From Scatophagus argus (Eukaryota; Chordata; Actinopteri; Scatophagidae), in assembly GCF_020382885.2 (NCBI RefSeq), contig NC_058493.1, positions 22,875,499-22,939,498 on the forward strand: DNA of 64,000 nt, read 5' to 3'. Each line of letters begins with the position of its first letter. Position 1 is the first letter of the stretch. The notes beneath the pieces were generated by a model. That model saw only the letters and a list, made by a program, of their open reading frames with translations, was not told the DNA's origin and ran no database searches. The position numbers and the translations under genes were made by a program. This document shows, one piece after another, positions 1-64,000 of the stretch.

Positions 1-14
1 TTGTCTGTCCACAG

Positions 15-3000
15 AGATCAGGTGTACCTAGTCAGTCTGAGAGAATCCTACAGGAATGAGATCATTCCTTACCGGGTAAGATTCTTGCCACAAGCTGCTC
101 TCTCAATCCACAAACACTAAAAGGGCTCCATAGAAAATACAAAGCCATTCATCACGAACTGGACAGGCTGTAAAATGAGAGAGAGTGGAAAAGGGAGGAC
201 CTGTGTGTGCTTGTGCGCATGTGTCTAATGCTCCATGTTGCATTTTACAGAAGCTTACATGGCGATCGGGCCAAGCTGACAGAGAGATGTGTGCCGTCAA
301 GGGAAAACGTAGAGTATGTATTAAAAATCTCTCACCTTGCACCTTTTGTTCCAAACTCCACCGTATGAACAGGGAACAGGGAAGCTGGCTGCCTCTCAAA
401 ACGCTGTTCCATGTTGTGTGTTTGCTTTTAGGACGAGTGCCACAACTTCATTAAAGTGCTGGTTCCCAGAAACGATGACCTGGTGTTCATCTGTGGTACC
501 AACGGCTTCAACCCCATGTGCAGATACTACAGGGTCAGTATCCAGTGCCAGGACCTGCCGTGAATCAAATTTGCATGCTGAGACGTGCACAAAGACACAC
601 AGAGTCAAAATCTGAACTAGAATCTTTTAAATGTCTTCAAAGTAATTTGGGTAGCACACCATCCTTCTTTATTTTATTTTAAATAAATCTGACTAGAACT
701 GACTGATTCATGTGCACGCTAGTGTTCACGGTGTCCCTTGACGAAACTCGCTTAATGTGTGGGTGATTCTTATGTTCCCTTCAGCTGGATAACCTAGAGT
801 TTGATGGCGAGGAGATCAATGGACTGGCACGATGCCCATTTGACTCCAAGCAAACCAACGTTGCCCTATTTGCTGGTAAGGGTCAAACACACGCCCGCCC
901 ACATATTGTTAGTCCTGCTGAAGTACAACTGACGTGTTCCTACTTATGCACTCATTATCACCTCAGTGTCTTTGCCACAGTAAAACTGTGCCTGCAGCGA
1001 TAACAAGTCAGCCAATTAAGGCTCATAAACAAAGAGAAACAACAAAGCATTGAAGAGCAGTGTATCCTCGTTTTTTTGGTAACTGTACCCCTTCTTTTGT
1101 TTTTTTTTTAGAAGGGAAGCTGTATTCTGCAACTGTAGCTGACTTCCAGGCCAGTGATTCTGTCATCTATCGCAGTATGGGTGATGGATCAGCCTTGAGG
1201 ACCATCAAATATGACTCCAAATGGCTGAAAGGTACACGAGTGCCTCTTCATCACTCTCAATCTTTATTTCTCTCTCCCCTTGCTTTCCTGGAGATATACA
1301 GCACGTGTCTACCTGCCAGCTAGCTGAATGTCCATTTTGCCTTTGCATGGTGTCTGTATGTACGTGGATGTCAGAGCTGTTTTTGGAGTGATAGAGAGGC
1401 TCTCCTGCCTTGCAAAGCTCCATGGGGATACGGCCTGTTCTCTCCCAGGCAATCTAGGTCACCCCCAGTCGTATACAGCCTTGTACAAATCCCTGAAATA
1501 TTCAACATGCACAGTGGTGGTGACGGTGCAGAAATACACTTCAACTCTCTGCCTCTGTCTCTCCCTCAGAACCTCATTTCCTGCATGCAGCCGAGTATGG
1601 GAATTATGTGTACTTTTTCTACCGAGAGATTGCAGTGGAGCACAGCAATCTGGGCAAGGTAAGACAGCGCACCTGCCGTTTATAATACATTACATATTCC
1701 GCACAGCTACAGTATGCAGGTCTTTATCCAAAAAAAGGCTTACACCTCCCTCAGTGCCTGTATTTCTACCATAAATGGCCCCAGTGGTAATGGGGCCCAT
1801 TCAGGCGATGACAGTACATCGCATTAGAATACACAAGAAATTTCAGCAGCCAGTGTTTGCTGGGTATGTTGTACTCATGTAAAACCATTACACAGTGAGA
1901 GGATTTGTCTCTTCCAGAGATTGCATGCTCTGCGTCTGCCTCTCCCTATGACTCACACACACACACACACACGCACACACACACATGCAGAGGGCATTAG
2001 GATGTTCGATGTTTGAGGCCAACTTCAGCTTTGACCAAGCCTCATCTCATCCTGACTGATTTGGTCTGTCCGAGCCACAGGAAGCCAGCATCCTCCATCA
2101 GCCACCAGCCAATAAATATTTCAGCCCTACTAATGCTTGGGTGACACCTGGCCTCTGATGGAGGTTTGCACTGGTAAATTATTAAAACTCTCAAAGCCAA
2201 CTGCTTCAAACACTTCATTTATAGTCTACGCTTTGTAATATGTGCAATCATACACACATTCACATAGTGTTGCATTAGGACATTGGATGTCCAGTCAGGG
2301 TGAACAATCTCCACATACAAAGTTAAAGATGAGAGAGTGTTTGTTAAGTCATCTGTGGCGAGTTGCAACAGGATGGAAGGATGTATTATTCAGCATGTTG
2401 AAGTGTTTTTAGTTACGTTCACTCAGCTGCCTTCCTCTTGTCCCTGACTCTGTCCTCCGTTAAACCCGTTCCCTGCAGGTTGTCTATTCTCGTGTGGCCC
2501 GCATCTGTAAGAATGACGTCGGTGGGTCACAGAGGGTGCTGGAGAAGCACTGGACGTCTTTTGTGAAGGCAAGGCTGAACTGCTCCGTGCCAGGGGAGTC
2601 TTTTTTCTACTTTGATGTGCTCCAGTCCATCACTGACATCATCAACATCAACGGAGTTCCCTCGGTGGTGGGCGTGTTCACCACGCAGATGAACAGGTGA
2701 GCCGTGGCTGCTGTTGATTTGTAAATTAACCAATGCTGAGGACGGAAATAAGAAATTTAGAAGGCAAACGCTGACGTTGCATTGATGTTACTTCTTTCTC
2801 CACAGTATCCCAGGGTCTGCAGTGTGCGCCTTCTCCATGGCCGACATAGAGAAAGTATTCTGGGGCCGGTTCAAAGAGCAGAAGACTCCTGACTCTGTGT
2901 GGACTCCATTTCCAGAGGAGAAGCTGCCCAAACCCCGGTAAGGGTTTCAAAAAAGTCTTTTCTTTGAGCAAGTGGTGCTTGACTCAGCAGCTGTTTGCCA

Positions 3001-6000
3001 CCTGTCATTTTCCCTGCTTGCTAACCCTTCTTTGTCCAGGTTAAACCCAATGAAATGAAATCTTTTTCACCAGTAAGGGACCAAGTTATTAGCTTTGACC
3101 CAGCACACACATTAACCATCTGCTGATGATTAAATAATTAATTTGGCATAATTAGACACATTGCATATTTAACCTGTTTACGGTGGGCACGTATATTTGT
3201 AGCCCAGCCCTGCGTCCAAAGCACAGAGTCGGCAAAGCACCTCATTACCCCAGTAAATCATTGATGGAGGACAACCATGCATATGTATATTTTATGTTTC
3301 CAGCTGAGGCCTTTTTGTGATCCTAATAAGCACCTGCTCCTCACCCCCACCTTCTCATTGCACTTTTCATCCATTTCAGTACACGTCATTATTACTCCCT
3401 GGTGTGTGATTGTATGAACTGATCTTTGACCTTTTGCCCTCTCTGTGTGTGTGTGTTCACCCTCCTCTCTAGACCTGGGTGCTGCGCAGGTCATGGTCCA
3501 GCTGCGTCCTTTAAGAGCTCCATTGAGTTCCCGGATGATACCCTGCAGTTCATCAAGTCCCACCCCCTTATGGATACAGCTGTGCCTTCCATTGGGGATG
3601 AGCCTTGGTTCACCAAGACTCGTGTCAGGTAAATACATGCACATTAGGTATGGTATGGATAAGAGCAATACCTCGATTTTGGTTTTAACTACCTTAATTT
3701 TTAAACTCAATTAATTTTTAATTCAGTCTTACCACTAGCAGATCTCTAAGAACTTTGTCTAAAAATGATATCACTATGTGGCTTAAGAATAAGTAAACAG
3801 CCTGCCCTATTCAGTGCTACTGACACCTTCAGGTCAGCACTTAAAAGTACTGAGTTTCAAAACCCAGTTCACAGTTTTTCACACTTGGAGATATCAGTAT
3901 AGAGATGATTCTTATGCAGTAATGTAAATAAAAAGAGCTTGACCTTTAACAACTTCAAGCCGAAATGATTTATGCTTTCAAAATGTTCTCTCCTGTTTTG
4001 AATGGGATCACCCCTACTGTGAGTAACACATGCTTCTCTGCTGTGTGTGAAGGTACAGACTGACAGCTCTGGCTGTGGACAACGAAGCAGGACCTCACAA
4101 GAACTACACAGTGGTGTTCATCGGTGCCGAGTCAGGGGTTGTCCTCAAGGTTTTGGCAAAGACCACCACTGTGTCCCTGAATGACAGCCTGCTTCTGGAG
4201 GAGATAGATGTCTTCAACAAGGCAAAGTATGGTTACATGCACTTTTCACTCTCTCTCTGTCTGCTTCTGTTCTCTTTTTCTCTTCCCCTTCTGTCTTCTG
4301 GCCAAAGGGTCAGCAACTCTTAAAATGAAGCTTCCTGGCACAGAGGACAGTGTCTGTCTGTCTGCTTTCTGTGCCTAGGCAGTACATGTGTGATTTCATT
4401 TTTTTGCGCGCTTATTCGTGGTAGCGAACACGCACATCGCTGTGTGTCAGAGATTAAAATCCGATTAAATTGTGAGAAAAGGCTTTATGTGATCTCTCCA
4501 CCTAACAAGTGATTAAATCTACTGAGACTGAAACAGTAGACACTTATCTGATAAACCTCTGATCGGGTTTCTTACTTCCATTCCCAGGTGCCTGTCTAAC
4601 CGTGAGGACGACAAGCGTGTCCTCTCGCTGCACGTGGACAAAGACGCTCACAGCCTGTATGTCGCCTTTTCAAGCTGCGTCATCCGTATTCCCCTGAGTC
4701 GCTGTGAGAGGCATTCTTCCTGTCACAAGTAAGTGACTCCCTAACGCACATGTCGGAGGTTAAAATGTACTTTGTAAGGCCGGTCATAGGTTTGTAACTT
4801 TATTGTTTTGTTTTTCAGCAAATGTCATAAAAGGAATGATAATAACCTCGCCATATGTCTTGCGGTTAATGTTCAGTCAGTCACAAATGTTTATAGTGCA
4901 CCTCTTACAATGATTTAACCAGGTGGTCTAATGTTTTGTGTGGCAATCAGGTCCTGTATTGCATCAAGGGATCCTTACTGTGGCTGGAGGCCTCATGGAG
5001 CCTGTGAGAGGATACAGCCTGGTGTTCAGTGAGTTCAAACCTCAGCTCCAAGAGCAAATATTTTAATGAGTTAATGAGGTAACAAGATTTTCGTTCTTCT
5101 TACATGCTTCTTTTGCCTCTTTTCAGGAGTGAATATGAGCAGGACATTGAATTAGGAAACACTGCCCACCTTGGAGACTGTCATGGTATGAATCTCATCT
5201 CCATGCCATGCCATCTATCCAGAGACAAAAACAAACACACACACACACACTTGGATACACAAACATTGACACTATGCAACTGAAACACAAACTCATCTCC
5301 ACACACACACACACACACATGCCATGAGCCTGCACACTCACACCAATAACCACTCCAGTAACTTGTCCCTACATAAGTCTATGTTCAGTATTAACACACA
5401 CATCTGCCTACAGTACATGGCCACCAGAAACTTATGCTGCCTGTGAGGCACAGATATGGACATGTACAATTAAGGGTCATGTTCAGCTGGTGCAAATGGT
5501 AGAGGTATTAAGATACCAATTGCAGAAAATGTGCCTTTACTGACTTTACTTTAAAAGTTGCATCCCTTCATTTGTACCAACTAAACATGACCATGGCTGA
5601 ACCTCAGTATTGATCAGAACCAGAGGGCCTCTAGTGACTCCAGTGAGAGAAGGACACTACTGAGTGCTTTATATCTTAATTAAAAAAAAAGAAACAATTG
5701 ACTGCACTCTTAGTGTCTCTTAGGGATTTTAGTTTTTAGTTTCTCTTCTGAATTCCTTTATGCTGATTTCTTGTTCTTTTAATTCTTTTAGCGTTTTTGG
5801 GCACTACATCAGCGCCAGATTACAAATCATTTGGCGACCCTACCTCTGGTTAGTTTGATCTTTTACTCAAATGGTTTCTTTCCTTGAGTTCAGCATCTCC
5901 AACCTTGTCTTTCCACCACTTCCACCATTTATCCTTTCTTACCAAGCACCTCCTGAATGCTAATGTCACCTGCTTCATTCTCATCGTCACAAACAACTAC

Positions 6001-9000
6001 TTCACCAGGCTCTATCTCAGCACAGGTTCACTTCCTGCTTTTCACCCATCACGTCCTGTTTCAATGCCACTTCCCTCTTGCATGCCCACCCACCATTCCT
6101 TGGCATCCTTACTGTTGTGTACCAACTCCTCTCTGAACCTTACAATCTTCTCCTCTAAAAGTGTTCTAAAAATAATTAAATAAATAAGATGTACTTCCAC
6201 TGGTCTGTGAATGTGGAAAACAACATTTTGTTGAAATGTTAACTGTGGTTTATTCACTGTTTTATCAGACACTAACCTTAAAAATGACCCATTGCGCAAG
6301 TCTACTAACTGGGATGATAACAGTATGCTTTCACCACATCTGCACAGTTTGTTAACAATTTGTTTGTCACCACAGACATGGAGTTTTCATCAGCGCCAGT
6401 CACTGTCCCCCCCAGTGGGCCCATACACCCCCCAGTTCTCATACCCACTCAGAGCCCCAGCTCTGGACCTGGTCTAGAGCTCTACGGCTCAGGCTTTGTG
6501 CTGCAGGATGACCCAGCCACCTCTCATTCTTTAGACTCTATCCAAGGGGGCCAAAAGGGTAAGGCCCGCAGGAAGGCAGCTAGCATGCTGCATTGATCCT
6601 GATCTGATAGCTGCCAACAACTGAGTCACACAAATGTGAATCCACACATAGGCTCACATCGACCCACGTGCACACAGTGGCAGCTATTCAGGTTTTCCAT
6701 TAAATAACATGGCAGATTTTAATTTAGTCTCTCTTTCTCTCAAATAAACATTTACATACATCATTTATGTTACTAAACATATTTTTTCTTGTTTCCACTG
6801 TTTTCTTTTTAATTGTAATTTCTTTCCTTATTTCAAATTATTTATTTCCGTTTTTCTAATCATTAAACCTTACACTTACTCTTCTCATACGGTTTCTTTA
6901 AAATCTTTTGTTTTTAGCTTCTGTCTCTGCCAGTATAGATTTTTTAACCTAATCTTTAGTAACAGTTTACTCTGGCTGGTAGATCATTAACTGGGCCTGC
7001 TCTGTCACATCACTATTGTGGCCGCACGGTGGATGACTAACTCTTTCAATGTCTGTGGTTACTAACAAATTTCCAGTAGAGCAGTAGGTGGTAACTCAAC
7101 ACCTGGGAGGCAAGTACTGCATCTCTTTCCTTCAAACAATTTCCTGCTGGTTGATCTCTTGTGCGAAAAAATGGATTTGGCTCACTGTCTCGGCAAAGAG
7201 TTCACTTCTAACCCCTTGGTACTAGTAAAATGCATGACAAAAAGCCTCTAGTGGAACGTGGATCAAGGCAACACTTACAGCCTTCCTTCCTGAACTAACA
7301 AAGCACCGTTACTCATAAATGGTGAAATGGATGTGGGTACCTAACAGCTTCTGCTGATTTTCACCATTTTTCTTCTTCACCATAGTTTAGATGAATAGCA
7401 ATGTGTCAGTATTTATGGAATTGGTTGTGGCTGACTGTTTACGTTGTATGGCGGGAGGTGTACAAGCAGAAACTCATGCATGATTATGTTCACACACAAA
7501 CATGCACATTTCTGCTGCTGAATGGGGCGGGATGCTTCGCTGAGTACTTTCAGTCAGTGAAACTCAGCTTTTTTCAGCAGGAGGTTAACCACTACCTCAA
7601 TGTTTTGTAGGTGTGTGGGATATCCAAGCAGGTGAGACCAACCAGATGGTCCACATGAACATCCTCATCACCTGCGTGTTTGCCGCTTTTCTCATGGGTG
7701 CCCTCCTGGCTGGTCTGATCGTTTTCTGCTACCGAGACTCATTCCTTCGTAAGCCAAGACACGTCCACAAGGATGCAGAGTCTGCGCCATCCTGCTCCGA
7801 TTCCACTGGAAGCTTTGTCAAGCTCAATGGCCTCTTTGACAGCCCTGTAAAGGTACAACCACGACAACAGCTCCAATGCTACACCAAAGTCTTTTGTAAA
7901 GAGGAATGGTTAAACAAGATATAAAACGGTGTCTAATCTTACTCTTTTGATTTGTTCTTCTTAGGAGTACCAAACCAACATTGATTCTCCCAAGCTGTAC
8001 ACCAATCTGCTGAGCAACGGCAAAGACATGAACACGCCCAATGGTGACACCAAGACCATGATCCTGCGGGACAGCTGTCAGCCCCCTGAGCTGGCTGCCT
8101 TGCCTACACCAGAGTCCACCCCTGTGCTTCAGCAAAAAGGCCTACAACCCATCAAAAACCAGTGGGAGAGGGCTCAAGGGAAGGTCGCTGGGCCCCGTAA
8201 GGAGTCCAATTCATCAGCCAAGAGTCCACAGTTCCTACCTTCTTCTCCTGCTCCTCAGAACTCCAAGTCCCACCAACCTCACCTCGCCCTGGGACACTCC
8301 CACATCCCTAGTGCGGTTGTCCTGCCCAATGCCACACATGACCACCCTGACCTTGACAACGGAGATGATACACTGCCACATTCATCTGAAAAAAAGCTGA
8401 AGAATCCAGATTCTAAGGGGGGTAGGAAAGACCAGAAACGGTCTGTGGATGCCAGGAATACCCTAAATGACATTTTAAAACACCTCAATGACTCCGTGGC
8501 CAACCCCAAGGCCATTCTTCAAGAGGGGTCAGGGCCTCGCCCAAGGCAGCAGCTCACACTAGAGCCCATGGAGGAACTGACTGAAGTACCCCCCAGGGTG
8601 CCCAGCCGTGAGGCTTCCCTATACTCTCCCTCCTCCTCCTTGCCAAGACACAGCCCCACCAAAAGGGTTGATGTGCCCATGCCCACCACTCCTACTACAC
8701 CAACGGGCAGCCTGAGCATGGGAGGAACCCTGGAGAGGCAAAGAGGGGGGTATCAACTCCACCGGAGTGCCTCTCACAGGCACTCCTTATCCACCTCACC
8801 AAATGGGGTAACCATGGGGGTGTCTGTGTCTCGCCAACATAGTATGAACAGAGGGGGTTACATGCCCCCAACACCCCCCTCCAGACTTGATTCCCATAGC
8901 GGAGGGATGGGAGCAGGAATGCACTCAGCCCACCCATCCTCTGTATCCCGACAGAGCAGCTACAGTGGGCATTGCTCACTCCCTCGCACGGGGCTTAAAA

Positions 9001-9095
9001 GGACCCCATCGCTAAAGCCGGATGTGCCCCCTAAACCCAACGGGTTTTCACCACAGACTCCACAAATGCGGGTAGTCAATAAGTACAGTTATTAA
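15..9095 (+). CDS. sema6d: Semaphorin 6D, 5'-truncated by window (exons from mid Sema domain to stop)
   Basis: Transmembrane axon-guidance ligand or receptor of the class 6 semaphorins, which bind plexin-A. Exons read: 15-75, 251-313, 432-533, 785-875, 1112-1231, 1570-1658, 2479-2696, 2806-2937, 3473-3628, 4053-4226, 4588-4728, 4951-5028, 5127-5185, 5792-5848, 6376-6558 (optional), 7611-7852 and 7965-9095. All have AG/GT borders and phases that join, giving about 1031 residues plus the tail of one split codon. Domains in order: Sema beta-propeller (to about 4730), cysteine-rich PSI module ([11 protein letters not shown], exon 4951-5028), juxtamembrane stalk, one membrane helix ([20 protein letters not shown], exon 7611-7852) and a long proline/serine-rich cytoplasmic tail. 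The tail ends in [15 protein letters not shown] and a terminal NKYSY, which marks 6D and not 6A, 6B or 6C. The start codon and the N-terminal part of the Sema domain lie upstream of the window. Introns hold CA repeats (about 1953-1985, 5235-5250, 5301-5319). I saw no gene inside the larger introns 1659-2478, 2938-3472, 5849-6375 and 6559-7610. Confidence 0.95.
6376..6558 (+). other. sema6d: sema6d alternative juxtamembrane cassette exon (61 codons)
   Basis: The exon has a clean CACAG acceptor and a GGTAAG donor and is 183 nt long. It is entered and left in phase 1, so it can be included or skipped without shifting frame. It starts DMEFSS, like the optional stalk exon known in mammalian SEMA6D isoforms, and then encodes a Pro/Ser-rich stretch. 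The preceding exon 5792-5848 (57 nt, [15 protein letters not shown]) is also phase 1/phase 1, so four stalk variants are possible. Which are used cannot be told from DNA alone. Confidence 0.8.
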
Positions 9096-11890
9096 AAGAC
9101 CATGGATACTTCTGAGTGAACTCTTGGCCTTGACTATAGAGCTCTGAGCCCTGAGGGCTTGGGGGTGGCGCTAAAGATGGGGTAGGGCCTATAGTGTGTT
9201 TGTGTATCGACTTGAGGTGTGTTCCCCCTTTAACTGATATGCACATTCACTCACACGAAAAAGGGAAAATCACACATGTGGCCAAAGATACTCCTGGGGG
9301 CTTCTACGCTCCGTACGTCTCAATCTTGCTCCCCTGTCATGGTAGCCACAGGATATGAATCGTGGACAGTGGTGAATCTGCTGCTCCCTATTGTATCTGA
9401 GCTCGGGTGTCGCCCGTTCCCATATTAGGTACGAGGTTCAGGACACCAGCTGGGGCCGCTACAGCGTCTGTGCGTGTGGTACCAGGTTAAAAACAGAGGA
9501 ATACTTGAAGAATGGGTCTCATTTGTCACTGCCCTTGAGCACTGTCTTCCCACTAATGTGAAGTGAACAAAGAGGAGAGGTTGGCCATGCTTTTGTCAGT
9601 AAGATGGCTGGGGCAGAGAAGAGGAGAGGATACTCAAAAAATAATACGTGTGTGTTGTTCAATACACATATGACCGTTAACAGCTGACTCAAGCAGCAAG
9701 TGAACAGAGTGCAGATGAAGGTGTTAATGTGCGAGTGTGTGTGTGTTGGTTGATTGGATAGCAGGTTTAAATAACGGCAGTGCACATAGTTGGCATTCAC
9801 ATTTGGTTTTGAAAGTGGTTCCACATGCCAGAGAATGCACCTTAACACCTGTGTGACACCTGAGTCACTGTCTCTCATTTCTTCTCTGCTCTTGTTTGAA
9901 CCGCTCATCACTCTGTAGTGTCTCTGGCAGTTAGGTTAGGCTGAGGTGGAGTTGGTCATGCTGGCTGTATACTGGCACATGGACTCTGTAACTCACTGAA
10001 AACATTTATGTAGTACATTTGCTGCTATTGTTTTTAGACATAGGTGTTTGTCTTTTTCTCTCTACCAGACTTGGACAGCCCTTGATATGGGTGTGTGCTC
10101 ATGCTTGTGCGTGTGTGTGTGAGTGTGTGTGTGTTATATTGCAAACAGAGGCCAAGAAGTACAGTTTTCAGCAACCAAACGCACTGTTAAAATTAATGGG
10201 AAAAAATGCTTCTCTCCAGGACTGAAACCTCCCCTCTCTTAACCTCCACTGCCTCTTGATAGGAATTATACTGGTGGTTCAACAGACTTCTTTCTTTATG
10301 TAGCAATGGTATTAAGTAAAAAAAAAAACAACATACATTTATCTTCTCATTCTATAAATGAATTTTGAACAAAATGATTTGCCTTGATAATGTTTTACTG
10401 TGTTATTTATAGAGTTTACCATATGAGACTAAAGCAACACCAATGGTTTTGCCCATGTATATGAATTCAACATTTCAGGGCACTTCTGTTCTATTAAACT
10501 TGTGTGTCCCTTAATAGAAGAGCATTTTCCTCCTACATTAATCCTATTAAAGGTATATTAAACTGACCTTAGAACAATACATGGATGTAACATCTGCCAT
10601 CTGCCATGCTGGTTCTGCAGCCCATGTTCCCTGTGCAGCTTTCCTGCGAGTGGCCAGTGTACAATCAACACAACATTTACCAATGTGTCCAAAAGAGTCA
10701 TGCTGGGAATGACAAGATCCTGTATATACTTAAATACTATAAATAAGGAGTATAAATATTTTTAGGCAAGTGAACCTGAATCTGTGCATTGTGTGCCTTA
10801 TTCACAAAATGAACTACTACAGTATATAATATTGGAAATGTCAATTGGTCCTCTGTATGTTATTGTCATAAACTACATAAAAAAATATTTATATAAGCAA
10901 TTAGAAAAACAGCAGGATGTGTTGGATAATCACTACCTAATCCAAATCGAAGTGATACGTGTAAAACAAATAGTCTTACAAACATTCCACTTGTGAATGC
11001 TAGTTGTACAAAAAGACAGTAAAAACAAAAAAAAACAAACAAACAAAAAAAATTCACTTGGGGTATAAATCGAATTTTCTCCTTTACTACCGGTGTTGAA
11101 AAGAGGGGTGTTAATCCACCACCTAGAGGTGCCATGCAGTGAATGTATTTTCTTGACAGTGGGATGTAGGGTTGGTTAGACCTTGTACTGTGGAGCAGTC
11201 AGCTCATTGCAGCACATCTTGCCCACAGCCAATGTATTAACACAGTGCTCATGTGAAAGCCGTCTGTTGGCATGGGCGGTGGTCACGCAGAATCTGTAAT
11301 TCCACAGGATTGCAGTGGCAGGAATTGTTTCTATTGGCCAGTAGGGACGACTGAGGGATCCTTTCCCTTAGCAGTGGGTACATTATTTGGATGACATCTG
11401 CAATCCTATCTGAGTGTCAGTTGCCTGTTAAGCCCAAAGCCACATTTTGTTTACAAGTGATGATTGTATGTAAAGACTTTCTGCCTGTCATCTAACCAGT
11501 GTTTGGGCTCTCTTTTCTACTCCACACATGCACACCGACATCACAAACACACACTCAACATACACTGCTCAGCTGCCTTGTACATTGCAATATGAACTGG
11601 GTCTTTCTGTTGCAATCTAAATTGAAGCCTTTATATTTCAGTCTGAGCTCGGTGTATGTGCAGATGAACCGGATTTTGTCATGTAATTTTGATTTAAATA
11701 CTGTGCAACATGGTGATGCAAGGCCAGCTGTATATATATATGAACTTCAGAGTATTTGAGCGTGTAGATATCTTGTAAAGTTGTACTGTGAATGTGTAAA
11801 TAATAATGATGGTCTTTGTTTCATGATATTTTTGTTGATTTTTTTAACACAGCATGTATAGTTGAAATAAAACATTACTGCACAGAAAGC
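9096..11890 (+). other. sema6d: sema6d 3' UTR
   Basis: No coding exon continues after the stop at 9095. The stretch is AT-rich with scattered GT runs (about 9737-9746, 10109-10132) and A-rich tracts (10318-10330, 11025-11050). It ends at the first strong poly(A) signal with GT-rich downstream sequence. A Pumilio-type TGTAAATA lies at 11795-11802. A 2.8 kb 3' UTR is plausible for a brain-expressed semaphorin. The short ORFs inside look like chance. Confidence 0.7.
11866..11871 (+). terminator. sema6d: Poly(A) signal of sema6d
   Basis: Canonical AATAAA, followed about 15-20 nt later by a CA-type cleavage context and a T/G-rich stretch (GCGTTTTTTG). It is the best candidate for the end of the sema6d transcript. 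Confidence 0.7.
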
Positions 11891-12990
11891 GTCCTCTTGG
11901 CGTTTTTTGTCAAGTCATTCCATTTAGCCTGGTCGTGTTAACTAAGTGGGTTCCTTATGTGATTCAGGGGTGACAGAGCATGACGGTGGGCTGCAAACAG
12001 TTAAATCAGATGCTTAGTGTCTTGTGAATCCAGCCTAAGAGCCATGAGATATATTCAGGCAGGGGTAATTTGTCCAAGCTGAGTTCTGTGAGCTGACTAT
12101 TGGAGACATTAAGAGTCTGCAGAATGATTAAGAGCTTCAGACTATTTTTAGAGCTGCGTTGTTTTGAAGTTTGGGGCCAGCACAGAGTCAACCACACCAG
12201 ATAGCATGTGGGAAAGTTTCCAGTGGAGCATGTTCCTGTAGACACCAAACATCTGGACAAACTACTGCTCAAGGCATAAGATCTGAGCCACCAATGAGCT
12301 GTAGAGGAATGCACACACACTAGTGCATGCAGCATAAACATCCAATGCACGATGTTATGCACAGATAGGCCTGCAATAAGATTAGCTGCCAACAACAAAG
12401 ACTAAAGGAGTGATGGTTGGATGAAGATCGCTTTTATGTGTTTCCAACTGGCGGAAGTGCATGTAGTTTACATCTTAAAACAACATGCAAATGCAATCGC
12501 ATGTGCTCTATGCGTTGCACTGCTGGACCTCCAAAGGGCATTCGTGTAAAATTCACACAAATGCAGACACAGGCAGAAAATACATATATTTTGTGTTAAA
12601 ACATGACAGCAGGTTTGAAGATGCCCAAACTGTTCCAAATCACACACACACACACACTCGATGTAATTAAAAAAACCCTCACAAACAACTTTTGATCACC
12701 ATTTAAAATCATCATTTTGAGTCTTAACTTCCTGCAGAAACTCAAGTCACTGACCGTGGAAACGCTTAAAGTCAAATATCAAAATTGAAGGGAAAGGGGG
12801 TTTTTCATCTCACTGATCTGCGCATTAAGAAGAAGTTCAGGAGGGCGAGGCGGGGAGGTTATGAAGCCCTTTGGCTGTTTGGCTGGGAGGCTTTATGGCT
12901 CATCGCTGCCATCAGAATGTTGACACAAGTGCTCCTTCATTTGCTTTCAGCAGGACCTCCTGAAAACTCACACCTCCTAGCAACCCAGCT

Positions 12991-12993
12991 CTG

Positions 12994-13025
<32 letters not shown>

Positions 13026-13064
13026 ACACACACACACAGACACACACACACACACATACACACA
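12991..13064. repeat. (CT)n/(CA)n compound microsatellite
   Basis: CTCTGT-type repeats run into CA repeats interrupted by GA and TA units. Confidence 0.9.
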
Positions 13065-13333
13065 AGGGAAACATTCACCCCTCTGGCTGTTCTAACTGGG
13101 GTTGGGGTGTGATTTGGTTGGGAATGGGGAACAACAAAGAGGTGCCTCTTGCTATTCTGATGTACATCCATCCTCTCAATTTATCAGATGGTCTCTTTGA
13201 ATTAGTGGAGGCAAATCAAACACAGCAAGTGATTCTGTAGCTGTTTCATTTACTTGTCCCTCCGCCTGGCCACACTTAGTCTCATTACTAGCACCGACTG
13301 TTCCCGGACAAAAAGCATGTGCTTGTTGTCATG

Positions 13334-13339
<6 letters not shown>

Positions 13340-13377
<38 letters not shown>

Positions 13378-13384
13378 TGTGTGC
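13340..13384. repeat. (GT)n microsatellite
   Basis: An array of about 20 GT units with one GGGT interruption. Confidence 0.95.
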
Positions 13385-15029
13385 ACGCACGTTTATACCA
13401 CTTTACAAGAGACAGAGAAAGCAGATGCTAAAAAAAGAAAAGTACACATCTCTCAGTTAAGTGTAAGTGGAACACAGCAAGGTTAGTCATCTGGATAGAG
13501 GAAGATGAAAGTAAGTTGCTTAAGTTGAAAGTACAGATTAAAATGTGCTTTGAAATTGCAATGCTTGCAAGCAGGAAATGCAGGAATACAAGAAAACCAC
13601 ACAGTCACATAGACACACACCACATACAACATGCTAACACACAGAGAAAGAGAGATGTGGTCCATTTCTCTACTTTCTGGCTTTTTCTGCAGCATCTCTT
13701 TAGAAATTTAAGGATGGTGATTAGACTAAAATCATCCATCTCTACTCCTTCCTGTCCTCTTTTCTTAAAAGCCCGGAGGTGAAACCAGCAATTACATTTA
13801 CAAGCTTCAGTCAAGGAAAGGTGCTTAAAGGGTTTCTTTGTGAGTTTCAGCAAGTAGATGTGCGCTTTCTCTGATGCATTAAATTCTGACAGAGTGTCCG
13901 GGTAATGCTAACTGCTTTGAAAGTGGAATTAAATGACTGTGTAGAAGCCTCCTTTGGATTGAAGTTGGATTGGGAAAAAAAAAAAAAAGTTTTGACGTTT
14001 TTGCAGCACAGACTCTACAGTAAGGAAAAGCCATCAAAGTCTAATCCATGAGCTGAGTACCCTTGCATTGACAGCTGGTTAATGGCACATATTGCTTTGA
14101 AAAGTGACTTAAAAGGCAGGCAAGCAAAAGCGAGCAAGAGAAAAGGATTGCTGAAATACGGGGAATGGAAGTGCAGACAGGAAGGGACTAGTATTTTGTT
14201 TGTCTTTATGAGTAGATTCAGATATTTGATTTGTGAATAAACTATAAACAAAACAGCTTAATGACAAAAATAAACATACAAGGAATCAAAGATTTTTCCC
14301 AGTTCTCCTTCACTGAGCTTTAGCCAAGTTCTACAATCAGCAACACAGACCACATTCACACAGCAGCCATTTTCCTCTGACGTCATGCCTCAGGGTGGGA
14401 AACTCAAATGCTGGGATAAGGTCATGCAAGGCACAGCATTGTGGGTAAACATGGTCTGTTGACACCACAGACAGAGACGGTAAAAGAGATGGCAGAACAG
14501 AGGGAGGGAGGCTGCAGGGAACTGAATTCATTGGTATATTATATAATGGCTGCTTAGAGTCCCCTGCAGTGAATGGCTGCTGTGCTCCCAGATAACCTCC
14601 ACAAATGACATGACAACCTCTTTTTTATGCCTGCATCTGCACTACCACCTGTGTTTTATCATGAGACATTGTCATTAAGGAGGAATACGGATTGAGATAC
14701 ATATGGAAATTATTATGTTGAGCCCACTAAGGACTGCAGATGTTTTATATTATGCAATGAAGTCCAGAGATTATGTTTCCAAAAAGATAGAACAGTATGA
14801 TCACTTTTGCAGCAGCAGCAACACGACATGAACAGTGTAACGTCAGTATATTATAAATCTGAATTAGATGTAATCCTGATAAGCTTCCAACATGTCAAGC
14901 CGTCAGTTTCACGACAGAAAATAACGAAGAGATAAATGTCAACATGTCATCAAGCAGGCTAATCTGGCTGTTGTATTTATCCCTAAAATAAAAATGTAAG
15001 GCAGCTACATGCCACATTACATGAAAGCA

Positions 15030-15260
15030 GTGTGTTACAGAACACAACCATTTGCAAACAAACTGTGCTTACTGACAACTTTCACTAAGTGCAATGTCCT
15101 CTATACAATCGCATGTTTCACAAAGTGGTGAAGCTCGCCCCATCATTTCTTGTGAATGGCCGAGCCTTTCAAAGATGCTCCTTTCATACCCAGTCATAAT
15201 ACTATTTCCTGTAATCAATGAACCTATTTACCTGTGAAAATGATCCAGACAGTGTTGCTG
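15030..15260 (+). mobile_element. Degenerate teleost interspersed repeat, copy 1 (fragment)
   Basis: This stretch aligns by eye with 23085-23240. Shared blocks include TTACTGACAAC, a CACAAAGTG(G)TG block, CTTGTGAA..G.C.GAGCCTTTC and CCTTTCA...CATAATACTAT. Sequences of this kind, ending in CCAAATAAGTTGGGAC-like termini, are frequent in fish genomes. I do not assign a superfamily. No ORF survives. Confidence 0.6.
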
Positions 15261-15515
15261 GCATCATATCAGAAAAAGCCCAAAAGAATCAGTGAAGCTG
15301 ATGAGGTAAAACATTAAATATACTGTCTCTGTACTGGCTTCACTTCAACATACTGTCTGTCATAAAGGATCAGCGTGTACAGAGTGTTAAGAGCAAGAGG
15401 AGAGAGTGAGATGAATATCTGTACAATGTGGTTTGTTAACATGCACAGACCCTGCTCTAGCAACCCGCAAGTAAAGGTACTTATCTGTTAGATTTCATCT
15501 GCTCACCAGGGTGTT

Positions 15516-15547
<32 letters not shown>

Positions 15548-17169
15548 TGAGAGTAAAAAGGGTGTTTCGGTGATGGGAGGTTTGGTGGTGCAAGTCGCAG
15601 CAAGCCCATCATCAGCATTCACTAACTGAGACTGCAAATGCCGGACAGATTCTCCCTCTTTTTGCAGGGGTATCATGTGTTCGGGACGGAGATTATCATC
15701 ACAAAGTGTCCAATGGATAGCTACATAACCATCAACCTGCTTTGTCTTCGTAGAAATAGACAACTTTTTCTTTCTTTCTTTCTTTCCGCTCTTTTCACGC
15801 GCCTCGCCTCTAAAGCCTGACTCAGGCTCTTCACATTGTGGGTGTTCTGGGAGATTTGTTGGTAAACCAATGGATTATCTCAATTGCTTTATGACTAAAG
15901 CCTAGCCTGCTATTACAGTGCTTTGTCATTGGGAAATCACATCTTCCCAGACACTCAACCTGAGACACACCCCAACACACACCCTACCCCTGAGGGTTGA
16001 TGAGAACGTACACATTACAGCCGACCACGGGGCCCTCATCACCGGCAAAAGCCCTGAGCCTGGGAAGGCCCCTGATGCACAAATACGTGTAAACACAGCC
16101 TTCAGTGTAGACCCACCCCCAGGCAACCGGCACGGCTGAATGAGCAGGATGCTGTAATAATTATAAAAATCTTACACCAAGTGCAGCAATATTTCTTCAC
16201 GTAACAAAAAGCCCTTTTAATTGCTGTTCAGATTAAAATTATAAAATCAGACACAGAATACTGATTTGAGCACACATCGGCATGAAGACAGGCCATATGG
16301 ATTACAAAAATAGTAAAACATAACCTCCGGCTCACACTATGCGGTGCAGTTGTAAGTGCAGTGCAGCACTCTGCCTTTGTTACCGGGTTTAATTGGACAT
16401 AACTTGGATCTGACGTTGGCTAACAACATGAAGTTAGCTCCCTCCTGCATTAGTGCCAGAGCAAATTAATTCTCCCTACAGATCAATGGGCTTATAGTCT
16501 ATACACATCAGCGCAGAGAGATTTCACAAGCAGGCTGCTGTATCAGCTGCCCAATTTTCTGCCCCTACCACACAGTCATCTCGCAGCCAACCTTGTTTAT
16601 TATTGAGAAATCAGATCAACACAGAAAGGCCAATAGAGAGCAAACAACTTTCTCCTGCTGTTTCTCTCTCTTTTTCATCTATATTGATACAAACACAAAC
16701 GTGCCCTGGCCGCCCTACACGGAGTCCAGATCGATGAGTTACAGGCGTCACACTAAGCAGATGAGCCCTCTCCGACGCTTCCCCTCATGATTGAACACTG
16801 TCTCTTTGTGCTGCTAAGGCACATCTCCAGTGTCAGAGAGAGAGCGAAGGACTGAAGGAGGGTAGCTGGAAGGAAAAAAGAGGAGTGAGGACAGAGAATG
16901 ACGGAGGGGAGAAGATGGCACAGAAAGGAGGGAAGAGTTGAGTGCCAAAATGTTGCACAACAACCCCTAGTCTTTCCAACAGGCAGAATTATCATTCAGG
17001 GCAAAAACACATCAGCAACGATCCAATACCCTGGACTCACAGGATACGGCTTAGCACCACCCCCATCCCCAACAGCACATACCCACACATGACCTAAAAG
17101 AAGCTTTCAGCCATTTATACCTCCCTAAATAAAGCTAAGAAAATTTATATTTCACAGCATACCCTATAG
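15261..17169. other. Intergenic, no gene recognised
   Basis: The stretch has a GT/GA microsatellite at about 15515-15553, a short TTTC run at about 15770-15785 and otherwise unique-looking sequence. The AT-rich block 16140-16290 has several ATTAAAA/TTATAAAA motifs. No exons were found. Confidence 0.55.
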
Positions 17170-17425
17170 AATTTATACAACCCCAACTAAAACAGGATGT
17201 AAGAATTTCCTCATCCCTTTTGACATATACTCAATCCGCTTCATTGATTTTTGCAAATATAAGCTTATTCTGAATTTGATGCAAGCAACACGTTTCAAAC
17301 AAGTTGGGACAAGACTGGGAAAGTTGTGGAAGGCCTATAAAACAAAAACTTGGATTGGTAACAGGTGATAGTATCATGACTGGATATGGAACAGGGATCC
17401 TCGAAAGGCTCAGGCACTTTTCGAC
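17170..17425 (-). mobile_element. Degenerate teleost interspersed repeat, copy 2 (antisense fragment)
   Basis: It contains GTTTCAAACAAGTTGGGACA and, further on, GGTGATAGTATCATGACTGG, which is the reverse complement of the ATCATGATACTATCA block of copy 3. It is therefore the same family in the opposite orientation, carrying the terminal part missing from copy 1. Confidence 0.6.
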
Positions 17426-19557
17426 CTACCCTGTGCCTGGGACTACAAACTAAGACCATTTAAACCTGCTGGAGATGTAAATCTTTAGACAGTTTCACAA
17501 TAGTTTTTAGTAGTAGTAGTAGTAATTTTTAAAATGTTACCCAAACTCACAAATGCAAGTTTGTCAGGGACTATTTTTTACTTGGGGATTAATACACTTT
17601 TGATGATCTAATGAGTACTTCAGTGGGACCAGCATGAAAGAAGTGCCCATGTTCATGGTAACAAAAGAACATGTCAATCGGTGTGTTTGTGGGGCTCATT
17701 CATGTGTTTTTAATAGTTTTAATAGTAATGGAATAAACTATTACACTTTGGCTACACGATAATACTGTTAGCAGAATCAGTTCACTGCTGTTTTTGTTCT
17801 TTTTAAAAGTCTTGGCCACAAAAATACAGTATATTAGATTTAAAAAAAAAAAAAAACTGGCACCAGCCAAAATTGAAAGTAATGGCATCAAATGGAGACA
17901 GTTCAGCAATGTAACATCTACCTTCAGATTTACTTTTTTTTCTTTTCCCAAGAAATTACAGGCCTGAACCCAATTTCAGTGGAGAAAACTACCTGCGCTC
18001 ACAATGCTTTTTCATGCTAAATCTTCATGCATCAAGTGCTTTTAAAAACTACACCACGTGGAGAAAATGGTCAAAACCTTTAATACCCGGCAGTCTGCCC
18101 TTGAGTGCTTTTCTTACAATAGTCGCTGGTACGAGTAGTAGCTTTAGCTTAGCGGTTGAACCTCTGCATGATGTGGAAAGTAAAAAGGCTGTCGTCTGGC
18201 CTTAGGAGCACTTCAAAAAGCCCACAGCAGTGTGAGCTGCAGCACAAATGACACACACACACAGGGGGCCAATGGCTTGTGTGTGCGTGTGTGTTCCATA
18301 GGTGCACGTGTGTTTGCGTGTGCTTATGCGTGTGTGTTTATATGTGCATGGGTGGATGTGGTGGGTGAGGGAAGGCCTATTAAAAAGCTGCCTGAGGAGA
18401 GGGCTTTCAGTTAGGAATCTATGGGGGGCAGAGTGGATGGCAGGGCCATTGTGTGTCAGAGTTCCATCCTGAGAGCTGGAATTAGAGCCTTTCTCCTCTG
18501 CTCGGCTGGAAGACTCTGTACCACCACCGACCCCGTGTTTAATTAGAGCAGCTCTTGAGAGACAGCAGAGAGACAAGAAGAGAGGGAGGAACACGAGCGA
18601 TGAAGATAAGAAAGAGAAGAAAAATACGTAATCATCTTGGGAAAGAGGGGGGGTGGAGAAAGAAAAATTGGATTCACACCGTTTGGCAATGCTGTGCAAG
18701 TTGGATTGGAGGTTTAATGAGGTGAAAGATAACAACATGATGTGAAATATGATAACAGATAACCCTGGTGGTGTCATGAGAATCTCAGTGGTATACCGCT
18801 GATTGGGAATAGCAGCTAATGTGACAAAACCTTCACACGTTTTTTTTTGTTTTTTTTTTTTTTTTTGACTTTCAGTTCAATTAGCTTCCGCCATTTCAGG
18901 ATTCCTCACATAAATAACATTGAGAAGTACATGCTATGCCTTTGTGGAGGTTATAGTCCCATCAAATTAGGTAAACAAACATTAATGGACCATAATGAAT
19001 GTGTGTATTATCTCCAAATAGAGTGGCCATTAATATTGATGATTGCTTTTATTCCAGCGCATTACAAACCAAAGCAGCATCAATATTTGTCAGATCAAAT
19101 GAGTGCGAGAATGTACATTTATCAGTGACTGGATAACTAAATGGATAGATGGAGGAGATAAACACAGGCTGCTGTATCCTCTGTTGATGATATCCATTTA
19201 GGCTTGTAAAGTTCATTTATGCTAAATGGGTTGATTGTTAAACAACATGTCAAGCTTTATTCCAGATTTACTCATTCTCCTTAAAAGTTAATGCCGTTAA
19301 AGACCTGCTGGTAAAACGGTTTGTCTCAAAATGAGCAGCATGTTTCTGATAATAATGTATGCCAGGGTAAATGCTGTAGATTTGTAGGTGTGCGTGTGTG
19401 TGTGCCTTTAAACACCCACTGGACAAGACTCCTCACAAAATAAAAAAAAAAGGTTTAGCGATGTTGATGATGGATTTTCTGAGACTCTCATGTCATAACA
19501 CTGTAAAGCAATTAAACAGAAAAAAAAGGACTATCATGGGACATCACAAGATGGGAT

Positions 19558-19558
<1 letters not shown>

Positions 19559-19590
<32 letters not shown>
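19559..19590. repeat. (CA)n microsatellite
   Basis: About 15 CA units. Confidence 0.95.
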
Positions 19591-19591
<1 letters not shown>

Positions 19592-20333
19592 ACACAATCT
19601 CTCCCCTAGCGTGAGATGTGTGTTGACCCAGGCTATATTTGGGCTTTCTCTCTCCAGTGTGTCTTAATCCTGCTGTCTGCCGTGTTCTGCCTGATTAGTC
19701 TGATCATTCACTTCTGACAGGCCCATTTCTTAACCCTTCACACAAACACACACGTATACACATAAAGGGAGTCATGCACACTCATACAAACGCGTGATAC
19801 ATTGCACACACAGACAACCTGACTTCGAAGGGCAAGAAAATAAAAGCCTGGAGAGAATGACATGTGGGCCCAGTCACTCACAGGGAAAATATCCCATCAT
19901 AGCCTGCAGTTACCAGTGTCACACATCACTTCACATGGCCAGTCACAAACACTGGCTCATTTAATGCGGGTTGCATACACTCACACACAAGTTCACACAT
20001 ACACACACACACACACATTAAAACCTATCAACATATATAAATCCCTCAGGAAAAGGTTTCCACACCAAAATAGACATAATGAACCCACATATATTCTCCT
20101 AAGGGATTTCAGTGCCAAGATATAAAGAGGTATGAACTCAGGAAGCTGAAAATTAATGCAAATGTGAGGTACTTGGTGCTTGGTTTCCCATACTATGTCT
20201 GAACAATATTGTTCTTCACCTGCTGAGATCTAAAGCAGCAATCAAGAGGCGTGGAGAGCCATGGTGACTATTTCTGTGCAGGAGACCTCACTGACTCTGA
20301 CTGACTCCCTCAGGCTGCAGATAAAGAGTCAGC

Positions 20334-20336
<3 letters not shown>

Positions 20337-20368
<32 letters not shown>
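20337..20368. repeat. (GT)n microsatellite
   Basis: About 16 GT units. Confidence 0.95.
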
Positions 20369-20371
<3 letters not shown>

Positions 20372-20819
20372 CATGCATTTGGGGGGGTAAAAAATAGTGT
20401 GCCCTCCCCCTCTTTTAAACCATCGTTCTTCATCCTTTTCTGTTGCCCCCCCCATTGATCCTGTATTCCGAGCAGTTCCTCGATGACCAACCTGCTGTTA
20501 GAGATGTTGTTGTAGTCAAAGTTGATTTAGTTGCGCTTGCAATGCCTGAACTCTATGGGACCATTCAGTTCAGTGGCTGTAAATTACATTTATTTACAAG
20601 GAGGATCAAGAGAGGGAAGATAACATGGGGGTGTTTAATCTGTGTTCAGGTTGTGGGTGTCCAAAATAAGTCGATACTGCTTTATAATAAGGCAATCTTA
20701 ATCACAGGTGTAAGGGTTGAATATTACTGTTGGTTACGAAATACTTAATTAATCGTTTATAGATTAAAAGCAACTAATGGACCAACTTTGTGGCTGGCAG
20801 GTTACCAAAACCTTTTGAC

Positions 20820-21160
20820 TACTGTTCATCTTATCTCAAAAATGATAAGTCATAATGACTGATACCACTCTCATGCCCATAACAAATATGTTGGCTGAAG
20901 CCATTTAACTTAGCTAAGCATGAAGAGTAGAAACAGGTCAGCTCAGTGCTGTCAAGGGGCATATCTCAGCTATATGCCAGCTGCTCAGATTTTGTGACCA
21001 CTGGACAGCTTCAGGCTAGCCATTTTCCTCTTTCCAGTGTTTGTGCTAAGCTAAGCTCCTGGATATAGTTTTACATTTAACAGACAAAAATCAGACTGTC
21101 TGTTTTACCTTCTCGTTTAACTTCACCAAAAAACAAATAGGCATTTTTCCCATATTTCTT
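20820..21160. mobile_element. Probable teleost non-autonomous repeat, degenerate
   Basis: Near the left side is GATACCACTCTCATGCC. Near the right side is GTGCTAAGCTAAGCTCCTGG, followed by a TTTAAC..CACC..ACAAATAGGCATTTTTCCC tail. This combination recalls a common fish repeat built around GCTAAGCTAAGC. No coding capacity. Borders are approximate. Confidence 0.45.
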
Positions 21161-23009
21161 TCATTCATCACAGGGAATCTTCCCATCAACCACTGGATCA
21201 TTTACCTTCTGGACAAGAGCTAAAGAGCATCTGGACCAAAATCCATTTAATAAGAACTTGCTGACATTTACAGCTGTAGACGTGATGGACTATTGTCTGG
21301 TTTCACATTTTCTAAAAAGACTTATGTATGGTAATAAGTGATTAATAAAGGGTTTTTGTCCACAATTCATCAGGTCCGCAGCTGCAAATGTTAATTCATT
21401 GTTTAATAAATGGATGACGGTCCAGATGCTCTCCAGCACCTTCCAAAAATTAAGTGATCAGTCTTCCTGATGAATTATAAGACCACTGATCATTAAGCAT
21501 TAATAAAAACATTAGTTACAACATGTAAACCATTTATAACAAGAATTCCCTTGTTTTGAATTAAAAATAATGCCATTATTTCTTGACACCAAGCAAAAGA
21601 ATATTCATGACATTCCCCTGGTGGCACGCTCACCTCACCTAAACCACAAATCCCAGCTCAGTCTAGACCACACAGGAAACTCTCACAAAGTGGCTGCGGT
21701 TTGGAGAAAGTGAACACAAATAAACTTTGTCAAGTGATTCCGTTTCTTTCTCATAGGCGTGGCAATCCTGCTTCAGCCCGAGGCCAAGATCCTCTTTGTT
21801 TATGCAACATCACATGCTGTTCTAGATGACCCTACCTGAAGCCAGAGACTCGTATCTATTTCCCAACTCTAGATTCACATCCCTTCCCCCTGTCCAGGCC
21901 TCAGCCCAGCCACAGACCAGCTATCCTGTTCCTCGGACAAAGGAAGCTTCACTGAGATGTAACTCATGCCTGCACATATAGAAAGTCAGGACAAAGCCTT
22001 CTATTCTCCTCTAGCAAACAACACCTTTTGTCTTCTGCTACAAAAGAAAACACACTGTGAGCATTTGCCAGCAAGAACTAAAAGCATTACAGCCTGAACA
22101 TTTAGTTAAATTAGACACAAAGACATAATATATATAAGCCATGGAACAACAACTCATTAGTTACATGCTTGTAAATTTAAGGGTATGAGGGTGTGCAACT
22201 ATCCAGAACAGCTGATCCCCCTCCACCCCCACTACTCCTGAGACTGTGATATCAGTCTTAGAAAGAAGTGTGAAGTGTCCCTTCAGGACTTATTCTCGGA
22301 AAAACTAAGCTGTACTATGTAGATGTCCCGGTACTGTGTTTAAATACACGTCAAACAGTACATAGGCCTTTCTTCAGCCATACTGTCAGCTGATCTGTGC
22401 TGTTCACAGACCTCAACGTACAAGTTTATAACATGGAAAAAGAAAAGAAGTCACTCCTAGTATTATGCAATCAGGCTCTAATCTCAGACGTCAAGTCTCC
22501 TGCCTGCTGCTTATCTGCGTTCCATGTGATTGCACTACATAAATGTTAAGGTCACAGGGAACCATTATGACAATAAAGTTGTTTCCATAAACAAGGTGTG
22601 GGGGTGGGGGCAAAACACAAAAGATATCACTCAGAAGTGATCAAAAACCCATGAGATTTTCTAACTAAAATGGAAGGAATCTCAGTCTGTCTGTCCATCT
22701 ACTTTCTTGACAAACGTTCATCTCGTTGACTTCACGCTTGGAAGGTGTTTCGCCAAGCACCAAGGAAGCAAGCAAGGGAGTCGACTGTGAAGTAGTTTGG
22801 AAGAGCAGTTGTCGAAAAACAAACAATAACTTCGCTCTGAAAGCGCGAGTTTAAGAACCTTGTAGAGAGCACATTAGGGTTTTACCGGAAAAACATCAGC
22901 TGACTTAACGTTTTGATAACCCCACACACTGGCTAACTGAACGGCATTAAGCTAACGTTAGCTAACTATCTTCAATGAGCAGTGCCAGCCCATCCTTTGT
23001 AAGCAGCTA
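21161..23009. other. Intergenic, no gene recognised
   Basis: Unique-looking sequence with no exons seen. Block 22730-22960 is locally richer in CpG (CGCTTGG, GTCGAC, GCGCGAG) and ends in the self-complementary GCTAACGTTAGC. It could be a small promoter or enhancer of an unseen non-coding transcript, but I find no supporting exon. Confidence 0.45.
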
Positions 23010-23275
23010 TGACCCTGATTCCAAATAAGTTGGGACTTCATGTACAATGAAAATAAAAACGCAATGCAATGATCTGAAAACAAACCGTGTTTACTGACAA
23101 CACATTTACAAAGTGTTGCCGAGCCAACCTCGCTCCATCCTTGCTTGTGAAGGACTGAGCCTTTCGAGGATGCCCCTTTCACACTAAATCATGATACTAT
23201 CAACCTGTTTACCTGTGCCGAACTGTGTTTTTTTGAGCATTCAACAGCTTTCCCAGTCTTTTGTTGCAGCAGCAC
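23010..23275 (+). mobile_element. Degenerate teleost interspersed repeat, copy 3
   Basis: It starts CCTGATTCCAAATAAGTTGG, carries the GTTTACTGACAAC and TGAGCCTTTCGAGGATG blocks shared with copy 1, and ends GTCTTTTGTTGCAGC. The short length with both end regions present suggests an internally deleted, non-autonomous derivative. Class not assigned. Confidence 0.6.
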
Positions 23276-23767
23276 CGGAGGCCAAGCTATCAGTCTGTTC
23301 TCAACAGGCATGTTTTGAACGGGCACTGCACTACTTGTGCTAAATGAACAGATTCCTGCCAGGAAAACCACTGTGTAGGACCTACACAGTTGTGGACAAT
23401 TTGTTAATATTCTGTGGGATGGGAAGCTTTGGCAGGACGGATTTCGCCCGCGGGTGATGATTAGATGGCTCGACTCGGAAAACATCTAATCTAGATGCTT
23501 CAGGGTTGAATGTGTGTTTGCCACTGGGATTCGTGTGTGTGTTTTGTTTCAATGAGTTGTAGATAATTTGTCTGTTGTATCATCGTGTACTATTTCTCTG
23601 TACTGAGGCATATTGTAAATCTATTTAGACAAAAATCTTTATATTTTCACTTTTTGTATGTTTGTTAGAAAGCAGCTGGTGTGCATAAAAACTACATCAA
23701 CAATAAGATTTTTGGCCAGCTACCTCTTCATAAAATTGTAATAGAAAAGCTTTGGAGAATTGTGTGT

Positions 23768-23798
<31 letters not shown>

Positions 23799-25799
23799 AG
23801 ACTCATTAAATAAGGCATGTGCAGTGATGTGTGACACCATTGATTATGTGTATAATGATCCTATGTGGTTAACCCTCACATGCTCTAAATAACTCAAATA
23901 ACAAGTGTTTGATTCGTTTGGTAAATCTGCTTTGCAACATGTAAATGGCAGTTGCTGCAGTCTCCTTCCATTCCTCCCCCGTTTACTGTATCATCCTCCC
24001 CCTTCTCTTCCAGTCTGCCATCCACCTATATATTATTTCACCACGAGAAAGCATCTGCTGCATATAGCAACTTAAGCCAGCAGACATAACCAACCCAGGC
24101 ATGGTGGCTTGGCATGAATGTAAATGCAGAGAAATCTGGTATTGCTGAGGGAAATACATGGCAGAGAGAGAGTGTACACAGATAAGAGCCATACAGACAC
24201 ACTACAAAACAGAATGGGGAGGTGAATGAAAATGGTAAATGCTTCCTATTTATTATTTTGTTACTGTAATATTTCTTTTTTTTTAACATGATCAAGATGC
24301 ATAGAGGAAAAAAAGGATCAAAATACTGACAGATCTTGAATACTAAATGACGAATAACATTTTATCTGCATCAAATCTACTCTAATTTTAGCGAGTATTT
24401 CTTTGAAAAGGCAGCCAGAGTTGAGCCATGTCCCAGCACTGACCCTCGGTGTACAAAAAATTAGGACAAACCTTCGAGTGACTTTTATTGGTAAACCAAA
24501 TGGCAGCCACAGCTTGTGGACAAACTGTGCAGGGAAGCCCAGACAGGCCTGTGACAGATGGTCCGAGTGAACGAGTGACTGTTGACAATGTGTGCTGCGT
24601 TCGGGAAAGCACATTGAGCACAATGGCACAGAAAGAGGCGGGGAAGAACCTGAAGCTTCTGTTGTGTCACTTTAGACGCATACAAACCCCCACACACAAC
24701 GGAAAGAGACTCATGCCTGCACGACGGGACAGAGAAATTCCACCGTAGCAGGAAAAGACAAGCAGGGACACAACAGCTAACACCCTGAACTGACTGGAGC
24801 AAGATAAATCTTTCAGCTTTGCCCAACTCTGCTTCACCTGCTCTCTCCCTCATGTCAGAATCCTCACACAAACACCCCCGTCCTCTCCTCAGGCAACGCC
24901 TCCTTTTGCTTCTCACTTTGTCCTGCTAGCTCCTCGCAATTAAGCAAATGGGTCATTAATTAATCGCCGCAGGCAACAGGACACACGAGGAGTTAATCAG
25001 ACTGGATGGATGGACTGCTGGGAAGGAGCGTGACACACAAACGCATGAACACATTTGCACGCACATACACACAAAGACATGCTTACTTTGACAAACTATT
25101 GACATTTCTGAGAAGTGAGCCTCCAGTAAGACGTGCATGAATAGAATTACAGAAAATGGCAGGAGTTGATGAAAAGCTGCTTGATCATTGATTCGTGCTG
25201 TCAGACCGTGCTGAGTGGCAGTTTCTTCTCGGAGGAAACTTTGGTTGAAACCTTGCCTCAGGCCATCAACATTCTGAGCGAGACAAGAGGATATTTTTCT
25301 TGCATGTGATGGTACACAGCTCAATCACTGAGATGCGGGAATGCTGACAAATCATTTTCATGAAGTATATACAAATAGGGCTATTGACAGGAGAGCCACA
25401 CAGGATTCGCATAGGCTGGATTTATACTGAACAAATTGGTTTGATAAGTACAAGGCCGGTCCCAGACAGGTGCAGGCTCAGTGCTGAGACATCACTTTGG
25501 TTGTTGAGACAGAGGCTGTTTGTGAATGCAGACATGATTCTCAGACCTTTTCTGCTTTAAAGTTGGGTTTCTCTTGAGGCACACGGAGCATCTCTTTTCT
25601 ATCTTTCTCATCCTCTGCCTCTCTGCCTCTCTCTCTGATGTCTGTGTGTTTGTGCAATAGATGATAGATAGATTAGGGTAGGACAGAGGTAGTTAGATGC
25701 ACAAATGTTGGGAATGTTTGGAATCTGCACCAGCAGAGGAAAACAGCAAATGTTTCCTGCACCAAAAAAGAGACAAAAAAACAGAGGCAAAACCCATTA
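23276..25799. other. Intergenic, no gene recognised
   Basis: The stretch holds a GT array at 23760-23799 and otherwise mixed sequence. ATTAATTAATCG at about 24955-24965 is a homeodomain-like site. The minus-strand ORF 24485-24916 shows no family resemblance. Confidence 0.55.
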
Positions 25800-26130
25800 T
25801 TATCATTTAATTTAAAGGAATCATTAGCGATTATTCTGCCGATTATCTTCTCGATTAATAGTTTTGTTACAGTTAAATGGTGAAAAATGTTGCCAGAAAA
25901 AACAACCAAAAGGCAACATATTTCAGTTTTCATGTTTTGACAACATTTCAAACCCGTAAAATATTCTATCACTGAAGACAAGGAAAAGCAACAAAACATC
26001 ACATTTAAAAAGCTGGAACCAGAAGAATGTTTGGTCTTTTTTCTTAAAACTGACTCACAATGTAAACTGATAAACAAAACAACTGATAAATCAATTAACC
26101 AAGTAATGGTTTCTGCTCTACATCTAAGAC
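25800..26130 (-). mobile_element. Degenerate teleost interspersed repeat with TCGATTAAT-type core
   Basis: The motifs CGATTATTCTG, CTTCTCGATTAATAG, GGTGAAAAATGTTGCCAG, ATTTAAAAAGCTGGAACCAG, TTTTTTCTTAAAACTGACTCA and a terminal GTTTCTGCTCTAC together are typical of a very common fish repeat that carries the ATCGATTAAT and CAGCTCTA end motifs. There is no ORF. Orientation and class are uncertain. Confidence 0.55.
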
Positions 26131-29100
26131 AAATTATGGGCCACTGACGACCCCAGCCCCACCACCTCATACACAAAAATACAAGGCAAATAAAGCCATC
26201 AAACCTCTCCAGAGTATCATGAATGAAGAGGTTTTTGTTGATATCTCAGGTAGCCTACATCATGCTGTATTAATCTCGAACTCCCCCTCCGGGAAATCAA
26301 TAAGAATTATCTTATCTTATCACATCTTAATATTTCTCCTGCAGATGGCAGACTTTTAATCACTGGAGTCCAGTGGACAGATAAACCAGACCAGACTCAG
26401 CACTAGGAATGTACAATAAGTTAAAAGTGGAAGGGAGGAGTGATACAAAAGATTACAAAGGCCCAGTTGTTTTGTTTTGTTTTGTTTTTTCACCTACAGT
26501 AAGGTCTCTTGCAGCACTGTGTGGGATGTAGATAACCATACGACATCACTTCCTTCCCCCCGCCACTGAGCCAGAGCGGAAGACGTGCTTCTTCTTCAGA
26601 CGCCCTCTCTGTTTTCCTTTAACCTCACACGCCGGATGGCTTGCCCTTTTGCCGTCTGTCACCATGAAAAAAAGGGAACGAAGGAGGGCGAGCAGGCCAG
26701 GTGTCAAAGGACAGCACGGGATGGGGCAGTGACGACAATAACGACAGGATGAGAGCCGTTTTGTCCATTGCACGCAGCACTATCTGATCTGCCAGAGGGA
26801 CAACAAGAGGAAGGAAAGGCTGACAGCATCAAGCAGAAGACACGTCGCTGTCATGGTGGTAATATTACCACAAATATATGTGAAGAATATGTAAAGCAGA
26901 CTTCCTGATTAAATAATGCTGGCAGTGAAAATCCGAGCATTGAAACTAACAGCGCCAGATATGAAGCACACGAACCACCGGCGAAATATCAACTAATATT
27001 TTCAAAGACGAGCCAAAGTCTAATAATGTGAACACAAAACCGACTGGCCAAAAGACATAAACCTTGCAGGGAGGAAAAGGGAGTTGGGAGTAGTCTACCC
27101 AATATTTGCACTCCATCGCTGAGCCAGTGAAACACTAAAGATGTGGAGTGGAAGGATTATATATATATGTCTACCAGAGCGTTTGATGTAATAGTCTAAG
27201 TGAGCAATAAGAGCAAGAAAAAAATGTTTTATGTTGTACTTACTGACTAAATGGATTTGTTTGTTTGTTATTGCACTTTTGTAATCAAATTTCCCTCCTT
27301 CATTAAGATAATTACTTGCGTGTGGGACAACAGAGTCTGAGACAAGACCAATTACTGTAATTTAATTAGAAAGACTTTCCTGCGCACAGGCAGACAGACT
27401 GACTGACAGAACTTCAGCCGGGCCATTAAAGTATACAGCCAGTGAAGTACTAAATTTCATTATGGTGGGATTTATTACTCTGTACTTTCCACTCAAGCAA
27501 GAAATTGCCCCAGCACCTGATGACCAAAAGTGAAAGCATGCGACTGTCTTGTGCTCAGTTTTACCTTTGCTAGAACTGAATTCAAATTCAGTGCGAATCA
27601 GGTTTTTCTCCACCAGGTGGTGTTGCAGGGCTATCATAAACATTCACAGGGACAAACTCAAAGACAGTTTGGGCCCAAAGCCCGAACATAAAGCAAAATC
27701 TTCTTTTTTTTTTTAATTATCATTATTACTCAATCTCAAGCCTCCAGCTTTATATGCTGCCACAGAAAACATGAGATATTTGCTCTGATTAGATTGTACA
27801 GGAGCTGATAAGCTCGCTACAGTAGTTAATTCCACTGTTTGATTCCTATCTGAAACTGAAGGTCAAGTGCAGTATTAGAGTACAGCCACAGCCTAGTATG
27901 TCGTTAAATGAAAACCTTCTGACTCAATTTTCCCTTTAACAACTGCAATAAATCAGAAGAGCGCCACCGCTGAGCAGAGTGTGCCTCTAACCCAGGGCCT
28001 ACCCGTTGTTCCCAGCCTAGCCAGTTAGTTCAGTATTGATTCTCCATCTCGCTGTGATACCACTATAACCATCTGGCCTATGAAGCTCACAGCCCTTGCC
28101 TGAAATCCAGTGTACGCTGCCCTCGGAGGGTAGCGGGAACACCATGAGAGGAAAGTCTCAGCGCACCCTCTGGGCTCTGGACTGTAGTGCTTTCGCTAAA
28201 AACAAACAAACTCTGCCCTCAACTCATGCCCTGCTAGTCAGCCTGCTTTAGCATCTACGCCTTTCACCTTATCTCCCCTCGCCATGGCTGCTCACAAACA
28301 CAGACTTTTAAACAGTCGCTATGATAAATGATTCAGTCCTCAGGCAACTTTCCAGACTGTTGGTCGTAATATTAAAATAGCAGGATATTAAAATGAAAAT
28401 TATGATTGACAAAAGTATTGACAGGCTCTCAGAGAAAGGATGGATTACCATGCATGCAAACGGGGTCAGTGTCTAGAAACGCTCTGACCAAAGGGGCTTC
28501 ACACCTAGATAAACTTCCCTTGGCATAGAGGTCATTATGAAAAATCTTAAAGTATCACCATATTTGACTCTGAGAAAGTAAATCATAGTATGTGTGAAAT
28601 GAGTAATGGGTGTGACAGGATGCTGTAGAGCAGCGATCCCATCCAGGGGGTTTCAATCTCTCAGTGGGTCCGAATAACAAAAAACTGGAAGAATTCAAAA
28701 CTTCTGTTTTAAGAATAGTTGTTTCTCTTTTTCAGATTTTGTCTCCCTCTTGAGAAATACTGGATACGTTCACCTCCTTACGCCTCTTCAGGTTGTACCC
28801 CTCACTCATGTCCAAGCTGAGGTCAAGATCTGTGTTGAAGGGTTACAAGTGGGCGTTATTTTATTTTAAGAGGTCACAAGCCAGAAAGGTTACGAACACC
28901 ACTCTCATTTTACAGTCTATCAGCTCTCGGAAAGTAAGTTCAACAGCGTCACTAAGAATCCAAAAGAGGTCTTGCAATTTTATTATGAACTTAACTGTGG
29001 AAGCCTTTCTGAAATACAAAGGAAGGATAATAAAACATAATATTTCTATTCCACTGCCATACAGCTGCATATCTCTACGTGCTCGGTCAGGTTCTTCTAC

Positions 29101-29382
29101 TTAAATGATACGATGATTATCCAGCTCAGGCTGAAGGTGTGTGCGAATGGGCTCCCACCTGTGCAGAGGTAATTACAGGTCCACTCCTTTCGACAGTCAC
29201 TGGGAGCAAGAATATAACTCTAAAACTGAGGCACTGCTTAACCACACACAGACCTGCTTGATGAAGAGTAACAAACCTAAACATTCACACTCATATGCAC
29301 TCATACACCCCCCAACACACACACACAGAAACACCATTCTTACAAGCACACATGCTCATGAAATTGTCCTCATTTTGAGGGA
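26131..29382. other. Intergenic, no gene recognised
   Basis: The stretch holds a GTTTT pentamer run at about 26470-26488, an ATAT run at 27160-27168 and AT-rich blocks at 26870-27000 and 27240-27370 with TAATTTAATTAG-like sites. No exon with recognisable coding content was found. It ends where the RING gene 3' UTR probably begins on the minus strand. Confidence 0.55.
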
Positions 29383-29388
29383 TTTATT
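29383..29388 (-). terminator. Candidate poly(A) signal of the RNF128-like gene
   Basis: TTTATT on the plus strand reads AATAAA on the minus strand. A second AATAAA lies at 29432-29437. Both follow the stop codon at 30748 by about 1.3 kb. I cannot tell which is used. Confidence 0.45.
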
Positions 29389-30747
29389 ACATTCTAATAA
29401 GCATCAATGTGATTTAATACAGCAGGTAATATTTATTTTACAGAACAATTTAAGACTCCTGGAATCTGTAAAACAGCAGTGAAAATGATTCAACGTAGAA
29501 AAATATATGAAGTACCATAATCAGCATATCCCCCAACAGCAAACAAAGAAACAAAACGACTCTTTAGCTTTATCATTTACTGAGGGACACACAATCTTTG
29601 AACTGCAAGAAACTTCAGAGGTAGACCACAAGGGCTGAATAGACTCCATTCAAAATAATTCAAAAGGAATAACCCGGAAGACTTGTACAAGAATAACAAT
29701 TTGTGTTTGTACACCAAAATCCAAAGATAAGTAGCACACACATTTAGTATCTATCACCTTTACATCAACAGAGAGAACTTTATGATTGTTAAATCCACCT
29801 CAATGGGTATAATTTTCAAAAGCAGAGGATCTTCCTCGATCCAACATATCTGAATGCATCTGTTATATATGTTACATAATACAACACTTATTGTTTGTAT
29901 TGTCATATTACTCAAAAGTAGGAACAACCCCCCCAACACACACACACACACACAGAAAAACCTTGAAAATTTCAACTTCATTTGTGGTAAACTTGTTTCT
30001 GCAGAGTCCCAGAGTCATAGGCCCCTCAGGTGATATTATTCACTCATTGTAGTGCAATGTGTGTCATGCTGCATTTCAGTCACAGGTGTGTTCATAAGGG
30101 TGGGTTCGTGAATCCAGCCTGACGACCTGAGAATTACAATGCAAGAACACACTCCCCTTCACAAAGAGCAGAAAAAAAATCTTTAAATAAACTGAATTAT
30201 GAGAAACAAATTGTGCTGTGAATTTAAAAGGCGGCGGTCAACTGTGTGGGACTGAGAGCAATAGAAGCTAACAAGCTTGCCGTAGAAGGAAATTTGGCCA
30301 CAGTTTCACACAGATAGTCAAATGAACGCTGTGCTGCACTTCCTCTCTGGACAGTGTCGAGCCGGCGCGTTCACAATGCTAAACAGTAATTTGACACTGG
30401 CAGCAGTGAGAGGCTACTCAGCTTTCAGAATACATTCTAGATATCTAATAGGTAACTTCATGAAAACCCAATAATTATACATTTGTACCAAAACAACCAC
30501 AGTGAAGATCCAGTGTCATCTAAACTACGCAAGGTGCATTAAGATTTTAAATCATCTGATTTTGTTGTGAAAACCTATTTCAGCATTGGTGCATTACACG
30601 ATCGAAATCATTTCTCCTGCTGGAAAATAACAGCTTGATTCCATTGTGCTGGTTCAAAATGTATCGCATTTCAGAAAAATATCAGATTGCAAACAGGTGC
30701 TTTGACTGCATCCTGGTCTGTTGCTGTTTTGTTTTGGTTGCTGTTGC
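29389..30747 (-). other. Probable 3' UTR of the RNF128-like gene
   Basis: The stretch is non-coding and AT-rich. It includes a CA tract at 29936-29955 and has no earlier AATAAA on the minus strand after the stop codon. The assignment rests only on continuity from the stop to the first poly(A) signals. Confidence 0.5.
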
Positions 30748-31833
30748 TCACTGTCTTGCCGCCTCTGCGTCTCTCTCGAAGGCCCTGTTGTCATAGTGAT
30801 GCTGTTGTCTCTCTGGGTCAGGGCTCGCTGGGTCAGTCAACGGGACTTCGTAAATGGGTTCTCCTCCTGTCACTGTGATCACAGTGGCATCTGGTGGCGA
30901 TTCAACGGAAATGTTCTCTTTTCCCTCGTCCTCAACGCCCAGGGCCTTCAGGATGTCGCACTTACACATGGGGCAGGTCCTCCTCTCCAGCAGCCAGGGC
31001 TCAATGCAGGCTTTGTGGAAGATGTGGTCACACGTTAGCACTGTCACCACTTCACCTGCCTTGTAGGATTCAATACACACCGCACACATGTGGGACTCAG
31101 AGGTCGTTTCCTCATCGCCTCTCTTGAGCGTGCGGACTTGTAGGCGCCCGATCGCCTTCTTAGCCTCAGATTTCAGCCTCCTCTCCATGCGCCTGTGCAT
31201 GTTCAGAGTGTAGAGACGATTTGCAGAGATAAACACAAAGTAGGCGATCGAGGCTGCTGTGACAATGAAGAAGGCGATAGACAGGAAGTAAAGCCAGTAG
31301 GTGTCCATCCACGGCCCGTGAGGACTGCCAACAATGATGGACATCTCAACATCTGTCCCATTCTTAACCAGTTTGACAATCTCCATACCCGGAGTGTTGC
31401 CAATCATGATAGCCACAATATCTATCACATCTGGATGTGACATCTGAGTGGTGCTGTTGCCACTGCTATCCACATTATACACCACCACGGCAGCTGCCCC
31501 TTGGCGTTTGGCTGCACGGATCTTCTCACTGAAGGTACAGTTGCCCCTTTTAACCAAGGCTATCCAAGGCGGTGAGCTGGAATTGCGGTTGTAGATGGGA
31601 CCTGGGCCACAGCCCTTGGGGTCTCCCTTGGGAAGTGTAACAATGCCCTCTGCATCCCCCAGGGGAGAGTTGCGACCATACACCCCACACTCACAAATTT
31701 TTGTCTCTGGCGCATTGCTGCCGTTAACATAGTTTATTTCAACCGTGGCTGTCCAAAACACGAAGGCAGCTGAATGGTGAACAAGTCCTGACAAACACAG
31801 CAAAAGCAGACAGTGTTGACTCTTCTTACCCAT
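30748..31833 (-). CDS. rnf128: PA-TM-RING E3 ubiquitin ligase, RNF128/GRAIL-like, single coding exon
   Basis: This is a membrane-anchored RING-H2 ubiquitin ligase of endosomes and the secretory pathway; GRAIL-type ligases ubiquitinate membrane cargo. The 361 residues read in order: signal peptide (about 1-23), PA domain (about 60-170, with WIALVKRGNCTF and MSHPDVIDIVAIMIGN), membrane helix (about 180-203) and RING-H2 with C250, C253, C268, H270, H273, C276, C287 and C290, all intact. The stretch AKKAIGRLQVRTLKRGD and the RING are closest to RNF128. Potential N-glycosylation sites sit at N37, N84, N98, N126 and N158 in the lumenal part. The start is fixed by a strong context (ACCATGG). A good acceptor (branch-like CTAAC, pyrimidine tract, TTAG) ends at 31846, so the coding exon begins at 31845. 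The whole CDS in one exon differs from multi-exon RNF128 and recalls the retrogenes RNF133/RNF148. The exact orthologue is unresolved: it may be an RNF128 paralogue. Confidence 0.85.
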   Translation of the reverse strand: MGKKSQHCLLLLCLSGLVHHSAAFVFWTATVEINYVNGSNAPETKICECGVYGRNSPLGDAEGIVTLPKGDPKGCGPGPIYNRNSSSPPWIALVKRGNCTFSEKIRAAKRQGAAAVVVYNVDSSGNSTTQMSHPDVIDIVAIMIGNTPGMEIVKLVKNGTDVEMSIIVGSPHGPWMDTYWLYFLSIAFFIVTAASIAYFVFISANRLYTLNMHRRMERRLKSEAKKAIGRLQVRTLKRGDEETTSESHMCAVCIESYKAGEVVTVLTCDHIFHKACIEPWLLERRTCPMCKCDILKALGVEDEGKENISVESPPDATVITVTGGEPIYEVPLTDPASPDPERQQHHYDNRAFERDAEAARQ

Positions 31834-31846
31834 GGTAACGCTCCTC

Positions 31847-33868
31847 TAACAACAACAGGAAGCACTCTGTTAGCCTCTTTAGCTTCTTTTTAAACTCCTT
31901 TGTTGGTCCCAGTTCCTGGTTTACTTGAACCACAGCGATCTGAATACAGCTGCAGTTCCTCCCAACCTGCTGTCTACCGTAATCCGATATGAGCCTTTGG
32001 TAACATAACACGAGCTGTGCGTCAGCCACTCACCTCTCGTTATCTTCCTGAACCTTGAACACTCCTCACAGAGGGCAGGGTGCTGGTATTCAACAAGTTG
32101 AAGTACACAAAACACACAGACCTGTGCTGTTACGAGAGCCAAGGAACAGCAAAAGGGCAGGCAAGGAGCGATAAGCAAATGAAAAGAACAGTTTTGTGGA
32201 CTTAGGTCCGGAACACCGAGTGATCTTGTGAAACTAACAAAAGCTGCTGACTTTTCCCTGTGCAATGATGAGCAGAGCAACTGAACAAGTTTTTCTTGTT
32301 TGGCCTGTTTCCTTCCCCTATTTCTATAAGTGACATCAATGTTATGAAAAGCAACTACCCCTTTACCTTGTGAATATTCACTCTGAAAAGACAAGTGCAA
32401 TCTGCTTCCACTACACATTTTAACTTACACAGACACAGTACAAATGTATCCTTTAAATCCTACACAACGTGCATATATTTATATACTCAAGGTTTCCCCT
32501 GTATTCAAATATCTAGAAGCACTTCAATGTCTTCAATCCAGCTACAATGCCGGTGACAACTGAGATGGAACAGGACATTGTCAAGTTTCCATTGTATCCT
32601 CTTACACACAAGTGAAAGCACACACACACTGAGAGACAGAGGCTTCCGATGACAAATGAGACGGAGAGCTTTCTTGTCAAGCTATTTTAACTCAGTTCCC
32701 CAACACAAACTGCAGTACGCAGGTCTCTGCAGAATGTGCTATTAAATCATTAATCTCACTGGGATAAGGAAAAAGAAATCTGTAAATAAAAGAGAGTCTG
32801 GTATTTATTCTTAAAACAGCAGCGGCTCACAGTCCTTGATAACAAGAACAATGGTGCAACTATGACCCTTAAATTCCTGAAACTCACATAATTACACAGC
32901 AGAGAGCAAAGCACAGTGTGAACTTCAAGAATGAAATATATATATATGTTAACTCCAGAAAGAAAAAATCTGCTTTGTTTCACTCTATAAAATATATATA
33001 TATGTATATGTTGGTGTGCATTTAGAAATCACATTTTCAACATGTCCTCGGAGACTTTCTGCTCCAATACTGACATCTACTGGTGAGAAAAGGGTCTGCT
33101 CAGAGACAATATCAAACTGCTGCATCAAAACACTGTGAACAATACTAGCTGATATGACTCTGGATCGGAAGTGCACGCCATGAATACAGATTATTTTATC
33201 CAAAAAGATGTTTTGTGATTTCAGTTGCACTCCACCATTAAAGAAGTCACCTCATTCTGGCTGATTCACTCTTGAAAGAATCAATATGATGTCATTAAAT
33301 AATCCTATGAATAAATATGACAAATTCATCTTCAAGTAATGAAAAGTGGCATTAGGATATGAAATAAAACGGTTAGTGGGGGAAATAAAACTAAACTTCA
33401 ATAAAATGCATGACATAAATGTGAGCCGAGTTTAATTTTATCTCACAATTTCATAGCTAATCCACATATTTTTGTCTGATTTTATGTTTTTTTTTTCTTG
33501 GTCAGAAACGTTAAGTCTCCCGCACAGCTACACATTTCCTTTTTTTGTCAAGGAGTCAAACTACAAGATGACTCACAAAGTTTAAAAAACAGAAAACCTT
33601 ATTATCCATTTGCACCACACGGGGGCGCCATTGACTCATCGTTGTCCCTTATTTAAAAGAAAAAAAAAACAACAACCGGAGACTGACTTTAGCTGACATG
33701 TCGGGCCCATCTTTTCATTTCTTTCTTTATTTGTAAATAAAATAACTGCCAGTCTTTACGACACTCAGTGCTCGGTGCTTTGCATTCATACAACCTGCTC
33801 GGCCTACGTGGTTCACACAAACGCGACAGTTTAGTGCGAATGAAATAAAACTGAGCAGAGCAACTTAC
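31847..33868 (-). other. 5' UTR intron of the RNF128-like gene
   Basis: No coding exon is visible. Contents are AT-rich sequence, ATAT runs at about 32937-32948 and 32990-33010, a T-run near 33488-33496 and an A-run near 33660-33669. The interval is defined by the donor at 33868 and the acceptor at 31847. Confidence 0.45.
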
Positions 33869-34030
33869 CACGCGTCCCACGGCTCCGTCCCTGCACTGAC
33901 GACACAGCACGCTGTCTCGAGGTGTGCCTGTGTTTTCCTGCTTTGTGGATTTTAGGGGTGGTGGTGGTGGGGGGACATCGGGGCATGTCCAAACAAGCCC
34001 GACACCCCGTCACTCCGCACACACCTGTCA
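33869..34030 (-). other. Probable 5' non-coding exon of the RNF128-like gene
   Basis: On the minus strand a CpG-containing stretch ends CGCGTG followed by a consensus donor GTAAGT (33868-33863). Joined to the acceptor at 31846 it would give a 5' UTR intron of about 2 kb. A further minus-strand donor-like GAGAG/GTGAGT near 32032 could add a second leader exon. The upstream border is approximate. Confidence 0.5.
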
Positions 34031-34824
34031 CACACATCCACCTGTCAGGGTCCTGTTAAGTCGCTTTAGTTGTAAAATGAGTGAGTGAATAACTTATGGC
34101 GTAGGCTGGTTTGGATATCTACGCAATGTAGCAAAGCACAGGGTCATATTTATAACTTTTATCATATGATGTTATATAAGAATTAAGATCTACATTGACA
34201 TAGGTCCGCGGATGGAGACTGAGGAGCGGATGCAGCCTCCGACGCCGTACTTAGTCCAGATTTGAAACGATTGGAGGCCTTTTTGTCTCATGTTATCGGC
34301 CCGCAGTCTGCGCCCAGACTGAGGCGTGTGTGATCTCTAACTCCTCACACTTCCACTGATGTTCACGAGGAAAGCTGAACTGTGAGCTACCTTTCCTTTT
34401 GGCGTCAGACTTTATATTGTAGCTCCAAAGGTGAAGCTTAATAGTTTTAATTTTAATTGTAAATTTGGGTTGTGTGTTTGTTAGCAGAAAATCATTTTTC
34501 CGCCTTTAAAGATGTGATAGGAATGTGTTAAAGTGGCTTTATGTTGAATTACCCCACCTCCTCCTCCTCCTCCAAATAAGCCCCAGGCTGCAGGTCGGTT
34601 CAGCTCGAGTGGAACGACTCGCAACTCGTGACCCCCCTCCCCATTCTTGGGGCCAGGCCTTAAGAGATGCTTTCTCCCCATAACTACCTCTCTTTCTTTG
34701 CAGCTTTTAGTCGTAGTGTTAGATGCTCCAGCGTTTACGAGAAGTTTGAGCCCACATTTGATCTCTGCAAGCTTGTAGGACTTGATGACTGCCTGGAATA
34801 ATTCCTATTAATTTTCTGACCCAA
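34031..34824 (+). promoter_or_regulatory. slc24a5: slc24a5 upstream region / shared head-to-head intergenic segment
   Basis: The RING gene leader (minus) and slc24a5 (plus) start within about 0.8 kb of each other, so their promoters share this segment. CTTTCTTTGCAG at 34692-34703 is a good acceptor, so the leader of slc24a5 may be spliced from an unseen upstream exon. No clear TATA box or M-box (TCATGTG) was found. Confidence 0.4.
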
Positions 34825-40515
<5,691 letters not shown>

Positions 40516-40854
40516 GATCTGACCTCTCCTGGACTGAAGCCATAGCCTCTGAGACCCTTAACAACAGTGCAATAACAGAACAAAACAAGACAAGGATCCA
40601 GGGTCCCTCTCACGTACTTCTAAAGAAGATGAAAAGGATGATCTCTTTTAGTAATTTATATATTTAATTAAACCAAAGGGAGGAATGTACCAAAGATCAT
40701 CCTCTTGTGTGCATGTCAGCCCAGACTTCTCAAGACCCGCCATCAAGTCGACAGGTCTCCTGTCTTACTCAAAGACCTATATAGAGAAAATGTGTCATCA
40801 CAGGACTAACTGCAGAGTTCAGATAAATCCAGAACTGACAAGTCAGAGTCAAGT

Positions 40855-40860
40855 AATAAA
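40855..40860 (+). terminator. slc24a5: Poly(A) signal of slc24a5
   Basis: AATAAA lies 340 nt after the stop codon, followed by a GTG/T-rich stretch. A later AATAAT/AATAAA cluster at about 41168-41176 could serve as an alternative. Confidence 0.6.
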
Positions 40861-41436
40861 AGTGTCAACTATATTCATGTGGCCTTGTCCTCCTTTTCAG
40901 GTCAGTGGTCAAGTTAAAAGACAACAAAAAAAAAAGAGAGGGCACTAAGTACACAACTTTGATAACCTTTTACAAGCAAGTCCTTATTGTCTGCAAAGAG
41001 GATGGTGTAAAGAGTCACAAGCAGCAAACTTTCCACTCCTCTTCCATCACCTTGAATGGAAAAATTACTTCAGTTTTTGGTAGTTGTGCTTCCAGGTAAC
41101 TGTAAAGCTTACCTGGACCTGAGACACCGATCTATACCAAGAATTCTAAGTGACCATCCTATTCTTTGGAATAATAATAAAAAAAACAATCTCAGATTTA
41201 TGGAACTTTTATCACTTTCTGTGATTAACGTTGGTGAAATCAATGTCCATTCTATCCAGCTGCTGCCTTTGTGATTATTGTGGAATTTCCCCATTTTGAA
41301 AAGGCCACTGTATGGCACTGTTGAGCAATAATGCTTATAAAAGCAGCACCTGAGGTTCAGTTTACACAAGGTGAAGAACACTTCGAGACTTTGATCCGAG
41401 CAGGTTTTACAACCACCAGGTTTAAAAATTAAAAAG

Positions 41437-41442
41437 TTTATT
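41437..41442 (-). terminator. myef2: Poly(A) signal of myef2
   Basis: AATAAA on the minus strand, about 200 nt beyond the myef2 stop codon (41639). It leaves roughly 0.5 kb between the convergent ends of slc24a5 and myef2. Confidence 0.6.
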
Positions 41443-41638
41443 TGTTCAAATAAACTGCCTGACAAATTCAAAAGGGTTTACAAAACAAAGATAAAAGAGC
41501 TATGTAGTATATAAACAAAAAAAACTGAAACAGTGGACACATGGAGATATGACGTAATTGTGTTTTTAAAACAAAACAAAAGATCATTGGCAAGAGGGCT
41601 GAATGTGGAAGTGTGTTAGCATGACTTCTAGAAAAGCT

Positions 41639-44600
41639 CTAGGCGTTGCGATCAATACGGACGTCCACCTCTCGACCGTTGATCTTGGTTCCGTTCATCA
41701 TCCTGCAGGCCTTCTCAGCGCTCTCTGGAGAGTCAAATCGCACTGTTCCACAGCCCTTTGACTTTCCGTTCTCCATCTTGATCTCTGCAAACATCACCTG
41801 GCCTGCAGTAGAAAAGAAAGAGCAGTGAATGATTTCTAAAAACCAATCTCTATTTGGCTTTAATGTTCATTGACAGCTCGTGATGTAATGTCAGCAAGAC
41901 TTCGAGAGGTTTTTCTGTTAAACAACAAAGATATAATTCATTGTGAGTATCTCAAGGAAATTCAATCGAATGCAACTGGACTTAGTTATTTATCTTTGAA
42001 GACGTTTCACCTCTCATCCAAGAGGCTTCATCAGTTCATGCTCGCTTGACTAGGCTGGGACTAGTCCAACTAGGTGGTGTGGAGACCCAGGTATTTAACC
42101 TCTGTGGAGGCATTCACATGGCCAGTGGTGTCATAGGCTCGTTTGGTGCCCCATTGTGCCAAATGACAGTCGTTGGGGATGGTGAAGTTGGTTTCGACTT
42201 CGTTAATGCTCTATTGTGTTATAACGACAGTCGTTAGAGTCACATGGGGTCCTTTGTGAATGGCAGTTGTTCTTAGAAGCTAAGTTGTTGAATCTCCTGG
42301 GAAGAGATGAAAGGGCAGCATTGTAAATTGGAGATAGGTGGTGTCGCAGACCTCCTCCTCTGTTGAGAGATGGTTTTTCTAATTTCACATAGATGGCTTC
42401 TTTTACTCCTCTTTCAAACCATCCATCCTCTCTGTCCAAGATGTGAACATTGTTGTCCTCAAAGGAGTGAGCTTTCTCCTTCAGGTGTAGGTAGACGGTA
42501 GACTCATTGCATTGGACAGCGTACACCAGATTGCTTTTCTGAGTGTGTGGTTTTCTGTGTTTGGGATGTACTAGTCTCTGTCTGAGTGTGTTGCTGGGTT
42601 TGAAATACACAGGGATACGGTGCTTGCTGAAGATCCTCCTGAGTTTTTCCTGATACCCCAGATAGATATGGGATGACTATGTTATTTCTTTTGTCCTGTT
42701 TTTCCTCCTCAACCACCTTGGTGGTGTTCTTCCTGGAACCAGCTGCAGTTTTCACAAAGGTCCAACTGGGATAACCACACGTTTTGAGGCCTGAAGCCTC
42801 TTGGATGAGAGGTGAAACGTCTTCAAAGACAAATAACTAAGTCCAGTTGCATTCGATTGAATTTCCTTGAGATAACCATGACCTGGATGAATGAGAATAT
42901 TCACAGGCTTCATAGTGAGTAATTCTTACAAAGCAAAAGACTTACCACAGTGACTGAACTTTTCTTTCAGCTTCTGCCATGTGAGGTCATAGGACAGCTG
43001 CAACACAGAAATCAGAGGCTCAGTCAACAGAACATATCTGAGGCTACACAAAACCCCCACAAGATGCAGATCAAAAGATGAGTCCATCAATAAAGCATTC
43101 AGTATAAATTCGGCTAATTCAACTGAACGAAGAGAGTTAGAAGGGTGAGTGAGCGCGATCACCCACGATTTGTGAAACTGGATCATATTTTATGGAGAAA
43201 ATGTTTTCCGAGTTCCCTTTAGTTGGTGCTAAAGTGACCCTTAACCACTGCCAATTGTAGCTGCTGCTAGCTAGTTAGCTCAGTTAGCAGTGTAGCTCGC
43301 TGACTCTGCCCAGACCTGACTGGGACATGGGAAATGTTGGTGTGTAAGCAGCCTGACATCTGGCATTATGACAGAAGCAAAGGTGCTAAACATCCTCTTT
43401 AGCACCTTTGCTTCTGTCATGATGTCAGAAGCAAAGGTGCTTCTGTTGTTTGACGGCAGAAGCTAAGAAAGGAAAAAGACGGAGCAAGAGGCAAGTAAAT
43501 ATCAGGTTTGCTTATAGTCGTCAGCGAGAGCCTTGCAAAATAAAAGTCCACCACACAGCTGCCGAGATGGCCCTCTGGACTAATGTATTATGTCTTGCGT
43601 TGTTGCTCTTGCTTGATGTTTAGCTGTGTTCTTAAAGTTGTCAGCTTGCTAGTTTTTGATAATGTAATCGTAACAACTGCTTGGGTACAAACTAAAAAAA
43701 GAAAAACGTTCTGGCATAACATTGCTTTAACAGAACCCTTCTCACATAACCAGCCCACACTTACATTTCGCACAAAGATCTGACATCCTGCTTTGGACCC
43801 AGAGCCTCGCTCAGACATGCCTCCACCCATATGGCCATAACCCCCAAAGCCACGGTTCATGTCCATTCCCGACATGCCCATCCGGTCAAAGCCTGAGCCC
43901 ATTCGGTCCATCGACATATTGCCCAGTCCACCACCTGCAATTAATACACAAGCACACACACGCTAATAAAAGACAGCAATTTACATTAATGTACTGCATA
44001 TTCTAATAGGGCAAGACATAGAGGTTCAAGAACCATTTAATCCTGTAATATTAATGCAATGCAAGTTTGTTATTTCTTTCTTTTTAATTGCCAAGCAACT
44101 CCACAACATTAAGTGCAAAGCAGTAACTACTGGGTGACTGACTGGGCATCTTCATGGCATCACTGCTCGGAAACAGCTGTGCCAATAACAGTTCGGCATG
44201 ACAACAACAGCTGGAACATAAGACCCTTCTTCCGCATGCATGAAAGAAACACAAAGCACGACAAATCTGCAGCCAATGGGAGATGGCATAATTTTTATAA
44301 TTTCATTTGGACCATGATGACATAAATAAAGAACATAAAACTTATATACCAGCATCCATCCCACACTATTTCACTTTTACTTCTGCTGTATCTCATAATA
44401 TAAACTGTCAAGTCACAATGTGACACTCATAAGCATTTTAAAAAACAAAACAAAATATTTAACATAATTTAGTTAAAGAAGACAGTTGCAGAAGGCAATG
44501 AACAACTGCAACCAGTCTGGTGTGTGTAGAATTGTTTTCTACACACACCAGAACTAAGTTATTATGCTATAGCAGGCTGGTGTCATTTGCACATAATTTA

Positions 44601-47600
44601 ATTCAAGGTAAACACAGTGGGAGGGCTGACAGCAGATACAGTAAGAGTCACTCAACTTGTAGATCAATGCAGACCGACTTACTGCTGTCCCTGCTTTAAC
44701 CATGTTAAATGTAAATTCATGGCAATATAACAGTTAATTTAATAATTAACACTGCATGGCAAATTGTCTTCCACTCAGCTGTAACCACAACATCATACAC
44801 ATACAGGATGTCCCAGTGTAAATCACCACTGACCCTAATTTAGTATGCACCCTACACCAGAACTGATGGACCTCATCTTTCACGCACAACACAGGAGTCA
44901 AGCCAATGTTTGTACCAAGATCATCTAATTGAAGACCAGTCTCTCAAAGTAATGGGCCCCCTTACTGCTCACCTCCCTTTCAGCAAGACTTGACACTTAA
45001 AGACTTTGTGCATCACCATGATACATGAATACTCATTCCTGCTTTCACATGACTGGCTGTATAAACTAAGACTGCATAGTGACTTTCAATGATAATTTAA
45101 CAAAACATCAAACTGAACCTCAAAACCGAATGCACGTCCATAGGGGAAGAACTGATATAGAAAAGATTTAGGAAAAAAAAACTTTGTGTGGAATATTTCA
45201 TGTACCTAATCCAGTCCCCATGTGCCCCATGCCACCACTACCCATGCCTCCTCCAAAACCTCCACCTACAGAAGAGAATGCAAGTTGGTGCAGATTAGAT
45301 CAGACCATAAGACAAAAAAATTTAACAACGGCAAACATAGAACAGCAATATAACAGAAAACAAGACTAGAAGGAACCCCCTAAACGCCCATCATTACTCA
45401 AAAGAAAAACTTGCACAAGAGCTGTCTGATGTCAGAGTATCACTTACCCATCCCTCCAAAAGAATCCCCAAATCCTCGATTCATTGGCATGTCATTGTGG
45501 CCAAAGTCTCGATCCATTCCACCCATTCCTGACCGGTACATATCTTAACAGAGAGGAAAAAAAAAAAACAAAATGTGACCTCAGACTTAGCTTAGCAACA
45601 GCCCAGGCGCATATCACTGTTTACAGTACAGCATCCTAGAACTGAACCTCATCTCTGTCCAGCAGGAGTGAATACACTCGCTTACCTCCCATCCTACCTC
45701 CCATGTCTCTTCCTCCAAAGCCGCCCATGTTGCCCATGTTATCCATGCCTCCAAAGCCCCCGCCACTCATTCCTGTCCAAAGCAGCGCAAAGTTTGAACA
45801 AAGGGCTCTAGTCTTTCACAGAGAAAACTCATTAGGAAGCAAAAACCTTACCTCCTCCGAGCCTGTTCATCCCACCACAACCTGGAGCATCCATACCTGT
45901 GGCAGAAGATGTCAGTCAAGCCGTACCAAAGTACACAACAGATAAATTATCTATGAACAGCCTGATTTACAAATACTGCACAAAGGTGCATTTGAACTCA
46001 ATGTAAGTTACATCATGACACCCAGCAGTGTAAAGGTTGTGTGTTACAGCTGGTAGGAGCTCTGCCTGTATTATCTCTTTAACCCATATTAGCTATCAGA
46101 CATGCATCTGATTCTCTATGATAAGTAACTGCCTATACAGACTGGTTTGCAACACCAATGAACATTTTCTGCCAAAACATAACTACAAATAGTGATATAA
46201 CAGTATTTATTATTTTCTGTTTGATTGATTTAACCATCTATCAATGCCTTAGGATACCTATGTTTTGTTACTGACCAAAAATACTTGTTGTTGTATACTG
46301 ACAAAAGTTATGGAAAATAAAATAGTAATTGAAAAATTGAGGGATAACTGACCTCCAGGCCCCATGGAGCCCATGCCTCCTCCACTGCTCAGACGGTTGG
46401 CATTTATAGGCTGTCCTCCTGGCCCCAGTCCCATACCAATACCACCTAAACCCCCTACACAAACAGTAAAAGAAACAGTGATTACATACCATTCAAGAAT
46501 TTACACAAAGATGAATCAATAAGCAATGATACTACTGACATTTATTATAACAGTCTTATTATCATGTGCAATTTGTTCCCAGAGGCTCATCATAACACTG
46601 GCAATGTCAGTGCTGTACACAGATCACTGAGTTTATTACTATGGATATGAGTTAGATATCACCGACAGTGTACTCACGTGGTAACTGAGGTGTTTTTTCT
46701 ACCTGACGGAAATCATCAGGGGGAAGAGATTTTTCATCCTATGAAACCACAACGCAAGTTTAAGAAATACAACAGTTGTCTATATCAATCATCCTCTGCA
46801 AAACTGAAGTTGTACCATAACTAAAAACAACATACCATTTTAACATGCATCTGTCTGTCAAAGAGCATCTGTCCATTGAACATGGCTGAGTCCAGAGTCA
46901 AGAAGAAGGTCACAGAAATTTGCCAAGCATTGGTTAGTGTGCTTTTTCAACTGTATATTCTATTTCAGTGTTCAGTTATGAAGGATACATATGGCCTGCA
47001 CAGCCTCCAGTGACTGCTCAAAAGTCACTGTTCCCATCCCGCGGCTCTTGCCATCTTTATCCTCTTTAACATCTGCTCGTTTCACCACGCCTGCCATGCC
47101 AAACACCTCCTTTAACTTCTTCCAGCCCACCTTGAAATCCAGCTGTAAAACAACAAACAGACACCACCATTTTTAATTGTCATGAATGACTAACCCGAAC
47201 TATATTAAGAAATTGTTTTTCATTGTATCCTCACATTTGCCACAAACACTGTGCTGCCCAGTCTTCCGGCCTGCAGTGCGTGGATGACGTCGGGTGGAAT
47301 GTTGGGGTTGTTGGCAATGGAAGGTGGGATGTTCATCCCACCGGGCCCCATGTCCTGCCCACGACCTCCCAGTTGACCTCCTCCCATACGCTGCAGCACA
47401 CGCCGAGCATGTTCCCCATCAGGGTCCTTCAATAAGAAACACATGAAAACTTACTTCTGAAATGTGAAACCAAGAAAGTCTAGATAACCATGAACAATCA
47501 CCATGTGTTGAACAACAAATAATAGCATATAATAAGGGACAAAAAAATTCCACACTTAGTAATGTTATCTGGTGTCCATTATATTTTCTGTTCCACTTAG

Positions 47601-50600
47601 AAATACTAAATAATATAACTAAATAACTGACAAATATTTCATTTTATAGTAGCAAGGTGACCGATGTTTGTGTTGGGATCATTTATGTTTTGAAATCTGC
47701 ACCACAATAGTAGTAAGGCTGTTAAAAAAAAAAAAAAAAAAAAAGACACTTAATATCTGCTGCTGCTCTGAGGAAAAATGCATTTAAAATAGTGTAATAC
47801 TTAAGAGCAGAAAGTGCAATTTTTTTTTATTTATTTCTAGAAACCAAAAGAAGCAGCTGTTTCAGAAGATTACAATATAATCCAACTTTTCACCAGAGCA
47901 TAATTTGTTCTCACCTCCTTGATGTTGAGTGGCCTTCCGCTCAAGTCATGCTTATTCATAGTTTCTATCGCCTTCTTCACAAACTCTTCATCTTTGAACT
48001 CCACCACACTGTGAATTAAGGAAACAGAGGCATCAGATGAGTCCATGCAAGTTCAAAAGAGGGGAGAAAAAAAGAGAGAGAGAAAGAAAGTAAGACAGTT
48101 TCTTACCCACAACCCTAACCAGGAGGCATCATAAGAGGCCAGGTAGCACACACATCCACAGACGAGGGAGTGAATAAAGTACAGTTAGAATCAAGACAAA
48201 GCACAAGCACATTATAAATCTAATCAATCAACATGCTTTTAGTATCTTCTATAGTGCATGTTGGCCATGTTTTGCCCACTGGCTTGAGCCAGCAGGTTTT
48301 TAGTTGTGTTTAAGTAAGTTTAAGGCAAACGAGATTAAAACACTAATAACAGCAACATTTAAAATCAATATTTCACAAAAATAAAAAGATATGTTTCAGT
48401 AAAAACATGTATCATCAGTAGATACCTATGCATAGTAATTTAACTGAAACGCTGCATTGTTTTGAACTGGACACAAACACCAAGGTGGAAAATGGAAAAA
48501 AAATGCATTTACAAATTTATTCAGTACATGTTTTTAGAATTAAATAGCTCTATCACACCAATAAAGAAAAATCATGTGGTTCACCTTTGCATCTATTATA
48601 TGCATTACTGCAATTTAGCACGAGAACATAATAATAAAAGACATTACAGGATCTTTCAAGACTGTTTGTTCCTTTGAAAAGAGAGAGCTGTGTCATATAA
48701 CGGAATTGTAAAATAAGATTTTGAGACATGAGGGTCAATCAATAAGACAAATCACACAACCCACATTTCCCTTTGGAAAATGGCCAAACAAACAAACTTT
48801 AACACCAATTGAAATGACAACAACAAAAGCAAAAGTGTACTCTTAGATGAATTCATTAGGCTACTTTTCCAAAATCAACAGGACATCTCCCTTTCAAATG
48901 AATATCAATCATTGGCCATCTATCAGGCTCTAAACACAACCTACAGTATCTCCAGTTCAGTAACTTGTGAGACCCAAAGGATCAGAACCTAAAAGAGCAC
49001 TTGATTAATGATAGCCTGCTGAGGGCATTTTAAACCTCGTGCAGCAAATTGGCCACATCACTTACCCTTGACTTTCCTTCTGCATCCTTAAAGAGCTCCA
49101 CGTATGTAACCTCACCAACTACATGAGACATACAAAGGAAAAATACCAAAAGAACAAAGGAATTTAAGTCACCAAGTCTTCAAGTCGCCGTTGGCCTTGG
49201 CAATGCCGCTACAGATGGAAATGTCCCATTAATGATCAACAGTCAGCCCAGACCAACATCCCACCAGACAACACCATGCCTTTCTGGGCAGTGACTGAGA
49301 CACCCAAAGGCCAAGGCCAGAGAGAAACACAGCTACATTAAACCTGGGAAATTCAAAAGACTTCAACATGATCAGTTTGTCAACAGATTCCATTCATAGC
49401 AGTTGAAAGTTTTAAGCTGTCCTTGGACCTTTCAAAAGGCATCTTAAGACCCCAATAATTCAGAAAGTAAAACATTACAAAATTTCATTCATATAATCAA
49501 GATTCACCTTGCAACAGATGCAACAAAATCATTCAACAATCAATTCTACTAAAGGTTTGAGGTTACATGTTGGAGCTGACAATGCCATAAAACAAGTGAC
49601 AATTTAACTAAGTACATCTTCCTTTTCTCACAGACATATCAGCCCAAACTAAATTGGTGTCCATCCAAAAGAAATTTAATGAATCTCCAATAACCTAATA
49701 TCACACTATGTTGGTTCCCTACTATCTGCACTAAGTACATCCAGAGAAAGCTACAAACTACTTGACTACTGGTAGAAGCAGGATGCTCCATCTGGTAACG
49801 AAGGAAAAAGGGTCAAGAACTTCTAATCAGCTGAAGAGCTAGAGAGAAGGGGAGACACCATCCCATCACTGGGAACATTACCTTTTTCACGCATTAGATC
49901 TTTAATTGCCTGCCACTTCATATCATAGGGGATATTGCTGATGAACACCCGGTTTCTGTGAGCACCCTTCTTTTCTCCACCATGTTTGTCTTTGTAGGGG
50001 TGGTACCGGTTTCCTCTTCTACTCCCAGAGGACTTCTCTTTAGCATCATGCTTCTCTTTGGGGGGCTTAGTTTCTTCAGCATCCCTACAAAATGCACAAA
50101 GTTGCACATCAGAGGACAGCCCATCTCAGAACCTGCAAAGTAGTCTGCATTAAGATTAATTAATTTTAAACTTTGATACAGTTCTGATTTAAAAAAGGTG
50201 TAGCACAGCCAACATAAAAAAAGTCCTAAATATGCAAAGAATACCACCCGCCTTTAGGGAAAACAGTGAAAAAACGTTATCTAGTAATCTAAACATTACT
50301 ATATTTCTATACAGAAGTGTCAGTGGTTAAGGGACATCTTTGTATTCCGTTGAGTGTAAAGGACGATTATATTGCAAACAATTTGCTTTTTCCCCCAGCA
50401 GTAGAGTAGTTCATGAAATTCAGCATACAGTTGAATACCCATTTGCCTGTCAGAAGAACTGGTTCTGCTAGAATTTCATATTTATGTAAATTTAAAGGCA
50501 TTTATCAAAGGAGTTGGTCTGCTGAATCAACTGCCATCTGTTGTGAGGCTGTGAGGCGCATAGAACATACTACGTTAGCGAGATTAGCTTATAATCAACA

Positions 50601-51277
50601 CCATTTTACAGTCCAGCATCCAGGAGCCATATGCAGCTAACTTCACTTAAGTGTTAGCCTGGCACAGTGAAACATAACAGATGGCTAACGTTACAGCTGA
50701 GTTGAGGGTAACGTGGTTGCTATGGCGAGCTCGTTATGTCTTCTGGGATCAAGTAAAACCTATTTGATTTGTCCAACTAAGCTGGTTTGTCAAAAGAAAT
50801 GAGCTTTATGTAACTTCACGATTCAACAAAAGCTGAATTTCAGAATCGTATGCTCTCGTTAGCAAAACACGGCAGAGATTAGCACCAGGTAAAGGCTGAC
50901 CCATTTAACAATAATTAGCTTTAACGTTAGCGCAAGAGTGCACAGTTTCCAAACTCCATGAAGAAATTGTCTGGCTGTAGGCATGCTTTTGCCATCACGT
51001 TTACTACTAACCTAACGTGTGTCATGTTGGTACTTTTTACGGTGCTTCATAACAAAGGTTATATGCTTCAGGCTAACAATAGCTGGCACCACTGGACTCC
51101 ATTTTAGCTAAGCTAGCCGACGGCTGCACAGACGGGACGGGCAGGACAATACATAATTCTTACTCACGTTTTCACGCCGTTGGGCGTTTCTTCAAACGTC
51201 TCCTCAGTGTCGGACTTTACGGACGCGGAAGATTCCTCTTGCTTTGGCTCATCATCAACAGTTGCAACATCTGCCAT
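41639..51277 (-). CDS. myef2: Myelin expression factor 2 (hnRNP M-like, three RRMs), complete, 17 coding exons
   Basis: Nuclear RNA/ssDNA-binding protein related to hnRNP M; MYEF2 was described as a repressor of myelin basic protein. Exons in transcript order: 51168-51277, 49882-50084, 49066-49118, 48107-48114, 47915-48008, 47235-47426, 46989-47142, 46836-46885, 46678-46738, 46353-46454, 45852-45896, 45686-45772, 45448-45543, 45206-45265, 43765-43934, 42946-42997, 41639-41802. The sum is 1701 nt, or 566 residues. RRM1 about 83-157 (RVFISNIPYDMKWQAIKDLM), RRM2 about 213-288 (STVFVANLDFKVGWKKLKEVF), a Gly/Met-rich linker about 309-485 with DRMG and GGFGG units, and RRM3 about 490-566 (CQIFVRNLSYDLTWQKLKEKF to IDRNA). 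Synteny with SLC24A5 and CTXN2 separates it from HNRNPM. Start MADVATVDDE was chosen by family resemblance; an in-frame ATG at 51415 is possible but unlikely. Confidence 0.95.
41948..42874 (-). mobile_element. Penelope-like retroelement remnant in the last myef2 intron
   Basis: It is bounded by 83-bp inverted repeats, 41948-42030 and 42792-42874, that I can match with a single mismatch. Minus-strand ORF fragments (42203-42610, 42504-42755) resemble the 3' end of a Penelope-like polyprotein. NLVYAVQCNE is followed by AHSFEDNNVHILDRE, WFERGVKEAIYVKLEKPSLN and GGLRHHLSP, the flanks of the GIY-YIG endonuclease. The reverse transcriptase is gone. Confidence 0.75.
41997..42038 (-). ncRNA. Hammerhead-ribozyme-like motif at the Penelope-like element
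   Basis: On the minus strand, in order: TGAA (stem I), core CTGATGA (42034-42028), a hairpin of CCTCT / loop TGGATG / AGAGG (stem II), core GAAA (42008-42005), C, then GTC (42003-42001), then TTCA pairing with the opening TGAA. All core boxes of a type I hammerhead are present. Stem III is reduced to AC/GU without a loop, so self-cleavage of a single molecule is doubtful. The plus-strand copy in the other inverted repeat has CTGA with TGA missing and should be inactive. Confidence 0.5.
43368..43441. repeat. Perfect 23-bp inverted repeat plus a third direct copy (myef2 intron)
   Basis: Arms 43368-43390 and 43398-43420 are exact reverse complements around a 7-nt loop. The arm core, CAGAAGCAAAGGTGCT, recurs at about 43425-43441. 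It lies in the intron between exons 43765-43934 and 42946-42997. Confidence 0.9.
44516..44552. repeat. Perfect 16-bp hairpin in a myef2 intron
   Basis: TCTGGTGTGTGTAGAA at 44516-44531 and its exact complement at 44537-44552 are separated by 5 nt. There is no coding context. Confidence 0.9.
47720..47744. repeat. Poly(A) tract in a myef2 intron
   Basis: An uninterrupted run of about 20 A on the plus strand (T on the sense strand of myef2), downstream of exon 5. Confidence 0.9.
48107..48114 (-). other. myef2: 8-nt microexon of myef2 (exon 4)
   Basis: On the minus strand the eight bases GGTTGTGG are bordered by a pyrimidine-rich CCTCCTGGTTAG acceptor and a GTAAGA donor. Exon 3 ends in phase 0 and exon 5 must be entered in phase 2, so eight bases are required. 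Adding them gives KSRGCGVVEF, the conserved RNP1 motif of RRM1. Without them the frame is lost. Confidence 0.85.
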
Positions 51278-51440
51278 GTTGAGGTGTCTCCTGCTCCACT
51301 CAACGCAAGATGCCCCCGTCGCTACGCAGTTCAAAATGTGCAATGGAAATTCTGCCTCTTCTTCTCCGGGCTTTTTAGCGGAATGCAGTGTGAACTTTTC
51401 AGTGCACACCACCACCTACCGCACCGGACTCCGTAGAACA
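51278..51440 (-). promoter_or_regulatory. myef2: myef2 5' UTR and probable promoter
   Basis: The stretch is immediately upstream of the myef2 start and has more CpG than its surroundings. Intron 1 (50085-51167) also carries scattered GTTAGCG/GCTAACG motifs. No TATA box was seen, as expected for a housekeeping-type RNA-binding protein. Confidence 0.45.
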
Positions 51441-54400
51441 AGATCCAGTGGAGAACTGCGAGATGTTGCTAGGCAGCCTGGGTGAATGTCAGAGTCGAGG
51501 GAATTGGGGAATTAAATAAATAAAATGTGAATATTCAAAAAGAGTCCGCTCATGATTGCTGTGAGGTTAGCGGACAGTTTTAGGGGTGAACACAGGCTAA
51601 GACAGCATGTGAGTGAGTGTAAGCAGAAAGTGACACAACACTGCTTATGGATATGTTTCTCTGAACTGTACCCAGACCCTTAGAAACCTGTGAAGACCTG
51701 TGCAACCCACTGAAGCAACTTGATCGATGCACTAGACATTAGCAATCAGTAAATCCCTGAGCACTCTGCAAATGTTACCATGCTAATGATGGAGTGCAGA
51801 ATGAGCCAAGCCAATTCATCATCCCTGAAAGTATTGATTAATGCACCTTTGCTGGGGGAGTAATCTCATTTTCTTTACACAATATATTTCAACATTTGTA
51901 CAGAATCTGCTCAGCAATTTTGCGCAGATCTCACCATCAAAAATACTTTTCCATATCAGATAAAAGCTGATTGTCCTGCTCCTAATTTTTAAAAGGACTC
52001 TTCTGTTCAATGGTGTTCAAACCATAGTTTTATGCTTCTCAACAAGTATAATTTATACACATACACATTTACATCCACGCAGTAAATCAGTAAATTAAAG
52101 CAAGTGATGGGGAGGGGGGATAAGCAAATGGCCAGTTGTTTTAGTGCCAGGCTCATTTTAATCGTTTCATCCAGGCACTACTGCTCTATTTAAAACCAAT
52201 TTGCACTACATCTGCATAGTCCAGATCGTGTATGTGCAGTGAGCCTCTCTGAGCCAGATGTTTGCTATGCTTTGTGAAAGTGTTGGATTCCTATATGGAT
52301 ATTTCTGCTTAGGTTTCTACATGCTATACTGACAAATGCAACAACTGGTGTCGTCTCACTTCTGAAAATGTTACCACTGAAAAGTCAGGCGTGATGAGGG
52401 ACAGATTTCAACAAGTTTCAGTTATGACTATGAATAAAGTTGACCTATAGCATCAGTGAAGTTAACCTTTAACTGTAGCACAGTACAAAGAGAAAAATCA
52501 GGTCAATAAACTGATAATACATTTCTATGACAGCTAGATGTCTTCATGGCATGCATCTCAAAGATTAATTCTCCGCAACTGATATTAAGATGCCTTAATT
52601 CCATAACTTGTGTCCACTAACAAGGAGTGGTTAGTCAACCTAAGTTAGTGCAAATCACACAACACAACATCAGGTTGCCTTCATAAAAAACAAATAAAGA
52701 CACAATCAGAAATCTTTAAAGTTTTTCAAGCACCACTATGGTCAAAGAGAAAACCCACAGTTATCCTTAAAATCATTTATTGTATATGTCTGTTATCACA
52801 AGCTCAGTGAAGACTTCAAGCCTCTGACCACATTCAGACATGTAGAAACGTTAGTGATTGTTCCGTCAGTTTTATCAGTCATTAGAGCCATATTTCACTT
52901 TTCTCGTACACTATGATGCGCACAGCCACCTGGCAATAAATATGTCTTTAATAACAATATTTTAGCTTATTATATTTATTCTAAAAAATCATGGCATCGT
53001 TTTGTCAAACGTACGATGAACTCTGTGAATTTAATTAAGTTGTGAGCCCCAGAAGAATTAGTAATTGCTGCAATCAGGCTAATGGGGAGGTCTAATAAAG
53101 TATTAAAAATCTTTGCAATTTCACTGCATTTGTCTTTGTACTTTCTTGCACAGATTGTATTATCACACAGGGGTGTGGTAGTACAATCTGTACTACCTGT
53201 GTGCAGTTCCCTACCATTGGGGGGGAGGGGGGGTACCATGACAGCAGAATCATCGTTTTATAGTTCTTGATATCAGTTTTGCTCCTGACCTGTTGTTTGG
53301 CCGAGATAAAAGTCTAACAATCTTTATCCGTTTGTCCTATGGACACTGAGTGGTATTCTAATATGCTTTATGCAACAGGTTCAGACTGTCCCAGCAGTTC
53401 CTCTTCCAGTCCAAAAAGAGTCCAAAGCACATCACACACCTTGGCACAAAAGTAAAAGCACTCTTGCATGATCTGAAAGATAAAGCCAATTCAGAAGCAA
53501 ACACCCTGATGTAAGTCACTGAAGTTCTACTAATTTTCATATAAATTGTATTATGAAATCCTCCTTCACAGCAAAATTCATTATAATGGAATGACAATAA
53601 TGATAATTTACTGTAACTTGACCTCATCGCTAACAACTGTACACCAACGTGCTGTGACCCGCTGGTTTTCCATTTTGACCTTGTCTGTTAAATCGACGTG
53701 AGGGCAATGAGGCAATGTTGATTTTATTGTCTGTACAGAGTGACGCCTCTTCATCTAATTTCCAAGATCTGCCCTTGAAATAAATGTGAAACAAGAACAT
53801 GTTTATGAGCACAGAGACAGTTCAAAAGACACTGCAGAGGCATAAAAGTCAGTAATTCACCTCTGTGTGCACGATCTCTCAGGGAATTTACCTGCAAACC
53901 AAATAAGAAAAACACAGACCTTTTTACCACTTTTAAGCTTTGAATAATTGTGCATCACACATCAGTGATGACCATCTCCCCCATGGCGAGCCTTTTCCTT
54001 AGATCCGAGTCACTGCACCACTGTGACAGAAACTACATTGCTGATATGAATTTGTACTGCATAACAACGAAACAGATGGCCAGACGCTTCACTGCTGCAT
54101 TCTGTTACAGTGGGCGATCTGATGACCTGCTGTTTGTGCTTCCTTTAAAATGCTGCTTTTCATTCACTACAGCAACATCTATTTAAATACCAGTCTCTTC
54201 TCCCTTACCATATCCAGCAAGCTTGCATTCACAAGCCTGTAAGCAGAGGGACTAATTCAATTTGTGCACAGACAACTGCACCGGTTAAAAACACATCATC
54301 AGATCTGGCTTGGAACATAATGCTGTGCTGTACCAAAAAATACCTTTGCAGCAGCGTTTACTGGCCAGGAGCTGTGAGAAGCAGCATTTCTCCTCCTGGC
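51441..54400. other. Intergenic myef2-ctxn2, no gene recognised
   Basis: The sequence is AT-rich with no convincing exons and no long repeats. A G-run at about 53219-53232 and several short palindromes are the only local features. Confidence 0.55.
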
Positions 54401-54486
54401 TAAGCTGTGGTATTCCTGTCACATTTTGGTGGAGTCATTTTTAGAAACGGCAAATAAACCAAAGAGGGGAGAGAATGAAGAGAGAA

Positions 54487-54509
54487 GAGAGAGAGAGAGA
54501 GAGAGAGAA
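54487..54509. repeat. (GA)n microsatellite
   Basis: About 11 GA units. Confidence 0.9.
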
Positions 54510-55639
54510 GAAGAGGCGGATTGCTTGTTTATGCTGCTGCATCCGTCCCGGTGTTGCTGAGGGGCGAATGTTGTGAATGACTGAGGCAGCAGAGCAGCTG
54601 AGTGAGACTAACAAGTGGTTGCCATGCAGCAGGAGCAAGCGCGCGTGCTTCTGGAGGGAGAGATAGAGAAACAGAATGATAATGAGTAGGAGGCAGCAAG
54701 TAAGGGAGCATGAGGAGAGGAGCTGTGTCTCTGAGAGGAGTCACATATCATAGCCCGATCCAGATACCAGCCTCTCCCCCACCTCTCCGTTTCTCTCTTT
54801 ATCTCTCGCTTTTTGTTTAGATGAGAGGTTAGCGTAGCACGTCCATTTCCAGCAATGGATGGATTAATGGACATGTGTCTGAGGACACCAAGAAAGAGGA
54901 GTTGTTCGCAGGAGACGCCAGCAACAGGTCTGTAAGGATGGAACGATAATGATGGTGAGACTCCTGCTTTTTCTTCCTTGGACATGCTCACTAGAGAATC
55001 TGTCAATGCAGTCTCTCTCTTTCACCCTACCTCACTCCCTCCCTCTCTCCTCTCTGTCTCTCACACCATGCATACTTGTGCAGTGTCCTCCGCACCATTC
55101 GACTTCCTTCTCCCTCGTCTGTCTTTCCCAATTTTCTCTCTTCATTCCCCCGTCCCTGTCTGTATGTACCTTCCCTCTCTCATCTGAACGCCCCCCTCCA
55201 CCCTCACCATCCCTTCCTCTCACTTGAGCCACCTGCTGCTTGTGTTCATATGAAAGATTTGGGAGGAAAAGAATGACAGCAACAGACCTGCACTTGTGTG
55301 ATCACACCAATTTTGTGATTATGTCCGGTCAATCACCGTCGCTTTCTTGTCTAATGGAATTACACTGTCTGGCAGGCATCTGCTCGCACGCAACAGGTAG
55401 AGAGCCCTTTCTTCTGATGCATAACGTTGCATCTTCATGAGATGTGACGCTTTCATTGGCACCTTACTGCTTTGCTTATGTTTAACAGCTGGCTATGCAC
55501 TGCGACACACTGTAATTCAAACCTGAATGTGGCCATGACATTGGCTCGTATCCCTGAACCCATTTTCCTGCAGTCTCCCTCACTCTTCTGTTCACGTTTG
55601 CCTTTTGTAATTTTCTGCAAAATTCCCAGAGGGGCCGAG

Positions 55640-55670
55640 TGAGAGAGAGAGATAGAGAGAGAGAGAGAGA
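55640..55670. repeat. (GA)n microsatellite with one TA interruption
   Basis: GAGAGA units broken by GATA. Confidence 0.9.
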
Positions 55671-55947
55671 TCGAAGTCTCCGGACATCTGTTTGATATCA
55701 CATCAAAAGAAGCTATTTATAGATACCCATAACCCATCATGTTTTCATGGTCACCTCAATTCGAAACACTTAAATTGTTTCTGTATTTTCTCTTTTCCGT
55801 ATCTGCAACCTTATTTCTCACAGCCTACGCAGTGTATGCATTAAGTGTGATAATATTTAAATAGTCTGCACAAGAGACAAGACAGCACTAACCTGAAGCC
55901 ATCATGTAATCTCTGTCCAGGTAACATGCAGGCTTCTAAACGCCTGA

Positions 55948-56235
<288 letters not shown>

Positions 56236-56911
56236 CACAGGGACCCACGCATCCATAGATGTCCTGACAAACAGAACTGCCTGTAGACACACACGTGCAT
56301 ACGCAAGGACACAAACACATGCACACACATGCACGCACACACACACACACACAAAGACACAAAAGCCACAGCCCTGCACAACCATTGCGCCTGACACTGA
56401 CACATCATTAAGACATCTCTCTGTGATGGACTGGACCAAGAGACTGAAGCTGTGTATGTTGTTCAATGTGTGTGTGCTGTTAGTTCAGAGCCAGTGTAGA
56501 GTCTCTCTACTGTATGTGACTACATGTCTCTTTGTTGTGTGTATCTGAGCGAGTGAGAGGCAGATGCTGTGTCATATTCTTTGCCCTTCTTTGCCAGGGG
56601 GTGTGCATTTCAGCTCATAGATTTACACGAAATGGCTGAAGCTCCCTTTAACCCACACCTACAAGTTGAATGTCTGTAGATGATAAGAGATGGATGCTCG
56701 TGGGACAGGGTGGGGAATTAGGGTGCAGTGGGGTTATTCAGATGTAGTTTGAAGACTCAGGGACAAGATTCCTCATGTGAAAACAGACTGTTTGCACCTC
56801 TGCACAGCAGAGCTGGTCTGCACAAGAATGTATGTGGTTGGAAACAGGGTATCATGTCAAACTAGTGCATTGTGGTCTAATCAAATCCAGTCTGTTGGCG
56901 ATCCAAAGGAA

Positions 56912-56967
56912 TGCTGTTGCTGCTGCCGCTGCTGCCGTCTCTGCTGCTGCTGCTGCTGCTGCTGCTG
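56912..56967 (+). repeat. CTG trinucleotide repeat in ctxn2 3' UTR
   Basis: An imperfect CTG/CCG leader is followed by about nine uninterrupted CTG units at 56941-56967, transcribed as CUG in the ctxn2 3' UTR. Confidence 0.9.
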
Positions 56968-57310
56968 TGTGTGTACAGATTGGTCCTTTCCGTGGCGTGA
57001 AAGGCAAGTGAACAAACTGTGATTTACATGATGGTGTTTCTGTTTCTAAATGATGCAAAAACAACTCTCGGAGTTTGTACTGCCGCTGTCTTTGAGTGAT
57101 GGTACACTGTATGTTGCCACGTCTGAGTGAAAGAAAAAAAAAAAACCACAACTGTTTACTCTCGACAGCGTGTCTGCGAAGACATATGATAATGTTGCTT
57201 TATGGACTGCCAGTTGTCATGTCTGTCCAGCGTTCTGTCTAAATGTTGGCTGATGCAATCAAGTCAAACAAATCTTTAAGGGAAATGAGAATTACAAACT
57301 GGGAAGGACT

Positions 57311-57359
57311 CGCTCTCTCTCTCTCTCTCTATCTCTCTCTATCTATCTATCTCTCTCTC
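57311..57359. repeat. (CT)n/(CTAT)n microsatellite
   Basis: CT repeats with ATCT interruptions. Confidence 0.9.
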
Positions 57360-57847
57360 AGCGCTGCTAGTTTTCTAATGACAAGGATAAACTCTCACTA
57401 CCTGCCTGCAGAGGAAAAAGGTCACATGGAAAACAGGGGTGGGATGTCTGTCAGCACTGCACCTGAACATCTCTTTCCTCCTGTTCTCAGCCATCCTCAC
57501 CCTTTCTCACCTGCTCTCTTCCTTCCAGACAGAGGAGGACAGGACAGTCCCAAACAGAGATTCAGTAATATGGCAGACTGATCAAAGTCTTGAGTGTTCC
57601 TTTGCTAATTTTTACGGTCTACGGTTTCTCCTTAGTGCTGTGAATCTGCCTTACTGTGACCTTCAATGGGTTTATGTGCCTTCATCTAGAAACATTAGAG
57701 CACCTGTTTGTGTGTGAGTGTGTGCGCGCGTGCGTGTGTGTGTGTGTGTGGCATATCATGATGACAGATAGTGCATCTCCTGACCTGTTGCTTGCTCAGC
57801 TGGTGGTAGAGATTTCTCATTGATATAGATTTGATTCAATGATGTGA

Positions 57848-57853
57848 AATAAA
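57848..57853 (+). terminator. ctxn2: Poly(A) signal of ctxn2
   Basis: AATAAA followed at about 30 nt by a TTGTCGGTC stretch. Confidence 0.6.
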
Positions 57854-57870
57854 TTGAATTTCTTCACTTT

Positions 57871-58163
57871 AAAATATTGTCGGTCAAATCTTTGCTTTTC
57901 GGCGTTCCTTGATCACAGTCTTGTGTTTGTGAAATCTGTTTTTCAAATTGCTGTGATACTTTAGGTGACTTGTCAAGGTGTTGGTTTTATGACATAGCAG
58001 AGCCTTTTTTCTCTCCTGTGCCTTTAAACTCGGACAATCCTTGAAGAGATAGGGGTGATGAAAAATGTTAACAATAAGGTCTTTCTGCTGTGCTTTAATC
58101 TGCATGCACGTTCCAGAGAGAGGAAGGGGCCACTGTCGCAACACAAAGCCATACACACACACA

Positions 58164-58206
<43 letters not shown>

Positions 58207-61200
58207 AGGCATCCAGCGACAGTCTTGTGGTGATAAGGCAGGTCTTGATCTGCACAGCTTACTGGTCTTTTCTCCGGTGGCCAGTTCACATTCAGAGGCC
58301 AGGTCACCGTAGACACCTCCTCTCGACACACATCACTGTTCGGGAATGCAATCATTATTGCACCATTATCTCTGTCACCTGTGTAACATCCTTATCTGAG
58401 AACTATTTTTAGCGGAAAAAAACAGTGCCCTTTTTCTCTTCAGCCTACAAGCCCACTAACCTTACAAGAAAGACTCACTCAACTAGTTACAAGGAATATA
58501 AATATATGGATTTTGAACAAATGTGTCTGCTTTGCATAGCATGTGTTTATTTAAAATACCATAAATCACTTTCTTTTTTTTTCTTTTTTTTTGGTTGGAA
58601 CAAAGGCAGATACAGCCAGGCTCATTTTTTCATACAAGGAAACAAAGTTTCGAGGCCCACAGTCACGCTGTGCATAACTCGAGTGATCCCATTGCACTCT
58701 TCTGCATGCAGTAGCAAATATAGTCTTTTGTTGATTTTCATCCTCTGGGGACGCATGAAGGACACTAATGTCATTACACTTCGACTACTAGGCGCAAAAC
58801 AGGACCTGAGTGCAAACCAAATCCTTGTTACATATAGGATGAGTGAGTCAGCTGAATAGTGAACCTTAGCTTTTGTCAATTATCAATCATCAGTTTTATT
58901 GCTATTGGTCTTCGAACCACACGCTGCGTCCTTGATTTATTGTGATAAGACCAGGAGATCCATTGCCAAACTTATCTTCACAGCTGTAAAAGCACTGTAC
59001 AATAAGTACAATTAAAGCTAATATTAGTGCAGTAATTTCTAAAATTAGCTTGAGGCAGTCAGATTAGAGAAGTGGTAAATACTGTAGCCAGTTTTCCTTT
59101 ATTGGGGGAAAAAGGCTCTGTTTCATGCTTTAGCCTTTATTTAAGGTTTTGATCCACACTTCATAAATTACAGAATTCATCTTCTTCTTCTGCTGCTGCT
59201 GCTGCAGTACTGACCAAGATGACAAGAAGTTATTTCTGCTCCTCAGATGTGTGCACTGGTCTCCTGGCTCTGACACCAGTCTGAGTCAAAGCCCTCATGT
59301 CAAAAGTAAAGCCTGATCTCAGACTGCACTGGATTTTAGATTTAAACATGTTGAATAGCCTGTATGGATGGATAGGTCAATGATTACCCACCATGACATA
59401 AATTAATATTTTAGAACACTTATTAATTTGTATAAAGCTATCGTGTTTAATTATTTACTCTTAATTGATTCAAAACTGTACTTTTCTATGAAGTAATACA
59501 CTCAAGCTTGGGAGAGCCTTTTGCTGGTTACTGGCAGCTTGGGTTTCTTTTTAAAAGAAATGAAATAAGAAGTATTAGAAATTTTCAGTTGAACAATAGA
59601 TCTTAATAGTCAAAACGAACAATTTAAAACAAAGTGAGACCAACAGAAATATTTTTACTTAGTAAGCAGAAGAGACTTAAAACATTCATGATTATTTACA
59701 GAAAAAGATTGGCTTTAGTTACACATTTTAGGAAAGAAAATTTATAAATATGTATTTAGGAGCTGTTTTAAATACTGGGTTTGGGTTTTCAACGTGCCTC
59801 TGACAGAGCAGGCCACAGTCCAGCAACTCTGAAAGTCAAGAATTAACACTTTAGTCCTGAGTCCAGACTGTGAGACAGATAGCAGAGCCTGAGGATCTGC
59901 AGAAAACATCTGCATGTTATGGGGTAGCTAGTTAGTCTCATACAGTTCTTCTTCTTTTTCTATTTTGATTTGGTCTCTGCAGGATTATTTAGTGCAACCT
60001 TTTAAGATATACAATCAGAATCCTGTCTGCTGGTTTGTACATTTAATTGTCTTTTTTTATTGTCATTGCAGCAAGGTTTTATAAATGCTACATATGGATT
60101 TTCTTCTGGCTGTTTTGATCCCTTTGCACATTAACCAAAGTGCAGATTCCCTTGTTATGTATGAAATGGAGCATATGCACCCGCTGCCACGGATTGACCA
60201 TATAGTCTCAACAGTTCACTGAGGAGCACTACATGCTCTGGACTTACTCAAGCAGAGGAAACAAAAGTCTAGCAACCCCGATAATAAAAAGGAATAACGT
60301 TAATCTGAAGTTCAGATTGTGGGAGAGTCGGCAGGGCGTGAGGATCTCTACCTAGCACAAAAACAGCTGCAGTGAGACAAGCATGAGACAAGACCTTGCT
60401 CTGGTCGAAATAAACCTGGCAACGAATATGCAACAAAAAACTGTGAATTAGTATTACGGTGCGGAGCTGAAATTACCTGTCGCAGTTAGATTAAGACAGA
60501 GAGGTGAGGCAGAGGCGAGGAAAGTTTTATTGCAGTAGTTAGTACGCTCCACATGGAAAATTTTCTTCCTTCAGCATGAGTCAATTGGTAAAATTGTTGT
60601 AGAAAAACCAAGCAAGTTTGAACCACTGTTGTCCCTGAGAGGCAGTGTGCCACTGATTACTTCCTTCATGACAACACGTGATTGAGTATTTTTCTCAAAC
60701 TTAAACACAGCCAAGGTCAGATTTCCAGTCATTAGCCTGCCTTTCACTGTGCGCATAAATCACTGTGGTGTATCAGTAATAAGGAAGTTTACCGCTTAAG
60801 AGGTCTTTTAAAGGCACTTTAAAAGTCATGCGGCTATAGAGAAGTGCCCCTGGCATGTTCCTGTAATTCATGGTCTCATATTAACTCCCACTTTACCCAA
60901 GAATATTGCTACCATTTCTTCTGTGCTACCACCAACTATTTGGCAAAGTGAATCATTAGAGATAGCATTTATTAAATCAATTATATAACTCTTCTGGACT
61001 CGGTTTCCACTTGTTATCAGACCATTTCTATTGATTATAGCCAATTGCTTATACTGTATATCTGTTGTGAAATTAGTATTTTTCCTCTCATTAAAAAACA
61101 TCTGCCACAGTCATATGCATCATCAAAGGTTTGTAAACTTGAAACATTTCCTCCTTAATTCATCTAGTAGGAGTCCTCAGGTTTCCAAATGATTCACGCA

Positions 61201-61440
61201 AAGGACCCACACTATCCATAGCCCCATAAACTGCAGTCACAGAACAGCATGTGCTCTTGCCCTGCACTTCAGACAATAATATTAGTAATCAATTCTTCAG
61301 AACTCAGGCAATGTGCGCCTTTATCTCTCGTTTGGAGTTTATGACTTGGTTAATCGTTAAGCAATGCCTTTGTGTCCCCTAGGATGGAGCAAGGACATAT
61401 CTGACACCCCTCTGTCAGTTTTCTGAGGGTTGATCCAGAG
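57871..61440. other. Intergenic ctxn2-slc12a1
   Basis: The stretch holds a CA array at 58151-58204, T-runs near 58573-58592 and a TGC run near 59190-59205. No exon was recognised. Minus-strand ORFs at 60571-61101 show no family resemblance. Confidence 0.55.
58151..58204. repeat. (CA)n microsatellite
   Basis: About 26 CA units with one CT interruption. Confidence 0.95.
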
Positions 61441-61446
61441 AGTTAG

Positions 61447-61520
61447 CCAATAGCTGGCAGCCAGTGTATGACCCTGAGATGAGGGTATAAAGGTAGGCTA
61501 CCTATGACGGACCAATCTAA
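61447..61520 (+). promoter_or_regulatory. slc12a1: Core promoter of slc12a1 (CCAAT and TATA boxes)
   Basis: CCAAT at 61447-61451 and TATAAA at 61486-61491 sit in the usual order. The TATA box predicts a start at about 61515-61520, some 195 nt before the ATG. A focused TATA promoter fits a strongly tissue-restricted gene. Confidence 0.65.
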
Positions 61521-61713
61521 AACACAAGAAGCTCAGAGCAGCAGGACAGATCTCTATAAATCGTAGCCTAGCGTATACATCAGTAAACAAGTATAACCCT
61601 GCAAGCTGACGCCCTACTCTTTAAAACACTGTTGGATGACTGAAGACGTAAGACCTGCATTGCTGTTTTATCCTTGACTGTTTAAAATCTGAGAATCGCC
61701 TCCAGCATTCCTC

Positions 61714-63858
<2,145 letters not shown>

Positions 63859-64000
63859 TGAGACAAGGGTACATGCTGGTCACGAGGGACACACAGAGTA
63901 CTGAAGCAGTTGTGTTTTGTACATGTTCATTACTTGTAATTGCTATTTTTCCCTTCCTATAGCTACCGTTTTCCATTTATTTACATTTACCCTGGTTTCT

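Follow-up and report, generated by a model that had tools for sequence, protein, structure and literature searches.

A hammerhead-like motif at the pseudo-LTR/ORF start of a truncated Penelope-like element in an hnRNPM/MYEF2-like intron of Scatophagus argus

The 42-nt hammerhead-like motif studied here is likely the small type I hammerhead of a Penelope-like element (PLE), located at the junction of the pseudo-LTR (pLTR) and the start of the open reading frame, and in this copy a passenger that is probably inactive in the pre-mRNA. A hammerhead is ordinary for PLEs; the motif is another copy of a published kind and not a new intronic ribozyme. It was found in the window, that is, the whole stretch of 64,000 nucleotides that was analysed. 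Strand and position numbers refer to this stretch.

Results

The motif belongs to a Penelope-like element, probably an endonuclease-bearing one

The motif lies in the pLTR of a 5'-truncated insertion in which a pLTR, an inverted pLTR, a tail, and a short target-site duplication can be recognized (Table 1). The 157-aa piece encoded by 42203-42676 has no Pfam match of its own at an E-value of 0.001. It aligns with the C-terminal part of the protein of L040, another copy of the family, with 139/180 identities and 31 gaps. L040 has one 551-codon frame that contains an RVT_1 domain above the cut-off and a terminal GIY-YIG piece (E = 0.00061, 20.5 bits; cut-off 22.6 bits). The RVT_1 matches in the family copies L043 and L040 have E-values of 1.7e-11 and 1.4e-11, respectively. 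Together, RVT_1 in the family copies and the GIY-YIG piece of L040 suggest that the element is an endonuclease-bearing PLE, and the PLE context proposed in the initial annotation is thereby confirmed through the family copies.

L043 is a tandem, with two direct motifs 2,816 nt apart and the RT frame between them. Its RVT_1 domain is in a 770-codon frame and the endonuclease part in another, indicating a frameshift that disrupts the gene of this copy. In the window copy, the 5' part is missing, and one motif and an inverted partial arm take the place of the tandem.

Table 1 Features of the insertion, the motif, and the host intron
Feature	Positions	Strand	Remarks
5'-truncated Penelope-like insertion	41948-42907	-	ends: site A, 41948; site B, about 42907-42909
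Endonuclease (C-terminal) part, open piece	42203-42676	-	about 30 aa with the YIG motif missing
Inverted second tail copy	42792-42907	+	starts inside the motif (no CTGATGA box), reaches site B
Left target-site duplication, TTCATTGTGAG	41937-41947		by eye; 10/11 letters equal to the right copy
Right target-site duplication, TTCATAGTGAG	42909-42919		by eye
Hammerhead-like motif	41997-42038	-	predicted cut between 42001 and 42000
CTGATGA box	42028-42034	-	N7 is A in two diverged relatives
Extra A between box and stem II	42027	-	present in 3/3 families seen
Stem II and loop	42009-42026	-	G.U and 5 Watson-Crick pairs
GAA box, then self-complementary ACGT	42002-42008	-	stem III only between two motifs
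Host intron	41803-42945	-	GT 42945-42944, AG 41804-41803; splice sites by eye

Layout and folding of the motif

The minus strand from 42038 to 41997, TGAACTGATGAAGCCTCTTGGATGAGAGGTGAAACGTCTTCA, is composed of TGAA-CTGATGA-A-GCCTCTTGGATGAGAGGT-GAAACGTC-TTCA. The core boxes of a type I hammerhead (CUGANGA, GAA, and H17) follow one another in order, as the initial annotation had read them on this strand. N7 of CUGANGA is a free position. Stem I consists of four exact pairs in the window copy (TGAA/TTCA), also as described before, and the exact boxes together with stem I support a hammerhead-type core. The description of stem II as exactly paired has to be corrected. An extra A (42027) follows CTGATGA, and the closing pair is G.U (42026.42009), to which five Watson-Crick pairs are added. 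The junction of stem II with the core can alternatively be drawn with an A-U closing pair and a bulged G, at a cost of 4.6 kcal/mol in the monomer and 7.0 kcal/mol in the dimer. No closed stem III is present within one molecule, as the ACGT at 42005-42002 lacks a loop. This ACGT is self-complementary, which supports the earlier view that stem III is possible only between two motifs.

Several observations count against a hammerhead. Covariance-model support, which had been named as a check, is lacking: no match to any Rfam family attains the gathering score anywhere in the 64-kb window, and the lists up to E = 10 for 41500-43000 and 41985-42050, with three matches each, contain no hammerhead family. 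The extra A and the G.U closing pair count on the same side. So do the predicted folds, the energies of which ignore tertiary contacts and the element protein. The best monomer fold pairs the CUGAUGA box with CGUC (-12.3 kcal/mol, whereas the hammerhead lacking stem III has -8.7 kcal/mol), and the best dimer fold is an extended duplex (-28.7 kcal/mol vs -14.5 kcal/mol for the double hammerhead). A text search of the literature for the letters of the motif returned no match.

Conservation of the motif across family copies and relatives

Copies of the family are numerous, with 44 matches reported and 40 of 830 first-look candidates scored. The exact 42-nt motif is kept in 36/42 family arms, at the same place within the element, and truncation within the motif accounts for four of the remaining six. 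The arms were taken from five additional stretches and from 30 of the 40 places that were scored; pieces falling short of query position 115 (L015, L037) were not counted. The initial annotation had made its reading depend on conservation of the boxes among family copies, and they are conserved.

Two diverged relatives extend the comparison, L046 (5087-5128, in a fetched neighbourhood) and L068 (5812-5853, in a 50-kb sample). Their motifs are identical to that of the window family at 37/42 and 35/42 positions and to each other at 36/42. The aligned flanks of the three families are identical at 24/47, 15/35, and 24/41 positions downstream and at 17/29, 22/29, and 28/53 upstream. Between families, CUGANGA varies at N7 only, and GAA is retained. 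Stem I has 3 bp in both relatives, with A/A as the outer pair, and ACAT replaces ACGT in L046. Pair 16-25 is C-G, U.G, or U/C across the families. The covariation in stems I and II that had been looked for is not seen: there is no compensatory change among the three families (three sequences only), which also counts against the hammerhead reading. At L046:5087-5128 and L068:5812-5853 the box reads CTGAAGA, followed by the same extra A as in the window family.

Divergence between the window copy and L043 is distributed unevenly. With 12 gap columns left out, 24/435 aligned sites differ in reference positions 2902-3348, and only 1/123 in the last 123 nt and 0/42 in the motif. Constraint on this stretch in the active lineage would produce such low divergence, and so would a mosaic template.

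The motif may instead be kept as a plain stem-loop, or as a protein binding or start site beside the reverse-transcription start sites, with a hammerhead resemblance only. The most stable predicted fold, one long imperfect hairpin, fits this explanation, as do the extra A in the core and the lack of Rfam support, and in the window copy the strong conservation likewise continues to site A (see below). Against it, CUGANGA varies between families only at N7, and GAA is unchanged. Moreover, the homologous motif of an anole PLE (PAc) needs hammerhead core residues to cleave, mutants of C3 or G8 abolishing cleavage (PMC11167929). We therefore consider this explanation unlikely and retain the small type I hammerhead as the likely assignment of the motif.

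The motif in the host intron

The motif lies in sense orientation within an intron of an hnRNPM/MYEF2-like gene, of which the insertion takes up about 962 of 1143 nt (boundaries by eye). The downstream exon encodes an RRM piece that is closest to hnRNPM in the PDB. Of the earlier statement that the motif sits in the sense strand of the myef2 pre-mRNA, the orientation stands, and the gene is better described as hnRNPM/MYEF2-like. In the neighbouring intron, inverted and direct repeats of GACAGAAGCAAAGGTGCT are seen by eye at 43360-43450.

The initial annotation suggested that the motif could in principle cut this intron. The upstream inverted arm (42792-42874) matches 42030-41948 with 99% complementarity along 83 nt, and in the predicted minimum-energy fold of the 962-nt insertion RNA, 42030-41997 is within the inverted-arm duplex. 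Because this arm is transcribed first and is predicted to pair with 42030-41997, cutting of the host pre-mRNA is unlikely; by the fold model, the window motif is probably folded shut in the intron and leaves the host RNA uncut. Regulation of the host gene by an intronic ribozyme cutting its pre-mRNA would be in accordance with the sense orientation inside the intron, but is very improbable in view of the complementary arm, a single motif without its own stem III, and near-identical copies at many other genome places.

Occurrence of the layout by chance

Taken by themselves, the two main boxes do not significantly exceed chance in the window: CTGATGA followed by GAAA is found 4 times vs 1.69 expected, and 7/100 shuffles reach 4. 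The fuller pattern CTGANGA-N8..30-GAAACGTH, in which stem II is not required, has 4 occurrences across 200 simulated windows, none of which includes an exact 4-bp stem I. Although the two boxes are no rarer than chance, a chance match has a negligible probability, as the layout with ACGT and stem I appears in 0/200 simulated windows and as family conservation contradicts it, the motif holding the same element position in 36/42 arms and two diverged relatives keeping CUGANGA and GAA.

Insertions end at site A or site B

The outer ends of the family arms fall at two places. Site A is CTTGAGATA (window 41948), and site B is ATTCACAGG, 33-35 nt further. With one tandem copy as the yardstick and rows stopping short of site A dropped, 61/61 retained arm ends are at site A or site B, and none are between; one of the 61 (L043, C12:24247611) is an internal tandem junction rather than an insertion end. 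In all 23/23 outward-facing inverted-tail pairs, defined by the next opposite end within 6.5 kb, one end is A and the other is B. There is no A-A and no B-B pair, and 15 ends are unpaired. A further A/B pair is present in sampled DNA (L064 7571-8363). As a strict rule, the A/B pairing is not stated in the available parts of the PLE literature; the count turns a published description into a sharper rule that can be tested.

Exact words of 10-15 nt are shared by the two flanks in 17/23 pairs vs words of at least 8 nt in 0/506 mismatched flank combinations, the compared stretches including 5 and 9 nt of element sequence. For six pairs, including the one in the window, no exact flank word was recovered; the 11-nt duplication of the window pair, read by eye, has one mismatch.

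By eye, the letters after CACAGG at site B are often those of the element's continuation (CT, CTT, CTTAT), which is not evident at site A. The flank agreement at site B looks as if the target strand were primed by short homology.

Regarding location, 18/36 insertions are within 1 Mb of contig ends, which make up 7.8% of the length of those contigs (p ~3e-11); the 36 insertions were merged from the first 40 places, with 40/830 candidates scored, and the sample may be skewed.

The predicted hammerhead cut is 53 nt upstream of site A. In 60 of the 61 arms, copying has run upstream past the cut; one arm begins 35 nt downstream of it, and no retained arm starts exactly at the cut, which counts against the hammerhead reading as well. 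Because the query holds the whole motif, only the partner arms of pairs test this question without bias; with such a query and 40/830 candidates scored, the set would not include a lone arm that begins at the cut. Templates cut by the hammerhead would leave arms at the cut (run-off at +1). This possibility was considered and rejected, as the nearest inner ends are at +35, -3, -3, -10, -15, -29, and -31. The two arms with the inner end at -3 begin with CGTC, the four letters immediately preceding the cut. A 30-nt inner piece at +4 in L015/L060 stops short of site A and was filtered out.

One tentative reading, which we regard as possible rather than probable, is that inverted-tail insertions result from two coupled but unequal reverse-transcription starts, with one target strand priming at B (perhaps by short homology to CUUAU) and the other at A, never both at the same site. 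If so, the complex of element protein and RNA would be an asymmetric pair acting on two strands, and any action of the ribozyme would be on other RNAs or would follow copying. The footprints, in the A/B end rule and the lack of run-off at the predicted cut, are a genomic test of PLE insertion. They bear on the role of the PLE hammerhead and on how PLEs start reverse transcription.

Discussion

A possible scheme of action follows published PLE hammerheads. The motif would sit where the pLTR meets the beginning of the ORF, and RNA of a tandem element would carry it twice, as suggested by the two direct DNA copies in L043. Two motifs, or two RNAs, may then pair their ACGU into one stem III and cut each other, possibly only with the element protein bound, as published for the anole relative. 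The window motif, being single and mostly matched by the upstream inverted arm, is a passenger in a truncated insertion.

PLEs carry minimal type I hammerheads that lack helix III and may cleave as dimers (PMC7761336, PMC6155905), and minimal dimeric PLE hammerheads have been described (PMC7761336, PMC6155905, PMC7229834), with Cervera and de la Pena 2014 and Lunse, Weinberg and Breaker 2017 cited there as the primary descriptions. The minimal dimeric ribozyme of the initial annotation, with a stem III possible between two motifs, is not new, having been described for PLEs (PMC7761336, PMC6155905). The motif shares with the published minimal type I hammerheads the host element, the place in the pLTR, the absence of a helix III of its own, and the tandem occurrence in one family copy (L043). 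The extra A beside the core and the G.U closing of stem II are possible points of difference.

The Poseidon PLE of Anolis carolinensis (PAc) likewise has its hammerhead at the pLTR/ORF start and two downstream reverse-transcription start sites with the tail between them; the tail is defined as the stretch between these two start sites (PMC11167929). Cleavage in PAc occurs only with protein added, ribozyme mutations leave insertion in vitro intact, and the cut does not coincide with the start or end of any RNA-seq read (PMC11167929). The same source reports no difference in start site between the top and bottom strands. The PAc ORF opens at stem II, with the cut 26 bp inside it (PMC11167929). 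Here, by contrast, the ATG of the motif is followed after five codons by a TGA, translation probably starts at the ATG lying between sites A and B, and the copy in the window is a truncated one.

Penelope elements of Adineta vaga also have inverted pLTRs, short target-site duplications, and a 31-bp tail on one inverted pLTR (PMC3846280). Compared with that description, the one-tail pattern is counted here, in 23/23 pairs. The satellite hammerheads of newts and salamanders resemble the motif in their weak helix III and dimeric action, but they reside in short repeats (satellites, retrozymes) and not in an RT element (PMC7229834, PMC6155905).
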